Of a DNA stretch of 64,000 bases, positions 1-64,000 are shown one piece after another. Location: the NCBI RefSeq assembly GCF_009602705.1, contig NZ_VSWH01000001.1, positions 2,232,001 through 2,296,000 on the forward strand, given 5' to 3'. How positions within the stretch are numbered: position 1 is the first letter of the stretch; every line of letters begins with the position of its first letter. Made by a program: the position numbers and the translations under genes. The notes under the pieces are model-generated. The model had not been told where the DNA came from, made no database searches, and was given only the letters and a program-made list of their open reading frames with translations. Origin of the DNA: Chryseobacterium vaccae (GTDB taxonomy: Bacteria; Bacteroidota; Bacteroidia; Flavobacteriales; Weeksellaceae).

Positions 1-38
1 GTGATGAAATCCGTAAAAATATTAAATCTGAAAAATAA
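1..38 (+). CDS. C-terminal end of an upstream gene (partial)
   Basis: Frame 3 reads DEIRKNIKSEK and then a TAA at 36-38, five bases before the next gene starts. The charged, lysine-rich tail and tight spacing suggest the end of an upstream cistron in the same operon. Eleven residues are too few to identify a family, and the reading could be chance. Confidence 0.4.
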   Translation, partial: DEIRKNIKSEK

Positions 39-43
39 TAGAT

Positions 44-601
44 ATGAAAAAAGGACTCGCATTACTAAGTCTTGCTGCTTTTTCTTTTGGATCTGCTCAG
101 AAAGGCCCTCTCATCCTGAACAATTATTCCAAGTATGATTTTGAAGGATATATTATAGCCAGTAATTCTGATGGAGGCTGCTATCCGTTGGTTACTTCTG
201 CTGATCCCGACCTTGTTAAAATTCCTGCCGACTCTCATATGTACAACGGACATGAACTGAGATATAATGATTATCAGGATCAGTTTAACAATTCTTTATA
301 TCCTATGGCTGCCTGGTCTGTTATGTTATCAGCAACCAATACGACTACAATCCCATGGAATGATCCGTCTTTAAGTCTTGGAGGATTTATTTCCGACAAT
401 ACAAAGTGGGCTGCATCAAAGTTTGCCATGTATTATCCGGGAACCCATAACAATGCTCCTGACAACTTCGGAGGTACCGTATCTATTTTCAGCAACTGTT
501 ATAATACAACACCTAATTTCACTACTCCTTCAGGAAATATGGCAGAAATATTCACCATAGACGACGGAGTAACACTTTATACTTACATTCAGCTTTACTA
601 A
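44..601 (+). CDS. Secreted protein of unknown function, tandem paralogue 1
   Basis: This 185-residue protein starts with a Sec signal peptide (MKKGLALLSLAAFSFGSAQ, likely cut after SAQ), so the mature protein should be periplasmic or released. I do not recognise the family. It is clearly homologous to the next gene: both share NNYSKYDF near the mature N-terminus, a CYP motif, VKIPADSH, a DYQ.QF.NSLYP block, a WDDP/WNDP..GG.IS block and TTPSGN followed by AEIFTI near the end. Two cysteines (in GGCYPL and SNCYN) are kept in the paralogue and could form a disulfide. No T9SS sorting domain is visible. The two genes are 12 nt apart and should be co-transcribed. Confidence 0.85.
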   Translation: MKKGLALLSLAAFSFGSAQKGPLILNNYSKYDFEGYIIASNSDGGCYPLVTSADPDLVKIPADSHMYNGHELRYNDYQDQFNNSLYPMAAWSVMLSATNTTTIPWNDPSLSLGGFISDNTKWAASKFAMYYPGTHNNAPDNFGGTVSIFSNCYNTTPNFTTPSGNMAEIFTIDDGVTLYTYIQLY

Positions 602-613
602 AATGATTTACTC

Positions 614-1144
614 ATGAAGAAAGTTTTAATACTATCCGGGCTGGCAATGACTTCACTGGCTTACTCACAGGGAATACTTATTGTCAATAATTATTCGAAA
701 TATGATTTTTCCGGCACTTTGATAGCAGGAAGTACCTCAGCTGCTAATGGATGCTATCCAAGGGTTGGAAATACAGATATCGTTAAGATACCTGCTGATT
801 CCCATACAGGAAACGGAAAAGAACTTATGTATAAAGATTATCAATCTCAATTTACAAATTCCCTCTATCCTACAACTACCTGGGAAGTTTACCAGAATCC
901 CTTGAACCACACCGTAATGTCATGGGATGATCCAAATCTGGCACCCGGAGGTACAATTTCTACGACCACCCAATGGTATGCTACCAAATTCAGTACCTCA
1001 TTACTGGAGTTCCATGCTAATTTAGCATTAATCACCCCATGTAACCCTAATTCTATGGATACGTATACCACTCCTTCCGGTAACGAATTCGCAGAGATCT
1101 TTACCATTAACGGCACTACTTATCTACAGTTGTATTCACTTTAA
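614..1144 (+). CDS. Secreted protein of unknown function, tandem paralogue 2
   Basis: The 176-residue product has a signal peptide ending near AYSQ and is a diverged duplicate of the preceding gene. Blocks in common include NNYSKYDFSG, the CYPRV cysteine region, VKIPADSH.GNGKEL, DYQSQFTNSLYP, W..PNLAPGG.IS and TTPSGNEFAEIFTI. Both conserved cysteines are present (GCYP and PCNPN). The gene follows the first copy by 12 nt and is followed by a stem-loop with a U-tract at 1195-1220, so the pair seems to form the end of a transcript. Function is unknown; tandem duplication of a small secreted protein fits a surface-exposed or interaction role, but this is inference. Confidence 0.85.
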   Translation: MKKVLILSGLAMTSLAYSQGILIVNNYSKYDFSGTLIAGSTSAANGCYPRVGNTDIVKIPADSHTGNGKELMYKDYQSQFTNSLYPTTTWEVYQNPLNHTVMSWDDPNLAPGGTISTTTQWYATKFSTSLLEFHANLALITPCNPNSMDTYTTPSGNEFAEIFTINGTTYLQLYSL

Positions 1145-1194
1145 ACCTTACATTCATGATTTGTGGTCGTAAAGAATGCAGATCATTATCTATA

Positions 1195-1220
1195 AGGCCG
1201 GAATCAGTTCCGGTCTTTTT
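1195..1220 (+). terminator. Rho-independent terminator after the tandem paralogues
   Basis: A 9-bp stem (AGGCCGGAA with TTCCGGTCT, one G-T pair) and a four-base TCAG loop are followed by a run of T. It lies 50 nt after the second paralogue. Confidence 0.75.
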
Positions 1221-1278
1221 CAAGTAGCTGGAAGTTTGAAAAAAAGACATTTTATAAGGAAATGGGCCAGGAAAAATA

Positions 1279-1600
1279 CGAGAAAATCTATAAGCCGGAT
1301 TTTGTACTTCCGAAGAAGTGCCTGTTATTTATCTACATTTTACATTACTGCAAAATTTGAGCTGATTACCCCTCGGCTTTCAGGACGAGCCGCCCCTATT
1401 TTCATTGCTGAAAAGAACCGATATACTTATCATTGCACCACAAAGAGTTTACCTGGTTTCACTACAGCCGAACTGTACCTGCTTTCTGTTGCACTTGTCC
1501 TACCCTCACGGGTGACGGATGTTATCCGCTTTGCTGCTCTACGGTGTCCGGACTTTCCTACCTCCCGTAAAACGGGAAATCAACAAGCCGATTTTCTCGC
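1279..1600 (-). ncRNA. rnpB: RNase P RNA, bacterial class A
   Basis: On the minus strand the region reads as the catalytic RNA of RNase P, which trims 5' leaders from pre-tRNAs. The 5' part carries the conserved GAGG..GGAAAGTCCGGACACC block (plus-strand 1543-1564), followed by the GGGTAGGACAAGTGC-type segment and the GAAACCAGG-type segment. The 3' part ends with the conserved AATCCGGCTTATAG (plus-strand about 1288-1301). The outer P1 helix closes perfectly: CGAGAAAATC at 1279-1288 pairs with GATTTTCTCG at 1590-1599. The length of about 322 nt fits the class. An open frame at 1176-1688 on the other strand covers it and is not a gene. Exact ends are inferred from P1. Confidence 0.95.
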
Positions 1601-1605
1601 GAATG

Positions 1606-1613
1606 CAAAGATA
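1606..1613 (-). promoter_or_regulatory. -7 promoter box of rnpB
   Basis: TATCTTTG on the minus strand matches the flavobacterial TAnnTTTG consensus. It sits 6 nt before the deduced 5' end of the RNase P RNA, the spacing expected for a start at about 1600. No clear -33 TTG is visible. Confidence 0.65.
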
Positions 1614-1901
1614 CAGGATAATTTGAAAATACAGCCATGCTCTGATTTGAAAATTAAACTATTCTCAATTCATGATCAGAAGGTTTGAAGCTGGGAGCCG
1701 GAATAGGGAAGTTATAAAGATCATTAAGAATAACTGTTTATTTAACCCAAACTCAGATTAAATTAAAAACAGGAACGATATTTCAAAGATTTCTTTAATT
1801 ATTTTTATGAATTTCAACAAAAATTTTCAAATTTTCAAATTAAACCATTTTCAAATTAATAAATTACCGCATTATTATTATCTTCGTGCCATTATAAATT
1901 T
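1614..1901. other. Intergenic region before the ECF sigma gene with short direct repeats
   Basis: This AT-rich spacer separates the divergent rnpB and sigma-factor genes. It holds three direct copies of ATTTTCAAAT at 1823-1832, 1831-1840 and 1847-1856, starting 8 and 16 bp apart. A TATCTTCG at 1879-1886, one base off TAnnTTTG, could be the -7 box of the sigma gene. I see no ORF or RNA gene here. Confidence 0.5.
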
Positions 1902-2393
1902 ATGAGTTCAAGAGAAAAAGAATTTGCGCAGCTTATTAAAGATAATCAGGGCCTGATTATTAAAGTTTCGCGCTTGTACACCAATTCTCTCGAAGATGAA
2001 GAAGATCTTTTTCAGGAAATTGTTCTCCAGCTTTGGAGAAGTTATGATTCCTTTAAAGGAAACTCCAAAATTTCTACATGGATGTACCGTGTAGCCCTTA
2101 ATACAGCCATTACCCTTTTCCGGAAAAAAAGCAAAAGTCTTCCTACCAATGAACTGGACATTAACCATAAAGATTTTGTGGAAGATGATGATGAAAAACA
2201 GCAGCAGATCTCGCTTCTGTACACCGTAATCAAAACGTTACCGAATGTAGAAAGAGCAATTGTAATGATGTATCTTGACGACCTGCCCTATAAGGATATT
2301 GCAGAAAACCTTGGGATCACCGAGGTCAATGCCCGTGTGAAAATGAACAGATTAAAGAAAACCCTTAAAGAACAGATGGAAAAATATGCCTGA
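1902..2393 (+). CDS. ECF-type RNA polymerase sigma factor
   Basis: This 163-residue protein has the two-domain layout of extracytoplasmic-function sigma factors. Region 2 spans about residues 10-75 (LYTNSLEDEEDLFQEIVLQLW, then the STWMYRVALNTAI block that contacts the -10 element). Region 4 spans about 105-160 with the helix-turn-helix DLPYKDIAENLGITEVNARVKM. Its stop codon overlaps the start of the next gene by 8 nt, so expression is coupled. The partner is a membrane protein, which fits control by a membrane anti-sigma, although the partner lacks a recognisable zinc-binding anti-sigma domain. The regulon is not known. Confidence 0.92.
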   Translation: MSSREKEFAQLIKDNQGLIIKVSRLYTNSLEDEEDLFQEIVLQLWRSYDSFKGNSKISTWMYRVALNTAITLFRKKSKSLPTNELDINHKDFVEDDDEKQQQISLLYTVIKTLPNVERAIVMMYLDDLPYKDIAENLGITEVNARVKMNRLKKTLKEQMEKYA

Positions 2394-3060
2394 TTTTGAT
2401 TTAGATAGCTTTAAGAAAACATGGCAGGAGCAGCCTGTTCAGCCGAAATATGACAGCACCGAAATCCTTCAGATGCTGAACAGAAAATCACGTAATTATG
2501 TGAAATATATTTTCTGGATCAGTGTTGTTGAATTTTTATTCTTTTCTGTACTTGGAGTATTTTATTTTTTCCAGGGGGACGAATCTGACAGTTTCCGCAA
2601 AATTCTTGAAAAACTGGGAGCACAGGAATCTCCTGAACTGGAAAACAATTTCGACTTTGCTTATTTAGCCATTAAAATCATAGGCCTCATGATCACCGCT
2701 TATTTTGTTTTCAAATTCTACCAGAATTACCGTAAAATAAAAATAGAAGAAAACCTTAAAGGGTTGATTACACGAATTATCAAGTTTAAAAATACGGTGA
2801 ATGCTTTTATTCTGATCAGTATTGTTCTGCTTATAGCTTTTACTCTGGTTTTCTCGGCATTTATCTTTTATATTCTGAATTCCCAAAATATACAGCCTTC
2901 CAATTCTAACCTTGCGATTGTTATTATAGGAACCATTGTCAGTATGATTTTGTGCATACTGCTGATCTGGCTGTATTACAGACTTGTTTATGGTATTATC
3001 ATCCGGAAACTCGACAAAAATTTAAAACAGCTTAAAGAAATAGATTCTCAGGAAAATTAA
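2386..3060 (+). CDS. Membrane protein coupled to the ECF sigma factor (possible anti-sigma)
   Basis: The 224-residue product begins with a cytoplasmic segment of about 38 residues (DLDSFKKTWQEQPVQPKYD), followed by four hydrophobic stretches at about 40-62, 92-110, 135-163 and 172-198, and ends in a charged tail. It overlaps the sigma gene by 8 nt. Position and topology suggest it binds and restrains the sigma factor at the membrane. This is inferred from the operon; I see no zinc-binding HxxxCxxC motif. The N-terminal pattern recurs in Bacteroidetes proteins paired with ECF sigmas. Confidence 0.75.
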   Translation: MPDFDLDSFKKTWQEQPVQPKYDSTEILQMLNRKSRNYVKYIFWISVVEFLFFSVLGVFYFFQGDESDSFRKILEKLGAQESPELENNFDFAYLAIKIIGLMITAYFVFKFYQNYRKIKIEENLKGLITRIIKFKNTVNAFILISIVLLIAFTLVFSAFIFYILNSQNIQPSNSNLAIVIIGTIVSMILCILLIWLYYRLVYGIIIRKLDKNLKQLKEIDSQEN

Positions 3061-3120
3061 CTGGTATAGGCTCATAATTCAGGATTTATTCATTAATTTT
3101 ATTCCACCAAACCTTGAATT

Positions 3121-4746
3121 ATGCCATTATCTTATGTCTATGGGACTTCTGAGACTCCGCTATTGGGACAAACGATCGGAGGAAATCTTAAAAACACCGT
3201 TGAAAAATATCCCCGCCAGGAAGCATTAGTCTGTGTTCATCAGAATTACAGAGCAACTTATCAGGAATTTTATAATCAGACCACTGCTGTTGCAAAAGCA
3301 CTGATCTTTTTGGGAGCAAAAGCCGGAGACAGAATTGGTATCTGGTCTTCCAACCGCTATGAATGGGTGCTTCTACAATATGCCACTGCCCGTATCGGAA
3401 CCATTCTCGTGAATATTAATCCCGCCTATAGAACGCACGAGTTGACCTATGTCATCAACCAATCTGAGATACGGTTCATCTTTTCTTCATTAAGCTTTAA
3501 AAGCAGTAATTATAAAGAAATGGTGGAGTACGCCAAAGAAGTCTGCCCTTCTCTGGAACACGAAATATTTTTCGATGATAACTGGGAAGATTTTCTCAAC
3601 AACGGGCAGGATACTTCAGACGATACCCTGCACAGCTTTGAGGAACATGTACAGTTTGATGATCCTGTCAATATCCAATATACCTCCGGAACGACAGGTT
3701 TTCCGAAAGGAGTAACGCTTTCCCATCATAATATTCTTAATAATGGTTATTTTATTGGTATTCGTCTGAAATATTCATCAAAAGACCGGGTTTGTATTCC
3801 TGTTCCGTTTTATCACTGCTTCGGAATGGTGATCGGTAATATTTGCTGTACGGCCCATGGCGCCTGTATGGTGATTCCCAATGACAGTTTTGACCCGGAC
3901 CTTACTTTAAAAGCTGTTTCCGATGAAAAATGCACTTCTCTCTATGGAGTTCCTACCATGTTTATTGCAGAACTGGCTGTAAAAGATTTTAACACCTATG
4001 ATTTTTCAAGTCTGAGAACAGGAGTTATGGCAGGTTCAGTCTGTCCGCCGGAGATTATGAAAAAGGTTGAAAGCCTGATGAATATTAAAGAAATGAGCAT
4101 CTGCTACGGAATGACTGAAACCTCACCCGTTTCTACACAAACCCTGATTGGTACTCCTTTAGAAAAACAGGTAAGCACGGTAGGAACCGTTCAGGATCAT
4201 CTCGAAATAAAGATCATTGATGAAAACGGAAAGATTTTAAACCGGGGCGAGCATGGAGAACTCTGCACCAGAGGCTATTCTGTTATGCTGAAATACTGGA
4301 ATGATCCGGAAAATACCCGAAAAGTTCTGGATGATGCCCGCTGGATGCATACCGGAGATATGGCTGTAATGGATGATGACGGCTACATCACCATTTCCGG
4401 AAGGATCAAAGACCTGATTATCCGCGGTGGTGAAAATATTTCCCCTAAAGAAATTGAGGACTTTTTATATACCTACCCCAATATCCTCGATGTCCAAATC
4501 ATTGGAGTTCCCAGTGAAAAATTCGGAGAAGAAGTTATGGCGTGGATCAAAATCAGAAAAGGTTTTGAGGTGACCGAATCCGAACTTCTGGAATACTGTA
4601 AAGGAAGAATTGCCCATTATAAAGTCCCGAAATACTGGAAATTTGTGGATGAATTCCCGATGACCATCTCCGGAAAAATACGAAAAGTTGAAATGCGGGA
4701 AATTTCGATGAAAGAACTGGGACTGGATGGTTTTAAACGGTCGTAA
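3121..4746 (+). CDS. AMP-binding acyl-CoA synthetase (fatty-acid ligase type)
   Basis: This 541-residue enzyme of the ANL superfamily should activate a fatty acid with ATP and attach it to CoA. The P-loop-like signature YTSGTTGFPKGV lies at about residues 187-198, the adenylate-binding YGMTETSP near 335, the WMHTGDMAVMDDDGY motif near 418, the GRIKDLIIRGGENISP hinge near 430, and the catalytic lysine in PMTISGKIRK close to the C-terminus. Length and motifs match medium/long-chain acyl-CoA synthetases of the FadD group; the exact chain length cannot be read from sequence. A TAATTTTA at 3092-3099 resembles a -7 box. The gene converges on rpoN across a repeat-bearing spacer. Confidence 0.9.
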   Translation: MPLSYVYGTSETPLLGQTIGGNLKNTVEKYPRQEALVCVHQNYRATYQEFYNQTTAVAKALIFLGAKAGDRIGIWSSNRYEWVLLQYATARIGTILVNINPAYRTHELTYVINQSEIRFIFSSLSFKSSNYKEMVEYAKEVCPSLEHEIFFDDNWEDFLNNGQDTSDDTLHSFEEHVQFDDPVNIQYTSGTTGFPKGVTLSHHNILNNGYFIGIRLKYSSKDRVCIPVPFYHCFGMVIGNICCTAHGACMVIPNDSFDPDLTLKAVSDEKCTSLYGVPTMFIAELAVKDFNTYDFSSLRTGVMAGSVCPPEIMKKVESLMNIKEMSICYGMTETSPVSTQTLIGTPLEKQVSTVGTVQDHLEIKIIDENGKILNRGEHGELCTRGYSVMLKYWNDPENTRKVLDDARWMHTGDMAVMDDDGYITISGRIKDLIIRGGENISPKEIEDFLYTYPNILDVQIIGVPSEKFGEEVMAWIKIRKGFEVTESELLEYCKGRIAHYKVPKYWKFVDEFPMTISGKIRKVEMREISMKELGLDGFKRS

Positions 4747-5246
4747 TACCCAGCAATTCTCTCTGATTCTGATACTTTTTATAGGTTTTGGCTAAAGCCA
4801 ATGGATTGTCTTTTTATTTAGGCGGGCTTTAGCCCGCCTCTATTGAATAAATTCTACAGAATACATTAAAAGATTTTTCAGAAGAGATTGTTTTGGATGT
4901 TTTTTATGACAGATTTTGCGGGTTGAACAGATCTATTCTCACCCAATAAAAATCGTAGATTTTTATTCTTTTATGAACTTCTATGCGTGAAGCTTTAAAC
5001 TTAAAAATTTAAGGTGTTAAATTCTCTTGTGTCTTTTGTGGTTTTAAAAATTCATTGCACGGGTTTCCCACAGATAGCTCAGATTTACACAGATTGCTGT
5101 AGTATATTCTGTTGAAAACCTTTGGTTTTCTTGCGCCTTAAAAACAGTTAGCTATTAAAAACATTGCGGTATTGCGTTTGCCAACATTCAGAACATTATT
5201 TTTTTATTACTCTGTAAAATTGACATAAACCCGGAGTACAATAATA
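4747..5246. other. Intergenic spacer holding dispersed repeat copy A
   Basis: The 530-nt spacer between convergent genes holds no plausible ORF. From about 4788 it contains a small palindrome (TTGGCTAAAGCCAA), then a perfect hairpin GGCGGGCTTTAGCCCGCC at 4821-4838, then the body of a dispersed repeat up to about 5099. Confidence 0.7.
4816..5099 (+). repeat. Dispersed intergenic repeat, copy A
   Basis: About 284 bp shared with copies at 53731-53966 (same orientation) and 40581-40722 (reverse, partial). Landmarks in order are ATTTAGGCGG plus hairpin, CTCTATTG, CAGATC, a TCGTAGATTT block, TTCTTTTATG, an AAGGTGTT block, TCTTTTGTGG, and TTTCCCACAGAT..CTCAGATT. It has no coding capacity, no obvious terminal inverted repeats and no target duplication that I can see. 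Confidence 0.75.
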
Positions 5247-5271
5247 AAGGCTGTCTTTTGAGGACAGCCTT
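5247..5271 (-). terminator. Probable terminator of rpoN
   Basis: A perfect 9-bp stem (AAGGCTGTC/GACAGCCTT) with a 7-nt loop lies 8 nt past the rpoN stop. On the minus strand it is followed by a weak TTTATT tract. Confidence 0.65.
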
Positions 5272-5278
5272 ATGTATT

Positions 5279-6742
5279 TTAAAGTTCTTTTCTTAATCTC
5301 GCTACCGGAATATTGAGCTGTTCACGGTATTTGGCGATGGTTCTTCTGGCGATGTTGTACCCCTGTTCTTTAAGGATCACTACCAGCGCATCATCTGTAA
5401 GCGGTTTTCTCTTATTCTCTTTATCAATAACCTCCTGAAGGTGGGTTTTAATTTCTTTGGTAGAAACTTCTTCACCATCATCATTGGTAAGGCTGTCTGA
5501 GAAAAGGTCTTTCAGATAAATAATTCCATTTGGTGTATCGGCATATTTGCTTTTTACCACTCTTGAAATGGTAGAAATATCGAATCCGGTAATGTCTGCA
5601 ACATCTTTCAGGATCATTGGTTTAAGAGATTTCTCGTCACCCGTGATGAAATAGTCCTTCTGGAACTTTACAATAGCTGTAATCGTCTGAAGAAGGGTAT
5701 TCTGACGCTGATTAATCGCATCAATATACCATTTGGCAGCATCAAGCTTTTGCTTGATAAACAGTGCCGCCTGTTTGTGCTCAGAAGAGTTTTTATCGTG
5801 TGAATAAGTCGTCAGAATGTCTTTGTATTCTTCAGAAACTCTTAAAGTAGGTGCATTTTTGCTGTTCAGCATAGGGATAACCAAGCCGTCTTTCACCTGG
5901 ATCACAAAATCCGGAATAATTTCCTGATTAATCGTGATGGTCTGGGTATCAAAATTCCCGCCTACTTTCGGAGACAATTTGGAGATCTCCTCCAGGGCAT
6001 CTTTAAGATCTTCTTCTTCAATATCATATTTCTGGATGATCTTATTATAGTGCTTGTTGGTAAGGGCATCAAACTGATGTCTCAGAATATTGGCAGCTAA
6101 AGAAACTGCTTTATCAGAGCTTACTTTCTTTTCGATCTGAAGCAGAAGACATTCCTGAAGTCCGCGTGCGCCAACGCCTGGCGGATCCAGTTTCTGAACA
6201 TAGTTTTCCAGAATATCATCCACTTTTTCTTTGGTAGTATAGATTCCCTGTGAAAATGCAAGATCGTCCACAATAGATTTGATTTCTCTTCTCAGATATC
6301 CATCTGTATCAAGGTTTCCAATGATATATTCAGCAATTTTCAGATCTTCTTCACTGATGTTGATCAGATGAATCTGCTCCGTCAGATAATCATACAGCGA
6401 TTGTCCTTCTGTCAGAAGGCTTTCGTTATCAAATTCCTCGTCATCCGGAGAATAGTTGCTGGATGCTGTTTTATAGCTGGGTTCGTCGTCATAAAGATAC
6501 TCGTTAACATCAAAATCTGTTTCAATGCTTTCCGTACCTTCATCCTGATAGGCTTCTTCCAGAGAAGAATAATCATCTTCTTTAGAATCTTCTTTTACAA
6601 TTTCCAAAGCAGGATTCTCTTCAAGCTCTCTTTCCAGCTCCTCTTCAAATTCCAGGGTATGCAGCTGTATAAGCTTCATCAGCTGGATCTGCTGAGGAGC
6701 AAGCTTCTGTCCTAATTTGAGTTGTAAGTGTTGTTTAAGCAT
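5279..6742 (-). CDS. rpoN: RNA polymerase sigma-54 factor
   Basis: The 487-residue protein is sigma-54, which directs RNA polymerase to -24/-12 promoters and needs an AAA+ activator to open them. The Gln/Leu-rich region I is at the N-terminus (LKLGQKLAPQQIQLMKLIQL), followed by an acidic region II at about 40-110, then the core-binding domain. The C-terminal DNA-binding part has a helix-turn-helix (DITGFDISTISRVVKSKYA) and the RpoN box in ARRTIAKYREQLNIPVARLR just before the end. Length is normal. It appears monocistronic between a 14-bp terminator stem upstream and a weaker one downstream. A TAAATTCG at 6776-6783 may be a weak -7 box. No sigma-54 activator is encoded in the window. Confidence 0.96.
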   Translation of the reverse strand: MLKQHLQLKLGQKLAPQQIQLMKLIQLHTLEFEEELERELEENPALEIVKEDSKEDDYSSLEEAYQDEGTESIETDFDVNEYLYDDEPSYKTASSNYSPDDEEFDNESLLTEGQSLYDYLTEQIHLINISEEDLKIAEYIIGNLDTDGYLRREIKSIVDDLAFSQGIYTTKEKVDDILENYVQKLDPPGVGARGLQECLLLQIEKKVSSDKAVSLAANILRHQFDALTNKHYNKIIQKYDIEEEDLKDALEEISKLSPKVGGNFDTQTITINQEIIPDFVIQVKDGLVIPMLNSKNAPTLRVSEEYKDILTTYSHDKNSSEHKQAALFIKQKLDAAKWYIDAINQRQNTLLQTITAIVKFQKDYFITGDEKSLKPMILKDVADITGFDISTISRVVKSKYADTPNGIIYLKDLFSDSLTNDDGEEVSTKEIKTHLQEVIDKENKRKPLTDDALVVILKEQGYNIARRTIAKYREQLNIPVARLRKEL

Positions 6743-6860
6743 ATTTGTATTTGTGTTTTAACATAACATATTCCACGAATTTAATAAATTTATTTGATAA
6801 AAAACACCCCTAGCATGATTTTTGCTGTATACTTTCCTAGATAATAAACTATAAAAAAAT

Positions 6861-6895
6861 AAAAAAGCCTTAATTTTTACATTAAGGCTTTTTTT
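6861..6895 (-). terminator. Strong, symmetric terminator after asnS
   Basis: A perfect 14-bp stem (AAAAAAGCCTTAAT with ATTAAGGCTTTTTT) and a 6-nt loop lie 7 nt past the asnS stop. It has A- and T-runs on both sides, so it could work in either direction. It insulates rpoN from asnS. Confidence 0.9.
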
Positions 6896-6901
6896 ATTCG
6901 T

Positions 6902-8350
6902 CTAGAACTCAGCGTTCTTCGGCGTTCTTGGAAAAGGAATTACGTCTCTGATATTCGTCATTCCTGTTACGAAAAGAATAAGTCTTTCCAATCCTAATCC
7001 AAACCCGGCATGTGGCACAGAACCGAATTTACGGGTATCAAGATACCACCAAAGTTCGTGCTCATCCACGTGCATATCTGCCATTTTCTGTTTTAGTACG
7101 TCTAATCTGGCCTCTCTTTCGGAACCTCCGATGATTTCTCCGATTCCCGGGAAAAGGACATCCATTGCAGCAACGGTCTTGTTATCATCATTCAGTTTCA
7201 TGTAGAATGCTTTGATTTCCTTCGGATAATCGAATAATACTACCGGGCACTCAAAGTGTTTTTCTACCAGATATCTTTCATGCTCAGACTGAAGATCTGT
7301 TCCCCATTGTTCAACAGGATACACAAATTTTCCTTTTTTATTTTCTTTAGAGTTCAACAGGATCTCAATAGCTTCTGTATAGCTTACACGCTTGAAACGC
7401 TTGGTAATTACATTCTCAAGTTTTTCTATCAGTCCTTCTTTCGCTCTTTCTTTTTCCGGTTTTGATTTTTGTTCTTCTTCAAAACGTTTGTCAAGGAATT
7501 CAAGATCGTCTTTACAGTTGTCAAGAACGTATTGGATCACATATTTCAGGAAGTCTTCTGCCAGATCAATGTTGTCTTCAAGGTTGTTGAAAGCTACTTC
7601 AGGCTCAATCATCCAGAACTCTGCAAGGTGTCTTGTCGTGTTTGAATTTTCTGCACGGAAAGTAGGTCCGAAAGTATAAATTCTTCCCAATCCCATTGCG
7701 GCAGTTTCTCCTTCAAGCTGTCCGGAAACCGTTAAGTTGGTTTTTTTACCGAAGAAATCCTGTGAGAAATCAATTTCACCGTCTTCCGTTCTTGGCATAT
7801 TGTTAAGATCGAAGTTGGTCACTCCGAACATTTCTCCAGCTCCTTCAGCATCAGCTCCTGTAATAACCGGAGTGTTGATATAGAAAAACTGGTTTTTGTT
7901 AAAGAATGAATGTACTGCAAAACTTACCGCGTGACGGATTCTGAAAACAGCTCCAAATACATTGGTTCTGAATCTCAAATGCGCCTGTTCACGAAGCTTT
8001 TCTAAGCTGTGTTTTTTCGGCTGCAAAATAGTACTCTGCAATTCTTCTGTAAAGTTATCTCCTAAAATAATGATCTTTTTAGCAATAATTTCCACAGATT
8101 GTCCGGCGCCCTGACTTTCCACCACTTCTCCTACAACTTTAAGAGATGAAGCTGTACTGATCTTTTTGATAAGCTCTTCATCAAAGTTTTCGAAATCAAC
8201 AACAATCTGCAAATTATTAATCGTAGAACCATCATTTAGGGCAATAAAGCGATTAGCACGGAATGTTCTTACCCATCCGTAAACTGTAATGTCATGATGT
8301 AATACTTTCTTGTAATCCTGTAGGATTTCTTTAATCGTCTGCTTTTTCAT
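6902..8350 (-). CDS. asnS: Asparaginyl-tRNA synthetase
   Basis: The 482-residue class IIb synthetase charges tRNA-Asn with asparagine in the cytoplasm. An N-terminal OB-fold anticodon-binding domain covers about residues 15-115 ([20 protein letters not shown]). The catalytic domain follows with motif 2 ([25 protein letters not shown]) and motif 3 ([17 protein letters not shown]) near the C-terminus. The DVIPFPRTP ending is characteristic. An acidic/basic insertion at about 280-320 ([16 protein letters not shown]) is common in Bacteroidetes AsnRS. The gene has its own promoter and terminator. No attenuator is visible in its short leader, unlike tyrS. Confidence 0.96.
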
Positions 8351-8388
8351 TTGTTGATGATAAATTTTTGTATAAAAATTAATGTTTG

Positions 8389-8396
8389 CAAAGTTA
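8389..8396 (-). promoter_or_regulatory. -7 box of asnS
   Basis: TAACTTTG on the minus strand matches TAnnTTTG and predicts a leader of about 30-35 nt. It begins right behind the upstream terminator at 8397-8429, so terminator and promoter are fused back to back. Confidence 0.65.
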
Positions 8397-8429
8397 CAAA
8401 AAAACAGCGCAATTTGATGATTGCGCTGT
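8397..8429 (-). terminator. Minus-strand terminator upstream of asnS
   Basis: A perfect 10-bp stem ACAGCGCAAT/ATTGCGCTGT with a 6-nt loop is followed on the minus strand by seven T residues. It must end a transcript coming from above 8430. It resembles the terminator at 10634-10665 in stem, U-tract and the following GTAACTT. Confidence 0.8.
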
Positions 8430-9043
8430 CTTTAAAAAAATCATTTAAGAAGTATTTAAACTTTCAGTTCAGGAAAATCGCCTTTTTATCTGTTAGTCTT
8501 TTTTGATTTTCGAATTTAATTTCACTTTAATACCGGTCTGAACTGTTATAAAAACCTTCATTACTCTGAAGCCACATCACTTTAAATAAATTAGTCTGAG
8601 TTTTCATGGAGTAGTTTTTAATAATAAATGGTTATTAGTTTTTAAAATTCAGATTAATGTTCAAACCATGATCCCGTTTTGCTATTACACTTCATTTCCA
8701 CATTTAAAATGCATTAATGGGATTGAATGGTTCTTGTTTTTACTGGTTTAAAATCCTTAAATGATTAGTGTCTGCATATCAATCTTTAAACAATTATGTC
8801 ATTACTTTCGTTCGATTTTTTTCGTCACATTAACTTTTTGATTTGATTTTTTACGATCAAAGATTGAACATTTTCAATTTTGAATGGTACCTCTTCAAAA
8901 TGCAGATGTTGTGTCTTTAACTGAAACAAAGATGCAGTAAAGTAAGATGATTATGCAAGCAGATGGTTTATAGATTCATAAATTTATAGGGATAAAATCA
9001 TGAATCTATAAATGATAAAACACTGATAACAAATAAATTAAAG
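8430..9043. other. Long intergenic region between asnS and the TPR/AraC regulator
   Basis: About 610 AT-rich bases hold no ORF of normal size. A 26-codon minus-strand frame (8527-8607) lies just above the minus-strand terminator. I see no tRNA or known riboswitch. The presence of a terminator implies that something on the minus strand here is transcribed, either read-through from the regulator or a small gene. Confidence 0.5.
8527..8607 (-). CDS. Possible 26-residue small protein
   Basis: The frame reads MKTQTNLFKVMWLQSNEGFYNSSDRY. It is preceded by an A-rich segment (TATTATTAAAAACTACTCC) of the type found before flavobacterial starts and is followed about 100 nt later by a strong minus-strand terminator. 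There is no clear promoter and no recognised family, so this is only a candidate. Confidence 0.25.
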   Translation of the reverse strand: MKTQTNLFKVMWLQSNEGFYNSSDRY

Positions 9044-10519
9044 TTAAATCGAATTAATATTTTCAATCTCCTTCAGATAAATAGAAAGTGGGGTTCCGGT
9101 TCGTTTTTTGAAGGCTAAAGTGAAGGCCTGTTCATTATTATATCCTAGTTCTTCGGCAATAAAAGGAATTTTATAAGAACGGAATTTCTTATCATTGGCC
9201 AATCTGTTAATCGCATAATCAATACGAAGATCATTAAGATACGTAGCAAAATTCTTTCCTTTATAGGTATTGATGATTTCTGATAAATATTTGGAATTGG
9301 TCTTTACTTTTTTGGCGAGACTTCCCAGGGTAATTCCTTTATTTAAAAACTGTTCTTTATCTTCGAAAATTTCAAGTTCTTTTAATACAGCCTGGGCGAT
9401 ATCCTCTGAAACGGTTTTGGCTGTTTTATGATCTTCAGTTTCTTTGTTCTGTTCTGAAAAACCCTCTGACATCGTTTCACTTTTCGGTTCCCAGCTTCTT
9501 TTATTTTTATGAACAGACTGAAGAAGATCCTGTGCAATTTTCCTGTATTTCTTTCCCGTTTTTTTATACCTGAAATAAAAATTCATAAATAATAAATGGG
9601 AGATCACTAAAAGACTGAGAACAATATAAAAAAGGTTCTTCCTGTTTTTAAAATCATTGGCAGCGGCTTCTTCTTCCTGCTGCAGTTCAGGGACATCATA
9701 TTTTCCGGGAAGCTCACGGGATATATCCAGGAATTGAGCATCCAGAATACGGTCAATTTTCATAAAACGGTCTACATAATACCATTGCTTCTCCTTGTCC
9801 CCATTTTCTTTATAATAATTGATAAGATAAGTATATACTTCTTTTAGCTCAGGATAAATATAATCCGTCTTAAGAACCATAGAATCTATTCTGACAAAAC
9901 ATTCTATCGCTTTCTCTTTTTCCTGAAGCCCTGCATAGGATTTCCCTAAATTTAAAAGGGTATAGTTTTGATTTCTCTTAGTCGAATTTTCCGGAATAAA
10001 GAAGAATTTTCTGCATTGTATCAGGTTATCTATGGCAGGTCTGTATTTTTTTAGCTGTACATGATAAAGGCCCAATAAACCCAGATACTGATGATAGCTG
10101 TACTTATTTTCATTCTTTTGGGAAGCCTGCAAACCCTCCTGTATCAGTGTATAAGCAGAATCCATTTTATTAGTCTGTATATAGGCATCTGCAAGGCTAA
10201 GTTTGAGAAGATCACGTTCGCCCTCATTCATATTATCTGCCTCATATAAGTAATGTCTGAAAGTTCTGGCTGCTTCGGCATGTTTTCCTGTATAATTATT
10301 CAGGGTGGCAATGCCTATATGCGCCAGGGCCATCTGCTTTTTATCTCCTTGTTCTTTGGCAGATTCCAGGGCAGCCTGAGGATTTGTGTTAAAGAATTTT
10401 TCTTCCAGTTCCTGATAGGCTGATTGTTTTCCTAAGATACTTTTTTCAGCCGTATGTGCCTGTGCATTCACTACGGTAGTCCATACAATCCATAACAGTA
10501 TCCAATATTTTACTTTCAT
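9044..10519 (-). CDS. TPR-containing membrane-bound AraC-family transcriptional regulator
   Basis: The 491-residue protein combines a signal-anchor-like start (MKVKYWILLWIVWTTVVNAQA), an N-terminal region of TPR-type helical repeats (about 30-280), one transmembrane segment at about 293-315 (NLFYIVLSLLVISHLLFMNF) and a C-terminal AraC/XylS DNA-binding domain (about 385-488). The HTH part includes GSLAKKVKTNSKYLSEIIN and the typical PFIAEELGYNNEQAFTLAFKKRTGTPLSIY. The layout places the sensor outside and the DNA-binding domain in the cytoplasm, as in other one-component Flavobacteria regulators. It starts behind an unusually good Shine-Dalgarno (GAAGGAG). Ligand and targets are unknown. Confidence 0.88.
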   Translation of the reverse strand: MKVKYWILLWIVWTTVVNAQAHTAEKSILGKQSAYQELEEKFFNTNPQAALESAKEQGDKKQMALAHIGIATLNNYTGKHAEAARTFRHYLYEADNMNEGERDLLKLSLADAYIQTNKMDSAYTLIQEGLQASQKNENKYSYHQYLGLLGLYHVQLKKYRPAIDNLIQCRKFFFIPENSTKRNQNYTLLNLGKSYAGLQEKEKAIECFVRIDSMVLKTDYIYPELKEVYTYLINYYKENGDKEKQWYYVDRFMKIDRILDAQFLDISRELPGKYDVPELQQEEEAAANDFKNRKNLFYIVLSLLVISHLLFMNFYFRYKKTGKKYRKIAQDLLQSVHKNKRSWEPKSETMSEGFSEQNKETEDHKTAKTVSEDIAQAVLKELEIFEDKEQFLNKGITLGSLAKKVKTNSKYLSEIINTYKGKNFATYLNDLRIDYAINRLANDKKFRSYKIPFIAEELGYNNEQAFTLAFKKRTGTPLSIYLKEIENINSI

Positions 10520-10539
10520 TGCTCCTTCAGGGTATCTTA

Positions 10540-10547
10540 CAAAAATA
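10540..10547 (-). promoter_or_regulatory. -7 box of the TPR/AraC regulator gene
   Basis: TATTTTTG on the minus strand fits TAnnTTTG and gives a leader of roughly 15 nt with an SD-like GGAG before the ATG. Confidence 0.5.
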
Positions 10548-10633
10548 TTATTTTATTCGGCAGATTCATGATCTCTTTCAATTTTCCTTTATTGATTGAG
10601 GGTTTATAAGGAAATTAATTCCCGATCAAGTTA

Positions 10634-10665
10634 CAAAAAACAGCGTAAAGTAACGATTACGCTGT
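10634..10665 (-). terminator. Terminator of the lipid/envelope operon
   Basis: A 9-bp stem ACAGCGTAA/TTACGCTGT with an 8-nt loop is followed on the minus strand by six T residues. It lies 37 nt past the stop of the CDP-alcohol phosphatidyltransferase gene. Confidence 0.8.
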
Positions 10666-10701
10666 ATGATTCATCAATTATTTAAAAGAAAACGATATGG
10701 A

Positions 10702-11301
10702 TCAATTAAAGAAGATGGTCTTTTTTCTCTGTTTTCCGTTCCGGATTCTCCATGCATGGTAAGAGCTGGGTACGTCATACTGCCATTTCGGGAGCAGCAC
10801 GACAATCAGGATCACATCTATATGAGAGATAAAGCCCAATCCCACTGTAAGATAAAATGCCCAGCCGGTCTGTTGGAATCCTATTAAATAGGTAAAAGCG
10901 ATCAGCAGACTCACTCCCCACATTTTTGATAAGAACGCATGGGTACAGGTTTCCTTTCCGAATTTCCAGATGCTTACGATATAGCAAAGTGCTTCCATCA
11001 CAAAGATCAGAAGAATTCCCTGCCATTCGTCTTTAATGAGTCCGGGATTCAGGAAATAGGCAGCAAAGCCCAGTGAAAGCCAGAATATCAAATCGGTCTG
11101 ACTGTCCATTCTCCGGAGTTTTTCGGAAGAAACCCCTGCTTTCCGGGCAATAATCCCATCAAAAATGTCCGTGAGCAGTCCTGCATACATCATTATCAAA
11201 ATTATAAATCGGGCTTTTTCACCTGCAGAATAGGCTAAGAAAAGAATCACCGGAGCAAGGAGCAGTCTTATGGCAATTAAAATATAAGGTATTGTTTTCA
11301 T
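10702..11301 (-). CDS. CDP-alcohol phosphatidyltransferase family protein
   Basis: The 199-residue integral membrane protein carries the family motif D(x)2DG(x)2AR(x)8G(x)3D(x)3D at residues 45-70 (D45, D48, G49, A52, R53, D66, D70). The glycine normally at position 62 is leucine. Such enzymes transfer a phosphoalcohol from a CDP-activated donor to a second alcohol, making phospholipid head groups. About six hydrophobic segments are visible. The substrate cannot be told; it is not the housekeeping PssA, which is encoded at 62276. It is last in an operon with a desaturase, 4 nt after the previous gene, suggesting a membrane-lipid remodelling role. Confidence 0.82.
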   Translation of the reverse strand: MKTIPYILIAIRLLLAPVILFLAYSAGEKARFIILIMMYAGLLTDIFDGIIARKAGVSSEKLRRMDSQTDLIFWLSLGFAAYFLNPGLIKDEWQGILLIFVMEALCYIVSIWKFGKETCTHAFLSKMWGVSLLIAFTYLIGFQQTGWAFYLTVGLGFISHIDVILIVVLLPKWQYDVPSSYHAWRIRNGKQRKKTIFFN

Positions 11302-11305
11302 GGTT

Positions 11306-11953
11306 TTAAAAATTAATGATTGGTAAACTTCTTTTTCCGTTTTTATTCCATAGTCCCAACTGAAGGCCTTTCATTTTCCTGGAAACATTGACCAGCCCGA
11401 TCTGTACTCCTGTCATTTCTTCTGTTTTATTGTAGATTCCGGCCTGAAATCCTTTAAATAGTTCAGCGTTGTTTACCGGAGCAATCGTTACTCCTTTAAA
11501 GTCTTTTTCATAATTATAAAACCCGGACAGCATCACCCCCTTTCCTTTATCGATGTAAGTGCCCAGTCCTGTTACAATAATTCCGTTCATCGTGTTTCCA
11601 TAATTATAAACTGAAACAGAAACCCCGTTGTGGTTCACTATACTTCCGTATCCGCAACCGGAAACCGTAAGGCCGTTGACAATAAGCTCAGGCTGCTCTT
11701 TCCTGTTTTTCGCAGGATCGTAAAACATCCATACAACAGGTCCCAGAGGAATCGGTTCCAGATTGATACCATTAATTTTTCTGGTATTGTTTTTATCCAG
11801 AACACCTCCTAACCCTAAAGCAATACCGTTTACTTTATCAATTTTATTTAATGGAGTTAAAGCGGCGAAACTTGTTCTTTCCCTGCTTAAACTGTTCTGA
11901 GCTGAAACCAGAACACTCAAAAAAAGTCCTGTTATTAAAAATATTGTTTTCAT
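11306..11953 (-). CDS. LA_2272-like repeat-containing secreted protein
   Basis: The 215-residue protein has a signal peptide (MKTIFLITGLFLSVLVSAQ) followed by short glycine-rich repeats such as VNGIALGLGG, INGINLEP, MNGIIVTGLG, GKGVMLSGFYN, FKGVTIAPVN, FKGFQAGIYN, MTGVQIGLVN and MKGLQLGLWNKNGKRSLPIINF. The x-G-[hydrophobic]-x-[hydrophobic]-[GA] pattern and the N[KGR]K.LP..N ending match the LA_2272 surface-repeat family of Bacteroidetes and spirochaetes, thought to fold as a beta structure at the outer membrane. Its role is unknown. It lies between the desaturase and the phosphatidyltransferase in one operon. Confidence 0.8.
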   Translation of the reverse strand: MKTIFLITGLFLSVLVSAQNSLSRERTSFAALTPLNKIDKVNGIALGLGGVLDKNNTRKINGINLEPIPLGPVVWMFYDPAKNRKEQPELIVNGLTVSGCGYGSIVNHNGVSVSVYNYGNTMNGIIVTGLGTYIDKGKGVMLSGFYNYEKDFKGVTIAPVNNAELFKGFQAGIYNKTEEMTGVQIGLVNVSRKMKGLQLGLWNKNGKRSLPIINF

Positions 11954-11984
11954 ATTCTTTTTGATTTATATTTTTTATTCAAAA

Positions 11985-13064
11985 CTACCGGCTTAATTTT
12001 TTCAGATATTCATAATGAGAAATTACCGCATAAAAGATGCTTTTTTCATGATAAGGAAGCTGATTTCTCACTGCTGCTTTTTTAATAGCGGGAGTGATAA
12101 TCGTATACACTGTATGCGGAAGACCGGGAAAAAGATGATGGGCGGCATGGGAATTAAATCCTCCGAAAATCCAGTTGGCCAGTCTGTTTGTAGGGTGATA
12201 ATCCAGAGAAACGGCTAACTGATGTTCATAATAATCATAGGGTAGATAACCGTTTTCATCTGCTTCCGGAAAGTCTGTTTCAAGGCTCAGGTGGGAAATA
12301 ATCAGGGTGAGCACAAAAAACAGGGAAATCGTCAGGTGCATGATGATAAAAGACAAAATGATTGTCACTACCGGAATATGAGTAAAAAAAGCAGGAATTA
12401 CCAACATGTAGCTGAAATAAGCCAGCTTCAGGATAATGACTTCTGCAACAGACATCCAGGAATGGCTTTGATTTCTCAGATTGGCCAGGTCTTTTTTCCC
12501 CAGATAAATAAAATCTTTAATCAGGATCCAGTGTAAGGTATACAGACAATACAATAAAGTAGCGTATAAATGCTGGTATTGATGAAGCTTACTTCTGGGC
12601 TGATTAGCAGAAAGCCGGATGAATATATTGTCATCAATATCTGTGTCACAACCATCTACATTCGGAAACACATGATGTGAGGCAATATGTCTTTTTTTCC
12701 ACAGTCTCGCATTAACTCCCTGCAGATTAAAGGTGATATAATAAATAATCTGGTTCAGCTTTTTATACTTTGAAAATGTATTATGTACACAGTCATGAGA
12801 ACAATTGAATGCAAGAAGTATCCCTGACAACCCTAATAATATATAGTTAATAACAACGGCGTACCTCTTATTTTCCATATAAGGATTAAAAAGATTGAGA
12901 TACAGCAGGATAAAAGCCACAGAATAGAACAAGAATTTTACAATTATTAGCTGCTTCGCTTTATCAACAGTCTCTTCTGTAAGCAGTACCTTTACCTCTT
13001 CACGCAGCTCCGGGTAAAACGCGGAACTCGTTTTTTTGAATTTTATCTTTGTTTTCATGATCAT
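11985..13064 (-). CDS. Membrane fatty acid desaturase
   Basis: The protein has the three histidine boxes of di-iron membrane desaturases: HDCVH, HIASHH and, near the C-terminus, HAAHH. Several transmembrane stretches lie between them. It should introduce a double bond into an acyl chain using O2 and an electron donor. I chose the ATG at 13064 because an upstream in-frame start at 13091 would overlap the preceding gene by 23 nt; an ATG at 13058 is also possible. Bond position and substrate (acyl-CoA, phospholipid or other) are not readable. Its partners are a beta-barrel-like protein upstream and an LA_2272-like protein downstream. Confidence 0.88.
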   Translation of the reverse strand: MIMKTKIKFKKTSSAFYPELREEVKVLLTEETVDKAKQLIIVKFLFYSVAFILLYLNLFNPYMENKRYAVVINYILLGLSGILLAFNCSHDCVHNTFSKYKKLNQIIYYITFNLQGVNARLWKKRHIASHHVFPNVDGCDTDIDDNIFIRLSANQPRSKLHQYQHLYATLLYCLYTLHWILIKDFIYLGKKDLANLRNQSHSWMSVAEVIILKLAYFSYMLVIPAFFTHIPVVTIILSFIIMHLTISLFFVLTLIISHLSLETDFPEADENGYLPYDYYEHQLAVSLDYHPTNRLANWIFGGFNSHAAHHLFPGLPHTVYTIITPAIKKAAVRNQLPYHEKSIFYAVISHYEYLKKLSR

Positions 13065-13068
13065 GTGG

Positions 13069-13536
13069 TTAAAAAACAATGTTGAACCCAAAGGAATACC
13101 TGAATCCTTTAATAGGAAAGTGTTTATACGTATTGTACTCGAAATTATAGCCCAGTTCTCCGGTAAAGAAATGGCAGAATGTTACTCCGAATTTGGGTGA
13201 CGCAGTATAAGGAGAAACTCCTGCTCCCGCATATAGGCTGGTCACGAGATCTTCATCACCAAAAGCTTTTATCTTCCGGAAATAATCGAATTCCGGAATG
13301 ATCAGCAGCTTTCTCTCGTCCCACCAGTTAAAGTGCCCTCTCAGGCTGTAATAGTTCTTGGCATTTTCGGACGGTAATTTCATTCCTACCGATAAAAAGG
13401 TCTTGTCTCCTAATGAAGTTCCTTCTATTCTGGTGCTGAGTATTACGGCTACAATTTTCCAGCCTTTATCATTTCCCAGCTGGGCTTTGCCCAAACTAAA
13501 AAAAAGTAAAAATGCTCCTAAGATTATATTTTTCAT
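13069..13536 (-). CDS. Small outer-membrane beta-barrel-like protein
   Basis: The 155-residue product has a signal peptide (MKNIILGAFLLFFSLGKAQ) and alternating hydrophobic strands. It ends in an aromatic residue preceded by aromatic alternation (FRYSFGFNIVF), the usual C-terminal signature for barrel assembly by BamA. Repeated strand-like pieces (YYSLRGHFNWW, LVTSLYAGAGVSPY, FGVTFCHFFTGELGYNF) support an 8-stranded barrel. I do not recognise a named family. It is first in the operon and so nearest the divergent regulator. Confidence 0.75.
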   Translation of the reverse strand: MKNIILGAFLLFFSLGKAQLGNDKGWKIVAVILSTRIEGTSLGDKTFLSVGMKLPSENAKNYYSLRGHFNWWDERKLLIIPEFDYFRKIKAFGDEDLVTSLYAGAGVSPYTASPKFGVTFCHFFTGELGYNFEYNTYKHFPIKGFRYSFGFNIVF

Positions 13537-13561
13537 CGCTGATTGTTTTAAAATGATGTTT

Positions 13562-13569
13562 CAAAATTA
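13562..13569 (-). promoter_or_regulatory. -7 box of the lipid/envelope operon
   Basis: TAATTTTG on the minus strand matches TAnnTTTG and gives a leader of about 20 nt. The dyad at 13571-13584 lies just upstream, between the -7 and -33 positions, so a bound regulator would block RNA polymerase. Confidence 0.6.
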
Positions 13570-13570
13570 T

Positions 13571-13584
13571 CGGTGAAAAACACC
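13571..13584. promoter_or_regulatory. Operator-like dyad O1 (GTGAAAAACAC core)
   Basis: CGGTGAAAAACACC contains the inverted repeat GGTG-AAAAA-CACC. Its core GTGAAAAACAC at 13573-13583 differs from a second site at 13626-13636 only at the central A/T, and the two cores start 53 bp apart. Confidence 0.55.
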
Positions 13585-13618
13585 AATCCGAATGCGAAAA
13601 AAAATTAAAATAAATGCC

Positions 13619-13626
13619 TACATTTG
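13619..13626 (+). promoter_or_regulatory. -7 box of the HTH regulator gene
   Basis: TACATTTG matches TAnnTTTG. It lies inside the 5' part of the longest open frame, which argues that translation starts at the downstream ATG at 13643. The second dyad overlaps its last base. Confidence 0.6.
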
Positions 13627-13638
13627 TGAAAATCACAA
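13624..13638. promoter_or_regulatory. Operator-like dyad O2 (GTGAAAATCAC core)
   Basis: TTGTGAAAATCACAA is an inverted repeat (TTGTG-AAAAT-CACAA). It covers the expected transcription start of the regulator gene and shares its core with O1. Confidence 0.55.
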
Positions 13639-13642
13639 AAAC

Positions 13643-14575
13643 ATGCATCAGGAACTTTTACTCAGGGAAATTCGCAGGAAAATTGGTGACAAATCGCTGA
13701 ATGATGAAATTGCTAATATCCTCAACGTAAGTTATGACGCAGCCCACAGAAGAACTTCATTAAAAGCGAAATTCAGCTTTGAAGAGGCTCTGGAACTGGC
13801 AAAATATTATCAGATTTCTCTGGATCAGTTTATGACATCCGATCATCAGATTCTGGTACAAAAAACATCAGCAGTGACTGAGACAGAAGATTTACAGTCA
13901 TTTTTTCAGAATAATCTCAGCGTTTTTGAGAATTTACCGCTTTCAGACGGGATTACCATTTACTATTCAGCGAAGGATATTCCCTTTTTCTATACTCTTT
14001 CTGATACCCTGCTTTCCCGGTTCAAAGTGTATGTATGGATGAATCTCCTGAATGCCAAGCAGGTCTTCGTTCCTTTCCTTCAGTTTTCACCGCCTTATTT
14101 TGAAGCAGACACCCAGGAATTGAAGAAAAAGTATGAAACACAAAACGTTGTGGAACTGTGGAATGATATGACGGTTTCCAGCATTCTTCAACAGATTGCC
14201 TTTTATTCTGATACCGGCCTGTTACAAAAAAAAGAAGCCAATATTATTTTAGGGGAACTGAAGGAACTTATAGAATATATTGAACAGAAAACTGAAAACA
14301 ATCCCAAATTTCATCTGTATGAAAATGAGCTGATGCATCTTTCCAACGATATTTTTTTCCATCATCCGCAGCAGTCGCTTTTTGCCATTCCTACCAATAT
14401 GTTTGGGTATATTCTGATTAATGATGCCAAAACCTGTAACGAAACCCTGAATTATTTTGAACATCAGATTAAAAATTCAAAATCCCTGAATACCTCCGGG
14501 AACCGCGACAGGAAGATATTTTTCAACAAAATGTACGAACAGATCGGCCGCCTTCAGAGATATCTGAGCGAATAA
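13643..14575 (+). CDS. HTH transcriptional regulator divergent from the lipid operon
   Basis: The 310-residue protein from ATG 13643 begins MHQELLLREIRRKIGDKSL and has an N-terminal XRE-like helix-turn-helix (about 20-65: LNDEIANILNVSYDAAHRRT, then FSFEEALELAKYYQISLDQF). The rest is a long helical region that may be a sensor or oligomerisation domain and matches no family I recognise. The frame could start at 13592, but the promoter box at 13619 lies inside that extension. It is transcribed away from the desaturase operon across a spacer with two matching dyads, so it probably controls that operon and itself. Sign and effector are unknown. Confidence 0.78.
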   Translation: MHQELLLREIRRKIGDKSLNDEIANILNVSYDAAHRRTSLKAKFSFEEALELAKYYQISLDQFMTSDHQILVQKTSAVTETEDLQSFFQNNLSVFENLPLSDGITIYYSAKDIPFFYTLSDTLLSRFKVYVWMNLLNAKQVFVPFLQFSPPYFEADTQELKKKYETQNVVELWNDMTVSSILQQIAFYSDTGLLQKKEANIILGELKELIEYIEQKTENNPKFHLYENELMHLSNDIFFHHPQQSLFAIPTNMFGYILINDAKTCNETLNYFEHQIKNSKSLNTSGNRDRKIFFNKMYEQIGRLQRYLSE

Positions 14576-14602
14576 AACTGTATCTTTAATCAAAACAACC
14601 TT

Positions 14603-15667
14603 ATGAAAACCCGGATTATCCTCTTATTTTCACTATTGGTGCTTCAGTCCTGTTATTCCCCGAAAACAGATATTGAGGAGGACAAACACCCTGAAATACC
14701 GGAATTTCCAAAATTTTCAGAGCCTGCCATTTATGCGGAAAAGGTAATCGAACTTCCTCTTTCACAGAGCAGTAATTGTTTTTATCAGCAAAAGGATGAT
14801 TATTTTTTCATCTACAATTATCCAGGGCTGGATTACGCATCCAATGATCTCTGCCAGCTCTTCATCATCAAAAACGGTAAACCAGTCATTTTTGAAAAAT
14901 GGAAAAATATTCCGAAGATCAATAATTTTGCATTTGTGGGGGATCATGCAGATCTTTATGTGAATAACAGAAAATATCTGGCCCCCAATTATACTCTGAA
15001 AGAAATTTTCCCCATTTATAATCTTGATGATGTTCAGGATAAATATGAACACCTTTTGCATTTGGGAGAAAATGAAAAAGATTCCGCGGTATTGCAAAAG
15101 ATCGCCGTGGAGCAGAAACAGCTTCAGGATAATATTTTAAGCAGGATCAAAGAAATCCGTTACATCGATAATGAAGCCAGTCCGGGAATGATGAACTACC
15201 CTTCCTCATCCGTTTCCTATCTCTGCAATTCTGATTCTGAAAATCCTTTTTATATTATGCCTAATTTTCTGGAAGAATCGCGGGCTGCATTTGAAATGAG
15301 GGATGTCGGCTACAAAGATTCTCTTTACGGGAAATTACGACCGAAAATGACACTGGTTCACAGAGAAAACAGGTTTACCCGTGAAATCAGCAAACAGCAT
15401 GTGGATTCTACATTTTTCAATCAAAAAGATAGAATTGTTACCGGAAATGTTTGGTTCAGCCGTGGCAATCATTATGTAGCCAGCTTTGGTTATTCTCCGG
15501 TCTACATGTATTATTACGATCTGAAAATCAAAAATAAGACCATCTCTACCAAGGAAGACAATACCAAAATGGTTATCACATCCATTGTAAAAACAGCCTC
15601 AGGGAAATATTTTTTAGTGAACAACCTGAAAGCAGGAAAGTTTCAGGTCTATTTTTTGAAAAATTAA
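14603..15667 (+). CDS. Lipoprotein of unknown function
   Basis: The 354-residue protein has a lipoprotein signal peptide with a lipobox (LLVLQSC, Cys at about residue 17), so it should be anchored to a membrane by a lipidated cysteine. The mature part has mixed alpha/beta character with aromatic-rich strands (YDLKIKNKTIS, KYFLVNNLKAGKFQVYFLK) that recall a beta-propeller-like repeat, though I cannot name a family. It follows the HTH gene by 27 nt and may be co-transcribed; a TATCTTTA at 14581-14588 could also be its own -7 box. Its stop is one base from the stop of convergent rimM. Confidence 0.7.
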   Translation: MKTRIILLFSLLVLQSCYSPKTDIEEDKHPEIPEFPKFSEPAIYAEKVIELPLSQSSNCFYQQKDDYFFIYNYPGLDYASNDLCQLFIIKNGKPVIFEKWKNIPKINNFAFVGDHADLYVNNRKYLAPNYTLKEIFPIYNLDDVQDKYEHLLHLGENEKDSAVLQKIAVEQKQLQDNILSRIKEIRYIDNEASPGMMNYPSSSVSYLCNSDSENPFYIMPNFLEESRAAFEMRDVGYKDSLYGKLRPKMTLVHRENRFTREISKQHVDSTFFNQKDRIVTGNVWFSRGNHYVASFGYSPVYMYYYDLKIKNKTISTKEDNTKMVITSIVKTASGKYFLVNNLKAGKFQVYFLKN

Positions 15668-15668
15668 A

Positions 15669-16211
15669 TTATTCGTCCTTTTTGGAAGGCACTAAAAAGA
15701 CATCGATAAGTCCTTCAGGAAGTTCAGTTTTAATGAATCTTTCTACTCTGTTGACTTCCATGATCCAGTCTTTGATAATTGGAATTACTACTTCTTTTCC
15801 GTCTAAATTGGTGATAAAGTAGTTCTGTGCAGTCTGATCATTAACAGATCTTATCACTCCGCAGTTATTATTATTCTGGTCCAGAATATCGAAACCAATG
15901 ATTTCGTGGTAATAGAATTGTTTTCCTGAAAGCTTAGGCAGTGTAGCAAGCGGCAGATAAACACTTTTACCTAACACCTGATCTACAATGGCTTCTGTGG
16001 AATTTTTAAGGAAAATATTCAGAGCATCGTTTTTGCTCCAGGATGATCTTTCAATAAAAAAAGGAACCAATAATCCGTTGATTTCAACGAATATTGATTC
16101 CAATTTATTGTAAAGCTCGGGTTGATCGGTATCCAATTTAAGGATAACGTTGCCCGCAAGTCCGTGTCTGCGTGTGATCTTACCTAATAAATAGCAGTCT
16201 TCTTTACGCAT
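15669..16211 (-). CDS. rimM: Ribosome maturation factor RimM
   Basis: The 180-residue protein helps assemble the head of the 30S subunit by binding uS19. The N-terminal beta-barrel starts MRKEDCYLLGKITRRHGLAG, and the C-terminal PRC-barrel part contains YFITNLDGKEVVIPIIKDWI. The frame stays open upstream to 16331, but that extension is an antiphase reading of the Ala-rich rpsP tail (Leu/Lys-only), so the ATG at 16211 is the start. It lies 13 nt behind rpsP, the order usual in bacteria. No terminator separates it from the convergent lipoprotein gene. Confidence 0.95.
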   Translation of the reverse strand: MRKEDCYLLGKITRRHGLAGNVILKLDTDQPELYNKLESIFVEINGLLVPFFIERSSWSKNDALNIFLKNSTEAIVDQVLGKSVYLPLATLPKLSGKQFYYHEIIGFDILDQNNNNCGVIRSVNDQTAQNYFITNLDGKEVVIPIIKDWIMEVNRVERFIKTELPEGLIDVFLVPSKKDE

Positions 16212-16224
16212 ACGGCGGTACTTT

Positions 16225-16788
16225 TTAAGCTTCAGTGTTTTCTTCAGTTTCAGCAGCAGGAGCTTCTCCTTCTGTAGCTTCAGCAACTTCTTCAGCAGGT
16301 GCGTTAGCAGCTTCTTCAGCAGCCTTAGCATCAGCTTCAGCCTGTGCAGCAGCAGCGATTCTAGCTTCGTTTACTTTAGCTTCAGCTTCTAAAGCAGCTT
16401 TCTTAGCGTCTGCCTGAGCTTTAGATAAACCTTCTACTTTACCTTGTACTTTTGCATCTTTAGCTTCTACCCAAGCATTGAATCTTTTTTCAGCTTCAGC
16501 TTCGTCAAAAGCACCTTTAGCTACACCACCTTGTAGGTGTTTTTTGTAAAGGGCACCTTTGTAAGAAAGGATTGCTCTTGCAGTATCAGTTGGCTGTGCA
16601 CCGTTGTTTAACCACTTTACAGCAGCATCAACGTTCAAATCGATAGTTGCAGGGTTAGTAATTGGGTTGTAAGTTCCTAGTTTCTCGATGAATCTACCAT
16701 CTCTTCTAGCTCTAGAATCTGCAACCACGATGTGGAAGAAAGGCTTACCTTTTTTACCGTGTCTTTGTAATCTGATTTTTACTGACAT
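16225..16788 (-). CDS. rpsP: 30S ribosomal protein bS16 with long C-terminal extension
   Basis: The first 80-90 residues are a normal bS16 core ([58 protein letters not shown]). Residues about 100-187 form a tail that is helical and Ala/Lys-rich, then Ala/Glu-rich and acidic ([20 protein letters not shown]). Bacterial bS16 is often only about 80-90 residues; tails of this kind are common in Bacteroidetes and their role is not known to me. The low-complexity tail creates long false frames on both strands. It is transcribed with rimM from a textbook promoter at 16838-16867. Confidence 0.95.
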
Positions 16789-16805
16789 AATGTTGTGAAT
16801 TTTAC

Positions 16806-16818
16806 GGGAACTCGTCCC
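16806..16818 (-). promoter_or_regulatory. Small stem-loop in the rpsP leader
   Basis: GGGAACTCGTCCC forms GGGA/TCCC-type arms around a short loop in the 5' leader, 18 nt before the rpsP start. A role in autoregulation by a ribosomal protein is possible but unproven. Confidence 0.3.
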
Positions 16819-16837
16819 AGTTAAATATTTAAGAGTG

Positions 16838-16867
16838 CAAAGATAAATAATTTTTCCGATGTAACAA
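16838..16867 (-). promoter_or_regulatory. Promoter of rpsP-rimM
   Basis: On the minus strand TTG (plus 16865-16867), 19 nt, TATCTTTG (16838-16845): an exact match to the flavobacterial -33/-7 promoter. The leader is about 45 nt. Confidence 0.85.
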
Positions 16868-17020
16868 GATAAAATCTTAAATTGTTATAGTATTAAACGG
16901 TCAGACAGTTTGTTTATGAAAAATTTCTGTGATTTCCGGAGTTAGTTCTGGTATTACTTTTTCTTTTTCATGTTTCCGTTCAAAGCATTTTTAAATATTT
17001 TAACAAAAACGTTACGTTTA

Positions 17021-18643
17021 ATGAAAAACTTACTCCTCCTTATGGTAGCCATCTTTGGTTGTAAAAATCTGTACAGCCAATCCAGAGAAGAAAAAATTGA
17101 CAAGCTTATCAGCTCTTATGAGCATCTCGGCCGTTTTAACGGAAGTGTTCTTGTGGCAGAAAAGGGAAAAATACTTTTTGAGAAAAGTTATGGCATCAAA
17201 AATTTCCAGACCAAAGAAAAGAATACTAATCAGACTATTTACCGGATCTACTCTACCACCAAATCATTCACAGCTACCGTTGTTTTATTGCTGGAAAAAC
17301 AGGGAAAATTATCTCTGCAGGATAAACTATCCAAATATTTTCCAAAATTTCCAAAAGGAGACAGCATTACCATTGAACAATTACTTACCCATACTTCCGG
17401 CATTCAGAACAATACCAATTCTGAGCAGACCAAAGATGAAGAAACATTTCTGAACTATATAGCGGGCCAGCCTTTAGATTTTTCTCCCGGCAGCAAATGG
17501 AGTTACAGCAATTCCAATTATTACTTATTAGGATACATCATCAACAAAACGGCAGGAATGTCTTACCAACAGGCTGTAAAAAAATATATTCTAAATCCTT
17601 TAAGCATGACCAGTACAGGTTTTGGATTTAAAGATTTAAAAGATAAAAACAAAGCAACAGGCTATGATTTTTTATCCAAAAACAATTCCAGAGAAGGGGT
17701 AAATTATGATTATGACCACCCTCACGCTGCGGGCGCCATGTATTCTACAGTAGAGGATCTTTACAAATATGAAGAAGGACTTAAGAATTTTAAAATACTG
17801 GATAAGGAAACTTTGGAAAAGGCGCAGTCCCCTTTCCATAATTACGGCTATGGATATGGATGGACCGTTGAATCAATACAAGGGAAAACGGTGATCGGAC
17901 ATGGTGGTGCGGGGCCTGGCTTTCTATCTTTCTTTTCAAGAATTCCTCAGGATGATATTTCTGTTATCATATTAAGCAATATTTTCGATGGTGGTGTTCC
18001 GGAAGTATACAAAGGAACCATCTCTTTACTGAACAACCATCCTTATCATCTTCCTAAAAATGTAAAAATCAGTCCTGAACAGCAAAACCGGATAAAGGGA
18101 TTATACCAGTCAGCAGACAGGAATATCTATATTTCTGCAAACGACGGATTAACAAGCTATTTTGATTCTAAAGACAGCTCTGGAGATACCTTCTTTCCGG
18201 AAAATGAAAAAAAGTTTTACGTTATCAATTATGAAAATGATAAAATTTATTTTGAATTTGAAGCGGGCAAAAATGGAGAAATAAGCTCTTTAAAAATAAC
18301 CAAAAACGGAAAACTGATGAGGGAAGCTAAAAAAATAAGCAGTTCTTTTCTATGGGGAGCAGTAGGAGCCTCCACTCCAAATGGGTGGAACGGACCAGAT
18401 GTAAAATTAGCACCCAGTTCCAAAAATAAAAATATTCTGGAAGCCAGAAATGTCATATTAAAACCAGGTGACCTAAAATTTCGGGCCAATAATGAATGGG
18501 CGATGGAACTGGGCATCAATGAAGCCAACCATCTGGTAAAATATGGGAATAATATCAAAATAACAGAACCCGGAACCTATGATATTATTCTGGATATGAC
18601 CAATGAAATTAACCCTGCTTACCAGGTAATTAAAAAGCCGTGA
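17021..18643 (+). CDS. Secreted serine hydrolase (beta-lactamase/PBP4* family)
   Basis: About 540 residues from ATG 17021, whose signal peptide is MKNLLLLMVAIFGCKNLYSQ. The N-terminal two-thirds is a class C beta-lactamase-like domain: the SxxK nucleophile in YSTTKSFTAT (about residue 85), the YSN motif in WSYSNSNYYLLGY (about 162), and HGG in GHGGAGPGF in place of KTG. A C-terminal beta-rich domain of about 190 residues follows. Such proteins are peptidases, esterases or beta-lactamases, and sequence alone does not decide. The frame opens at 16970, but the start before the signal peptide is preferred. A frameshifted paralogue lies at 25556. Confidence 0.88.
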   Translation: MKNLLLLMVAIFGCKNLYSQSREEKIDKLISSYEHLGRFNGSVLVAEKGKILFEKSYGIKNFQTKEKNTNQTIYRIYSTTKSFTATVVLLLEKQGKLSLQDKLSKYFPKFPKGDSITIEQLLTHTSGIQNNTNSEQTKDEETFLNYIAGQPLDFSPGSKWSYSNSNYYLLGYIINKTAGMSYQQAVKKYILNPLSMTSTGFGFKDLKDKNKATGYDFLSKNNSREGVNYDYDHPHAAGAMYSTVEDLYKYEEGLKNFKILDKETLEKAQSPFHNYGYGYGWTVESIQGKTVIGHGGAGPGFLSFFSRIPQDDISVIILSNIFDGGVPEVYKGTISLLNNHPYHLPKNVKISPEQQNRIKGLYQSADRNIYISANDGLTSYFDSKDSSGDTFFPENEKKFYVINYENDKIYFEFEAGKNGEISSLKITKNGKLMREAKKISSSFLWGAVGASTPNGWNGPDVKLAPSSKNKNILEARNVILKPGDLKFRANNEWAMELGINEANHLVKYGNNIKITEPGTYDIILDMTNEINPAYQVIKKP

Positions 18644-18674
18644 TTACAGGATTAATTTCACAGGTATAATTCAT

Positions 18675-19187
18675 TTAATTAAGTTTCCCCAAGTAGAAAA
18701 GTCCAAGACATTTCTGGTTTTCTTCAATAGTCAGGGATTCTTTCAGATGGTCTACAATTTTGGGTGAACTCCAATAGCACCCTATTTCATTGGCTGTACA
18801 GGTAAGATACATATTTTGTACAGCCATTGAGGTAGCTGCAATTTCTTCCCATTCAGGAACCATTCCGCTAAAATTAACGACAATGGATACTACCGCATCT
18901 GCTTTATTGATTTTAAATCCTATATCGTTATATTTTTTCTCCAGGAAAAGCTGTTCAGGCTGTGTTGCCTTATAAATAGCCTGCATTTCGGAAGCTAGCT
19001 TTGCTTTGTCTTCGCCTCTGAAAACTTTAAATCTCCACGGTTTCGTCCGTTTATGATTGGGAGCAAATGCTGCTGAGCTGAGAATTTCATCAATCAGTTC
19101 CTGAGAAATTTCATCATCGGTATAATCTTTCGGAAATATACTTCTTCTGTGCTCTATGATTTCTTTTAAAATTTCTGCTTTATTCAT
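18675..19187 (-). CDS. Nitroreductase family protein
   Basis: The 170-residue FMN-dependent oxidoreductase has the nitroreductase fold signatures: RRSIFPKDYTDDEIS (FMN phosphate contacts), SSAAFAPNHKRTKPWRF near residue 45, and ATSMAVQNMYLTCTANEIGCYW in the second half. Such enzymes reduce nitro compounds, quinones or flavins with NAD(P)H. At 170 residues it is at the short end, matching YdjA-like members. The start ATG lies only 4 nt after the -7 box TAAATTTG, suggesting a leaderless mRNA. Confidence 0.9.
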   Translation of the reverse strand: MNKAEILKEIIEHRRSIFPKDYTDDEISQELIDEILSSAAFAPNHKRTKPWRFKVFRGEDKAKLASEMQAIYKATQPEQLFLEKKYNDIGFKINKADAVVSIVVNFSGMVPEWEEIAATSMAVQNMYLTCTANEIGCYWSSPKIVDHLKESLTIEENQKCLGLFYLGKLN

Positions 19188-19191
19188 GCTG

Positions 19192-19199
19192 CAAATTTA
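19192..19199 (-). promoter_or_regulatory. -7 box of the nitroreductase gene
   Basis: TAAATTTG on the minus strand, then CAGC, then ATG. With a normal -7 to start distance, transcription would begin at or next to the A of the start codon. Confidence 0.65.
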
Positions 19200-19228
19200 C
19201 AACATGAACGCAAACGCACCGCATTTAT

Positions 19229-19888
19229 TTACACCTGATTTTTCAAAAAAAGATCCGGGTTTTTGTATGCTTTATACCCGGTTATTACAAAGGTACCCAC
19301 CATCAAAATCCCCAAAGCTGCAGAAATCCCCTTCATGTAGATATTTTCACCGACGGGCCCAAGCAGATAAAGGGTTACAAAACTGAAAATATAAATCATT
19401 CCCGTCATTACCCAGCTTTTGTCCGGATCCGGAAAGGCTTTCACAGAAGATGACTGATTGTAGCTGAATAAAGGCATCAGTTTATGTTTATCCCATATAA
19501 TCAATGCCAGTACGGCAATCATCATCAGGGAAGTAATCATCCAGGTTCCGGTAAAAGAGAGGCTTATCGTAATGACCCATATATTACTCAGGATTGCCAT
19601 GAACATGAGTGCCCCCAATAATGCAAAGCGCTGTGTCATCAGTAAAATTCCTGCTGCCACCTGTGTGAGTCCTAAAAAATTCCAATAAAAACCTGATTGA
19701 TATAATGCTTCAAAAAAATACCCGATGGGATGATCTGTAGAAATACGGGTAAATCTCTCTCCCATCAGTTTCACCAGCCCTGAGGGTAGAAAAGCAAATC
19801 CTACGAGGTATCTTAAATGTATGATGATCCACTGATTGAATCGATTTGTTCTTAACTTTTCAAATATCACAGCTTTAGTATTTTGCAA
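19229..19888 (-). CDS. DoxX-like membrane protein
   Basis: The 219-residue protein has four to five hydrophobic helices. The first contains the DoxX-like pattern HLRYLVGFAFLPSGLVKLMGERF; another reads FYWNFLGLTQVAAGILLMTQRFALLGA. DoxX/SURF4-like proteins are small inner-membrane proteins linked to quinone-dependent or thiol redox chemistry, but most are uncharacterised. No ATG precedes the first helix; the best start is TTG at 19886-19888 (MQNTKAVIFEKL), with TACCTTGC, a near -7 match, just before it. Confidence 0.8.
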   Translation of the reverse strand: MQNTKAVIFEKLRTNRFNQWIIIHLRYLVGFAFLPSGLVKLMGERFTRISTDHPIGYFFEALYQSGFYWNFLGLTQVAAGILLMTQRFALLGALMFMAILSNIWVITISLSFTGTWMITSLMMIAVLALIIWDKHKLMPLFSYNQSSSVKAFPDPDKSWVMTGMIYIFSFVTLYLLGPVGENIYMKGISAALGILMVGTFVITGYKAYKNPDLFLKNQV

Positions 19889-19949
19889 TGCAAGGTACTA
19901 AAATATTTCAAATCCACAAATTTCTTTCAATATATTTGTAATGAGATCC

Positions 19950-20399
19950 CTAAAGTACTTCAATAATCTCCTGGTGGATATTATTCAGAGTAAAAGCATC
20001 TCCTGATTTCATTCCCATCATTTTTCGGGCCATAGGACTTTCGGGAGAAATGGCATAAAAACGATCTCCTTCAAAAAAGAATTCACCTAAAGAAACAGAA
20101 ATATAAAAACGGGCTTTATTGGTAATCACAAGAGAGCCGAGTTGTACTCTTTCCGTAGCATTGTTCAGCACTTTTGCCATATTTCTTTTCAGATCATTCA
20201 AAGCACCTAACTGGCGCTGCATCTGGTAGATCTCCTCTTGCATTTCTTCCCTCATACTGTCATATTTGGGCGTTTTTTTAATGTCACGGCTTGCTTCCAG
20301 CGTAAATTCGATGAAGTTTTTAAGTTTTTCTATTTTCTCTGCAATAACAGTCTTAACATAGTTTCGGATATCACTTTTTTCAAATACAGTCTTCTCCAT
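19950..20399 (-). CDS. GreA/GreB-like transcription elongation factor
   Basis: The 149-residue protein has an N-terminal coiled coil (about 15-75, KIEKLKNFIEFTLEASRDIK and YDSMREEMQEEIYQMQRQLG) and a C-terminal FKBP-like GreA_GreB domain with VQLGSLVITN and ISPESPMARKMMGMKSGDAF. The ISPESP.....G...GD pattern is the Gre C-terminal signature. Gre factors rescue backtracked RNA polymerase by stimulating transcript cleavage with acidic residues at the coiled-coil tip. Here the tip area (RDIKKTPKYDS) is basic/mixed, so cleavage activity is uncertain. Such proteins have been mislabelled as 3-oxoacyl-ACP synthase. Confidence 0.85.
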   Translation of the reverse strand: MEKTVFEKSDIRNYVKTVIAEKIEKLKNFIEFTLEASRDIKKTPKYDSMREEMQEEIYQMQRQLGALNDLKRNMAKVLNNATERVQLGSLVITNKARFYISVSLGEFFFEGDRFYAISPESPMARKMMGMKSGDAFTLNNIHQEIIEVL

Positions 20400-20554
20400 A
20401 CATCTAATCTTTACATAAAGGTATATTTTTTTCCTGAAAAAATTAAGCCATTCTGATCAGGACAGCCTATTATTTTAACAGAACCCATTTTTTCATCTAA
20501 AAAATCTAATTCTCCCCGCATTATCCGTAAATGTTATATTTTAGCCTAAAAAAA

Positions 20555-20923
20555 ATGAAGATAGGTTTAATCATATGGGCTTTGATTTTTATACTGCCAT
20601 TAAGCTCATGTGTTTCTGATGAAGAATCCGTCAGACAGGTAAATTCAGCGTTTAAGGGTGAATATGCAGGAACGTTCAGCGGAGATGAAAACGGCAACAT
20701 TTCTTTTACAATATCAAAAGAAGGAACCATGGATGGCAAACTGGAATTTCCTCCCGCTAATACAACAGAGATCATAGACGGATATGTGAATTCCGACGGT
20801 AAATTTGATATGAATACCAAAAATAATTTTCATTTTACCGGATACCTGAAACAAACCCACACTACGGGAAGTTGGAAAAGAGGTCCGTTATCCGGGACGT
20901 TCAGTTTTGACAAAAAACAATAG
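20555..20923 (+). CDS. Small lipoprotein of unknown function
   Basis: From ATG 20555 the product has 122 residues with a lipoprotein signal peptide (MKIGLIIWALIFILPLSSC). The mature domain is a compact beta-rich unit: AFKGEYAGTFSGDENGNISF, MDGKLEFPP, NNFHFTGYLKQ and GSWKRGPLSGTFSF. It looks like a small beta-barrel of the kind that scores G-x-W/F strands, with no named family that I recognise. An ATG 24 nt upstream is less likely because it would put eight non-signal residues first and lies at a TATATTTT promoter-like box. Confidence 0.7.
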   Translation: MKIGLIIWALIFILPLSSCVSDEESVRQVNSAFKGEYAGTFSGDENGNISFTISKEGTMDGKLEFPPANTTEIIDGYVNSDGKFDMNTKNNFHFTGYLKQTHTTGSWKRGPLSGTFSFDKKQ

Positions 20924-20951
20924 TAATAACACTTCTATTTTGAGTTGCAAT

Positions 20952-20983
20952 AAAAAAAGAGACTTTTTATAGCCTCTTTTTTT
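20952..20983. terminator. Bidirectional terminator
   Basis: AAAAAAAGAG pairs with CTCTTTTTTT around a 12-nt loop between the convergent lipoprotein and SRPBCC genes. A/T runs on both sides let it work in either direction. Confidence 0.8.
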
Positions 20984-20994
20984 AGTATTATTAA

Positions 20995-21519
20995 TTATTG
21001 TTCTGCCTGTTTCTTCAAATCTCCAAGCCCCTGATTAAACATTTTTTCCATATTCATGTTCATCAGAGGCTTCATGATCTTCATTACCGGATTCAGTTCA
21101 TTGTCTATCATCCAGGTTACTTTGGTTCCGCTTCCTTCAGGAGTTAAAACAAATGCTGCTTTGGCATTACCATTGAATGGTTTGATAAAGTGAAGTTTTG
21201 TCACCAGTTTTTGATTGGGCACTATTTCAGTAACAGACTGTTCTCCTTCACTTCCCTCTCCTATCCAATGATAAGAATCTCCCATTTTGTCACCTTCTCC
21301 GGAATATGTGATCTTGATATTTTTGATTTCTTTAGAAAAAGGATCCCATGTGTTATAGCTTTTCAGAGAGCCTACATGCTGCCATACTTTTTCTATTGGA
21401 GCATTAATGGTTACAGCTTTTTCGAAATGATAATCTTTGCTGAATGTTAATATCGCAATGATACCATATACGACAAGAAGCAGAATGATTGTGCCAAGAA
21501 TTTTTAAGATTGTTTTCAT
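20995..21519 (-). CDS. SRPBCC (polyketide cyclase/START-like) protein with membrane anchor
   Basis: The 174-residue protein has one N-terminal transmembrane helix (LKILGTIILLLVVYGIIAIL) and an SRPBCC domain. Family features are INAPIEKVWQHVGSLKSYNTWDPF near residue 40, a central IVPNQKLVTKLHF strand, the strand GSGTKVTWMIDNE, and a long C-terminal helix ending in LGDLKKQAE. This helix-grip fold binds hydrophobic ligands; the ligand here is unknown. The anchor places the domain at the membrane, facing the periplasm if the usual signal-anchor orientation holds. Confidence 0.85.
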   Translation of the reverse strand: MKTILKILGTIILLLVVYGIIAILTFSKDYHFEKAVTINAPIEKVWQHVGSLKSYNTWDPFSKEIKNIKITYSGEGDKMGDSYHWIGEGSEGEQSVTEIVPNQKLVTKLHFIKPFNGNAKAAFVLTPEGSGTKVTWMIDNELNPVMKIMKPLMNMNMEKMFNQGLGDLKKQAEQ

Positions 21520-21728
21520 AGTTTATCTATTTTTAAGTTTATTTTGAGTTGAAATGGTAAATCCTGTCACCAAAATTAGTCATTCTGTTTTCTCTGCAGC
21601 TTTCCATATGACAAGATTATTAAAGTTAAAGTATTTTTGTCATATCCTGACATCAAGGCATTATTTTTGACCATTTTCAGCTTTGATTCAGGGATGAATC
21701 ATTATTTTTACCTTAAATAAAATTGAAA

Positions 21729-23777
21729 ATGAATATTTTAACAGAAACTTTTAATACGCCATATCACGCAGCCCCTTTCAATGAAATCAAAAATGAGGAT
21801 TACCTTCCGGCTTTTAACGAACTGATTAAACGATCTGAGCAGGAAATTGATGCCATTGTCAATAATCCAGAAGCACCAACTTTTGAAAATGTTATTGAAG
21901 CCCTCGCCTATTCCGGTGAACAGCTGGATGTGGTTTCGAATATATTTTTTAATTTAAATTCTGCGGAAACCAGTGATGAGATCCAGCAGATCGCCCAGGA
22001 AGTTTCTCCCATCCTGACGGAATATTCTTCTAAAATTTCTCAGAATGAGGCCCTTTTCAGCAAAATCAAAAAAGTATATGATGAGAAGGAAAAATACCAA
22101 CTTAACGGTGAACAGGAAATGCTTTTAAATGAAACCTACAAAGGGTTTGTAAGAAGCGGAGCCCTGTTGAATGAGGAAGACAAAGAAAAATTAAAGAAAA
22201 TCAGCATGGATCTGTCTTTAAAGTCCCTTCAATATGGACAAAACGTACTGGCTTCTACAAATGCTTATTTTAAACATATCACCGATAAAAAAGAACTGGC
22301 TGGAATTCCGGAAGCCATCATTGAACAGTTTGCTGAAGACGCTAAAGAAAGAAATCTTGAAGGCTGGGTGGTTACCTTGCAGTACCCAAGCTATATTCCG
22401 TTTATGACGTATGCCGAAAACCGTGATCTGAGAAAGGAACTGGCTCTGGCCAACGGTAAAAAATCTTTCAATGGTGATGAGTTTGACAACCAGAATCTGA
22501 TTAAAGAGCTTCTTACTTTAAAGCAGCAGAAAGCTGAGCTTTTAGGATATAAAAATTATGCGGATTATGTTCTTGAAGAAAGAATGGCTAAATCTCCGGT
22601 TAAGGTTTTTGATTTTTTAAATGAACTTTTAACCAAAGCAAAGCCTTATGCTGACCAGGAAATCGAAGAACTGAAATCTCTGGCAAAAGCTGACGGAACT
22701 GAAGAAATGCAAAACTATGATCATACGTTCTATGCCGAGAAGCTCCGTAAAGCCAAATTTGATCTGGATGACGAAGAACTAAAACCTTACTTCCCACTGG
22801 ATCAGGTACAGGACGCCGTGTTCGGACTGGCAGGAAAACTTTTCGGGCTTAGCTTTGAAGAAAGAAATGATATTCCGAAATATCACGAGGATGTGAAAGT
22901 GTATGAGGTAAAAGAAATTATAGCTGTTTCCAGTACCGGTAAGATAGAATCTGAGTACAAAGCATTGTTATACGTTGATTATTTCCCAAGAAAAGGTAAA
23001 AGAGCCGGAGCATGGATGACCAGCTATAAAAGCCAGTATCAACAAAACGGTGAAAACTCCCGTCCGCACATTTCTATTGTATGTAATTTCAGCAAACCGA
23101 CAAAAGATACACCTAGCTTACTGACCTTCCAGGAAGTAACCACTCTTTTCCATGAATTCGGACACGCACTTCATGGCATGATGGCTGATACTCAATACCC
23201 AAGTCTTTCCGGAACTTCCGTAAAATGGGACTTTGTAGAACTGCCTTCCCAGTTTTTGGAGAACTTCTGCTTTGAACCTGAATTCTTAAAAACATTCGCA
23301 AAACATTATCAGACAGGAGAAGTACTTCCTGATGAAAAGATTGAAAAAATTGAATTGTCTAAAAACTTCATGGAAGGTTACCAGACGCTCAGACAGATCG
23401 GTTTCGGGCTGCTGGATATGAATTATCATACCAAAGTGAAAGAGCTGGAGAATGAAAGTATAAAAGAGTTTGAAGATAAGTATACTAAACCTGCTACCCT
23501 TTATCCGATTAATCCTGAAACAGCCATGAGCCCAAGCTTTTCGCATATTTTCCAGGGCGGATATTCTGCAGGGTATTATTCTTACAAATGGGCTGAAGTA
23601 CTGGATGCCGATGCTTTCCAATATTTTAAGGAAACCGGAATTTTTAATCCTGAAACCGCAGCAAAATATAAAATCCTGCTTTCTTCCGGAGGAACAAAAG
23701 ATCCTATGAAGCTGTATAAAGACTTCAGAGGAAGCGAGCCTAAGGTGGAAAGTTTACTGAAAAGAGCATTTGGATAA
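21729..23777 (+). CDS. M3 family zinc metallopeptidase (Dcp/oligopeptidase A type)
   Basis: The 682-residue protein is a thimet-oligopeptidase-family enzyme that degrades short peptides. The zinc motif HEFGH is at about residues 475-479 (TTLFHEFGHALHG), and the third ligand glutamate follows in the WDFVELPSQFLENF segment about 27 residues on. A substrate-binding loop GGYSAGYYSYKWAEVLDADAF is near the C-terminus. Length matches peptidyl-dipeptidase Dcp and oligopeptidase A. There is no signal peptide, so it acts in the cytoplasm. Translation should start at ATG 21729 rather than the TTG two codons earlier. A small unknown gene follows 13 nt later. Confidence 0.93.
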   Translation: MNILTETFNTPYHAAPFNEIKNEDYLPAFNELIKRSEQEIDAIVNNPEAPTFENVIEALAYSGEQLDVVSNIFFNLNSAETSDEIQQIAQEVSPILTEYSSKISQNEALFSKIKKVYDEKEKYQLNGEQEMLLNETYKGFVRSGALLNEEDKEKLKKISMDLSLKSLQYGQNVLASTNAYFKHITDKKELAGIPEAIIEQFAEDAKERNLEGWVVTLQYPSYIPFMTYAENRDLRKELALANGKKSFNGDEFDNQNLIKELLTLKQQKAELLGYKNYADYVLEERMAKSPVKVFDFLNELLTKAKPYADQEIEELKSLAKADGTEEMQNYDHTFYAEKLRKAKFDLDDEELKPYFPLDQVQDAVFGLAGKLFGLSFEERNDIPKYHEDVKVYEVKEIIAVSSTGKIESEYKALLYVDYFPRKGKRAGAWMTSYKSQYQQNGENSRPHISIVCNFSKPTKDTPSLLTFQEVTTLFHEFGHALHGMMADTQYPSLSGTSVKWDFVELPSQFLENFCFEPEFLKTFAKHYQTGEVLPDEKIEKIELSKNFMEGYQTLRQIGFGLLDMNYHTKVKELENESIKEFEDKYTKPATLYPINPETAMSPSFSHIFQGGYSAGYYSYKWAEVLDADAFQYFKETGIFNPETAAKYKILLSSGGTKDPMKLYKDFRGSEPKVESLLKRAFG

Positions 23778-23790
23778 AAAATAGACAATT

Positions 23791-24210
23791 ATGAAGCAGG
23801 TACTTAATACTCTTGGAGAGATTTTTATAAAGACTTTAAAAATCACTCTTAATAAGATTACTTCCGAAAGCATTGACGAAATTTTAAACAACAGAGATGA
23901 GCCTGAATTTTCATCATTGTGGATGCAGGCTTACCAGGCCGTGGAGGAAAAGGAAATGAAGGAAGCTTTAAGGGATCAGGTTGACGAAATCAGAAAGGAA
24001 ATCTTTTTATTCACTTTCAGAACAGCCAACTCATCTGATCTTCCGGCCTATATTTCTGAAGATTTTGAACTGATTGCTTCTTACTGCATTCATGAAATTG
24101 AAAATCCCTGGGTTACGAATCTGTTTTTCACGTATCTCAATCATCAGATTCCTTATGGAGAACTGATGAAAACGGATAAGACCATGAAGGAATTAATTGA
24201 TTCACTATAA
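23791..24210 (+). CDS. Hypothetical protein downstream of the M3 peptidase
   Basis: The 139-residue cytoplasmic protein looks all-helical (EMKEALRDQVDEIRKEIFLF, DFELIASYCIHEIE) and acidic. I recognise no family. It follows the M3 peptidase by 13 nt and ends before a stem-loop terminator, so the two genes form an operon. Spacing supports it being real; its role may relate to the peptidase but nothing in the sequence shows this. Confidence 0.7.
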   Translation: MKQVLNTLGEIFIKTLKITLNKITSESIDEILNNRDEPEFSSLWMQAYQAVEEKEMKEALRDQVDEIRKEIFLFTFRTANSSDLPAYISEDFELIASYCIHEIENPWVTNLFFTYLNHQIPYGELMKTDKTMKELIDSL

Positions 24211-24238
24211 AATTCCGGATTATTTAAATAATAAAAGA

Positions 24239-24272
24239 TAGGTGTAGGTTTTATTCCTGCATCTATTTTTTT
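24239..24272 (+). terminator. Terminator of the M3 peptidase operon
   Basis: TAGGTGTAGG pairs with CCTGCATCTA (two wobble pairs) over a 7-nt loop and is followed by seven T residues, 28 nt past the stop. Confidence 0.75.
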
Positions 24273-24420
24273 ATAATTACCTCCCCGAAAAATGAAAAAT
24301 GGGATACAGAGAAGCAGTCATACCTAATCTCTTCACCAAATAATATTTTCCAAGCAAAAGCCACTCCTATTTTTTAAAATATAACTAACTTTCGTATTCA
24401 TAATATTAAAATCAGAAGCC

Positions 24421-24621
24421 ATGTTATTAGCTATTCTTCTCCCCTTTCTATCCTTTATGGTTCGTGGAAAAATCATTACAGGAATTGTCTGCCTGATTCT
24501 TCAGATTACATTGATAGGCTGGCTTCCCGCAGCGATCTGGGCTGTTTTATCCTTAAATAATGAAAGAGCAGACCAACGAAATGAAAGATTAATCCGTGCC
24601 ATGCGCGAAAATCGGAAATAA
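24421..24621 (+). CDS. YqaE/Pmp3-like small membrane protein
   Basis: The 66-residue protein has two hydrophobic helices (LLAILLPFLSFMVRGKIITG and IVCLILQITLIGWLPAAIWAVLSL) and then a charged tail (NNERADQRNERLIRAMRENRK). The LPF.....G......CL.L...GW.P..IWA pattern matches the Pmp3/YqaE (UPF0057) family of small hydrophobic proteins linked to membrane potential and salt or cold stress. It stands alone, followed by a clear terminator. It lacks the usual cysteine pair at the N-terminus, so the assignment is probable rather than certain. Confidence 0.75.
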   Translation: MLLAILLPFLSFMVRGKIITGIVCLILQITLIGWLPAAIWAVLSLNNERADQRNERLIRAMRENRK

Positions 24622-24648
24622 GCTGCCGACCGTGAATATATTATACAG

Positions 24649-24676
24649 ATCCTTTATTTTTTTTAAAGGATTTTTT
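24649..24676 (+). terminator. Terminator after the YqaE/Pmp3-like gene
   Basis: ATCCTTTA/TAAAGGAT with a T-rich 7-nt loop, then TTTTTT, 28 nt after the stop codon. Confidence 0.75.
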
Positions 24677-24784
24677 ATATTCAAAAGCGCTTACAGGAAT
24701 TGTAACAGGAAATCAGAAAGACTATTTCATGGATTATTTTCGTTTTTAATGAAACAAATCTCTTAGAAAAACAACCTATCCTAT

Positions 24785-25516
24785 ATGAAAGAAAATAAGT
24801 ACGACGAACCTTCATTTTTTGAGCAGTATGATAAAATGCTCCGCTCTCAAATCGGGCTGCAAGGAGCCGGGGAATGGCATGCCCTGAAAAATATGTTACC
24901 GGATTTTAAGGATAAAAATGTTCTTGATCTTGGCTGCGGATTCGGATGGCACTGCCGCTATGCTGTTGAAAATGGAGCAAAATCTGTCATTGGAATTGAT
25001 CTTTCAGAAAAAATGCTTGCCAAGGCGAAAGAAGTCAACAGCCTTGAAGGTATTCAATATGAAAGGAAAGCTCTGGAAGATCTGGAGTATCCTTCAGAAA
25101 AATTCGATATTATATTGAGCTCATTAACTCTGCATTATGTGGAATCTCTGGATACGGTCATTCAGAATGTTTACCGATGGTTGACTGCCGAAGGACATTT
25201 TATATTCTCAGTGGAACATCCTGTGTTTACCTCGGAAGGAGGCCAGGATTGGACTTATGACAAAAATGGCGAAAAAATAAGCTGGCCTGTCGACCGATAT
25301 TTCATGGAAGGAAAAAGGAGCACAACATTTCTCGGCGAAAATGTCACCAAATACCACAGAACTTTAACCTCTTACCTGAATACCCTGCTAAAACACGGCT
25401 TTAGAATCAAAGAAATTGTAGAACCAGAACCAAGCCATGAAATGCTGAAAGAAATCCCTGAAATGAAAGATGAACTCCGCCGCCCAATGATGCTTCTGGT
25501 CTCAGCAGAAAAATAG
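24785..25516 (+). CDS. Class I SAM-dependent methyltransferase
   Basis: The 243-residue protein has a Rossmann methyltransferase domain: motif I VLDLGCGFGWHCRYA (about 48-62), the acidic residue ending strand 2 in SVIGIDLSEKML, and motif IV in FDIILSSLTLHYV. After strand 4 comes HFIFSVEHPVFTSEGGQDW, seen in small-molecule methyltransferases of the UbiE/BioC-like group. The substrate cannot be told. The gene is monocistronic with no conserved neighbour. Confidence 0.9.
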   Translation: MKENKYDEPSFFEQYDKMLRSQIGLQGAGEWHALKNMLPDFKDKNVLDLGCGFGWHCRYAVENGAKSVIGIDLSEKMLAKAKEVNSLEGIQYERKALEDLEYPSEKFDIILSSLTLHYVESLDTVIQNVYRWLTAEGHFIFSVEHPVFTSEGGQDWTYDKNGEKISWPVDRYFMEGKRSTTFLGENVTKYHRTLTSYLNTLLKHGFRIKEIVEPEPSHEMLKEIPEMKDELRRPMMLLVSAEK

Positions 25517-25555
25517 TATTCTAAGATAAAAAGAAGCTAAACTAATATCATCACT

Positions 25556-25967
25556 ATGAAACTCAGAATCATTATTTTATTCTTACTTACCCATCAGCTG
25601 TATTTTACACAAAAAAAAATCTTCCGGATCTAAAAATATGGAAGCCAGAATTGATAGTATTATTCTCACTGGTTTTAGTAATAAAAATGAGCCTGGTGGC
25701 GTATTTATGGTGGCTAAAGGCGAGAAAACCCTATACCGGAAGGCCTTCGGGAAAGCCAATCTGGAACTGAATTCAGATATGACTCCGGAACAGGTCTTCC
25801 AGATCGGCTCAATGACCAAACAGTTTGCTGCGGTGGCTATCCTTATGCTGGAGCAACAGGGAAAACTGAGTGTTAATGATCCGGTTTCAAAATAGATTAA
25901 AGATTATCCTTCCGGAGATAAAATTACGATTCACCATCTGCTTACCCATACTTCAGAGATTATTTAG
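25556..25967 (+). pseudogene. Decayed serine hydrolase (beta-lactamase family)
   Basis: A paralogue of the serine hydrolase at 17021 is broken in at least three places. A signal peptide starts at 25556 (MKLRIIILFLLTHQLYFTQ), but a run of nine A (25611-25619) shifts the frame to a stop at 25631; eight A would rejoin it to SSGSKNMEARIDSI. The frame continues with the SxxK motif (GSMTKQFAAVAI) to a TAG at 25893-25895, beyond which family sequence goes on as IKDYPSGDKITIHHLLTHTS. A second TAG at 25965 ends recognisable homology, so the YSN and HGG regions are gone. Confidence 0.88.
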
Positions 25968-26145
25968 GGAGCAAAGGATAGAATCAACTTCGTTGATTCG
26001 TCGAAGCATGTGGATAAGCATACCTCTTCATCAGCGACAAAGTCGTTTCACTTTGCCCACTTCAAATAAAGCGGAATTATTCATCAACTTTGCGTTAATT
26101 TTTTTGCAGACTTGAAGAAATATAAAATTTAAACAGTCTCTAAGT
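25968..26145. other. Scar region after the serine hydrolase pseudogene
   Basis: About 180 bp no longer match the serine hydrolase family. They contain a 7-bp hairpin AATCAAC-TTC-GTTGATT near 25981 and a short CGACAAAGTCG palindrome near 26034. I see no ORF with a known product; this looks like a deletion or insertion scar. Confidence 0.45.
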
Positions 26146-26661
26146 ATGAAAAATTCAAAATGGATCAGCTGGAAAAGCTATTTTCAAAAGCATTTACCTG
26201 TAAAAATAGGAGCCACCTGTACTCTTATTTCCCTTTTACTTGCCTGTACAGGCTTTGCAGCTATTGTATCGGTTATTCCTGTCGCCTTTGCTGTTGAATT
26301 ACTGATCTCGCTATTTGGAGATCATCAAGAGGGACCGGGTGGTTTGATATTGCTGTCATTCGTTTTTATCAGTGCTCTGATCATGACTTTCTATTATGTA
26401 AAGAATCTGGCAAGAAACATATTCACGATTACGAAAAAAGAATTATTCCTTATTATGTTCCTCTTTTACTGGATTGTGCACTCTCTGGGTTTTTATATTT
26501 ACTGGGGCCTTTTTACGGATTTTAGCAATGACGGGCAGATTATTTTGGGTTCTATCTTCAGCTTTCCGGTTTCCAGTCTTGCTTTTATTATCATCGGTTT
26601 TTGGATTGACTCTATCATTAAAAAATACACTCCGGAACATCAGTTACCTGAAAATCATTAA
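26146..26661 (+). CDS. Hypothetical four-helix membrane protein
   Basis: The 171-residue protein has hydrophobic segments at about 20-50, 66-86, 100-125 and 130-155, and short charged ends (MKNSKWISWKSYFQKHLPVK; KKYTPEHQLPENH). No catalytic motif or known family is apparent. It sits between the broken serine hydrolase and an M1-like peptidase on the same strand, with no clear promoter or terminator of its own. Codon use and hydrophobic periodicity look genuine. Confidence 0.65.
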   Translation: MKNSKWISWKSYFQKHLPVKIGATCTLISLLLACTGFAAIVSVIPVAFAVELLISLFGDHQEGPGGLILLSFVFISALIMTFYYVKNLARNIFTITKKELFLIMFLFYWIVHSLGFYIYWGLFTDFSNDGQIILGSIFSFPVSSLAFIIIGFWIDSIIKKYTPEHQLPENH

Positions 26662-26763
26662 AAATTCTATTAGTTATTTCAAAAAATTTGGAGGATCACG
26701 GCTTAAATAATATCTTTATCAGACAGCATTTCTCAGAAATTGCTGAAAGAAACTAAATACCAT

Positions 26764-28188
26764 ATGCAATCAATGTTCAGAAAACCAGACATTAAAATTA
26801 CATTCTCGTTTTTCATTATTTTATTATTTTCATTACAAGCCATAGCCCAAGAAAAAAGTCCTTTGCTTACTGGCAAAGTCACTATTTCCATAAAAGAAGG
26901 AACTTTTGACTGTGATCTTACTTTAAGTGATATTCCCCGTATTGAAGATTATGTCATCCGCCTCAATTCCGGGATGAATATATTACACTTTAAAAGTAAA
27001 AAGCCCAATGATTTTGTACTAGCTTATGAAAAAAGTACTGTTGACAGTACTTCAACAGGCGAGTCACTTGCCTACTATTTTCCGAAAAACAAAAAAGAAA
27101 AATTTCTGCCTCAATCTGTACAATTGAAGTATACCGGCAAGTTTCCTATTGCCAAAGATACTATTGAAAATTATACTAAAGATGACTGGAGAGGAAATAT
27201 CGCCTTCAACTATAATTCTCTGAGAGCCGAAGGTAACCAGGGCGCCTGGTATCCTATTTTATTTGATATGGCCAAGGACAAAAAATATGAAGAAGTGCGA
27301 TATGATATTGAATTTACCTGCAGCGACTGCTCCACTCTGTATGTCAACGGAAATCCCCCTGTAAAGGCTAAAAATTACCGTTTCAAAAGTGATGTACCCT
27401 ATGAGCTGGCGGTCTTCCTTGGAAATTATGATTACTCCAATATCGCCAATACCTATATCCTGAATCCTCAACTTACGCAGGAACAGATTAAACAATTCAG
27501 CGAAATGATTAATACCTATAAAAATTATTATGCTGAAAACCTGGAAACTCCTTTTGGGGGGCCGGTGACTTTTGTAGAAACTACCCCTACTTCCCGCGAC
27601 AACGGATGGCTGTTCGTATCTTACCCAACCATCATGAATATAGGCTGGGGAGATAATGGACTTAAAAGCCTTTTTGATCCTAAAACCCAGAACTGGTTCA
27701 AGCCTTTTATTGCTCATGAACTGGCTCATTACTATTTCGGAACTTATAAACAATTCAACTCTGAGCTTGGCGGAATTATCTCAGAAGGATTTTCGGAATT
27801 CCTTTCTCTAAAAGTAGCCAAAGATATTCTGGGTAAAGAGGTATATGACAAAAAGATAAAGGATAAACTTAAAAATATTAAGGATTTTACTCCAATGCCT
27901 TTAAGCACTATCAAAACAAAACCATCCGATGATGATTATATTGAATATGCTTACGAATCTACTCCTATTCTTCTGGCGGCTATAGAAAAAGAAATAGGTG
28001 AAAAGCAAATGTGGAAATGGATGGATGCCCTTCTGAAAACACCTACCGTTTTCACCAACTACTCATTCCTGATATCAACGTTAAAAGCATCACTTAAAGA
28101 CGATAAAAAATTTGAATATCTCAAAATCCGTTATTTTGAAGACAAAAAGCATATAGAACATGCCATACAGACTTTAGAACAGAAGTAA
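26764..28188 (+). CDS. Secreted M1-like (gluzincin) metallopeptidase
   Basis: About 474 residues from ATG 26764 with a signal peptide (ITFSFFIILLFSLQAIAQ). The zinc site is HELAH at about residues 318-322, followed after exactly 18 residues by the ligand Glu in IISEGFSEF, the HExxHx18E spacing of the M1 clan. An N-terminal beta-rich domain resembles the M1 N-domain. The GAMEN exopeptidase motif is not evident, so aminopeptidase activity is unsure. It is shorter than classical aminopeptidase N and lacks the large C-terminal domain. A frame start at TTG 26740 is less likely. A terminator follows 6 nt past the stop. Confidence 0.85.
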   Translation: MQSMFRKPDIKITFSFFIILLFSLQAIAQEKSPLLTGKVTISIKEGTFDCDLTLSDIPRIEDYVIRLNSGMNILHFKSKKPNDFVLAYEKSTVDSTSTGESLAYYFPKNKKEKFLPQSVQLKYTGKFPIAKDTIENYTKDDWRGNIAFNYNSLRAEGNQGAWYPILFDMAKDKKYEEVRYDIEFTCSDCSTLYVNGNPPVKAKNYRFKSDVPYELAVFLGNYDYSNIANTYILNPQLTQEQIKQFSEMINTYKNYYAENLETPFGGPVTFVETTPTSRDNGWLFVSYPTIMNIGWGDNGLKSLFDPKTQNWFKPFIAHELAHYYFGTYKQFNSELGGIISEGFSEFLSLKVAKDILGKEVYDKKIKDKLKNIKDFTPMPLSTIKTKPSDDDYIEYAYESTPILLAAIEKEIGEKQMWKWMDALLKTPTVFTNYSFLISTLKASLKDDKKFEYLKIRYFEDKKHIEHAIQTLEQK

Positions 28189-28193
28189 ACAAG

Positions 28194-28225
28194 ATGACAG
28201 CAGAACACCCTGCTGTCATTTTTTA
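28194..28225 (+). terminator. Terminator of the M1-like peptidase gene
   Basis: A perfect 10-bp stem ATGACAGCAG/CTGCTGTCAT with a 6-nt loop is followed by a T-run. Confidence 0.9.
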
Positions 28226-28269
28226 TTTATGCTGAATAAGTAGACCATAACTTCCAGCCTTCCTAAATC

Positions 28270-28959
28270 CTACTCAAAATTATCTTTCAGATAATGGGTA
28301 TCCACAATTTTACTTTCTATGGCATACACTACAAGGCCTGCCGTATTTTTTGCCCCGGTTTTCAGGAGAAGGTTATTGCGGTGGCCTTCAACTGTCCTCG
28401 AACTTAAGAATAATTTATCTGCAATTTCCGAAGTACTGTACTGCCTGCAAATAAGCTCCAGCACCTCTTTTTCTCTTTTTGAGATATGATTGGCATCAAA
28501 AATACTGGAGACCTTTTTACTGGAATCCGTTATATTCTGATGCAGCGCTTCCATAACTTCCCCATTATAATAAAAGCCTTTCTCATACACTTCCCTCACC
28601 GCTTTGACCAATTCTGCCGGGCTGGAATTTTTTTTAAGAAAAGAACAGGCTCCCGACTGGATCATATTGATGATAAAAGATTTGGTATTGTAACTGGTCA
28701 GTGCAATTATTTTTACCTGAGGATATTTTGTATGGATCTGTTTGGTTGCTTCTACTCCGTTTACTTCCGGCATATTAAGATCCATCAGAATTACATGTGG
28801 CAGCTCTTCAAGAACAGCAAGAGCATCAAGAATCTCTTTGCCATTGCTGAAATCTCCGGAAAGCACCATATCTTTTTCTCTTTGTATTAAAAAGGAAATT
28901 CCCTGGCGGAACAGGGCTTCGTCATCTACAATGATCACCCGGATTAAGTTTTCTTTCAT
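28270..28959 (-). CDS. LuxR/NarL-type response regulator
   Basis: The 229-residue protein has a receiver domain (VIIVDDEALFRQG; phosphoacceptor D60 in VILMDLNMP; the T/K switch in ALTSYNTKSF and FLKKN) and a C-terminal LuxR HTH (ISKREKEVLELICRQYSTSE, IADKLFLSSRTVEGHRNNLL). Phosphorylated at D60 by its partner kinase, it should bind DNA as a dimer. It lies 17 nt behind the kinase gene in a four-gene operon. The regulon is unknown. Confidence 0.95.
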   Translation of the reverse strand: MKENLIRVIIVDDEALFRQGISFLIQREKDMVLSGDFSNGKEILDALAVLEELPHVILMDLNMPEVNGVEATKQIHTKYPQVKIIALTSYNTKSFIINMIQSGACSFLKKNSSPAELVKAVREVYEKGFYYNGEVMEALHQNITDSSKKVSSIFDANHISKREKEVLELICRQYSTSEIADKLFLSSRTVEGHRNNLLLKTGAKNTAGLVVYAIESKIVDTHYLKDNFE

Positions 28960-28976
28960 CTTATTCTGATTATCAA

Positions 28977-29753
28977 TTAAAATGTAAATTCTACCGTAGT
29001 TCCCTTGTCTTTTTTACTTTCTATTTTCAGGGTACCATTGATGAGCTCTATTCTGCTTCTTATATTTCTCAGTCCCAGACCGCCTTTTAGGGTATCGTCA
29101 TCCGGGTCAAAACCTTTACCGTTATCTTCATACCTGCAAACATTTTTTCCGTCTCTTCCTTCAAATATAATCCGGATATGAGTGCTTTCGCCATGCTTTA
29201 TGGAGTTGTTGGTAAGTTCCTGGATTATTCTAAAGATATGTAAATTTTTTTCACTTTCAGCCTTTGCAAAATATAAATTGCTGGTATAGGAAACCTGCAC
29301 TGTTTTTGAAAGATTGATTTCTGAACACAGGGCATCTATGGCCGCGTGCAGTCCGAATTTTTCCAATATGGGAGGAAGCAGGTCATGCGAAATCTGCCGG
29401 GCACTTTCTGCGGTTATATTAATCAGGTTTATTATTTTATCCTTAAGCTCGGTATATTCCTCTTTTGTTAAATATTCGCAATCCAGCAGATGAACATTCA
29501 GAGAGACCACACTTAGTTTTGAGCTGATATCATCATGCAGATCCTGAGCTATTCTCAGTCTTTCTTTTTCCTGTGAACTGATCATGGCATGGGTAAGATC
29601 TTTTTCATACCTGATTTCCATTTCTTTTTTCTGAAGAAGATTTTTGGTGATCTTTTTATTGGAGAAATAGTAGAAAATAATCAGTGCGACAGCCAGTAAG
29701 GTGAATGCCAGAAAAGTGTAGACTATCGTGGAAATAATGGTATTGTCATTCAT
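28977..29753 (-). CDS. NarX/DesK-type sensor histidine kinase
   Basis: The 258-residue kinase has one N-terminal transmembrane helix (about 8-30), then a HisKA_3 dimerisation domain with the phosphorylated H73 in RIAQDLHDDISSKLS, and an HATPase domain with the N box ELTNNSIKHGES, the G1 box DNGKGFD and GGLGLRNIRSRIELING. It has almost no periplasmic sensor, so the signal may come from the membrane or from the seven-helix-type partner encoded upstream. It phosphorylates the NarL-type regulator encoded next. Confidence 0.95.
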   Translation of the reverse strand: MNDNTIISTIVYTFLAFTLLAVALIIFYYFSNKKITKNLLQKKEMEIRYEKDLTHAMISSQEKERLRIAQDLHDDISSKLSVVSLNVHLLDCEYLTKEEYTELKDKIINLINITAESARQISHDLLPPILEKFGLHAAIDALCSEINLSKTVQVSYTSNLYFAKAESEKNLHIFRIIQELTNNSIKHGESTHIRIIFEGRDGKNVCRYEDNGKGFDPDDDTLKGGLGLRNIRSRIELINGTLKIESKKDKGTTVEFTF

Positions 29754-29774
29754 GGTATAAAATCTTCAAAATAA

Positions 29775-30407
29775 TTATACTCTTTTTCTGTGGAAGGAAA
29801 AATACTCGATCAGAATAAAAATCTGGTACACAATAAACATCACTGCATTGATTACCCAGATCTCTTTATGCACATTTCTATCCATAACCACGTACAGATT
29901 CCCTGATAAAAACAGCACTGTACTGCTGATCAGATACATAATGAGCCCCAAAACCATATAATTATATTTTTTTTCGCCATCCAGTATATTATATAAGTGA
30001 AACAATCCCAGAATAATGATGGCGTAAGAGGTAACAAAAATTTCAAACAGATTGAAAATGTAATATTTTGCCGGATCTGCAATGTATTGCAAAATCAGGA
30101 CGGTGGGAATAATCATTAAAAAAAACTGTGCAGTTTTCTTCTGATACCGTTCCGTCAGAATCTCACGAAAGAACAGTCCCAGCAGTAGGAATTGGCCTAT
30201 CAGATAATAATGAGAGAAAAACAGATTATTGATTTTCTGATAGCTCAGTATGTAAAATACAGCTTCACATATTGATATCCAGATTAAATAGCCCATAAAA
30301 AATCTATAGGCCTTCCCGGAACCGGAAAAGCCTATGGTATATACGGTCAGGTTAATCAGCAGAATACCTTTTCCAATTAGCGATGGTATTTCAATCCATT
30401 GATACAA
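29775..30407 (-). CDS. Polytopic membrane protein of the two-component operon
   Basis: The 210-residue product has six to seven predicted transmembrane helices spread over its length (LIGKGILLINLTVYTIGF, FFMGYLIWISICEAVFYI and others) and a short basic C-terminus (FHRKRV). It begins with a TTG at 30405-30407 since no ATG precedes the first helix, 13 nt behind the preceding gene. Being co-transcribed with a kinase that lacks a sensor domain makes it a candidate signal-input subunit; this is inference. No family name is clear to me. Confidence 0.7.
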   Translation of the reverse strand: MYQWIEIPSLIGKGILLINLTVYTIGFSGSGKAYRFFMGYLIWISICEAVFYILSYQKINNLFFSHYYLIGQFLLLGLFFREILTERYQKKTAQFFLMIIPTVLILQYIADPAKYYIFNLFEIFVTSYAIIILGLFHLYNILDGEKKYNYMVLGLIMYLISSTVLFLSGNLYVVMDRNVHKEIWVINAVMFIVYQIFILIEYFSFHRKRV

Positions 30408-30420
30408 TGATCCTTCTATT

Positions 30421-30753
30421 TTAAATTGTTTCTTCCCACCATTTATTAGCAGAACATGCAGTAGGGCAAGGAGTTGTCATATCATAAATATACCATCTTC
30501 GATCGGGATCTACCATATCATTACCATACGGATCAACGCCTACCATCAGAAATTTATACTCACCCTCATCGGTAATGGCATTATATCCGCGAAACCTTTC
30601 GGTTCCGTTGTCAATCTTAAAGATTTCATACACATCAATGGATGGGAGAAGGTGAGAAATGATCTGGATACCTTTAATTTTTTCCTGTTTCTGCCAATTA
30701 TTTATCCATCTTCTGGCGTCTTTTAATGGCACATGTAATACGGGTTCTTCCAT
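30421..30753 (-). CDS. Small hypothetical protein leading the two-component operon
   Basis: The 110-residue cytoplasmic protein (MEEPVLHVPLKDARRWINNW) is alpha/beta in pattern and ends in a distinctive Trp/Cys-rich tail, CPTACSANKWWEE, with two cysteines three residues apart. I recognise no family. It is the first gene of the operon with the membrane protein, kinase and regulator. A TAACTTTA at 30768-30775, one base off the -7 consensus, lies 14 nt upstream. The conserved-looking aromatic patches (GVDPYGNDMVDPDRRWYIYD) suggest a structured protein. Confidence 0.7.
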   Translation of the reverse strand: MEEPVLHVPLKDARRWINNWQKQEKIKGIQIISHLLPSIDVYEIFKIDNGTERFRGYNAITDEGEYKFLMVGVDPYGNDMVDPDRRWYIYDMTTPCPTACSANKWWEETI

Positions 30754-31037
30754 AGTTTAGCTTTTTTTAAAGTTACGTAATTCGTTCATAATATAGAGTA
30801 TTAATCTCTGTATATTTTACAAAAACAAAGAGTTGAGATCTTCTGTTTCTGTTTTCAAAAGTAGAATAATCCAGGAATTGAAAACCACGTATTTCTACCT
30901 GTTTTTCAATTCAGCCTGTAATACGCTGTTTTGGCCTTTTATTTCACTGTTACTTTGGGGTAAGATATGACAGGGAAAAACCAGCCCTTGTTACATGCTT
31001 TAAGAACAAAAAATATCCATTTTTAAAAATCTATATC

Positions 31038-31877
31038 ATGAAAAAAATTTTCTTTTTTGCAATCCTTGCTTTCTTAAGCAATATTGCAGGCATCAGTGCA
31101 CAGACAAGCACAATGACTTTTGAGAATGCAATTAATGGCAGCACAAGCTTTACCAATAACGGGTATACGTTTTCTATTGTTTCACAAGCAGGAACTTTTA
31201 GAATTCAGGCCAATTATCCGGGTACAGGATGGAACGGAACAGCAAATGATAATGTTTATATTGATAATACGGGAACCACCAATATTAACTCTCCTTCTTT
31301 CAGCGTTAAAAGTACTTCCAGATTCACTGTACCAAAGTTTTGGGTGTTTTTAAGCAATACCCAGCTGAATCAATCTAATTCATCAGGAACATTGATCATT
31401 ACAGGAAAACTAGGAGGTGTCACTAAATTTACCACCACCAAAACATCGGGATTCAACACTACTTTCAATGCAACAGCAGGAACAACAGGGGTCTACAATG
31501 GTTTTACCCTGATTGATCTAGCCACCCTGAATAATCAGAACAACAGCAACACTCCAATTGACGAGCTCCAGCTGCAATCTACCGGGAGCTATGTTTATAT
31601 GTGCCTTGACGCCTTTACCTGGGCAAAAACATCCACACTGGGAACAGCCGAAAATAAGATTAAAGACAAAACGGCAATATACCCTAATCCTACCTCAGGA
31701 ATTTTCCATCTGAATGTGGAAAAAAACAACAGAGTTTCTGTTTATGATCAATCAGGAAAGCTTGTGAAGTCCACAGAAGCTGTAAAAGGTGACAACGAGA
31801 TGGACATTACCGCACTTCCCGACGGAGCTTATCTTATCACCACAGATTCCGGAAGCTATAAAATCATAAAAAAATAA
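31038..31877 (+). CDS. T9SS-exported protein with type A sorting domain
   Basis: The 279-residue protein has a signal peptide (MKKIFFFAILAFLSNIAGISAQ), a beta-sandwich-like passenger of about 180 residues rich in Thr/Asn/Gly, and a C-terminal type A sorting domain of about 70 residues: AIYPNPTSGIFHLNVEK, VSVYDQSGKLVKS, and GAYLITTDSGSYKIIKK at the end. The sorting domain sends the protein through the type IX system and is then removed by the PorU sortase. The passenger (STMTFENAINGSTSFTNNGY and DELQLQSTGSYVYMCLDAF) resembles PEP-CTERM/DUF-type beta sandwiches, possibly sugar-binding. It confirms a Bacteroidota host. Confidence 0.85.
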   Translation: MKKIFFFAILAFLSNIAGISAQTSTMTFENAINGSTSFTNNGYTFSIVSQAGTFRIQANYPGTGWNGTANDNVYIDNTGTTNINSPSFSVKSTSRFTVPKFWVFLSNTQLNQSNSSGTLIITGKLGGVTKFTTTKTSGFNTTFNATAGTTGVYNGFTLIDLATLNNQNNSNTPIDELQLQSTGSYVYMCLDAFTWAKTSTLGTAENKIKDKTAIYPNPTSGIFHLNVEKNNRVSVYDQSGKLVKSTEAVKGDNEMDITALPDGAYLITTDSGSYKIIKK

Positions 31878-31969
31878 CAGCGGAAAAATAAAATGGAGAC
31901 CAGAAACCATTTATCAAACGGGGCAGATTCCGAAAAGCCATATGAGTAGGGAAACTAATCAATATAAAA

Positions 31970-33331
31970 ATGAAAACATTTTCACAAAACTGGATGAGCC
32001 ATCTTCCCAATCATCTGAAAATTACTGATCTTACTATTCCCGGAACTCATGACAGCGGAACTTATCCGGCCTGGGATTCAAGCTACCTTACCAAATGCCA
32101 GTCCCTGAACATCTCTGAACAGTTAAATGCAGGTATACGATTTCTGGACATCCGTTTAAAACGCGGAACGCGGGCAGACAAGGATCATGTGCTCTGGGTG
32201 TATCATGGGATTGCAGATATGGATATCAGTTTCAGCGGAACCATTATGAATGAATGTCAGAAATTTCTTTCAGAAAACCCGGGAGAAACCATACTGATGT
32301 CCATCAAAAATGAAAGTGACCCCGACAGCAGTAAAGACAAAAACAAATTCTATGATGATCTGACCGGATCTGTCAATATAGGACATTTCCCGGGCCTTTT
32401 CTACACAGAAAACCGAATACCCGCATTGAGTGAAGTAAAGGGAAAAATAGTGCTCCTCCGTCGGTTTGGACTGGGAGACCGGGCTGACATAGGAATTGAC
32501 CTTTATGACCAATGGCCGCATGACAGCACCAAAGAATTCAGCAATCACGGCATCGCCTTGTATGTTCAGGACAGGTATGATGACTGGAAAGATGATATAG
32601 AAGATAAATTCATAAAGGCTGTAAAACCTGTCCTGGAAAAAGCTTCATCATCACTTCCGGACAGTCTTTTCATTAATTTTACCAGTGGAACCAGCGGTAA
32701 TATATTTTATGAAGGACCAAGAGGCATTGCAGAAATTGTCAACCGTCTTTTTTTTAATTATCTGTATAACAAACCTAAATCCCGATATGGAATTATTCCG
32801 ATGGATTTTCCGGAAATCCCGCAGGATAAAGCCCTGATTAATCGTCTTTTCTCCTGTAACCCTTTTTCTTTCAGTTCTGAAACCATGCAACACGGACAGA
32901 TTTATGAAGTTCGTACAAGACTGGACCTTAACAAATGTATGGATGTCAATCAAAACAGCCAGCAGGACGGAACCCCAATCATTGTGCATACCGCAAACGG
33001 CCAGCCCAATCAAAGATGGAAACTGGAAGCTGCGGGAGACGGTTATTTCTATCTGCATGCCCAGAATACTCCCGACTCTGTTCTGGATGTAAATGGCTTA
33101 GGAAAAACTGACGGAACAGCTGTTATTCTTCAGAAAAAGAATGGCGGGGATAATCAGAAATGGAAAATCAACCGTCTGGAAAACGGATACTTCACCTTAA
33201 ATCCAAAACATATTTCCACCATGTCACTTGATTTATTTGGGGCATCAACAGAAAACGGATCATTAATTAAAATTTTCCAGGCTTCAACCGGTGACTGGGC
33301 AGAGCAATGGGCATTTATTCCGGTAAGATGA
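31970..33331 (+). CDS. PI-specific phospholipase C-type enzyme with ricin-type lectin domain
   Basis: The 453-residue protein has a PI-PLC X-like TIM-barrel over about residues 10-300: general base H27 in IPGTHDSG, R62 in LDIRL, H79 in WVYHG, and ILMSIKNE later on. A ricin B-type trefoil follows (about 310-453) with QxW-type repeats (NGQPNQRWKLE, GGDNQKWKIN, WAEQWAFIP). Bacterial members cleave phosphatidylinositol or its glycan-linked forms and serve nutrient release or virulence; the lectin would direct it to glycans. I find neither signal peptide nor T9SS sorting domain, and the codon just upstream is a stop, so export is unexplained. Confidence 0.88.
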   Translation: MKTFSQNWMSHLPNHLKITDLTIPGTHDSGTYPAWDSSYLTKCQSLNISEQLNAGIRFLDIRLKRGTRADKDHVLWVYHGIADMDISFSGTIMNECQKFLSENPGETILMSIKNESDPDSSKDKNKFYDDLTGSVNIGHFPGLFYTENRIPALSEVKGKIVLLRRFGLGDRADIGIDLYDQWPHDSTKEFSNHGIALYVQDRYDDWKDDIEDKFIKAVKPVLEKASSSLPDSLFINFTSGTSGNIFYEGPRGIAEIVNRLFFNYLYNKPKSRYGIIPMDFPEIPQDKALINRLFSCNPFSFSSETMQHGQIYEVRTRLDLNKCMDVNQNSQQDGTPIIVHTANGQPNQRWKLEAAGDGYFYLHAQNTPDSVLDVNGLGKTDGTAVILQKKNGGDNQKWKINRLENGYFTLNPKHISTMSLDLFGASTENGSLIKIFQASTGDWAEQWAFIPVR

Positions 33332-33413
33332 TTCCAAACAATATAAAAAATAATTACAATGGGAGCACCCCAATTTCTGAAGCATTTTATCTTATTTAAT
33401 TTTAAGGCCAATA

Positions 33414-33445
33414 AAAAATAGACAGAATCTGATTTGTCTATTTTT
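33414..33445 (+). terminator. Terminator after the PI-PLC gene
   Basis: AAAAATAGACA/TGTCTATTTTT with a 10-nt loop, then a T-run, 82 nt past the stop. The next open frame overlaps it, which helps place that gene's real start downstream. Confidence 0.8.
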
Positions 33446-33493
33446 TTGTTTCTCACTTTGTGTATCTTTATTCACACGAAAAAATATCAGTTA

Positions 33494-34732
33494 ATGGACC
33501 ATCTTCATGGAAAAGTAAAATCGGTGAAAGAATATGTATTGGATACTATTCGTGAAGAAACCCTCTACACCCCGGAAGGACAGATGTCAGAAAAGAAATT
33601 ATACAGGAAAGGTGTTCTGACAAGTATCGAAAAAAGATATGGAAAAGAGGGTATGCAAGTCAGGGAACTTCACCGTCTGGGAAAAAATATGCCTGATACG
33701 ATTGTCTATCATTTCACGGATCCATCAGGAAACCTCAACAAAAAAGAGACTTATGATCTGAACGGCAATTTTCTGGAGGAAAAAAAGATGGGGAGTACCT
33801 TTATCACCTATAATTCTACAGGAAAACTGGTCAGCTTTATTAAAGACGGGATCACTCTTTTTACCAAACAGTTCAATGCACAAAATCAGGCTCTGGAAGA
33901 AATATCATTTACCGATTCCGGTGAAGAATGGTCTGTTGTTACCTATTCTTATGCTGGAAATTCTATTACCAAAAAAACATTTGATGCAGAAAAAAGACTG
34001 GTGAGGCTAAAATATCTTGTCTTGGATGAAAAGAAAAGGATCTTACAGAGTTTTGCCTTTTCCAGATATGATATTCATGTTTATGATCTGTATGAATTGT
34101 ATAACAAGGAAATCACCTCCAGGATTACACCAGAAAATTTCAAAAATATAATCTCAGACGGTCTCCCGGAACAGGCTGTTTTCCCTTTACAAAATAACGG
34201 ACTGTATGCAGATGAAATTAAAAATCTCCTTGAAGAATTTAGATATGATATGAATGGAGCACTTCTTCCCGGCTACCCACCGATCCATTTTTTCAATGAA
34301 TTAATAACATTGGGTTATGATGAATCTGACCGGGAAATTTACTCTGCAAGATTCGTTTACTGGCCTGATTTTGACGAAACGGAACTTACTCAATTGGAGT
34401 TTTCAGAAAATAAATACGATGACCGCGGACTTTTAACGGCCCACACCAATACTATCACAGAAAAAAATTATGATTTCGGAGGCAGCTATACATATACTTA
34501 CGAATTTGATGCTGAAAACAGAATCATCAAAAAAATCAAAACGGGCAGCAGCTTCAGCATCACTGCTGTTTCTTATGAAAACGGAAACAGAATTGAAATG
34601 GAAGAAACTGAAGATCACCGAAAGTTCACCCATATTTTTGATTCCCATAATAATTTAATCTACTACGAAGATGCTTCAGAAAAAGAAAACGGAAAATGGT
34701 CACAGTCCTATGAAATCACCTATTATAACTAG
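33494..34732 (+). CDS. Hypothetical protein with YD-like beta repeats
   Basis: About 412 residues from ATG 33494 (MDHLHGKVKSVKEYVLDTIR). The frame opens earlier but would begin inside a terminator with a TTG. The sequence is built of repeating beta-hairpin units of the form (Y/F)(D/N)..G.L....(Y/F), for example YTPEGQMSEKKLYRKG, YDLNGNFLEEKKMGST, YNSTGKLVSFIKDG and FDAENRIIKKIKTGS, typical of YD/RHS-like or toxin_WG-like repeat proteins. No signal peptide or catalytic motif is visible. Its end overlaps the start of a VOC lipoprotein gene by 23 nt, so expression is likely coupled. Confidence 0.75.
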   Translation: MDHLHGKVKSVKEYVLDTIREETLYTPEGQMSEKKLYRKGVLTSIEKRYGKEGMQVRELHRLGKNMPDTIVYHFTDPSGNLNKKETYDLNGNFLEEKKMGSTFITYNSTGKLVSFIKDGITLFTKQFNAQNQALEEISFTDSGEEWSVVTYSYAGNSITKKTFDAEKRLVRLKYLVLDEKKRILQSFAFSRYDIHVYDLYELYNKEITSRITPENFKNIISDGLPEQAVFPLQNNGLYADEIKNLLEEFRYDMNGALLPGYPPIHFFNELITLGYDESDREIYSARFVYWPDFDETELTQLEFSENKYDDRGLLTAHTNTITEKNYDFGGSYTYTYEFDAENRIIKKIKTGSSFSITAVSYENGNRIEMEETEDHRKFTHIFDSHNNLIYYEDASEKENGKWSQSYEITYYN

Positions 34733-35180
34733 AAATTATTTATATTTTGCATTTTTCCTGCTCTTATTAAATGCCTGCACTCCAAAAGAAACTCCTATAA
34801 ATACATCCAATCCCGTTGTTTACTTTGAAATTCCCGTTACTGATCTGCAACGCGCTGAACAGTTTTACAAGGCTGTTTTCGGGTTCAGCTTTGAAAAAGA
34901 AATTATCGACCGTTATGAAATGGCATTGTTCCCTTTTGAAGAAAAAAGCAGCGGCATTACCGGAGCTCTGGCCAAAGGAGATGTTTACAAACCCAGCAAA
35001 GAAGGCGTTATTATTTATTTCAAAACAGATAATATTGATAAGACTTTAGACAAAGCCGTTCAGAATGGCGGAAAAATTCTCTATCCGAAAAAAACAGATG
35101 ATAAATATGGTTTTGCCGTAGCTGAATTTGAAGACTCGGAAGGAAACAGAATTGCCCTTCACGAAACTCTAAAAAAATAA
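34710..35180 (+). CDS. VOC-superfamily lipoprotein
   Basis: From ATG 34710 the 156-residue protein has a lipoprotein signal peptide with lipobox LLNAC, then a single glyoxalase/bleomycin-resistance (VOC) domain: NPVVYFEIPVTDLQRAEQFY, KAVFGFSFE, GVIIYFKTDN and the final FEDSEGNRIALHE containing the usual metal-ligand Glu/His positions. VOC proteins use a metal for isomerisation, thiol transfer or extradiol cleavage, or simply bind ligands. An export signal on such a domain is unusual. It overlaps the previous gene by 23 nt. Confidence 0.82.
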   Translation: MKSPIITRNYLYFAFFLLLLNACTPKETPINTSNPVVYFEIPVTDLQRAEQFYKAVFGFSFEKEIIDRYEMALFPFEEKSSGITGALAKGDVYKPSKEGVIIYFKTDNIDKTLDKAVQNGGKILYPKKTDDKYGFAVAEFEDSEGNRIALHETLKK

Positions 35181-35321
35181 GGAGTGTAAAGACAGTTCAG
35201 ACGGTATTTACACTTATGATAGAACAAATTAATTATTATTATCAAATTGTGAAAAAAAAATCTTTACCTTAGTTCACGGAAAAGGGCTTACCACCTTAAA
35301 AAACCAAGCTATGCATAACAT

Positions 35322-35939
35322 ATGGCAAATGAACTTTTTTTCATAAAAACCAATCCTACTATTGCCAAAATTAATTTGTTCAATAAGATTGACCGCGAGG
35401 AAGAACAGATGATGAAATTTCTTCCGGATGATGCCCGGGTAAGCCTTGAAATTATTAAGAAAAAGGTAAAGGATTCTGTGGAACACCTTACCAAAGATGA
35501 ACTTTCCACTATTTTTGCATGGTTCAACAGCCTTTATCCTTCCGACATTGAAGAAACCAAAACACAGCTTTTCATCAACGGAATTGATCTCTTCTATGAA
35601 ATCTCCCATAAAGACCGGGTGGCAAGTTTCCAGCAGCTTCTTACCGATTACGAAAATTATTCCCAGCAAAATCTGGAATTCATTATGGATTCCCAAAATT
35701 TCAATCAGTTTCTGCTTTACGGAATATTTATCACGGATATAGCTTCGGAAGAAAAAGGCAGTGTGAATATGCTTTCCCATTATTTAAAGACCGACCATCC
35801 TACGCTCTACTCTTTTGCAGAAGGCCAGTTCAAAAAAAGTCCGGAAATAGAAAATCATTCTGAATTGCAGCTATCTTTCGGAGAACTCTATGATCTTACC
35901 CGATTTTATAAAGGTTCAATCATTAAACTTGACCAGTAA
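35322..35939 (+). CDS. Hypothetical cytoplasmic protein
   Basis: The 205-residue protein begins MANELFFIKTNPTIAKINLF and appears mostly helical and acidic (LTDYENYSQQNLEFIMDSQ, GQFKKSPEIENHSELQLSFG). I recognise no family. A TTG/TACCTTAG pair at 35247-35272 is a weak promoter match. It is followed at once by a fragment that looks like the tail of another protein, so its surroundings may have been rearranged. Confidence 0.65.
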   Translation: MANELFFIKTNPTIAKINLFNKIDREEEQMMKFLPDDARVSLEIIKKKVKDSVEHLTKDELSTIFAWFNSLYPSDIEETKTQLFINGIDLFYEISHKDRVASFQQLLTDYENYSQQNLEFIMDSQNFNQFLLYGIFITDIASEEKGSVNMLSHYLKTDHPTLYSFAEGQFKKSPEIENHSELQLSFGELYDLTRFYKGSIIKLDQ

Positions 35940-35940
35940 A

Positions 35941-36078
35941 TATTTTAAAAATCATTCAAAAAAATCTGCGGGAGAAAAAAATAGCTTCATAAGTACCTAT
36001 AACAGGAATAATCATGTAAAAGGTTCTACCCAACAGGTTAAATTTGAAGAATCCGGTAGAGCCGGTGGTAATAATTAA
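35941..36078 (+). pseudogene. Orphan C-terminal fragment, possibly of a polymorphic toxin
   Basis: Directly behind the stop of the previous gene an open frame reads KYFKNHSKKSAGEKNSFIST, then a YNRNNHVKGSTQ segment and KFEESGRAGGNN, and ends at TAA 36076. It has no start of its own: the only upstream ATG in frame lies inside the preceding gene. Glycine- and charge-rich tails like this occur at the ends of secreted toxin modules. The adjacent downstream gene resembles an Imm35-type immunity protein, which makes a displaced toxin tail plausible. No toxin fold can be named from 46 residues. Confidence 0.4.
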
Positions 36079-36084
36079 GTATAA

Positions 36085-36753
36085 TTGCTATTTTTAATAA
36101 AAATTATAGCCTTGGATGAAAATTATTTAGAAGCAGCACAAAAATATATCCAGGAAACTGCTGGAAATGGATTCGGTATTCCTGATGAAAGTATTGATAT
36201 TCATGAAGATGTATTCTGCTTCTGTTATCAGCCTGACCTCTATTTACAGACTTTGAACCCCGTAGATATGCAGATCGGACCCGGACCTCATGTTTTAGTT
36301 AAAGCAGATGAAAGGATATTTCCTTATTCCGGTTCATATTCTTATGCAGAAGCCATTCAGGAAACCAGGATGAAACTGTACAGGGAAAAAATCATTAAAA
36401 GTATACATTCAGGCTATCAGCTTGATAAAGAATATATCCTGATCATCGAAAAAATACATCACGAAGATCAGCTGGTATCTGTTTTAAGAGAATACAAAGC
36501 AAGTTTTATCATACCGGAAATTATAGGAAATTCTATTTATCGTACAGCAAGAACTTACCAAAAAAGCGAATTGAAAAAAAGGTTTGAACTTCTCCCTGCA
36601 GAATTTAATAAACTTCTTGGAGATTTTTCTGCTGCATTAACCAACATTATTGAAACTTATTGCTGTGAATTCAGCCTGAAAGAGAAAGATCATTATCCGT
36701 ATGCATCATATACCGGAAATGCCGGAGAAAAGGATTATGAAACGATCTGGTAA
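36085..36753 (+). CDS. Imm35/YrhB-like protein (possible immunity protein)
   Basis: The open frame encodes 222 residues with no ATG at its beginning; a TTG at 36085 or, better, at 36112 (LDENYLEAAQKYIQETAG) would be the start. The first 100 residues follow the Imm35/YrhB pattern: an N-terminal helix, an FCFCYQPDLYL strand, GPGPHVLVKADERIFPYSGS and an acidic helix AEAIQETRMKLY. This family includes immunity proteins of polymorphic toxin systems. The remaining 110 residues (HHEDQLVSVLREYKASFIIP onward) match no family I know. The unusual start may mean decay. Confidence 0.55.
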   Translation: MLFLIKIIALDENYLEAAQKYIQETAGNGFGIPDESIDIHEDVFCFCYQPDLYLQTLNPVDMQIGPGPHVLVKADERIFPYSGSYSYAEAIQETRMKLYREKIIKSIHSGYQLDKEYILIIEKIHHEDQLVSVLREYKASFIIPEIIGNSIYRTARTYQKSELKKRFELLPAEFNKLLGDFSAALTNIIETYCCEFSLKEKDHYPYASYTGNAGEKDYETIW

Positions 36754-36966
36754 AACGGCCTACGCGGTTCTATAATAAGAGAAGATTTACTCTGTTTTGG
36801 AAATGAATAATTTATGGCATGGTATTGGATAAAGGAATGGCAAGTAAAATTGTTTTGAACCATTATTTTAAACCATTAGGATTGGTAAAATGATTAAAAT
36901 TTTTAAGTTTTTTTGCTAAAATATTACCTTACTTGTTCCAAACAAGGCATCTTAATGGTTTAAATA
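36754..36966. other. Intergenic region before the tyrS leader
   Basis: This AT-rich stretch has no ORF, no RNA signature and no strong stem-loop that I can see. Two ACCATTATTTTAAACCATT-like pieces near 36858-36877 form a short direct repeat. Confidence 0.4.
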
Positions 36967-36997
36967 TTGGAATTCTATGAAAAAACAGTTATATTTA
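36967..36997 (+). promoter_or_regulatory. Promoter of the tyrS leader transcript
   Basis: TTG at 36967-36969, 20 nt, TATATTTA at 36990-36997, one base off TAnnTTTG. The start should be near 37003, only a few bases before the leader ATG at 37006, so the leader peptide would be translated almost leaderless. Confidence 0.65.
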
Positions 36998-37005
36998 CAA
37001 TACAC

Positions 37006-37104
37006 ATGAAACACCTGAACAGCATATTGCGTCTTCCATTCTTCAGTGAGTATTACTCCCCGATCAGCCGTTCGGGAAGACCTTCTATATCTGTGATTCA
37101 ATAA
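37006..37104 (+). CDS. tyrS leader peptide with adjacent tyrosine codons
   Basis: A 32-codon frame: MKHLNSILRLPFFSEYYSPI followed by SRSGRPSISVIQ and TAA. Codons 16 and 17 are TAT TAC (37051-37056), a Tyr pair located 2 nt before the first arm of a competing RNA structure. It also has a Phe pair (TTC TTC). Its product is probably not functional; its translation would report the charging level of tRNA-Tyr. The gene product directly downstream, TyrS, makes Tyr-tRNA, which fits. Confidence 0.65.
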   Translation: MKHLNSILRLPFFSEYYSPISRSGRPSISVIQ

Positions 37105-37155
37105 GAATATTCTAACCAATCATATAGAGCCCGGACAACAATGTCCGGGCTTTTT
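37031..37155 (+). promoter_or_regulatory. Ribosome-mediated attenuator of tyrS
   Basis: Three exclusive pairings are visible. Segment 1 with 2: CCCGA (37059-37063) pairs with TCGGG (37072-37076), and the longer GTCTTCC (37031-37037) with GGAAGAC (37075-37081). Segment 2 with 3, the antiterminator: GTTCGGG (37070-37076) with CCCGGAC (37130-37136), 7 bp with one G-U. Segment 3 with 4, the terminator: AGCCCGGACA (37128-37137) with TGTCCGGGCT (37142-37151), a perfect 10-bp stem with a 4-nt loop and a T-run. A ribosome stalled at the Tyr codons would cover segment 1, free segment 2 and permit read-through into tyrS; normal translation would allow termination. Confidence 0.7.
37128..37155 (+). terminator. 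Attenuator terminator before tyrS
   Basis: A perfect 10-bp GC-rich stem, 4-nt ACAA loop and five T residues, ending 21 nt before the tyrS start. No gene other than the leader peptide precedes it within 370 nt, so it controls tyrS rather than ending an upstream operon. Confidence 0.85.
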
Positions 37156-37176
37156 CATTTTTAAAATTAATATAAC

Positions 37177-38373
37177 ATGATCAGTACATTACAAACAAAT
37201 GCCGCCATCATCCTCCCTGAAAACGGACTGGAACAGAAACTGAAACAGGCAGAAGAAGAGAACAGAAAACTAATGATCAAGCTGGGCTTTGATCCCACGG
37301 CTCCGGATCTTCATTTAGGCCATGCCGTAGTTCTCAAAAAACTGAAACAGTTTCAGGAACTGGGACATCAGGTTATCATTGTAGTAGGAAGTTTTACAGC
37401 AAGAATCGGAGATCCTACAGGAAAAAACAAAGCAAGAAAACCTCTGACTGCTGAAGAGGTAAATCATAATGCACAGACCTACATCAGCCAGCTTTCAAAG
37501 GTTCTTGATCCGGAGAAAACCCAAGTTGTTTTTAATTCTGACTGGCTGGATGCAGTCAGTTTTTCAGAGGTCATTCAGCTGATGTCAAAAGTAACGGTAG
37601 CCCAGCTGATGCACAGAAACGATTTCAACAAGAGGTTTACGGAAAATACACCCATTGCAATGCACGAACTGGTTTATCCTATCCTCCAGGGATTTGATTC
37701 GGTGAAGATTGAATGTGACATTGAAATGGGCGGTACAGATCAGCTCTTCAACTGTACAATGGGAAGACAGCTTCAGGAAGTTCATGATCTGCCGGCACAG
37801 ATTGTTATGTGCATGCCCCTGCTGAAAGGTCTTGACGGAAAGGAAAAAATGAGTAAATCTCTTAACAACATTATCGGACTGACGGATGAACCTAATGAAA
37901 TGTTCGGGAAAACCATGTCGATCCCGGACAGTCTTATTGATGAGTTTATTGATCTTACCACCGATTTTTCCATTGAAGAAAAGAACCATTTAAAACAAAA
38001 GATAGAAAACGGTGAAAACCCGATGAACATTAAAAAATTAATCGCCAAAAATATCATTGTCCAATACCATGATAAAGCTTCAGCAGAAGATGCTGAACAA
38101 TTTTTTGAAAATCAGTTTCAGAATAAAAATTTTGAAGAGAAAGTCTATGAAAAAGTTTTAATGAAATCTTTGAAACATCAGCATACGATTTCTTTAGTTG
38201 AACTTTGTCATCATTTAAAAAATGACCTCAGCAAATCTGCCATACGAAGACTGATTCTGAATGGAGGAATCCAGATTAATGATATCAAAATAACAGATCC
38301 TGAACAGGAAATTGAACTGAAAAAAGAAATGAAGATCAAAATCGGGAGAAGAAGTTTTTTTGAACTGGTATAA
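37177..38373 (+). CDS. tyrS: Tyrosyl-tRNA synthetase
   Basis: The 398-residue class I synthetase attaches tyrosine to tRNA-Tyr. HIGH motif: HLGH at residues 46-49 (GFDPTAPDLHLGHAVVLKKL). KMSKS motif at residues 224-228. The DQLFNCTMGRQLQ segment and the SFTARIGDPTGKNKARK loop place it in the TyrZ-like subgroup. A C-terminal S4 RNA-binding domain (SKSAIRRLILNGGIQIND) recognises the tRNA. It is preceded by a leader peptide and terminator, unlike the T-box control typical of Gram-positive bacteria. No second gene clearly shares its transcript. Confidence 0.96.
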   Translation: MISTLQTNAAIILPENGLEQKLKQAEEENRKLMIKLGFDPTAPDLHLGHAVVLKKLKQFQELGHQVIIVVGSFTARIGDPTGKNKARKPLTAEEVNHNAQTYISQLSKVLDPEKTQVVFNSDWLDAVSFSEVIQLMSKVTVAQLMHRNDFNKRFTENTPIAMHELVYPILQGFDSVKIECDIEMGGTDQLFNCTMGRQLQEVHDLPAQIVMCMPLLKGLDGKEKMSKSLNNIIGLTDEPNEMFGKTMSIPDSLIDEFIDLTTDFSIEEKNHLKQKIENGENPMNIKKLIAKNIIVQYHDKASAEDAEQFFENQFQNKNFEEKVYEKVLMKSLKHQHTISLVELCHHLKNDLSKSAIRRLILNGGIQINDIKITDPEQEIELKKEMKIKIGRRSFFELV

Positions 38374-38427
38374 ACTTTCCAACTGCAGGAATAATTTCAA
38401 TATATTCGCTGGATCAAAGAAAAAACA

Positions 38428-38964
38428 ATGACCACGAAAGAAATTTTCCTGCTCGTTCAGGATGAACTTTACGCGCAGAACGTTGATACGGAAATCAAAG
38501 AAGATGAAATTGTATGGACAGACCATTACGGAGCTGAAAATTCGGTATTGGCATGGCAGACCGCTGTCAGTGATAACGGATGGGCAGCCTGGTGGCTTCG
38601 CAACGATGTAGGCAATGATATGGTAAAAATATGGCTCAGAAAAGATACTGTTGTTACCTGGCACCCACCGCTTAATACCATGTGCCAGCCTTCGGTTGGA
38701 GGCCGTTTGATGTTTTTTGAAAATTATCTTATTGCCCGGTATTATGATAAGCATGGAGAGAGGATTTTTATTTTCAATATTCATACTTTAAATAAAACAG
38801 AGATATTCGTTATACCCTCAAAATTTAAATCCTATGGCAATGAACTCATTGTAGGAAACAGCTTCAACAATCAACTGCTAAAGATTACTACGTATCCGGA
38901 CCGTATGGAAAAGGAAGAAGTTGATGAGGAATATATGAAGATCCGAAATATTAAATTTGATTAA
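38428..38964 (+). CDS. Hypothetical protein
   Basis: The 178-residue protein has a helical start (MTTKEIFLLVQDELYAQNVD) and a Trp-rich beta-structured middle (NGWAAWWLRNDVG, KIWLRKDTVVTWHPPL), then further strands (RLMFFENYLIARYYDKHGER). No signal peptide. I do not recognise the family. A TATATTCG at 38401-38408 may be its -7 box. It lies 3 nt upstream of the exonuclease gene, so the two are co-transcribed, which hints at a nucleic-acid or repair setting but proves nothing. Confidence 0.7.
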   Translation: MTTKEIFLLVQDELYAQNVDTEIKEDEIVWTDHYGAENSVLAWQTAVSDNGWAAWWLRNDVGNDMVKIWLRKDTVVTWHPPLNTMCQPSVGGRLMFFENYLIARYYDKHGERIFIFNIHTLNKTEIFVIPSKFKSYGNELIVGNSFNNQLLKITTYPDRMEKEEVDEEYMKIRNIKFD

Positions 38965-38967
38965 GTT

Positions 38968-39489
38968 ATGAGCTACTTTATGGTGGATATAGAGTCAGAC
39001 GGCCCTATTCCCGGAGATTTTTCAATGGTCTGTTTCGGTGCTGTACTGGTTGATGAAAAACTGGACCGGACTTTCTACGGAAAGCTCAAACCCATATCGG
39101 ATCAGTTCAATCCTGATGCGCTGGCGGTTTCAGGCTTCAGCAGAGAGGAAACAATGAATTTTGATGATCCGGAACAGGTGATGCTGGCCTTTGAGGAATG
39201 GATTAAAGAAAACTCTAAAGGAAGACCTATTTTTATCAGTGACAATAATGGTTTCGACTGGATGTTTATCTGTTGGTATTTTCATCACTTCACAGGCAGA
39301 AATCCCTTTGGTTACTCTTCCCGTAGGCTTTCTGATCTGTACTGCGGACTGGAAAAAGATACGTTTGCTCAATGGAAGCACCTTCGTAAGACAGAACATA
39401 CCCATAATCCCGTAGATGATGCGAGAGGAAATGCCGAGGTTCTGCTTTATATGAAAGAAGAAATGGGGCTGAAAATTGTTCTGAAATAA
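38968..39489 (+). CDS. DEDDh-family 3'-5' exonuclease
   Basis: The 173-residue protein has the four acidic residues and general base of DEDDh nucleases: Exo I DIESDG (D7, E9), Exo II in ISDNNGFDWMF, and Exo III in HTHNPVDDARGNAE with His and the last Asp. It should remove nucleotides from 3' ends of RNA or DNA; the small size and PVDDARGNAE resemble RNase T/oligoribonuclease-like or Bacteroidetes 3'-5' exoribonucleases. Substrate preference is open. It is distinct from the larger DnaQ-like protein at 63018. Confidence 0.85.
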   Translation: MSYFMVDIESDGPIPGDFSMVCFGAVLVDEKLDRTFYGKLKPISDQFNPDALAVSGFSREETMNFDDPEQVMLAFEEWIKENSKGRPIFISDNNGFDWMFICWYFHHFTGRNPFGYSSRRLSDLYCGLEKDTFAQWKHLRKTEHTHNPVDDARGNAEVLLYMKEEMGLKIVLK

Positions 39490-39537
39490 CTCAATCAATC
39501 GGATTATGGGAAGAAATACGGCCATTTATATGTTTGA

Positions 39538-40068
39538 TATAAAGAAAGCCATTTTCATTCTATAGACAAAGATCGTGCAGCATCGGAACAGATACTTCAG
39601 GAGCTGTACAATGGTTTGGGGATCACGCTGCTTTATGAGGTTCCTACTTCTACCGTGTGCTACTGTTATATGTTTCAATACGGAAATTACACCCATTACT
39701 TTCCGGTTGATCAAATGACAGACGAAGATATCGGTCTTACTGTTGATTCAAAAGATTTTCTGAGGTTCAATGATTATATGATTCTTCTGGCCAAACAAAT
39801 TCTGGACAGCAGACTGGATGGCTTTGAATATACTTTTACTGAACTTGAAGAAAAAACAGTCTTTGAAATTAAGGATAATCCGGGTAATAGAACTATCTTG
39901 GAAGAAGCGGAAAATGAATTCGAATATCTGAAAAAGATGTTCAACAAAGACAACATCGCTACACAAACAGTCTGCAGGGCCTATGATTTTTTTCTATGTT
40001 CTGCAGCCATGAAATCTAAAATTAATGCTGATAAAAATACAAGAATCATTATTTTAGACTCCTGTTAA
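39538..40068 (+). pseudogene. Hypothetical gene without a normal start (probably 5'-truncated)
   Basis: An open frame runs from just after a TGA at 39535-39537 to 40068 and reads protein-like throughout: YKESHFHSIDKDRAASEQIL, ELYNGLGITLLYEVPT, VCYCYMFQYGNYTHYF, with an acidic C-terminal half. No ATG occurs before residue 45 or so; the first alternative is TTG at 39616. Either translation begins at TTG, or the beginning is lost or separated by the TGA. I recognise no family. The gene belongs to a cluster of small unknown genes (38.4-40.1 kb). Confidence 0.5.
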
Positions 40069-40113
40069 TGGTACTGCAATGGTATCTGTAAGATGAAATG
40101 AAAAAATAAAACA

Positions 40114-40563
40114 ATGGATCCTGACCTGCACTATGAAAAAGCCAATGAAGCTGATATTGATTTTCTTCTCAGCCTGAGAATGAAAACCATGAATCCTCAT
40201 TACGAAAAATCCAATTTACCTACTGACCGTGAAGCTACTTTGCAAAGAGTTCTTTACCAGTTTGATAAAGCCCATATTATTTTCTTACACCATCACCCCA
40301 TCGGATTATTAAAAATAAACCGGACAGAAGACAAAACAGAAGTTCTTCAGCTGCAGATTGATCCGGAGCAGCAGGGCCGCGGGCTGGGAAAAAAAATATT
40401 GAAAGATATCCTTGATGAAGCCTCAGAAACAGGAAAAACAGTCACCCTGAGCGTATTAAAAACCAATAAGGCACAGAACTTATACTCTGCTTTAGGATTT
40501 AAAATTATTGGTGAAGATGAGCATTCTTATTTTATGGAATTTTCAGGGGAGAAAAAATCATAA
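40114..40563 (+). CDS. GNAT-family N-acetyltransferase
   Basis: The 149-residue protein has the GNAT fold: an N-terminal helix with RMKTMNPHYEK, the beta4 strand EVLQLQIDPE followed by the acetyl-CoA pyrophosphate loop QQGRGLGKKIL (Q/R-x-x-G-x-G/A), then SVLKTNKAQNLYSALGFKII. The acceptor is not predictable. It begins 45 nt after the preceding gene and is followed by a reversed copy of the dispersed repeat. Confidence 0.9.
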   Translation: MDPDLHYEKANEADIDFLLSLRMKTMNPHYEKSNLPTDREATLQRVLYQFDKAHIIFLHHHPIGLLKINRTEDKTEVLQLQIDPEQQGRGLGKKILKDILDEASETGKTVTLSVLKTNKAQNLYSALGFKIIGEDEHSYFMEFSGEKKS

Positions 40564-40580
40564 AACCTGCAATTAAGAAT

Positions 40581-40722
40581 TTAAAACATCCACAAAAATC
40601 TGTGAAATCTTAGCGATCTGTGGGAAATATGTAACTACAACAGACACAAAAGATTTAACACTTTATCAATAAGTTTAACTGCATAAAAGAGCACCTTAGT
40701 TTTTAGAAATCTACGATTTTTA
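40581..40722 (-). repeat. Dispersed intergenic repeat, copy B (partial, reversed)
   Basis: Read on the minus strand this region matches the second half of copies A and C: AATCGTAGATTT, CTAAAAACTAAGGTG, TCTTTTATGCAGT, AAATCTTTTGTG and TTTCCCACAGATCGCTAAGATT. The 5' hairpin half is missing. It begins exactly at the stop codon of the kinase gene. Confidence 0.75.
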
Positions 40723-42231
40723 TTGATTCGCCAGCGTTACATAAATTAGTCTGCCTCCTTCTTCAGCAGATAAAAGGATCTTTTTGCCGTCAGTCAGTTC
40801 AGTCATTGAGCCCGGCGGAATTTCTTTCTGTTCCGTAACATCTTTCATTGAAGTAAGACTTTGATTGACCAACACCCATTTTCCCTGATGAAACGTAAAA
40901 TATCCTACAGGCATTTTGTCCTGCATGGTAAGATTTTCATTTCGGATCACTTTCCGGGAAACGTGCCATTTGAAAAGATACTGGTTATTGTAAACCATTA
41001 ATCTGTGGTTTTCGGGTTTCCATACCTCATCATCAAATTTAAAATATAGATCCAGCACGGGTAGTGTTCCCTGATGCGGTGTACCACAGAAAGGACATTT
41101 TGGATTGCTGGTGTTATCAAAAACATACCATTTTTCCGTACAGGATGCGTTAGAGCAGGGTTGTATAAGGTCTACTGTCTTCAGCAAGGCCGTTTCCCAT
41201 TCATTAGCCAGGGGACGTCTTATCGGGTCATGAAGGCCATCAACAAAAGCCTTTTTGAACAACTCAGAAAGATAAGGACCGGTAATGGTATACGGAATTT
41301 TTTGAGGATCGCCCCAGAAAGTCTCCCACTTTTTCAGATGATCAGGCTTGACATGGTTCACAGAATCATCAGGATGTTCCACAAATGTAGCTTTTTCACC
41401 CATAGAAAGTATTTCATCCTTTTCAGAATCCAGATCCCATATTTTTCCTCCTCTCAATGGATGTCTTCTCAAGAGGTACATATAGATCAGCGCTGCGAGG
41501 GCATGAAGGTCTGTTTTCTGGTTAGGCAGATGTCTTCCGGGATCCTGAATATTCAGATGTTTGGTCTTCAGTACTTCAGGAGCAATAAAATCAGCGGTTC
41601 CAATCACTTCGGGAGGGAATAATTTTGGTACCACTAATCCGTCAATATCAATAATACAGGCTGATTTCGTTACCGGATCCACCAGAATATTATTATAAGA
41701 AAGATCCGAATGAGCCAGGCCCATCTGGTGAAGCTTTTTCACTCCCCTGCTGATATTGATGGCAATCTGAAAATAACTCAGCCAGTCACCCAGTTCCGAC
41801 TGGTCAAGCCTTAACGGGTACTGCTGGTTTCTGAACATCGGGGAAGTAAACCATTTCCCCACTTTATCTTCACCCTGGATATTATCTGAACCGATATACC
41901 CTTTAGCAAAGAAGAATTTATTGTGATATACGGGAACAACAATTCCCGTAAGCTTTCCTTTTTCCACAATATCATACGGCCATCTGAATATTTCGTTCAA
42001 AAAGTATTCTGATGAAGTTCCGCTTTGTATATTTCCGAGATAAGTAGATACGATCCGCATGATACGCTCTTTCTGTCCGGCATCGATGGGATTTCTGTAA
42101 AAGGCTACGACATAATCTCTCTCGGGAGAAAAATAGACATCTTTTACTCCTCCCCGAATGGGATTTTCATCTACATATTCATATGATTTGGATGTGTCTA
42201 AAATAGAAACAACCTTAACAGTCTTTTTCAT
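40720..42231 (-). CDS. TerY-P-type serine/threonine protein kinase with zinc ribbon
   Basis: The 503-residue protein has a divergent kinase domain (about 20-330): catalytic loop HSDLSYNNILV and metal motif IDIDG in place of DFG, then GTADFIAPEVL as activation/APE-like segment. A zinc-ribbon-like unit with CSNASC and CPFCG follows at about 370-395, and a beta-rich C-terminal domain ends the chain. This layout is that of the kinase in TerY-P triads (kinase, PP2C phosphatase, vWA protein) tied to tellurium-resistance gene clusters. It is last in the six-gene operon, 3 nt after the phosphatase. Confidence 0.88.
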   Translation of the reverse strand: MKKTVKVVSILDTSKSYEYVDENPIRGGVKDVYFSPERDYVVAFYRNPIDAGQKERIMRIVSTYLGNIQSGTSSEYFLNEIFRWPYDIVEKGKLTGIVVPVYHNKFFFAKGYIGSDNIQGEDKVGKWFTSPMFRNQQYPLRLDQSELGDWLSYFQIAINISRGVKKLHQMGLAHSDLSYNNILVDPVTKSACIIDIDGLVVPKLFPPEVIGTADFIAPEVLKTKHLNIQDPGRHLPNQKTDLHALAALIYMYLLRRHPLRGGKIWDLDSEKDEILSMGEKATFVEHPDDSVNHVKPDHLKKWETFWGDPQKIPYTITGPYLSELFKKAFVDGLHDPIRRPLANEWETALLKTVDLIQPCSNASCTEKWYVFDNTSNPKCPFCGTPHQGTLPVLDLYFKFDDEVWKPENHRLMVYNNQYLFKWHVSRKVIRNENLTMQDKMPVGYFTFHQGKWVLVNQSLTSMKDVTEQKEIPPGSMTELTDGKKILLSAEEGGRLIYVTLANQ

Positions 42232-42234
42232 GTT

Positions 42235-43518
42235 TTAATAGATTATGGCAAGGGTTCTGTCATCGTGATTTCCTCTGCTCCAGAAATCGGCCCATTGCAG
42301 AAGCTGACGGTCAATATCTGTATCGTTGATAAAGTCAACTTTTGCACGGTCATCATTATTTCCGTTGAGGTCATTAAAAAAAGTTGTCCAGCTTTCCAGA
42401 TCTTCCAGTTTATTTTCCGTCATGAATTTCGGATCATAAATCCCGTCAGTCATCAATACCAGATAGGAAAAATCATTCACACAGGTCATTCCGAAACGGG
42501 AAATCATCTGATCATTGAAGATCTCGTCCATGGTAATAAAGCGGGTTCCTCCGCTGAATTCTCCTACGTCCATCCGGTTTAACAGCTTTACTTCGGAAAA
42601 ATCAGGGCTGATGAGATTAATCGGACAGTCTCCTACTCCAAAGGTCAGAAAAACATATCCGAAATCAAACTTCTTAGCCAGCGCAAAAATAAGTGTGGTA
42701 TGAAAATCTTTGATGGAAAGTGAATGTTCAGATGCTGTTTTATCTAAAACCTGATAGACATACTTTACACTTTCAGATAAAATTCCGGTAATATTTTTTT
42801 CTGCTTCGGAATGTACTCCGGATGTAACGTTATAAATGACTTTTATATTTTTTTCAAGCTCGCTTAATTTTGCTTCTGAGCCAAAAAATTCATTCACTGA
42901 ATGTACAGCCAGCCTGGAACCTTCCCGTGCCATTTCCGCGGAACCGGCTCCATCAGATACAGAAACAATATTCCATCCTTCAGAAAGTTCATTTACGGCA
43001 AAATCGTCTTCCCGAAACCGTCCGTCATGGGCGTGTGAGCGACCTCTTTTGGAGGCAGCCACCATTTTTTTATCTAAAAAAGTTCCTTTCCATGAGACTT
43101 CATCAGATTTATAGAAAATAGCGTTGGTATCACCGGGAATATTTTTCCAGAGGTCTTTGGGGTCTGCATTGACATACAGCTGAACTCTTTTAAGGTCTGA
43201 ATTGTTTTCATCCCGGATATGGTAAAATTCAATATCCAGATCATACACACTACCTCCTGTGGGAATTCCGGTAATCCTATTTTCTTCAAATTCCAGTCCG
43301 GTTTCCTCAATATTTCCGATAGTTCTGATTCTGATATTGGGAAAATCCTCCAGTTCAAAACTGAATTCATAAAACTGTCTTGAAGTAGCATTTTTCAGGA
43401 CCAGATAAGCTTCTCTGAACTCTTCTTTTTCTTTAAAGATCAAAGCCCTTTCCCTCGCTTCTTCACCTCCGGAAGCTTGTTCTTCTTTCCCGCTATTATT
43501 AAAAAAAATACTGCCCAT
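42235..43518 (-). CDS. PP2C-type protein phosphatase with N-terminal Ig-like region
   Basis: Residues about 165-427 form a PP2C domain: REDDFAVNE, the metal site VSDGAGSAEMAREGS, FGVGDCPI, LMTDGIYD, and the terminal GNHDDRTLAII. Residues about 40-140 are beta-rich, and LEFEENRITGIPTGGSVYDL resembles the signature of putative Ig (He_PIG-like) domains. It should remove phosphate from targets of the kinase encoded next. Phosphatase, kinase and vWA protein together make the TerY-P triad. It lies 12 nt after the second vWA gene. Confidence 0.88.
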   Translation of the reverse strand: MGSIFFNNSGKEEQASGGEEARERALIFKEKEEFREAYLVLKNATSRQFYEFSFELEDFPNIRIRTIGNIEETGLEFEENRITGIPTGGSVYDLDIEFYHIRDENNSDLKRVQLYVNADPKDLWKNIPGDTNAIFYKSDEVSWKGTFLDKKMVAASKRGRSHAHDGRFREDDFAVNELSEGWNIVSVSDGAGSAEMAREGSRLAVHSVNEFFGSEAKLSELEKNIKVIYNVTSGVHSEAEKNITGILSESVKYVYQVLDKTASEHSLSIKDFHTTLIFALAKKFDFGYVFLTFGVGDCPINLISPDFSEVKLLNRMDVGEFSGGTRFITMDEIFNDQMISRFGMTCVNDFSYLVLMTDGIYDPKFMTENKLEDLESWTTFFNDLNGNNDDRAKVDFINDTDIDRQLLQWADFWSRGNHDDRTLAIIY

Positions 43519-43530
43519 ATTGTGCTACTG

Positions 43531-44574
43531 TTACCCCAACGTTCTGTTAATATCATACCCTCCGCTGGAGAATCCATAATGATCGGATGTTCCGCACCAT
43601 GGACACTTGTTGTATCCTTCTCCTTTCAGACAGTGAATTCCGCCGCAGGAACAGGTCGCCAGCGCAATAGGGTTGGCACAGTGAGGACAGGATGTTCCGC
43701 CCTGAAGTTCTTCAATAGAGATTTTCAGATTATTTCTCTGGGATGAAGAAAGTCTCATATATGCTTTTTCATCAATTTTATAGGCACCGTCCAGTTTATA
43801 ATATCTTGTGGACATGCCCATAATTCCGGAATCTGTAAAGGCTTTCTTAAACTTCATCAGATACAGTTTTTCAGTTTCTGAACATTTACCGTTCAGCACT
43901 ATAAAATTGTTGTCCGGAAATCTTTGTTCCATTTCAGGATCTACCTTTTCCAGAATAATGGAGTCGATCTTTGACAGATTGATTCCTTCTTTATTGGCTT
44001 CGGTAACACTCTGGCTGGTGGTTTTAATAGAATCTGTTACCCATCTGAAGAATTCTTTATAGGAATTTTCATCGGAGTTGTTGAAAAGCAGTACATTTTC
44101 AGCTAAAGAACCGAGCAGTTTATAGTTGGTATTTTCTCCGATGGATACGGCAATGGTATTGGCTTTTCCTCCATATTTGGTATTCCATCTTTCGATCGCT
44201 TTGGTAGCATCGTCTGTAGGAACTCCATCTGTAAACAGAAAAACAATAGGTTTCCAGTCGCCTTTCCTTTCGTAGGTTGTTTTTACAATATCCCGGTCTA
44301 TGCAGTCCATGACTTTAATCAATCCCTGGGATAGTGATGTTCCGCTTCCAATCGGAATTTTCGGCGGATAAAAGCTGATGATGTCCTGAAGCGGAGTAAT
44401 GACTTCGGCTTCTCCGGCAAAACCGATCACAGAAATATAAACCGTTTCCAGTGAATACGGATCTTTTTTTAATTCTCTGATGATGTTGGCAATACCTTCC
44501 TGTACCTGTTCGATAGGCTCTCCTACCATAGATTCAGAAATATCAACCAAAAAATAAATCGGTAGTCTTCTCAT
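43531..44574 (-). CDS. TerY-like vWA protein with C-terminal zinc ribbon
   Basis: The 347-residue protein starts with a von Willebrand A domain (about 1-210): MIDAS motif DISES (the usual DxSxS), conserved T in GSGTSLSQG and D in FTDGVPTDD. A middle region follows, then a zinc ribbon with CPHCANPIALATCSCGG and CPWCG at about 300-335. Zinc ribbons on the vWA protein and on the kinase of the same operon suggest a common metal- or partner-binding device. It is 22 nt behind another vWA gene. Confidence 0.85.
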   Translation of the reverse strand: MRRLPIYFLVDISESMVGEPIEQVQEGIANIIRELKKDPYSLETVYISVIGFAGEAEVITPLQDIISFYPPKIPIGSGTSLSQGLIKVMDCIDRDIVKTTYERKGDWKPIVFLFTDGVPTDDATKAIERWNTKYGGKANTIAVSIGENTNYKLLGSLAENVLLFNNSDENSYKEFFRWVTDSIKTTSQSVTEANKEGINLSKIDSIILEKVDPEMEQRFPDNNFIVLNGKCSETEKLYLMKFKKAFTDSGIMGMSTRYYKLDGAYKIDEKAYMRLSSSQRNNLKISIEELQGGTSCPHCANPIALATCSCGGIHCLKGEGYNKCPWCGTSDHYGFSSGGYDINRTLG

Positions 44575-44596
44575 GATTATAGTGTAAAGACGGTAA

Positions 44597-45235
44597 TTAA
44601 ATAATAATATTAAGCTCTGATGGCGGCGGCGGAAGCGTTACATTTTCTCCCGCATTCTGTGAATGCCCTCCCTGTGTAATGGAAGAACTTACCCATCTGA
44701 AGAAAGAAGAAAGCGTAATCGCATCTGTTGTATCCAGTTTTACCACATGATCAGTCAGTTCTTTCAGAAACTGTTCATCGGCTTTCGGACCTGCTGCACA
44801 GCCTACAATCGCGCCAAATTCAAGACCTCTGATCACAGGAATCATCTGTCTGTATTTCTGAATATCAGAAGGTTTTCCATCCGTAAATATAAAAAGTAAC
44901 GGCTGCCAGTCTCCTTTTTCGTCTCCGGATCCTTTTACCAGATCCTTCTGAACGAGTTCCGAAACCATTTCCAATGCAGCGCCCGTATGAGTAGGCCCGC
45001 TGTCCGGACAGGTAATTTCCATTGGATAAAAGCTCGCAAGATCAATCAGCGGAATGATATTTTTAACCTCTCTGTCGAAAGTGATGACACTCAGGTGAAG
45101 GCTGTCCATGGCCTGAGGATCTGCTCTGAGCATGCTGATAAGCCCGTTAAATCCGTTATTAAGTGCCTGGATAGGTTCTCCGTTCATAGAGCCGGAAGTA
45201 TCCAGTAAAAAGTATGCTAATAATCTTCTGGTCAT
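44597..45235 (-). CDS. terY: TerY-type vWA domain protein
   Basis: The 212-residue protein is almost entirely a vWA domain: MIDAS DTSGSMNGEPI at the N-terminus, the T of GPTHTGAAL, and the D in FTDGKPSD. The tail is proline-rich (TLPPPPSELN). TerY proteins act as metal-dependent scaffolds in the tellurium/stress system. Overall similarity to the next vWA protein (for example FRWV.SSI and FYP.EI/FYPPKI) indicates duplication. A 10-bp intercistronic hairpin precedes it. Confidence 0.88.
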   Translation of the reverse strand: MTRRLLAYFLLDTSGSMNGEPIQALNNGFNGLISMLRADPQAMDSLHLSVITFDREVKNIIPLIDLASFYPMEITCPDSGPTHTGAALEMVSELVQKDLVKGSGDEKGDWQPLLFIFTDGKPSDIQKYRQMIPVIRGLEFGAIVGCAAGPKADEQFLKELTDHVVKLDTTDAITLSSFFRWVSSSITQGGHSQNAGENVTLPPPPSELNIII

Positions 45236-45257
45236 TGTAAGACAAATATTAATTCTG

Positions 45258-45295
45258 AAGCCGGCAGGAAGTATTTTACTATTCTCTGCCGGCTT
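45258..45295 (-). promoter_or_regulatory. Intercistronic hairpin between TerD and TerY modules
   Basis: A perfect 10-bp stem AAGCCGGCAG/CTGCCGGCTT with an 18-nt loop lies in the only sizeable gap (82 nt) of the ter operon. Read in operon direction it lacks a U-tract, so it is more likely an RNA-stabilising or processing element than a terminator. Confidence 0.55.
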
Positions 45296-45317
45296 TTAAG
45301 TTGTATAGAAGGTTAAT

Positions 45318-45992
45318 TTAGTTGCTGTAGGCGTACTGCTTCAGAATTTCTATAAAATTATCTGTAGGATGTGGTTCACCTATAGCACGGAACTTCCAGT
45401 CACCATTATGACGGTAAGCTTCCGCAAACACCATGGCACACATTCCGTTCATACTTGAATCTCCGGAAAGGCTGTATTTTGTGATTTCTTTTCCTTTAGC
45501 ATCTACGGCTCTGATGAAAGCATTTTCAATCATTCCGAAATGCTGATTATTCTGTTTTCCCTGATAAATAGTTACCAGAAATAGTATTTTCTGATAGCTT
45601 TCATCCAGCTGATCCAGTTTTACAATAATCTGCTCGTCATCTCCGTCTCCAGCTCCGGTTCTGTTGTCTCCGGTAAGCCACACGTTTCCGCTTGGATGCT
45701 GCATTGAATTAAAGAAAACAACGTCTCCCTGATAAAGAGCGATCTGTCTTCCGTCCTGAGTCTGAACTGTTTTCCCCAGATTGGCTACTTTTCCGTTTCC
45801 ATCCAGAAGAAATGCCACTGCATCAAGATCGTACTCAGCTTCTTTGCTGAATAGTTTTCCGAAGAAGCCTCCGCCCTGTTTTCTCACGTCCCATCCTAAA
45901 CCGATTGTTACTTTTGACAGGTCATAGACACTTTCTCCGCGGTCATTTTTTCTTAGATCAATGGTCTGACCTTTCTGTAAATTAATTGCCAT
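45318..45992 (-). CDS. TerD family protein (larger copy)
   Basis: The 224-residue protein shows the TerD fold: MAINLQKGQTIDLRKND, VTIGLGWDVRKQGG, YDLDAVAFLLDGNGKV, DVVFFNSMQHPSG, LTGDNRTGAGDGDDEQIIVK with the acidic calcium-binding loop, and FGMIENAFIRAVD. An insertion near residues 38-48 (FFGKLFSKEAE) and a longer N-terminus distinguish it from the first copy. TerD proteins bind calcium and are thought to form membrane-linked complexes in stress and tellurite resistance. It is the second gene of the operon. Confidence 0.93.
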   Translation of the reverse strand: MAINLQKGQTIDLRKNDRGESVYDLSKVTIGLGWDVRKQGGGFFGKLFSKEAEYDLDAVAFLLDGNGKVANLGKTVQTQDGRQIALYQGDVVFFNSMQHPSGNVWLTGDNRTGAGDGDDEQIIVKLDQLDESYQKILFLVTIYQGKQNNQHFGMIENAFIRAVDAKGKEITKYSLSGDSSMNGMCAMVFAEAYRHNGDWKFRAIGEPHPTDNFIEILKQYAYSN

Positions 45993-46016
45993 AGCTATAG
46001 TTTTATATAATTGATA

Positions 46017-46592
46017 TTATTTAATGATTTGTCCGTTATAATATTTTTCAAGGAAGAATCCAAGGTCTGCTCTGTAGCCGATTCCTGAAGCTTCAAATTT
46101 CCAGCTACCGTTTCTTTTGTACAGTCTTCCGAATTCTACACCAGTTTCTATAGAGAAATCTTCATCCAGTTCATATTTTGCGATTTCCTGATTGGAGCTG
46201 TTGTCTACAATTCTGATATAAGAATTTCTTACCTGTCCGAAGTTCTGTTTTCTTCTTTCAAAATCCTCGATGGTGACTACGAAAAGGATTTCCTCTACTC
46301 TAGGGTCTACTTTTTCAAGGTCTACAATGATTGCTTCATCATCATCCCCATCACTGTTTTTACCATTGGGATCATCTCCTGTGTGTGTTAATGCACCATC
46401 CGGAGATTGCAGGTTATTATAAAAAACGAAACATTCCTCACTTACTAATTTTCTGTTGGAGTCAATCATGATAGCAGAAGCATCCAGATCAAAGTCGAAT
46501 CCTGTCCCGTCATTCGGGTCCCAGCCCAGTCCTATCGTCATTTTTGTCAGTCCGATTTCAATCTTTTGTCCTTTCTGTAAATTAATTGCCAT
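46017..46592 (-). CDS. terD: TerD family protein (canonical copy)
   Basis: The 191-residue protein matches canonical TerD/TerE: MAINLQKGQKIEIGLTKMTI, GLGWDPNDGTGFDFDLDASA, YNNLQSPDGALTHTGDDPNG followed by KNSDGDDDEAIIVDLEKV, then FGQVRNSYIRIVD. The two clusters of Asp (DFDLDAS and SDGDDDEA) are the known calcium-coordinating sites. It heads the operon behind a TAAATTTG promoter box. TerC, the integral membrane partner, is not in the window. Confidence 0.94.
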   Translation of the reverse strand: MAINLQKGQKIEIGLTKMTIGLGWDPNDGTGFDFDLDASAIMIDSNRKLVSEECFVFYNNLQSPDGALTHTGDDPNGKNSDGDDDEAIIVDLEKVDPRVEEILFVVTIEDFERRKQNFGQVRNSYIRIVDNSSNQEIAKYELDEDFSIETGVEFGRLYKRNGSWKFEASGIGYRADLGFFLEKYYNGQIIK

Positions 46593-46650
46593 AGTGTTTT
46601 AGATTATTAATTATTTTTTTGATTAAGATAGATTTGATTTGTGAATTGAC

Positions 46651-46658
46651 CAAATTTA
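46651..46658 (-). promoter_or_regulatory. -7 box of the ter operon
   Basis: TAAATTTG on the minus strand matches TAnnTTTG and gives a leader of about 50 nt. No -33 TTG at standard spacing is seen, which may mean an activator is needed. Confidence 0.55.
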
Positions 46659-46729
46659 TACATAAAAAAATAAATGTCACAGGATAAACCAGATAAAGTT
46701 TCATTTTTCGGGGCGTAAAAGCATAAAAA

Positions 46730-46751
46730 AGTCCGGTTTCTTAACCGGACT
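46730..46751 (-). terminator. Terminator of the panD-flippase operon
   Basis: A 9-bp stem AGTCCGGTT/AACCGGACT with a 4-nt loop, followed on the minus strand by TTTTTT, 25 nt after the stop of the flippase-like gene. Confidence 0.85.
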
Positions 46752-46775
46752 CATTATTAAAATATAATAGTAATA

Positions 46776-47804
46776 TTAATCTTTAAATTCTTTATCGGAA
46801 ACAGCATTATTTCTTGCCTTTGCCAGCATCGGAATGGATATAAGTCCCATTACCAGCATGATCGTAATCTGAAGTGGAAGTGAGATAAATGAATAGGTAA
46901 GTCCCATTTCACCACCCAGATCTGCACTTTTCCCTACTGAAATGAACAAAGCCATAAATCCGTACTTCATCGCCAGATTAAAAGCTCCAATCCCGCCGCT
47001 GGCAGGAATAATCATCCCCAAAGTTCCTACAACAATTATAAAAAAACCGTCAGCAATAGTAAAATCTGAGGTCTCCGGAAGAGCAAAGCATACCAGATAG
47101 GCTGCAAAATAATATGAGATCCAGATTCCTAAAGTATAAAGTATGAATTTTCCTTTCTGTTTCAACTTAAAAATAGTTGCCAGTCCCTGAAAGATACCAT
47201 CAATAAAGTTCACGATCTTTCCTAAAAACGGTATTCCGGCCAGCTTCTTTTTAAATACAAAGAACAGAACCGTTCCTACTGCCAGGATTAGGAGGATAAC
47301 TAAAATCTTATTGGGGTTAATATTGATTCCTGAATTCTTATAAAAAGACAGAATGGCATCGTATTTAAATAACAATGTTAATCCCAGAAATCCAAGCATA
47401 CATGCAAGATCCACCACTCTTTCCAGAATAATTGTTCCGAAAGATTTATCTACCGGAACTTTTTCCACACCGTACAAGGCAGTAGCCCTCGCAAGCTCCC
47501 CGCTTCTTGGAATGGTAAGATTCATGAGATAACCAAATGATATTGACCAGAGAGAATTGGAATTGGAAATCCGGTGTCCCATGGGTTCAAGCATCAGATT
47601 CCATCGGATTGCCCTGAACCAGTAAGCTAAAATCCCGAAAACGGAAGCAAACAGCACCCAAAGATAATTGGCTTTTGCCAGCGATTTCTGAATCACTTTG
47701 AAGTCAAGCCCTTTTAGGGCCAGCCATAAAAAAAAGCCTGCAAAAGCAAGCGATATTACTATTGTTAGTATGGATTTTAATGGATTTTTTGATTTTTTCT
47801 CCAT
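46776..47804 (-). CDS. Lysylphosphatidylglycerol synthase TM-region/flippase-like membrane protein
   Basis: The 342-residue protein has about eight transmembrane helices and the pattern of the UPF0104/LPG_synthase_TM family: WFRAIRWNLMLEPMGHRIS early on, SFGYLMNLTIPRSGELARATALYGVE, FGTIILERVVDLACML, and late GMIIPASGGIGAFNLAMKYG. It has no C-terminal lysyl transferase domain, so it matches the flippase-only members (AglD/MprF N-terminal part) that move lipids or lipid-linked glycans across the membrane. It follows panD by 3 nt, an order common in Bacteroidetes with no obvious metabolic link. Confidence 0.88.
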   Translation of the reverse strand: MEKKSKNPLKSILTIVISLAFAGFFLWLALKGLDFKVIQKSLAKANYLWVLFASVFGILAYWFRAIRWNLMLEPMGHRISNSNSLWSISFGYLMNLTIPRSGELARATALYGVEKVPVDKSFGTIILERVVDLACMLGFLGLTLLFKYDAILSFYKNSGININPNKILVILLILAVGTVLFFVFKKKLAGIPFLGKIVNFIDGIFQGLATIFKLKQKGKFILYTLGIWISYYFAAYLVCFALPETSDFTIADGFFIIVVGTLGMIIPASGGIGAFNLAMKYGFMALFISVGKSADLGGEMGLTYSFISLPLQITIMLVMGLISIPMLAKARNNAVSDKEFKD

Positions 47805-47807
47805 AGA

Positions 47808-48158
47808 TTACGTCAACAGATTTGTTTTTTCATCCGGGAAAACGATCTTCGGCTGGAAAGTTTTTGCTTCTTCAGGAGACATCTGTGCATAAGCAATGAT
47901 GATGATGATATCATCTTTCTGTACTTTTCTGGCGGCAGGACCGTTCAGACATACCTCTCCTGATTTTCTTTTTCCTTTGATCACATAGGTATCAAAGCGC
48001 TCCCCGTTATTTACGTTGACAATATAGACCCTTTCTCCTACTACCAGACCGGCAGCATCAATAAGATCTTCATCAATCGTTATACTTCCAATATAATTAA
48101 GGTCTGAGGCAGTAACCCTCACCCTATGGATCTTAGACTTGAAAACTTCTATTAACAT
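47808..48158 (-). CDS. panD: Aspartate 1-decarboxylase
   Basis: The 116-residue proenzyme makes beta-alanine from aspartate for pantothenate and CoA. It cleaves itself between G24 and S25 ([10 protein letters not shown]), turning S25 into the catalytic pyruvoyl group; K9, Y22 and the NGPAARK segment are also conserved. Length is normal. The ATG follows the -7 box TAAATTTG by only 4 nt (CAGT), implying a leaderless transcript. It is first in the operon with the flippase-like gene. Confidence 0.96.
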
Positions 48159-48162
48159 ACTG

Positions 48163-48170
48163 CAAATTTA
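48163..48170 (-). promoter_or_regulatory. -7 box of panD
   Basis: TAAATTTG on the minus strand, then CAGT, then the panD ATG. The geometry matches the nitroreductase and LTA synthase-like genes. Confidence 0.7.
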
Positions 48171-48494
48171 TTAATAAAAATTCATAAATCGAGCTTTTGT
48201 AATCATTTTAAAAGTCCCACAAACACAGGGGTTTAATTTCAAATTATATAAGTTTTTTGAATATTGCTTGATAAATTATCAAACATATGATAAAAAAAAT
48301 TAATAGTCTACATGCAATTTAGGATTTAATAAATACAGAAAGTAATATTAATTTTTTGCTAAAGTCAATGCACATAAGCATTTGGCATGATTTTAGTGAC
48401 CCGTAACGCAGGTTTTCCGTGAAAAACCAAATTATCATATTTTGACTATTTTCACCAAAAAGCAAAAAAATTATATAAGTTTTAATAAAAAAAT
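48171..48494. other. Upstream region of the HU gene with repeats and a palindrome
   Basis: No ORF is credible here. Two identical 16-mers AAATTATATAAGTTTT stand at 48241-48256 and 48468-48483, 227 bp apart. A palindrome TTGATAA-A-TTATCAA lies at 48268-48282 and a GGTTTT..AAAACC hairpin at 48413-48430. The density of sites fits a regulated, strongly expressed gene. Confidence 0.5.
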
Positions 48495-48524
48495 TGCACA
48501 AATAGAAAATAGTATTATATTTGC
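48495..48524 (+). promoter_or_regulatory. Promoter of the HU gene
   Basis: TTG at 48495-48497, 19 nt, TATATTTG at 48517-48524: an exact flavobacterial promoter. The leader is about 27 nt, AT-rich and without a Shine-Dalgarno. Confidence 0.88.
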
Positions 48525-48557
48525 TATAATTACGAACTAACTTTAATATTAAAAATT

Positions 48558-48848
48558 ATGAACAAGTCTGAATTAATCGACGCAATCGCAAAAGATGCAG
48601 GAATCACTAAAGTTGCAGCTAAAGCTGCTTTAGAATCTTTTATTTCTAACGTAACGACTACTTTAAAGAAAAAAGACGGAAAAGTTTCTTTAGTAGGATT
48701 CGGAACTTTCTCAGTAGCTGAGAGAGCGGCTAGACAAGGTATCAACCCTGCAACTAAGAAACCAATCAAAATTGCGGCTAAAAAAGTTGCTAAATTCAAA
48801 GCTGGAGCTGATCTATCTAATGCAGTTTCTGGTGCTAAGAAAAAATAA
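48558..48848 (+). CDS. HU family DNA-binding protein
   Basis: The 96-residue histone-like protein (MNKSELIDAIAKDAGITKVA) has the HU/IHF fold: helical N-terminus, GKVSLVGFGTFSVAERAARQ and the beta-arm signature GINPATKKPIKIAAKKVAKF. It binds and bends DNA as a dimer and organises the nucleoid. Length and RxGxNP..K...I pattern are typical. It has a strong promoter and terminator and stands alone, as expected for a highly expressed gene. Confidence 0.96.
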   Translation: MNKSELIDAIAKDAGITKVAAKAALESFISNVTTTLKKKDGKVSLVGFGTFSVAERAARQGINPATKKPIKIAAKKVAKFKAGADLSNAVSGAKKK

Positions 48849-48868
48849 TCATTCAGATTACAAAATTC

Positions 48869-48899
48869 AAAGACCGCTTCTTGGAAGCGGTCTTTTTTA
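48869..48899 (+). terminator. Terminator of the HU gene
   Basis: A 12-bp stem (AAAGACCGCTTC with GAAGCGGTCTTT) and a 3-nt loop, then a T-run, 20 nt past the stop. Confidence 0.92.
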
Positions 48900-48974
48900 T
48901 AGCAAATAGTTTTAATTTTATATATACCTTGCCTGGCTATGCGATTAATTACATCAAATTAATTTCATAATTTA

Positions 48975-49616
48975 TTACGGGGCCAATCTGGAGATTTTCC
49001 AGTCCAGATCTTCCAGCTGATAAATAATCCGGTCATGGAGGCGATTGGGTCTTCCCTGCCAGAATTCAATTTCATAAGGTTTTGCAAGGTATCCGCCCCA
49101 GTTTTCAGGTCTTGGAACTTCGGTGTTTTCGTATTGTTTTTCCAGTTCTTTCAATTTTTCTTCAAGAAATTCACGATTTGGAATGACCTCGCTCTGTGGT
49201 GAAACGGCTGCTCCAAGCTGGCTTCCTTTCGGCCTTGAATGAAAATATCCATCACTGAGGTTCCCAGCTATTTTTTCAAGATCAGCTTTGATGATGATCT
49301 GTCTTTCAAGGTTCGGCCAGAAGAAATGCAGACAGGCCTTGTGATTCTTTTCTATGGCTTTTCCTTTTCTGCTGCTGTAATTGGTATAGAAAATAAATCC
49401 TTCATGGGTATACGCTTTAAGCAGCACCATTCTGGTTCTCGGGCATCCGTCTTCTTCTACAGTGGAAACAGCCATAGCATTGGCTTCAGAGATCACAGCA
49501 CTCTCGCTGGCCTCTAAAAACCAGTCTCTGAACTGCTCAATAGGATTTTGTTTTATCTCACTTTCAATAAGTTGGGATTTCTCATACACTTTTCTTTTGT
49601 CGTGCAGGTTTTCCAT
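48975..49616 (-). CDS. pdxH: Pyridoxamine 5'-phosphate oxidase
   Basis: The 213-residue FMN enzyme oxidises pyridoxine or pyridoxamine phosphate to PLP. Family marks are MAVSTVEEDGCPRTRMVLLK, GFIFYTNYSSRKGKAIEKN, FFWPNLERQIIIKA, SRPKGSQLGAAVSPQSEVI and the C-terminal WQGRPNRLHDRIIY with final SRLAP, where the RLHDR motif binds PLP. Length matches E. coli PdxH. It is divergent from yqgE, with only 24 bp between start codons, so its promoter lies inside the yqgE coding region. Confidence 0.96.
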   Translation of the reverse strand: MENLHDKRKVYEKSQLIESEIKQNPIEQFRDWFLEASESAVISEANAMAVSTVEEDGCPRTRMVLLKAYTHEGFIFYTNYSSRKGKAIEKNHKACLHFFWPNLERQIIIKADLEKIAGNLSDGYFHSRPKGSQLGAAVSPQSEVIPNREFLEEKLKELEKQYENTEVPRPENWGGYLAKPYEIEFWQGRPNRLHDRIIYQLEDLDWKISRLAP

Positions 49617-49629
49617 AAATATTTTTTAT

Positions 49630-49637
49630 TAAATTTG
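49630..49637 (+). promoter_or_regulatory. -7 box of the YqgE gene
   Basis: TAAATTTG, then AGT, then ATG at 49641. Transcription would begin at or inside the start codon, so the mRNA is probably leaderless. It lies between the pdxH start and the pdxH -7 box. Confidence 0.65.
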
Positions 49638-49640
49638 AGT

Positions 49641-50189
49641 ATGAATTACTCATACAAAGGTAAAATATTAATCTCCACCCCTGACATTTCCGGCGATATT
49701 TTTTCCAGATCGGTGGTTCTGATCATTGAACATAACGAAGGCGGTGCATTTGGTTTGATATTAAATAAAAGGAACAACCAGATGAGTAATAAATTCAACA
49801 ATTTCTTTGATTTCAAAATAGAGGTATATGACGGCGGGCCGGTAGAAAATGACAAAGTATTTTTTATCGTAAAAGGCAAAAAAGTAACAGAGATCTATTC
49901 TGAGATCACCGATGATTTCTATTTAACAGAAGACATTGAAAATATCATCAGTGCAGTCCTCAACAAAGAACTGAGCATTGATGATGTAAAGATTTTCTCA
50001 GGATATTCCGGATGGGCTGCAGACCAGTTGGATAAGGAGATCCAGAGAAAGATGTGGACTGTTGTGGATGTATATAATCTAGACTACACACTACCCAATG
50101 ATCAGACCTTATGGAAATCAATTATGCAGAACCTGGGCGGCGAATATCTGCTTTGGGCCAACTCTCCCGAAGACATTTCTCTTAACTAA
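49641..50189 (+). CDS. YqgE/AlgH family protein
   Basis: From ATG 49641 the product has 182 residues. The UPF0301 (YqgE/AlgH) signatures are visible: KILISTPDISGDIFSRSVVL, IIEHNEGGAFGLILNKRNN, YDGGPVENDKVFFI, and IFSGYSGWAADQLDKEIQRK. The family is widespread, has a solved alpha/beta fold and no established activity; AlgH was named for an effect on alginate in Pseudomonas. The frame opens upstream at 49548, but that extension is antisense to pdxH and carries the promoter. Confidence 0.93.
   Translation: MNYSYKGKILISTPDISGDIFSRSVVLIIEHNEGGAFGLILNKRNNQMSNKFNNFFDFKIEVYDGGPVENDKVFFIVKGKKVTEIYSEITDDFYLTEDIENIISAVLNKELSIDDVKIFSGYSGWAADQLDKEIQRKMWTVVDVYNLDYTLPNDQTLWKSIMQNLGGEYLLWANSPEDISLN
49655..49662 (-). 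promoter_or_regulatory. -7 box of pdxH (inside yqgE)
   Basis: TACCTTTG on the minus strand matches TAnnTTTG and predicts a start near 49648 and a leader of about 30 nt. It interleaves with the opposite yqgE promoter. Confidence 0.6.
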
Positions 50190-50297
50190 CTGTATTCCTA
50201 TTCACTACACCTTAAAAACATTAACAAATTTTAAGATTACGTTAACCAATTTTAAAGAAAGAATTTCCGTTATTTGAAAAACCAAAAATCACTGAAA

Positions 50298-50879
50298 ATG
50301 AGAGGGATTAAACTACTTACTTTATCAGCATTTTCCGCGGCATTCTTATCTTTTACTCCGGTTAATAAAAAGGTTATTGTTATTGATGCCGGGCATGGCG
50401 GAAATGATAATGGTGTTGTTCACGGAAATATTGCCGAGAAAGATATCACCATGAATATCGCGAAAGAAATCAAAAAGTTTAATGATGGCCAGAATCAGTA
50501 TGAAGTAATTCTTACCAGGGATTCTGATACCTATCCATCTCTTTCTGACAGAACAGCACTGATCAACAAACTTAATCCTGAAATTGTGATTTCCCTGCAC
50601 GTTAACGGAAGTCCTCAAAAGGAATCTCCTGATCAGGGGACCGAAGTTTTTGTTCAGAATACTGACAACTCAAAACAGCTGGCTAAAAAGATATCCGAAA
50701 AATTTGATGTCCGTAAGGTTGAAGAGCGTAATCTTCACATTTTACGGGAAACAAAAGCTCCTGCGGTATTGGTAGAACTTGGATTTATCAATAATACCAA
50801 AGACAGAGAGTATATCACCAGCGAAAAAGGACAAAAAGAAATCGCTCAGAAATTCACTGAAATCATCAGCGAATACTAA
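50298..50879 (+). CDS. N-acetylmuramoyl-L-alanine amidase (Amidase_3)
   Basis: From ATG 50298 (193 residues) the protein has an N-terminal signal sequence (MRGIKLLTLSAFSAAFLSF) and a zinc amidase domain that cuts the bond between MurNAc and L-Ala in peptidoglycan. Zinc ligands: H in VIDAGHGGNDNG, E in NIAEKD, H in ISLHVNG; catalytic Glu in LVELGFINN. This is the AmiC-like fold without the inhibitory helix region seen in the larger AmiA/B/C, so it may not depend on EnvC/NlpD. No SPOR or LysM domain is attached. Confidence 0.92.
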   Translation: MRGIKLLTLSAFSAAFLSFTPVNKKVIVIDAGHGGNDNGVVHGNIAEKDITMNIAKEIKKFNDGQNQYEVILTRDSDTYPSLSDRTALINKLNPEIVISLHVNGSPQKESPDQGTEVFVQNTDNSKQLAKKISEKFDVRKVEERNLHILRETKAPAVLVELGFINNTKDREYITSEKGQKEIAQKFTEIISEY

Positions 50880-50911
50880 ATAAAAATACAATTTCTGATT
50901 TATTCAGAATA

Positions 50912-50957
50912 AAACCCGGTAAAGGACTGTGGAACTTTTGTTGTTTACCGGGTTTGT
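50912..50957. terminator. Shared terminator between amidase and aminotransferase-fold genes
   Basis: A perfect 12-bp stem AAACCCGGTAAA/TTTACCGGGTTT with a 20-nt loop sits between the two convergent genes and ends close to the minus-strand stop. Confidence 0.7.
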
Positions 50958-50963
50958 CAATTT

Positions 50964-51773
50964 TTAAAAACTTTTTTTCCAGCTTTCTACCATTTCCAGA
51001 AAACGGCTGTTTTCAAAAGTTTTATTTCTTATTTTACCTACAGAAAATATACCTTTTTCATCGGAGATCATTAAAATCTCTTCGGCTTTCTGGGATTCAA
51101 ACGCTATAATTTCATGTTCCTGAATATCTGCCAGATTATTTTTGTGCAGGAAGGTTACAAAATTTTCCATAAAAGGAGAGATGTAAGCTCCTTCTGTCTG
51201 TTTCGGCACCTTAATCACGTTTCCCTCCAGAAATAAAAGGTTTCCTGATGTGGTACGGGCAATTCTTTTATTAGGGTTAAGCAGGATAACATCGTCAAGA
51301 TCATTTTCCTGGGCATAAATTCCACCGTAGATATTTTCAGGGCAGTGTACCCGGATATTACTCAACAGATTGTTATTGACATTGATTTCTTTAATCAGAT
51401 CCAGCTCTAAAAGTCTTTGCTGAACAGAAAGAACATCTGCTACTTCTGTCACTTCATAAAAATAAGAAACTGAAGATTTTGCCAGCGTTATTTCATCATT
51501 ATTTCTGAATACCTGAAAATTAATAATCCCGTTTTGAATTCCTTTCCCTTCTATAATATCTTTGTAAAAAAGGGTTTGAAAAAATTCCAGAGTATAGGTC
51601 AGGGGAATATTCATTCTCATCTTTCTCATGGAAGCCATCAGGAAAAAATAGCATTCTTCATCCATGATAAGTTCTCCGTTTCTCACAAAGAAAGAAACCT
51701 TCACTGCGTCTCCCATCAGAAACGCTCTGTTCTTTACATTTAATTCGTCTGATGTAAAATATTGATTTTCCAA
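50964..51773 (-). CDS. Class IV aminotransferase-fold protein lacking the PLP lysine
   Basis: The 269-residue protein follows the fold-type IV PLP enzymes (IlvE/PabC/DAAT): GDAVKVSFFVRNGELIMDEE, LLSNI.........GIYAQENDLDD, VILLNPNKRIARTTSGNLLF, and FLEGNVIKVPKQTEGAYISP. In relatives a lysine in the LLSxxKxxN stretch forms the Schiff base. Here that position is R141 (LLSNIRVHCPENIY), and no lysine occurs between K128 and K169. The protein may therefore be non-catalytic or use PLP differently. It begins with TTG (no ATG precedes MENQYFTSDEL). A START-like gene lies upstream on the same strand. Confidence 0.85.
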   Translation of the reverse strand: MENQYFTSDELNVKNRAFLMGDAVKVSFFVRNGELIMDEECYFFLMASMRKMRMNIPLTYTLEFFQTLFYKDIIEGKGIQNGIINFQVFRNNDEITLAKSSVSYFYEVTEVADVLSVQQRLLELDLIKEINVNNNLLSNIRVHCPENIYGGIYAQENDLDDVILLNPNKRIARTTSGNLLFLEGNVIKVPKQTEGAYISPFMENFVTFLHKNNLADIQEHEIIAFESQKAEEILMISDEKGIFSVGKIRNKTFENSRFLEMVESWKKSF

Positions 51774-51851
51774 TTTTTGATGTGATTTATTTATAAAAAA
51801 ATAATGAACGATAAATCGTTCATCAGTTTTACCATTTTACCAGTATCCGGA

Positions 51852-52238
51852 TTACGCCGCACCTAGTTTTATTCTAAGGTTTTCTATCAGATTTTCCCAG
51901 TACATTGCGTTTTCTTCTTCATCTCCTTCTTCACAGAAATCGGTGATATTTAAAGCTAGATCTTCTGTAATGTCATCTATAATGATGGTCATTTCAAAAA
52001 AGTTCTTCGTTCCTTCATCTTCTTCCCATCTGAAACGGACGAAACCTTCAGGCTTATATCTGATCAAAGTAGCCTTTTCGGCAGGCCCTCCGCCCCAGCT
52101 AAAAAAGAAATCATCGCCTTTCTCAGTTACCTCATCCGCAAACCATTCAGATAATCCCTCTGCAGTTGCCAGATATTCATATAAAATCTCTGATAAACAA
52201 TGCATTGGAAATTCGTAATGGACTTTATGTTTCGCCAT
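51852..52238 (-). CDS. START-like domain protein
   Basis: From ATG 52238 the 128-residue protein (MAKHKVHYEFPMHCLSEILY) has a helix-grip START/AHSA1-like fold: LATAEGLSEWFADEVTEKGD, FFFSWGGGPAEKATLIRYKP, VRFRWEEDEGTKNFFEM and a C-terminal helix YWENLIENLRIKLGAA. The family is common in Bacteroidetes, often next to the class IV aminotransferase-like gene, and binds a hydrophobic ligand that is not known. The protein is strongly acidic. The ORF extends to 52265, but the first nine codons look non-coding. Confidence 0.85.
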   Translation of the reverse strand: MAKHKVHYEFPMHCLSEILYEYLATAEGLSEWFADEVTEKGDDFFFSWGGGPAEKATLIRYKPEGFVRFRWEEDEGTKNFFEMTIIIDDITEDLALNITDFCEEGDEEENAMYWENLIENLRIKLGAA

Positions 52239-52394
52239 ATAATCTTTGTTTTTATCGTCCCGCAATATATAAATTAATTTTTTTATTACACAAAAAAGCC
52301 ATTACTTTTTTACATAATCTGCATGATATTTATCAGAGATCAAAAATCTGTAACAGACTTCATTTTCAGGGATAAAAACTATAATGCTGAGCAT

Positions 52395-52425
52395 AAAAAA
52401 ATCTCTCCGGACCGAAGAGATTTTT
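52395..52425 (-). terminator. Terminator of the class III aminotransferase gene
   Basis: A perfect 11-bp stem AAAAAATCTCT/AGAGATTTTTT with a 9-nt loop lies 4 nt beyond the stop codon of the minus-strand gene. Confidence 0.9.
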
Positions 52426-52428
52426 TAT

Positions 52429-53610
52429 TTAATTTTCATTTAAAACATCCAGAATAATCTGACAACCCTGTCTGATTTCATCCATCGAAATAGTAAGCGG
52501 AGGTGAAATTCTCAGGTATTCATTTCGGTACAGCTGCCAGAAGACAATAAGTCCTTTTTCCATACATTTTTTTGCCGTTTCCAGCGTGTATTCCGGACTT
52601 CCCAGATTGACAGCCAGCATCAATCCTTTTCCGTTGATATTTTTAATTTTCGGATGAACCAGAAGTTCTCTGAATAGTTTTTCTTTTTCTGCAGTTTCTT
52701 CCATAAGACCACTTTCCAGTACTTCCTTTAAAGTAGCGTGGCTTGCTGCTGCGATCAGAGGGTTTCCTCCAAAAGTGGTAATATGCCCTAACTTCGGTGA
52801 GTGTGACAGAGTTTCCATAATTCTTTTAGAGCTCATGAAAGCTCCTACTGGTACTCCTCCTCCCATTCCTTTTCCCATTACAAGAATATCAGGAACGATT
52901 CCGAAATGCTCAAAAGAAAAAAGTTTTCCGGTTCTTCCGAAGCCCGGCTGAATTTCATCTAAAATAAGAAGGGCTCCAACTTCTTCGCATCTCTTTTTCA
53001 GTTTGATGAGATAATCCTCTGCCGGCACCAGAAATCCCGCTGCTCCCTGAATTGTTTCCAGAATCACACAGGCTGTTTTTTCTGTGATCTTATCAAAATC
53101 ATCTTCATTATTGAACTCAATAAAGCTGATCATCGGTAATAAAGGCCGGAATTCTCTTTTATGGAATTCATTTCCTGATACACTTAATGCACCGTGGGTA
53201 TTTCCGTGATAGGAATTCTTAAAAGAAACAATTTCTTCTCTTCCTGTATATCGTTTTGCCAGTTTAAGACTACCATCTATAGCTTCTGCTCCACTGTTTA
53301 CCAGATAAGTAATTTCTAAAGGATCCGGTGTTGCTTCTGCAAGCAGCTTACACAATTCAACAGGCTTTTCCTGAGCATACTCTCCATACACCATGACATG
53401 AAGATATTTATCGGCCTGCTCTTTGATTGCGTTTATCACTTTAGGATGCGAATGTCCCAAGGTATTGGCTGAAACTCCTGCTACAAAGTCCAGATATTTC
53501 TTTCCGTCTGTTCCATAAATGTAGCATCCTTCTGCTTTTTCAACTTCAAAACCTGCCGCAAATTGAGTGGTTTGTGCCTGATATGTAAAAAAATCCTTTT
53601 GCATTTCCAT
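52429..53610 (-). CDS. Class III (acetylornithine/aspartate-family) aminotransferase
   Basis: From ATG 53610 the protein has about 393 residues, fold-type I. Motifs: YLDFVAGVSANTLGHSHPKV, VNSGAEAIDGSLKLAKRYTG, the PLP-stacking SYHGNTHGALSVSG, ILDEIQPGFGRTG with the cofactor Asp, and the Schiff-base lysine in VMGKGMGGGVPVGAF. Similar enzymes transfer the terminal amino group of ornithine, acetylornithine, GABA or related compounds; no arginine-biosynthesis genes lie nearby, so the substrate is open. The open frame begins at TTG 53631, but ATG 53610 or 53604 is the likely start. Confidence 0.9.
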   Translation of the reverse strand: MEMQKDFFTYQAQTTQFAAGFEVEKAEGCYIYGTDGKKYLDFVAGVSANTLGHSHPKVINAIKEQADKYLHVMVYGEYAQEKPVELCKLLAEATPDPLEITYLVNSGAEAIDGSLKLAKRYTGREEIVSFKNSYHGNTHGALSVSGNEFHKREFRPLLPMISFIEFNNEDDFDKITEKTACVILETIQGAAGFLVPAEDYLIKLKKRCEEVGALLILDEIQPGFGRTGKLFSFEHFGIVPDILVMGKGMGGGVPVGAFMSSKRIMETLSHSPKLGHITTFGGNPLIAAASHATLKEVLESGLMEETAEKEKLFRELLVHPKIKNINGKGLMLAVNLGSPEYTLETAKKCMEKGLIVFWQLYRNEYLRISPPLTISMDEIRQGCQIILDVLNEN

Positions 53611-53631
53611 TGTCTCGAAAAATTTCAGCAA

Positions 53632-53993
53632 AGCTATAAAACATTCATTAGATGCTCAAATTAATGGGGCAAAAAGATAGATGATGATATTCTTTTTTGT
53701 GATTGATAAAAACTGTTGATTTTTTTAATTATTTAGGCGGACTAAAGTCCACCTCTATTGTATAAATACTGCAGATTATATATATTTTCGCAGATTCTGC
53801 AGATTGAGCAGATCTTTTATTCTGTCATAAACAGAAATCTTAGATTTCTAAAAACTAAGGTGTTCTTTTATGCAGTAAGCTTTTAAACGTATTGAGACTA
53901 AAGGGTTGAATCTTTTGTGGTTAAATATTTCCCACAGATTGCTCAGATTACACGGATTTTGTGGTGTTTTTTAATTAGTGACAACTAGGCATA
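53632..53993. other. Intergenic region carrying repeat copy C
   Basis: Apart from about 100 nt next to the aminotransferase start, the spacer is filled by a copy of the dispersed repeat. I see no ORF or RNA gene. It lies upstream of the aminotransferase and downstream of ostA. Confidence 0.6.
53731..53966 (+). repeat. Dispersed intergenic repeat, copy C
   Basis: About 236 bp. It starts with ATTTAGGCGG and a hairpin (GGCGGACTAAAGTCCACC) whose arms differ from copy A by a compensated G-C to A-T pair. It then has a 9-bp-period array CAGATT (53791), CAGATT (53800), CAGATC (53809), the AATCTTAGATTT block, TTCTTTTATGCAG, AATCTTTTGTGG and TTTCCCACAGATTGCTCAGATT. Confidence 0.75.
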
Positions 53994-53994
53994 A

Positions 53995-54021
53995 AAAAGA
54001 CCAGTCGTACGCTGGTCTTTT
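53995..54021 (-). terminator. Terminator of the fur-ostA operon
   Basis: A 10-bp stem AAAAGACCAG/CTGGTCTTTT with a 7-nt loop lies immediately past the ostA stop. Confidence 0.85.
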
Positions 54022-54023
54022 GT

Positions 54024-55766
54024 TTATTTTCTAACTCTTTTCGGTTTCTTGGCTTCTTCTTTTGCCCTTTCTTTCTCTACGGCTTCCTGAGCCTGATTAT
54101 AAAGGTCATTTTCTGCCACATATTTTATTTCCTCGTAATTCGGAGAGTCTACAAGGATGTCCTGCCATTTTCTTATCCGGTCTTTGGTATTCCAGTTGAA
54201 ATCCGGAAATTTTCTTTTTTCAGGTTCTATCATACTCATTGGATAGGTATCTGAATTGGCTCCGATACTGCATGAAATAACCTGCAATCCTGTTTCTTCA
54301 AATAAAGCTCCGATAATTCCGCAGGTTGAAAGGGTAATTCCGATTCTTCGGGGTTTCTGGGTTTCCTGATCAACATCATCTGCATACGCAATGGCCTGGG
54401 CATTTCCAACTACACGAGCCTCTTTGATATTGTTATGCTCATAGTAAACAGTCATAAACTTCCCTTTTACCTGGTTGAATTCATCTTTCAGATTCAGGGA
54501 GTCAACTTTGCTTATTGCGAAAGCATTTCCGATTACTTTAAGTGAGTCTAAGTCTTCTGTTTTTGTATTGAAATAAGCTTCAATCTTATCCCCCGTTACC
54601 TGCTTCTCGCCGCTCCATAAAATAGGTTTGGTGTACATGTGCATAATTCCATCAGTCTCATTGAAGGCAATGGAATCTGCTCTTCCTTGTGCATTGGACT
54701 TATATATTCTTCCTTTTCTATAAGCTCTTAAGAAGTTTTTCTTGATTTTTATATCTGCAGAATCAGGTTTTTGGTAAGAAATAATCTTTTCAGCGGCAAA
54801 GTAGATGGAATCTTTTTCCATAATCTTTACAGCATAAGGACTTTTGGTCATCATGGCAGAATCTTTCTTTTCAAAAACTTCACCATAACCTCCTTTCATA
54901 TACCTTTTTTCCAGAGGATCGTCTAAGGTTACATTCCCTGTTGCTTTTCCGAAACCAGTGATCTGATTATAATACATATCGTCCCCGGTAAGGATTTTAT
55001 CGTTATAAAAGATTTTCGAATTTTTATACAGGAAAGCTTCTTTAGTTTCCATTTTATAGGTCCCTTTTTCTGTATAAATTCTGTTTTTAGGATTGGCTCT
55101 GTTGGTAATGGTGGTTGGTCCTATAAAATCAGCCACTTTTGTATTTTGATTCTGTTTGATATTAGCTCCTTCTATGATATACTGAGGAGTATCTATCTTT
55201 ACATTTCCTGTAAGATCAACCAGTTTTGTAGTGAGAAAATAAGTCGCTGACTTGGTATAGGTTACATTCTTTCCATCAGAAATGGTTCCTCCGGTATTGA
55301 AGTAAGCCTGATTGGAAATTCTGTCATAATACAGAATATCGGTTTTTATGGTTTGTTTCGGATCGGTAAGAACTACGTTTTTCCTAGCAACACCTTTCTG
55401 GGTATTGCCGTCATATTCCATTTCTCCTGCAGTGATCACTGATCCGTCGGTATTCTGGAGTTTGGTATTTCCGATTGCTTTTACAAAATTTTCTTTCTCA
55501 TAAATGATCAGTTCATCCGCTGTAAGAATGGATCCCTGATGTTCAATCTGAACATTGCCAACGAAATACTGGTTTCCATCATATTTTTCGGGATTTTTTT
55601 TGATCTCATCTGCATGAATGATCTTTATTTTATCTTCAGGTTTTTGTGGTTGCTGACGTGGTGCCCCTGCAGCCGGCTGAAGATACGGATCTCTTTTCAC
55701 AGGCTTAGTGTCCTGTGCGGAAGCGAGCGCAGAAATAAAAATTAACAGGAAAAGGAATATTCTCAT
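54024..55766 (-). CDS. OstA/LptA-like lipopolysaccharide transport protein
   Basis: The 580-residue protein has a signal peptide (MRIFLFLLIFISALASAQ), a proline/glutamine-rich linker and then repeated OstA beta-jellyroll strands: YFVGNVQIEHQGSILTADEL, FVKAIGNTKLQNTDGSVITA and AFLYKNSKIFYNDKILTGDD, continuing for about 400 residues. LptA-type proteins bridge the periplasm to carry LPS from the inner to the outer membrane. This one is three times the size of E. coli LptA (185) and matches the long OstA-like proteins of Bacteroidetes. A basic C-terminus (EEAKKPKRVRK) is unusual. It lies 3 nt behind a fur-family gene, suggesting joint control. Confidence 0.88.
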   Translation of the reverse strand: MRIFLFLLIFISALASAQDTKPVKRDPYLQPAAGAPRQQPQKPEDKIKIIHADEIKKNPEKYDGNQYFVGNVQIEHQGSILTADELIIYEKENFVKAIGNTKLQNTDGSVITAGEMEYDGNTQKGVARKNVVLTDPKQTIKTDILYYDRISNQAYFNTGGTISDGKNVTYTKSATYFLTTKLVDLTGNVKIDTPQYIIEGANIKQNQNTKVADFIGPTTITNRANPKNRIYTEKGTYKMETKEAFLYKNSKIFYNDKILTGDDMYYNQITGFGKATGNVTLDDPLEKRYMKGGYGEVFEKKDSAMMTKSPYAVKIMEKDSIYFAAEKIISYQKPDSADIKIKKNFLRAYRKGRIYKSNAQGRADSIAFNETDGIMHMYTKPILWSGEKQVTGDKIEAYFNTKTEDLDSLKVIGNAFAISKVDSLNLKDEFNQVKGKFMTVYYEHNNIKEARVVGNAQAIAYADDVDQETQKPRRIGITLSTCGIIGALFEETGLQVISCSIGANSDTYPMSMIEPEKRKFPDFNWNTKDRIRKWQDILVDSPNYEEIKYVAENDLYNQAQEAVEKERAKEEAKKPKRVRK

Positions 55767-55769
55767 TGA

Positions 55770-56243
55770 TTAATCATTCTTAGTACCATAAAAATACAGC
55801 GAATGCGAATCAATTTTTACGCCAAATGCATCTTCAATTGCTTCTTTTATTCCCTGGATTCTTGGGTCGCAGAATTCTATAATTTCTTCAATTTCTTTAT
55901 CAGAGTCTTTTTTGTAGATCACCAGGTGGTCATGCTGCTTATCAAAATAAGACTTTTCATAAGATGAAGAGGTCAATGTCTTTTCTCCAAATTGATGCTT
56001 ACGGATTAAACCGGCATCAAGGAAAATCTCAATAGTATTGTAAATCGTTGCTTTAGAAACATGATATTTTTTCTGCATCATCAGAAGATACAGATCATCA
56101 ACATTGAAGTGATGATCCATATTATAAATCTCTTCTAATATCGTATATCGTTCAGGAGTGTTTCTAAACCCTTTTTCTAATAAGTAGTTTCTTAAAACAT
56201 CCTTGATCAAAGCAATATTTTTTTCTTTTTGTACTGTATCCAT
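55770..56243 (-). CDS. Fur-family transcriptional regulator
   Basis: The 157-residue protein has the Fur winged helix (GFRNTPERYTILEEIYNMDH, FNVDDLYLLMMQKKYHVSKA and TIYNTIEIFLDAGLIRKHQF) and a dimerisation domain with HDHLVIYK and IEFCDPRIQGIKEAIEDAFG. The CxxC structural zinc pairs of classical Fur are absent (only one cysteine near the C-terminus), so metal selectivity is uncertain. The TTG one codon upstream is not the start; ATG 56243 is. It leads an operon with ostA. Confidence 0.93.
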   Translation of the reverse strand: MDTVQKEKNIALIKDVLRNYLLEKGFRNTPERYTILEEIYNMDHHFNVDDLYLLMMQKKYHVSKATIYNTIEIFLDAGLIRKHQFGEKTLTSSSYEKSYFDKQHDHLVIYKKDSDKEIEEIIEFCDPRIQGIKEAIEDAFGVKIDSHSLYFYGTKND

Positions 56244-56258
56244 CAAAAAAATTATCTA

Positions 56259-56266
56259 CAAATTTA
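56259..56266 (-). promoter_or_regulatory. -7 box of the fur-ostA operon
   Basis: TAAATTTG on the minus strand gives a leader of about 10 nt. No -33 TTG at normal spacing is visible. Confidence 0.55.
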
Positions 56267-56309
56267 TTGATTTTTATTTAAATAGACCTTATGGTTTAAT
56301 ACGCCGGGA

Positions 56310-58301
56310 TTAAGAGTTGTGACGGAAGAATCCTGATTGTTCTATTTTATTGTCGTAAACGGTCAGCTCTGTAATTGGTGCAGACTCCACTTCAACGTTG
56401 TGGGAAGATACTCCCCATGCTTTAAAGTCATCACTTCCGATGTATTTCACGAAGTTGTAAATATTCAGGGTAATCTTCTGTTTAACTGTTAAAAGTATAT
56501 CGTTGATATATGTATTATCTATAATAACATATTTCAGATCCGGCGGAACATTATGAGCCCTTAATGACGGATGGCTGCTTCTTGAAGGAATGGTTCCATC
56601 GGCCATCAGGTCTTTAAGAACCATATTAAAGTAGTCATTGATTCTTCGGTCTACTTTAAATCCTAAAAGGAAATTCACTTTATACACAGTTCCCGGAAGG
56701 ATTTCATCCACCGTATATTTGAAAGTATATGGATCTTCCTGATTGACAATACTTAAAATAAAGTAATGATCAGCTCTTTTAGGCTGTTTTTTGATGATGG
56801 AATAGATAATTTTTGATTCTACTTCATCGTTTCTTTTAGCTCTGCTCAGGTAGGCCAGATTGGTAGCATATTTCGGGATAGACTCATCCAGTTTCATGTC
56901 TTTCAGAATCGATACGTATTTATCAATTTTTACATACTGAATAAAGTTCGCTTTAATCAATCGGCCGTTGTACCATGCATACATACAGACTGCTATAAAT
57001 CCTCCTAATACCATAGTCAGCCACCCTCCGTCTACAAATTTGATCACATTGGCATAGAAGAACCCTGATTCAAGGAACAGATATACAATAGCAAAACCTA
57101 AGATAAAAATCTTATTGACTCTGGTACGGCTCAGCCAGAACAGGAGCAGAATAGTCGTCATCAACATGGTAATGGTAATGGTAAGACCATAAGCGGCTTC
57201 CATACGTTCTGATTTCTGGAAGAAAATTACAACTACAAAACAGAAAGCCATTAGCCCCCAGTTAATTCTTGGAATATACATCTGTCCTTTAATCCCTGAA
57301 GGATATTCGATATGCTGGTTGGGCCAGAAAGAAATGGACATTGCTTCAGAGAACATGGTAAATGAACCTGTGATTACGGCCTGGCTGGCAATAATTGCAG
57401 CCGCTGTTGCCAATATAACACTCGGAAGAACCGCCCATTCAGGCATGATTCCGAAAAAAGGATTAACTCCATTATGTACCTGATGGTAATTATCTAACAA
57501 CCATGAGCCTTGTCCTAAATAGTTCAGTATAAGCATTATTTTAACAAAAATCCAGCTTATTCTGATATTTTTTGCTCCGCAGTGTCCCAAATCTGAGTAT
57601 AACGCTTCGGCCCCTGTTGTACAGAGGAAAACAGCTCCCATAATCACAATTGCGCTTGATGAGTGGGTGATCAGGTTATAGGCATACATTGGGTTGAAAG
57701 CTCTCAGAATTTCAATATGATCGAAGATATGCAGTGATCCGGAAACTCCCAAAACCAGGAACCAGGTTACCATAATCGGTCCAAAGAATTTACCAATAGA
57801 AGCCGTCCCGAACTGCTGTACCACAAAGATTACAAACAGGATTACCAGTGTAATGAGCACTACAGGGGTTTCCGGATTGTATATTTTAAGACCTTCAATG
57901 GCCGACATTACGGTAAGAGACGGCGTAATAACACTATCTGCTACCAATGTGGAGGCTCCAATAATGGCGACGACATAGAGCCATTTTTTCTTCAGTTTTT
58001 TGACTAATGAATACAAAGCAAGAATTCCTCCTTCTCCCTTGTTGTCTGCCCTTAAGGCAATGATTACATATTTCAGGGTCGTCTGCAGGGTAAGGGTCCA
58101 GATAATACAGGACAATGCTCCTTCAATATACTCATCGAACGGCATAGCGGCCCCGTCTTTTCTTGCGTTAACGATCGCCTTCATTACGTAAAGCGGCGAG
58201 GTACCAATATCCCCGAAAACAATCCCTAGAGATACTATAACACCTACAAATGAGAGTTTCTTAAGGTCAAAGTGATGACCGCCCTCTGTAACTTCTGCCA
58301 T
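56310..58301 (-). CDS. kup: KUP-family potassium uptake transporter
   Basis: The 663-residue protein from ATG 58301 is a low-affinity K+/H+ symporter. It has about 12 transmembrane helices and a cytoplasmic C-terminal domain of some 210 residues. Family marks: VSLGIVFGDIGTSPLYVMKA in helix 1, GGILALYSLVKK, SVITPSLTVMSAIEGLKI and TTGAEALYSDLGHCGAKNIR. An upstream in-frame TTG would add three residues but is not needed. The promoter is good (TTG, 17 nt, TAAATTTG). No K+ riboswitch is evident. Confidence 0.94.
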   Translation of the reverse strand: MAEVTEGGHHFDLKKLSFVGVIVSLGIVFGDIGTSPLYVMKAIVNARKDGAAMPFDEYIEGALSCIIWTLTLQTTLKYVIIALRADNKGEGGILALYSLVKKLKKKWLYVVAIIGASTLVADSVITPSLTVMSAIEGLKIYNPETPVVLITLVILFVIFVVQQFGTASIGKFFGPIMVTWFLVLGVSGSLHIFDHIEILRAFNPMYAYNLITHSSSAIVIMGAVFLCTTGAEALYSDLGHCGAKNIRISWIFVKIMLILNYLGQGSWLLDNYHQVHNGVNPFFGIMPEWAVLPSVILATAAAIIASQAVITGSFTMFSEAMSISFWPNQHIEYPSGIKGQMYIPRINWGLMAFCFVVVIFFQKSERMEAAYGLTITITMLMTTILLLFWLSRTRVNKIFILGFAIVYLFLESGFFYANVIKFVDGGWLTMVLGGFIAVCMYAWYNGRLIKANFIQYVKIDKYVSILKDMKLDESIPKYATNLAYLSRAKRNDEVESKIIYSIIKKQPKRADHYFILSIVNQEDPYTFKYTVDEILPGTVYKVNFLLGFKVDRRINDYFNMVLKDLMADGTIPSRSSHPSLRAHNVPPDLKYVIIDNTYINDILLTVKQKITLNIYNFVKYIGSDDFKAWGVSSHNVEVESAPITELTVYDNKIEQSGFFRHNS

Positions 58302-58328
58302 ATCAGCCAATTTTAATTTTTAAAAGCG

Positions 58329-58356
58329 CAAATTTATACTAATTTTATGACGCCAA
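58329..58356 (-). promoter_or_regulatory. Promoter of kup
   Basis: On the minus strand TTG (plus 58354-58356), 17 nt, TAAATTTG (58329-58336). The leader is about 20 nt. Confidence 0.75.
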
Positions 58357-58385
58357 GAATTTTTCTTCATGAATATAATAAATGA

Positions 58386-58409
58386 AAAAACTTCCTTTCG
58401 GAAGTTTTT
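58386..58409 (-). terminator. Terminator of pdhB
   Basis: A perfect 10-bp stem AAAAACTTCC/GGAAGTTTTT with a TTTC loop lies 11 nt past the pdhB stop. Confidence 0.88.
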
Positions 58410-58420
58410 CTCTATTATCT

Positions 58421-59401
58421 TTACTTTACGTACATCGCTTTTTTAATTTCCTCTTTTACTTTTTCAAGTTTAGGGAACCATTCTGCAAACAATGCAGCTG
58501 AATAAGGCGCAGGTGCGTCAGGGGTAGTAATTCTCTTTATAGGTGCATCAAGATAGTCAAATGCTTTCTGTTGTACCATATAAGTAATTTCAGAGGATAT
58601 TGAACCGAAAGGCCATGCTTCCTCAAGAATTACCAGTCTGTTTGTCTTTTTAACTGATTCTAAGATGGTATCGAAATCAAGCGGACGAACTGTTCTAAGG
58701 TCAATAACTTCTACAGAAATACCTTCTTTAGCCATATCTTCAGCAGCCTGTAAAGCCAGCTTCATAATTTTACCGAAAGAAACTAATGTTACATCTGTCC
58801 CTTCTCTCTTGATATCAGCTTTTCCTATTGGAAGGTAGTATTCTTCTTCAGGGATTTCCATTTTATCTCCATACATCTGTTCAGATTCCATGAAAATAAC
58901 CGGATCATTATCCTGAATTGCAGTTTTCAATAATCCTTTTGCATCATATGGGTTGGAAGGAACAACAACTTTAAGTCCTGGACAGTTAGCAAACCAGCCT
59001 TCAAAAGCCTGAGAGTGAGTTGCTCCAAGCTGTCCTGCAGAAGCAGTAGGGCCACGGAAAACAATTGGGCAGTTCCATTGTCCACCACTCATCTGACGGA
59101 TCTTCGCTGCATTATTGATAATCTGATCAATTCCTACCAATGAGAAATTAAAGGTCATAAATTCTACGATAGGTCTGTTACCATTCATTGCAGCTCCCAC
59201 AGAGATCCCTGTAAATCCAAGTTCTGCAATTGGGGTATCGATTACTCTTTTAGGACCAAATTCATCCAGCATTCCTTTTGAAGCTTTGTATGCACCATTG
59301 TATTCTGCAACTTCTTCTCCCATCAGATAGATAGATTCGTCTTTACGCATTTCCTCGCTCATTGCCTGTGCAATTACCTCACGAAAAGTATATTCTGCCA
59401 T
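58421..59401 (-). CDS. pdhB: Pyruvate dehydrogenase E1 component, beta subunit
   Basis: The 326-residue protein is the beta chain of the thiamine-dependent E1 of pyruvate dehydrogenase, which forms acetyl groups from pyruvate. It has the transketolase pyrimidine-binding domain (MGEEVAEYNGAYKASKGMLD, RVIDTPIAELGFTGISVGAA, GGQWNCPIVFRGPTASAG) and the C-terminal domain (VEVIDLRTVRPLDFDTILES, EEAWPFGSISSEI). The alpha subunit and E2/E3 are not adjacent here; split pdh genes are usual in Flavobacteria. Related acetoin or branched-chain E1 beta chains cannot be fully excluded. Confidence 0.92.
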   Translation of the reverse strand: MAEYTFREVIAQAMSEEMRKDESIYLMGEEVAEYNGAYKASKGMLDEFGPKRVIDTPIAELGFTGISVGAAMNGNRPIVEFMTFNFSLVGIDQIINNAAKIRQMSGGQWNCPIVFRGPTASAGQLGATHSQAFEGWFANCPGLKVVVPSNPYDAKGLLKTAIQDNDPVIFMESEQMYGDKMEIPEEEYYLPIGKADIKREGTDVTLVSFGKIMKLALQAAEDMAKEGISVEVIDLRTVRPLDFDTILESVKKTNRLVILEEAWPFGSISSEITYMVQQKAFDYLDAPIKRITTPDAPAPYSAALFAEWFPKLEKVKEEIKKAMYVK

Positions 59402-59424
59402 ATTTTCTTGAAAAATTTAGACTA

Positions 59425-59458
59425 CAAAAATAGTGTTTTTTTATTATACACATAACAA
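59425..59458 (-). promoter_or_regulatory. Promoter of pdhB
   Basis: TATTTTTG (plus 59425-59432) with a TTG 23 nt further upstream (plus 59456-59458) on the minus strand. The leader is about 20 nt. The upstream terminator at 59464-59484 follows directly. Confidence 0.6.
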
Positions 59459-59463
59459 AAAAG

Positions 59464-59484
59464 GCATCTCATTGGATGAGATGC
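59464..59484 (-). terminator. Second minus-strand terminator upstream of pdhB
   Basis: A perfect 9-bp stem GCATCTCAT/ATGAGATGC with a TGG loop, followed on the minus strand by TTTTTT. It stops transcripts coming from above, separately from the DUF2147 terminator at 59606. Confidence 0.75.
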
Positions 59485-59605
59485 TTTAATATTCATTGTA
59501 TTTAGCGAACCTGAGTTCGGGTTAAGAAGTTTAAATATAAAAGAAAAGACCGGAAGTTGCTTTTAGTTTTACATATTGAAAGTCATCAGAAAATCAAATT
59601 AGATA

Positions 59606-59640
59606 AAAAAACGGTATTTCATTGCTGAAATGCCGTTTTT
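59606..59640 (-). terminator. Terminator of the DUF2147 gene
   Basis: A 10-bp stem ACGGTATTTC/GAAATGCCGT (one wobble) extended by flanking A and T runs, 20 nt past the stop. Confidence 0.85.
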
Positions 59641-59659
59641 AAATTCTATTTAAACTTGA

Positions 59660-60079
59660 TTAGTTTGCTTTGTCCCAGGTCTGTGTTCTTCCAAATACCG
59701 ACATTCCAAGATATCCTCTTACATTAAGCTTTTCGCCATTTTTGGTAATGGTACACTTGTATGTTTTTCCTGTTTTAGGATCTGTAATGGTTCCTCCTGT
59801 AAATTCATCACCGTCTTTTTTCAGACCTCTGATAATTTCAAGTCCTACGATTGGCTTTCCTTTTCTGTCATCTTTACAAGCGCTACAGTTTGGATCCGCA
59901 GGTTTTATAAGCAGTTGGGAAACTTTTCCGTAGTATTTCCCGTCTGATTTTTTAAAGATTTCAACAATAGATTTTGCCTGTTTGGTTTCATCATCTATGG
60001 TCTTCCATTTACCTTCTATCTGCGCAAAAGACATTACGCTGAACAATGAAAGTACAAAGGTTGCTAATAATTTTTTCAT
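59660..60079 (-). CDS. DUF2147 family secreted protein
   Basis: The 139-residue protein has a signal peptide (MKKLLATFVLSLFSVMSFAQ) and one DUF2147 domain: IEGKWKTIDDETKQAKSIVE, YYGKVSQLLIKP, the CSACKDDRKGKPIVGLEII motif, GGTITDPKTGKTYKCTI and the final LNVRGYLGMSVFGRTQTW. The domain is common in periplasmic proteins of Bacteroidota and Proteobacteria and has a lipocalin-like beta fold; its function is not established. It stands alone with its own terminator. Confidence 0.93.
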   Translation of the reverse strand: MKKLLATFVLSLFSVMSFAQIEGKWKTIDDETKQAKSIVEIFKKSDGKYYGKVSQLLIKPADPNCSACKDDRKGKPIVGLEIIRGLKKDGDEFTGGTITDPKTGKTYKCTITKNGEKLNVRGYLGMSVFGRTQTWDKAN

Positions 60080-60257
60080 ATTTCTATAGTTTTAATTCTG
60101 ATATATTGGCTTTATTGCCTATCTATTGATAAAAATATAAATTAATTTCCAACCTGCAAAAAATTTTATTATACGGAGCATATTAAGAAAGGGCAAAATA
60201 AGCAAAAGGGTGATCTGTAATTTCTTTATTGCTCTTCCTATATTGCTACTTTTTTAC

Positions 60258-62186
60258 TTAATTCAGTTTTCTGTTGATTACTCTGTCCATATAATCCTGA
60301 TACCAGGCCATTGCGGTCTTTTTCCCTGTTTCTATTTCCGGACTGTTTATTTTTCCCATCAGATTTTTCTCAAACCCAAGATCTGCTTTATCATATACTC
60401 CTATGATTTCTTTTCCGTTAAAACGGTACATATAGTTTCCAATGATGAACTGTTCTGTAGTTCCATCTGAGTTTACGACAAGTGATGGATATTTTTTATC
60501 ACTTACCAGGCTTCTCCCCCAGCTTCTGATACGTTTATTGTAACCTATAAGGTCTGCCAGTGTAGGATAAATATCAATCTGCTGTGCTATTTCCGGGCTC
60601 ACTCCTTTAAGGTTATACTTTGGATTAGGAGAATAGAAAATCAACGGTACTGCAAAACGGTTCATGGCTTTTTCATATTCACCATAAGCAATCTGGTTGG
60701 TATGGTCTCCGGTAAAAACAAAAATAGTATTATTGAACCATGGCTGCTTTTTGGCGGTTTCAAAGTATTCTTTGATGGCATAATCCGTGTATTGTATCGG
60801 CTCATGCATTTCTATCGTTCCTTTTTTGAATTTCCCCTGGTACTTTTCAGGAATTTTGAAAGGATGATGCGATGAAGCGGTAAATACTGTACTCATGAAA
60901 GGCTGTTTTTTTCCTACATTTTTAGCAAAATACTGAAGAAATGGTTCATCCCATATTGCCCACATTCCATCGAAATCTTCATCATGGTTGTATTCATTCT
61001 TTCCGAAATAATGTTTAAACCCTAAGATATTTCCAAATCCCAGGAATCCCATGGAACCGTTCGGAGCTCCATGATAAAAAGAAGTATCATATCCAAGATC
61101 ATTACACACTGAAACAATAGACTGAATTTTCTGATTGGAATACGGTGAGCTGGTAAAAGCATCGGTAAGACTTGGAATTCCGGCCAGCACGCTGCTCATC
61201 CCATGAATAGACTGTCTTCCATTGGCAAAAGTATTAGGAAAAATAAGACTTTGTCCAGCCAGACTGTCGATAAACGGGGTGTAAGAAACATAGCCATTTA
61301 TATTTTTATCTTTATTGAATGCCCCGGAATATTCCCTTCCAAAAGATTCAACAATAAAAATAACAACATTGGGGCGGTTTTCTACTTCCCTGCTGTATTC
61401 TTTATAAGGCTGAACATGGTCATCAATATATTTTTGATCTACAAAATGAACTTCTTTGAAATTATTGGTTCCTAATGTTCTGAAAAATGAAAATGTACTG
61501 TTCAGAACAATATTCCCCTGCAGCGGATTGACAACAAAACGGTTGGCATCTACCAGGTTAATAGGTCTTGTACTGTGTTTGAAATCTCCCCGGATTCCGC
61601 CAACTACTAAAACAGCTGTTCCGCAGAGAACAAGGATAGACCAGATAAAGTATGGAATGAGTTTTAAAGGTTTATACTCTGTGATCTTCACTTTTTTATA
61701 AAGGAACACCCAAAGCGCCATCAGAACAATAAACCATATCAAAACAAACGGATGCTGCCCAATGGAAACCGTGAAAACTTTAAAAATATTGGATTCGTGC
61801 TGGGCAACATTCAGCGCTGTAGAAGTTAATCTTGCCTGTGAAAACTTATAATAAACAAAATCACCGAAGTTCATGGCGTAGGCAATTCCATTGGTGACAA
61901 AGTACAGCCAGAATAAAACAGTCTGATACACTTTTTTTGTATTAATGACTATCGGAATAAGGCTCAGCAGGATGAATAAAGCGTTAACGTATAAAATCGC
62001 TGTGGTATCAAAGGCGGTTCCATGAAAGGCCAGGTTGAAATAATCTGAAACGGAATCCACTTTTATGAGCTCCTTATTGAAATACCAAAACAAAAGCCTT
62101 GCAATCTGATAAAAAACATATGCTAAGAAAATCCGGTACAAAAGGACCAGAACTTCTTGTTTTCTAAATTCTTTAAAAAATTTCAT
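60258..62186 (-). CDS. LTA synthase-like sulfatase-family phosphotransferase
   Basis: The 642-residue protein has five N-terminal transmembrane helices (about 12-180) and a large extracytoplasmic sulfatase-like domain. Metal site and nucleophile region: VVIFIVESFGREYSGAFN (Glu ligand), then FANGRQSIHGMSSVLAGIPS, in which serine takes the place of the nucleophilic threonine of LtaS, and FTGDHTNQIAYGEYE near the C-terminus (Asp/His ligands). Gram-negative homologues are thought to transfer phosphoglycerol or phosphoethanolamine to envelope glycans or lipids; the acceptor here is unknown. Its -7 box ends 4 nt before the ATG, and it diverges from pssA. Confidence 0.9.
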   Translation of the reverse strand: MKFFKEFRKQEVLVLLYRIFLAYVFYQIARLLFWYFNKELIKVDSVSDYFNLAFHGTAFDTTAILYVNALFILLSLIPIVINTKKVYQTVLFWLYFVTNGIAYAMNFGDFVYYKFSQARLTSTALNVAQHESNIFKVFTVSIGQHPFVLIWFIVLMALWVFLYKKVKITEYKPLKLIPYFIWSILVLCGTAVLVVGGIRGDFKHSTRPINLVDANRFVVNPLQGNIVLNSTFSFFRTLGTNNFKEVHFVDQKYIDDHVQPYKEYSREVENRPNVVIFIVESFGREYSGAFNKDKNINGYVSYTPFIDSLAGQSLIFPNTFANGRQSIHGMSSVLAGIPSLTDAFTSSPYSNQKIQSIVSVCNDLGYDTSFYHGAPNGSMGFLGFGNILGFKHYFGKNEYNHDEDFDGMWAIWDEPFLQYFAKNVGKKQPFMSTVFTASSHHPFKIPEKYQGKFKKGTIEMHEPIQYTDYAIKEYFETAKKQPWFNNTIFVFTGDHTNQIAYGEYEKAMNRFAVPLIFYSPNPKYNLKGVSPEIAQQIDIYPTLADLIGYNKRIRSWGRSLVSDKKYPSLVVNSDGTTEQFIIGNYMYRFNGKEIIGVYDKADLGFEKNLMGKINSPEIETGKKTAMAWYQDYMDRVINRKLN

Positions 62187-62190
62187 TCGG

Positions 62191-62198
62191 CAAATTTA
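62191..62198 (-). promoter_or_regulatory. -7 box of the LTA synthase-like gene
   Basis: TAAATTTG on the minus strand, then CCGA, then ATG. Transcription would start at or within a base or two of the start codon. Confidence 0.7.
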
Positions 62199-62262
62199 CA
62201 TCAAAATCATATGAATGTATTTTTTCCTGCATAATATTTCAGGATAAAATTTGGAAAAACTG

Positions 62263-62270
62263 TATTTTTG
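62263..62270 (+). promoter_or_regulatory. -7 box of pssA
   Basis: TATTTTTG, then CGGAT, then the pssA ATG at 62276. The five-base gap again implies a leaderless or nearly leaderless mRNA. Confidence 0.65.
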
Positions 62271-62275
62271 CGGAT

Positions 62276-62989
62276 ATGAATTTCATAAAAAATAATCTTG
62301 CCAACTTACTGACGCTTGCTAATCTGCTGGCAGGCTGTATAGGGGCAATACATCTTATTCTGGGAGATTACCAGACCACTGCCATCTGCCTGATCCTCTC
62401 TTCTATCTTTGATTTTTTTGATGGATTTGTAGCCAGAGCTGTAAAATCTAATTCTAATCTGGGGCTTCAACTGGATTCTCTTGCTGACATGATCAGCTTT
62501 GGGCTGATTCCGGGGCTTACCATGTTTAAAGCACTGGAACCTTTCGGAAGCGAGCTTCTGGGAATGCATTTCCCTTTTGAGATTAAATACATCGGGCTTT
62601 TGGTTACCGTTTTTTCATGCCTCAGACTGGCTATTTTTAATCTTGATGAAGAGCAGCGTTATTATTTTAAAGGCCTCAACACTCCTACCAATACTGTTTT
62701 ATTATTTGGGTTGTATTATGCCTTCAAAGAAACAGGAAACTTCAGCTTCTTATTTGAGAACGAATTATTTTTGATAGCACTGACCATAATTACTTCATGG
62801 CTTTTAATCAGTCCTATAAAAATGATGGCGATGAAATTTAAATCCAAAACATTAAAAGATAATTATCCAAAGGTAATATTACTGGCAGGCGGTATTGCTA
62901 TTCTGGCTTTTTTCCAGATTGTAGGAATCCCTATGCTTGTGATTTATTATATATTGGTATCACTTATTTTTCAGGGACAGTTAAAATAA
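62276..62989 (+). CDS. pssA: CDP-diacylglycerol-serine O-phosphatidyltransferase
   Basis: The 237-residue integral membrane enzyme makes phosphatidylserine, the precursor of phosphatidylethanolamine. It has the complete CDP-alcohol phosphatidyltransferase motif in FDFFDGFVARAVKSNSNLGL with the following Asp pair in QLDSLAD, including the glycine missing in the paralogue at 10702. Six or more transmembrane segments span the protein. The N-terminus NNLANLLTLANLLAGCIGAI is typical of PssA type II. It is followed by the exonuclease gene after 28 nt. No decarboxylase gene (psd) is in view. Confidence 0.93.
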   Translation: MNFIKNNLANLLTLANLLAGCIGAIHLILGDYQTTAICLILSSIFDFFDGFVARAVKSNSNLGLQLDSLADMISFGLIPGLTMFKALEPFGSELLGMHFPFEIKYIGLLVTVFSCLRLAIFNLDEEQRYYFKGLNTPTNTVLLFGLYYAFKETGNFSFLFENELFLIALTIITSWLLISPIKMMAMKFKSKTLKDNYPKVILLAGGIAILAFFQIVGIPMLVIYYILVSLIFQGQLK

Positions 62990-63017
62990 ACACATTTTCA
63001 AATTATTAATCATCAAC

Positions 63018-63782
63018 ATGAATTTAAAACTCCATAAACCTCTTTGCATTTTTGATCTTGAAACCACAGGAACCAACATCGGAAAAGACAGAATTGTAGA
63101 AATCTGCATATTAAAAGTAAATCCTGATGCGTCCAGAGAAAGCAAAACCTGGCGTGTAAACCCTGAGATGCTTATTCCAAAAGAATCCAGTGAAATCCAC
63201 GGAATTTATGATGAAGATGTAAAAGATGCTCCAACCTTCAGAGAAATTGCTCCCAAAATTATGGAAATGCTTGCAGGAACTGACTTAGGAGGCTTTAATT
63301 CTAACCGTTTTGACGTTCCTCTTCTGGCTGAAGAGCTTTTAAGAGTGGGTATTGATTTTGATCTGAGTAAATTCAGACTGGTAGATGCCCAGACCATTTT
63401 CCACAAAAAAGAACCGAGAAATTTAGGGGCTGCCTACCAGTTCTATTGTGGCAAAACCTTGGAAAATGCACACTCTGCGGAAGCTGATGTAATGGCTACT
63501 TTTGAAGTACTGGATGCACAGGTGGGAAAATATGATGATATTCCGAATGAGATTGCTCCTTTAAGTGAATTTACATTCCACAATAAGAATGCAGATCTGG
63601 CAGGATTTATCGGATACAATGATAAAATGGTGGAAGTTTTCAACTTCGGAAAATATAAAGGACAGGGTGTAAAGGCTGTTTTCCAAAAAGATCTTGGATA
63701 TTTCGGATGGCTTCAGAATGCAGACTTTCCTCTGTATACTAAGAAAGTATTCACAAAGATTCAATTGACTGGTAAATCCTAA
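63018..63782 (+). CDS. DnaQ-like 3'-5' exonuclease
   Basis: The 254-residue protein has an N-terminal DEDDh domain (about 8-180): Exo I FDLETTGTNIGKDRIVEI, Exo II GGFNSNRFDVPLLAEEL and Exo III HSAEADVMATFEVL. The C-terminal 70 residues (FGKYKGQGVKAVFQKDLGYF and GWLQNADFPLYTKKVF) form the small domain seen in Bacteroidetes exonucleases annotated as DNA polymerase III epsilon-like. It may proofread or degrade nucleic acids. There is no GIY-YIG domain. A DUF2007 gene starts 5 nt after its stop. Confidence 0.92.
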   Translation: MNLKLHKPLCIFDLETTGTNIGKDRIVEICILKVNPDASRESKTWRVNPEMLIPKESSEIHGIYDEDVKDAPTFREIAPKIMEMLAGTDLGGFNSNRFDVPLLAEELLRVGIDFDLSKFRLVDAQTIFHKKEPRNLGAAYQFYCGKTLENAHSAEADVMATFEVLDAQVGKYDDIPNEIAPLSEFTFHNKNADLAGFIGYNDKMVEVFNFGKYKGQGVKAVFQKDLGYFGWLQNADFPLYTKKVFTKIQLTGKS

Positions 63783-63787
63783 ACAAA

Positions 63788-64000
63788 ATGTCAGAACTTG
63801 TCCGTTTTAAATTCTATGAAACTGCTCTGGAAGCCAACAGGGACAAACAGATCCTTGCTGAAAACGGGGTCAACAGTTTCATTGCCAACGAGCAGCTTAT
63901 TCAGTCGGACTGGCTCCTGTCTCAGGCTGTAGGCGGCATCCAGCTTCAGGTATTTGAAGAAGATCTGGAAAAAGCAAAACAGATCCTGCAAGAGTATAAA
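63788..64000 (+). CDS. DUF2007-type protein (truncated by the window edge)
   Basis: The first 71 codons read MSELVRFKFYETALEANRDK, then QILAENGVNSFIANEQLI and GGIQLQVFEEDLEKAKQILQ. This is the DUF2007 pattern: a beta strand, a helix that follows the protein of origin over, a strand ending in Q, then an acidic helix (V/L.V...D...A..IL). The family is small and sometimes called putative signal-transducing; its function is unknown. The frame is open to the end of the window. It probably shares a transcript with the exonuclease gene. Confidence 0.8.
   Translation, partial: MSELVRFKFYETALEANRDKQILAENGVNSFIANEQLIQSDWLLSQAVGGIQLQVFEEDLEKAKQILQEYK

Follow-up and report, generated by a model that had tools for sequence, protein, structure and literature searches.

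The gene for a second, dispensable tyrosyl-tRNA synthetase (TyrRS) in Chryseobacterium vaccae is very probably controlled by ribosome-mediated transcription attenuation, with a leader peptide whose control codons specify tyrosine. An earlier sequence-only reading had proposed such an attenuator for tyrS, and this proposal largely holds, as the Tyr codons are conserved and the antiterminator is complete in all 138 nonredundant loci compared, with base exchanges on both of its sides. The identity of the regulated gene was recognized in part: it encodes a TyrRS, but not the only one, being the second of its genome. The parts of the element, their conservation, covariation and spacing, the selection on the peptide and the absence of the element from ten housekeeping tyrS loci are established by comparison among relatives. 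Ribosome-mediated attenuators are known from the trp, his and pheST leaders of enterobacteria. The TyrRS leader shares with them a short open reading frame (ORF) whose control codons correspond to the amino acid handled by the gene it precedes, a terminator in front of that gene, and a segment 2 with two alternative partners, segment 1 and the terminator arm; it differs in serving tyrosine and a second TyrRS, and in that segment 1 is missing in one lineage. It further departs from the classical design in its near-leaderless start, with a promoter box 4-9 nt before the ATG and hardly any 5' UTR, and in that the peptide preceding the control codons is held and one TAT codon is invariant. In the window, i.e. 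the whole 64,000-nucleotide stretch of DNA analysed, the locus consists of the following parts:

36990..36997, plus strand: promoter -7 box TATATTTA, of the TAnnTTTG type in its relaxed form (a motif match; box position according to PMC9723704)
37006..37104, plus strand: putative leader peptide ORF, MKHLNSILRLPFFSEYYSPISRSGRPSISVIQ, 32 codons, ATG at 37006-37008 and TAA at 37102-37104
37051..37056, plus strand: control codons TAT TAC (Tyr16 Tyr17), TAT at 37051-37053 and TAC at 37054-37056
37059..37063, plus strand: segment 1, CCCGA, the anti-antiterminator, which pairs with segment 2 and begins 2 nt after the TAC
37070..37076, plus strand: segment 2, GTTCGGG, the 5' strand of the antiterminator, which pairs with the terminator arm
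37084..37090, plus strand: TCTATAT, complementary to ATATAGA at 37122-37128; the two would form a second helix of the antiterminator (backed by comparison only in leaders of the GTTCGG type)
37128..37155, plus strand: intrinsic terminator, a 10-bp stem followed by a T-run; segment 2 pairs with its left arm at 37130-37136
37177..38373, plus strand: second tyrosyl-tRNA synthetase, 398 aa, short name tyrZ (identified by TIGR00234 and by relatives in the PDB)

All the elements on which the earlier proposal was built were found in place: the ORF of 32 codons with its adjacent TAT and TAC, the CCCGA two nucleotides beyond the Tyr pair and its pairing with segment 2, the alternative pairing of GTTCGGG with the left terminator arm, and the perfect 10-bp terminator with its U-tract just upstream of the synthetase gene. 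The terminator stem, AGCCCGGACA/TGTCCGGGCT at 37128-37137/37142-37151, encloses the loop ACAA, and from the end of the T-run at 37155 it is 21 nt to the TyrRS ATG at 37177. The element had been taken to begin at 36967; the leader ORF stands, but not that start. The TTG at 36967 is merely in frame, and at the position of the ATG at 37006, 137 of the 138 nonredundant leaders have an ATG and one a GTG. The leader RNA of the window folds more stably than expected (z = -3.95, with none of 200 shuffled sequences as good), and the computed energies are -9.1 kcal/mol for segment 1 with segment 2 (37056-37090), -16.6 kcal/mol for the antiterminator (37070-37137) and -20.7 kcal/mol for the terminator (37126-37153). 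At equilibrium the terminator beats the antiterminator once its right arm is present, even when everything through segment 1 is masked, and the switch must therefore be kinetic. A further pairing in the window's ribosome-free fold, between codons 4-5 and segment 2, was rejected, since codon 4 is TTA in 79 of the 138 relatives and the pairing is broken there. Directly upstream of the leader promoter, the window carries an inverted repeat of 11 pairs (36925-36949) that resembles a terminator on the minus strand. Two other RNAs were noted elsewhere in the window, a DUF805 RNA motif (RF03081, 72.8 bits) at 31888-31957, which ends 12 nt 5' of an ORF at 31970, and a bacterial class A RNase P RNA at 1275-1599 on the minus strand.

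For the comparison, 213 loci with a TyrRS N-terminus were merged into the 138 nonredundant ones, each with a distinct leader region, which together encode 111 distinct peptides. In every one of the 138, all six positions of the segment 2 core pair with the terminator arm (G-T allowed), and a terminator was found, with a score of at least 22.7. The core occurs in two forms. GTTCGG, the form of the window, faces the arms CCGGAC (87 loci), CCGAAC (18), TCGAAC (1) and CCGAAT (1), and GCTCGG faces CCGAGC (16), CCGGGC (13) and CCGAGT (2). Among 125 distinct sequences, 97 have T-A and 28 have C-G as the second core pair, while T-G (89) and T-A (36) share the third. No arm of the GTTCGG type allows full pairing with the GCTCGG core; the GTTCGG core pairs with all arms of the GCTCGG type via G-T. 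On a tree of TyrRS with 74 leader rows, the T/C exchange amounts to two changes and the A/G exchange in the arm to seven, so that the independent events are few; this tree holds 82 of 146 distinct proteins, namely all 29 of the GCTCGG type, 45 of the 90 of the GTTCGG type and 8 of the 27 without leader. The sequence-only reading had looked to conservation of the Tyr codons and to covariation in the stems across relatives: Tyr16 (138/138), Tyr17 (136/138) and the antiterminator pairing are indeed retained; segment 1 is so in one of the two types and hardly in the other.

The spacing points in the same direction. The core starts 12-16 nt past codon 17 in 138 of 138 loci, and the gap to the terminator varies between 41 and 70 nt. 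A ribosome with Tyr16 or Tyr17 in its A site would reach about 7-10 nt past codon 17. Given this footprint, a ribosome stalled at either codon would cover segment 1 and leave segment 2, the antiterminator strand, free. A promoter box stands close to the leader start in most of the relatives: a strict TAnnTTTG box ends 4-9 nt 5' of the leader start in 82 of the 138 loci (0.95 expected from shuffles), and the relaxed form does so in 123 (7.4 expected), or in 121 if the last match alone is counted. In Flavobacterium psychrophilum, such a box is described at -12 to -5, and leaderless transcripts make up 5.5% of the mRNAs (PMC9723704). From the position of the box, we predict a transcript start near 37002 and a 5' UTR of about 4 nt in the window; across the relatives the 5' UTR should be 0-5 nt long.

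Together, these features suggest the following course of events. With transcription probably starting a few nucleotides before the leader ATG, a ribosome could bind the moment the 5' end of the transcript emerges. If enough Tyr-tRNA is available, the ribosome would pass Tyr16 and Tyr17 and, in leaders of the Chryseobacterium type, segments 1 and 2 would pair again behind it, the terminator would form and the TyrRS gene would stay off. If Tyr-tRNA is short, for example through inhibition or overload of the housekeeping TyrRS, the ribosome would stall with codon 16 or 17 in the A site and cover segment 1, segment 2 would stay accessible further downstream and take the left terminator arm, and RNA polymerase would read through into the TyrRS gene. 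In this scheme the stalling, the read-through and the tyrosine signal are what we infer.

The two forms of the core mark two leader designs, which differ in segment 1. Its CCG is present in 104 of the 107 leaders of the GTTCGG type, where the segment 1 stems of 12 sampled leaders range from -6.4 to -10.1 kcal/mol; among the 31 leaders of the GCTCGG type it is found in 2 and missing in 29. In the latter, the translating ribosome itself may hold segment 2 away from the terminator arm. The second helix behaves in a similarly type-specific fashion when the stretches are placed by the pairing core rather than by the terminator edge: at least 6 bp form in 88% of 83 distinct stretch pairs of the GTTCGG type versus 33% in shuffles, whereas in the GCTCGG type the value of 10% (21% in shuffles) is not above chance. 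With all rows placed by the terminator edge, the value of 5.64 bp does not stand out from that of shuffled stretches (5.53 bp).

The leader ORF appears to be translated, as judged indirectly from its substitution pattern. Codons 2-17 follow the consensus MKxLNxILRLPFFSxYY. Across the 49 leaders of the Chryseobacterium type that are 32 codons long, pN/pS is 0.065 over codons 2-17 (pS 0.64) and rises past the Tyr codons to 1.3 over codons 18-24 and 1.0 over codons 25-31 (pS 0.15); for all 138 leaders it is 0.14 over codons 2-17 and 0.059 over codons 7-14. By this measure codons 2-17 are held as peptide, with silent sites free, and codons 18-31 are held as RNA. The frame slips past the Tyr codons in two leaders (L040, L059). 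Pro11 is encoded by CCT in 62, CCA in 59 and CCG in 17 of the 138 leaders; at codon 19, the 107 leaders of the GTTCGG type have CCG in 101 cases and CCA in 2. The control run consists of YY in 94 leaders, YYY in 41, YYYY in one and a single Y in two. Codon 16 is TAT throughout (138/138), and on the tree it shows no codon change as opposed to 14 at codon 17; in the TyrRS genes, TAT accounts for 304 of the 708 Tyr codons. One reading of the invariant TAT is that a codon read more slowly by wobble is favoured at this position.

Two other kinds of loci served for comparison. Ten housekeeping tyrS loci, five from genomes with and five from genomes without the second TyrRS and all read from a common start, had no LRLPFF-like frame in the 200 nt upstream, and their best terminator score was 17.3 as compared to the minimum of 22.7 in the 138 leaders; in one of them (L263), a Tyr pair occurs in an ORF close to the promoter. 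A his attenuator of like design, with an alternative stem and a terminator, precedes hisG in 29 of 30 loci of the genus (L267-L296; L277 in the source genome), with leaders such as MKPNFLTVHHYHHHLC, and all 29 of these have GRCGG past the His codons and the terminator arm CCGTCTGAGT. In 29/29 the run of His codons opens with CAT CAT, both ending in U like TAT16. The his leader resembles the TyrRS leader in its ORF, its control codons and the match between GRCGG and the arm; it differs in having more control codons, a shorter ORF and a looser peptide before the control codons. When PF00800 genes were scanned in a simple way for a Phe leader, 4 of 30 loci had an ORF (L311, L315, L321, L324), and these ORFs are mutually unlike.

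The conservation of the peptide raises the question of whether it merely brings the ribosome to the Tyr codons. Arrest-peptide leaders include TnaC and ErmBL. The TyrRS leader has in common with them a conserved peptide sequence ahead of the stall site; it differs in that its putative stall codon matches the amino acid of the regulated gene. It might be speculated that the element is a hybrid, in which the nascent ILRLPFFS slows the ribosome at Tyr16 or senses, e.g., an inhibitor, with the RNA switch unchanged. We consider such a contribution of the peptide a tentative possibility. In models of attenuation, sensitivity increases with the number of control codons (PMC1183508), and the one to four Tyr codons of the control run, fewer than these models favour, count against the attenuator as read here; if the peptide aided the stalling, one or two Tyr codons would be enough. 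A strong stall by context has been described for the his leader, where a Tyr codon placed after the Ser codon UCA has this effect (PMC4046918). In favour of an active peptide, the tree requires no amino-acid replacement at K2, L8, P11, F13 or Y16, compared with 5, 9, 15, 5 and 0 codon changes, respectively, and two of the 138 leaders have a single Tyr, located at codon 16 (L220 with YL and L067 with YD). Furthermore, in the 23 genomes compared, pN/pS of the TyrRS leader is 0.118 over codons 2-15 and 0.053 over codons 7-13, compared to 0.40 over codons 2-8 of the his leader; however, the latter stretch comprises only 7 codons and has a low pS (0.28), and the his leader is thus a control of moderate value. 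The invariance of Tyr16, moreover, is also what plain attenuation predicts. A relic in one genome (G180, locus L222) bears on the same question: its leader-like ORF, MKTLNNILLLTFSPYYY..., no longer encodes R9, P11 and one of the Phe residues, and a TyrRS gene is absent downstream. The relic still contains segment 2 (GCTCGG) as well as the left arm (CCCGAGC) but breaks off before the right arm. The decay of the ILRLPFFS stretch in the absence of the gene points in the direction expected for a functional peptide, as a single case.

The protein encoded behind the leader is a TyrRS, both by its match to NCBIfam TIGR00234 (tyrS, 341 bits versus a cut-off of 113.8) and by its PDB relatives, which are TyrRS as well. 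Among the matches listed, 71 of 98 genomes of the genus have two TyrRS; the one of the window type is complete in 70 and partial in one (G021, residues 137-397), which was left out of the 70. The remaining 27 genomes have, among the matches listed, only the other TyrRS type, which is about 30% identical to that of the window. In the source genome, this other TyrRS is encoded at G000:C1:4639402-4640529 and is about 29% identical to the window protein. Judged by TyrRS sequence, Chryseobacterium indologenes CI_885 (93%) is the nearest named record among the best 80 of 164 loci. In a sample of the phylum, the window TyrRS was matched at E 1e-90 or better in 269 of 395 genomes, and none of the 27 loci examined from these matches (same phylum only, 45-49% identical) has an LRLPFF-like frame upstream. 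Carriage on plasmids was rejected: 13 records with relatives came up, every one less than 60% identical. On the TyrRS tree, the TyrRS and GCTCGG-type leader of Chryseobacterium tagetis (L160) group with those of Gelidibacter mesophilus, Arenibacter and two further genomes and not with other Chryseobacterium, which suggests that leader and gene were transferred as one cassette.

A second TyrRS might also serve as the more selective enzyme, in which case the attenuator could respond to tRNA mischarged with D-Tyr or to an analogue of tyrosine. The same ribosome would be expected to stall at an amino acid that it accepts poorly, but all 98 genomes of the genus, with or without the second TyrRS, have a D-Tyr-tRNA deacylase (PF02580). 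Deacylase and second TyrRS thus do not replace each other, a link between them was rejected, and we regard such a signal as unlikely.

The leader regularly accompanies the TyrRS gene behind it. As the set of 138 was partly found via the leader search itself, the statement rests on loci picked by TyrRS alone. The leader was present in 70 of 70 such loci of the genus, starting with ATG in 69 and with GTG in one (L017), and in 80 of 80 loci of a second such sample (the best 80 of 164), i.e. in 150 of 150 from two samples that overlap in genomes. The named genera that bear the leader are Chryseobacterium, Flavobacterium, Arenibacter, Gelidibacter, Faecalibacter and Weeksella, six in all. Searches with the leader gave 51 matching genomes among 197 from the family, five with weak matches taken as chance, and in the phylum sample 3 strong matches among 395 genomes, all from the genus, with 9 of the 12 matches weak and taken as chance; in another search this applied to 4 of 20 matches. 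The gene upstream is kept in one of the 80 named loci (best 80 of 164), and the first and second genes beyond the TyrRS gene in 16 and 36 of them, so the neighbours are not conserved. The hairpin is strong and might, in principle, be an ordinary terminator of an upstream transcript with the ORF incidental, a possibility that the initial proposal had itself raised. With the upstream gene in one of 80 loci it is not the terminator of that gene, and the constant company of leader and TyrRS, the strong selection on the ORF as peptide and the promoter box between upstream gene and leader make such an origin very unlikely. A T-box, or another RNA binding uncharged tRNA directly, as reported for B. 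subtilis tyrZ with the same kind of gene and the same presumed signal (PMC9437257), is extremely improbable here, given a Tyr-codon ORF selected as peptide and no T-box match at Rfam gathering score in the window (4227 families), none of which reaches that score at the leader.

The TyrRS leader and the T-box of B. subtilis tyrZ would share a second TyrRS, a presumed signal of uncharged tRNA-Tyr and control by transcription termination, and would differ in the sensor, which in Chryseobacterium we propose to be the translating ribosome. The conditions that control B. subtilis TyrZ have been described as unknown (PMC9437257). Attenuation as such is already known in flavobacteria: clues of leader-peptide attenuation before amino-acid biosynthesis operons have been described (PMC9723704), and the his leader is a case in the genus itself. 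The same work reports structured 5' UTRs at synthetase genes and names pheA, hisG and alaS, and not tyrS, in that section. Short ORFs in 5' UTRs of B. thetaiotaomicron have been called reminiscent of leader peptides (PMC7366714), and attenuators have been predicted at trpS2 and leuS of Streptomyces (PMC1262725; PMC4833913 is a further source cited). A description of a tyrS or tyrZ attenuator of this type was not found in the literature searched, which covered a minority of the subscription journals; the supplementary tables of PMC9723704 may list related elements.

By all comparative signs, ribosome-mediated attenuation thus extends to tyrosine and a spare synthetase in Bacteroidota. Should the peptide contribute to stalling, one or two control codons in a near-leaderless mRNA would make a sharp switch for a backup TyrRS, and classical attenuation and arrest peptides, which are usually treated apart, would be bridged; otherwise, the element would be a plain attenuator. 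Under which circumstances bacteria resort to a second TyrRS may now be put to the test.
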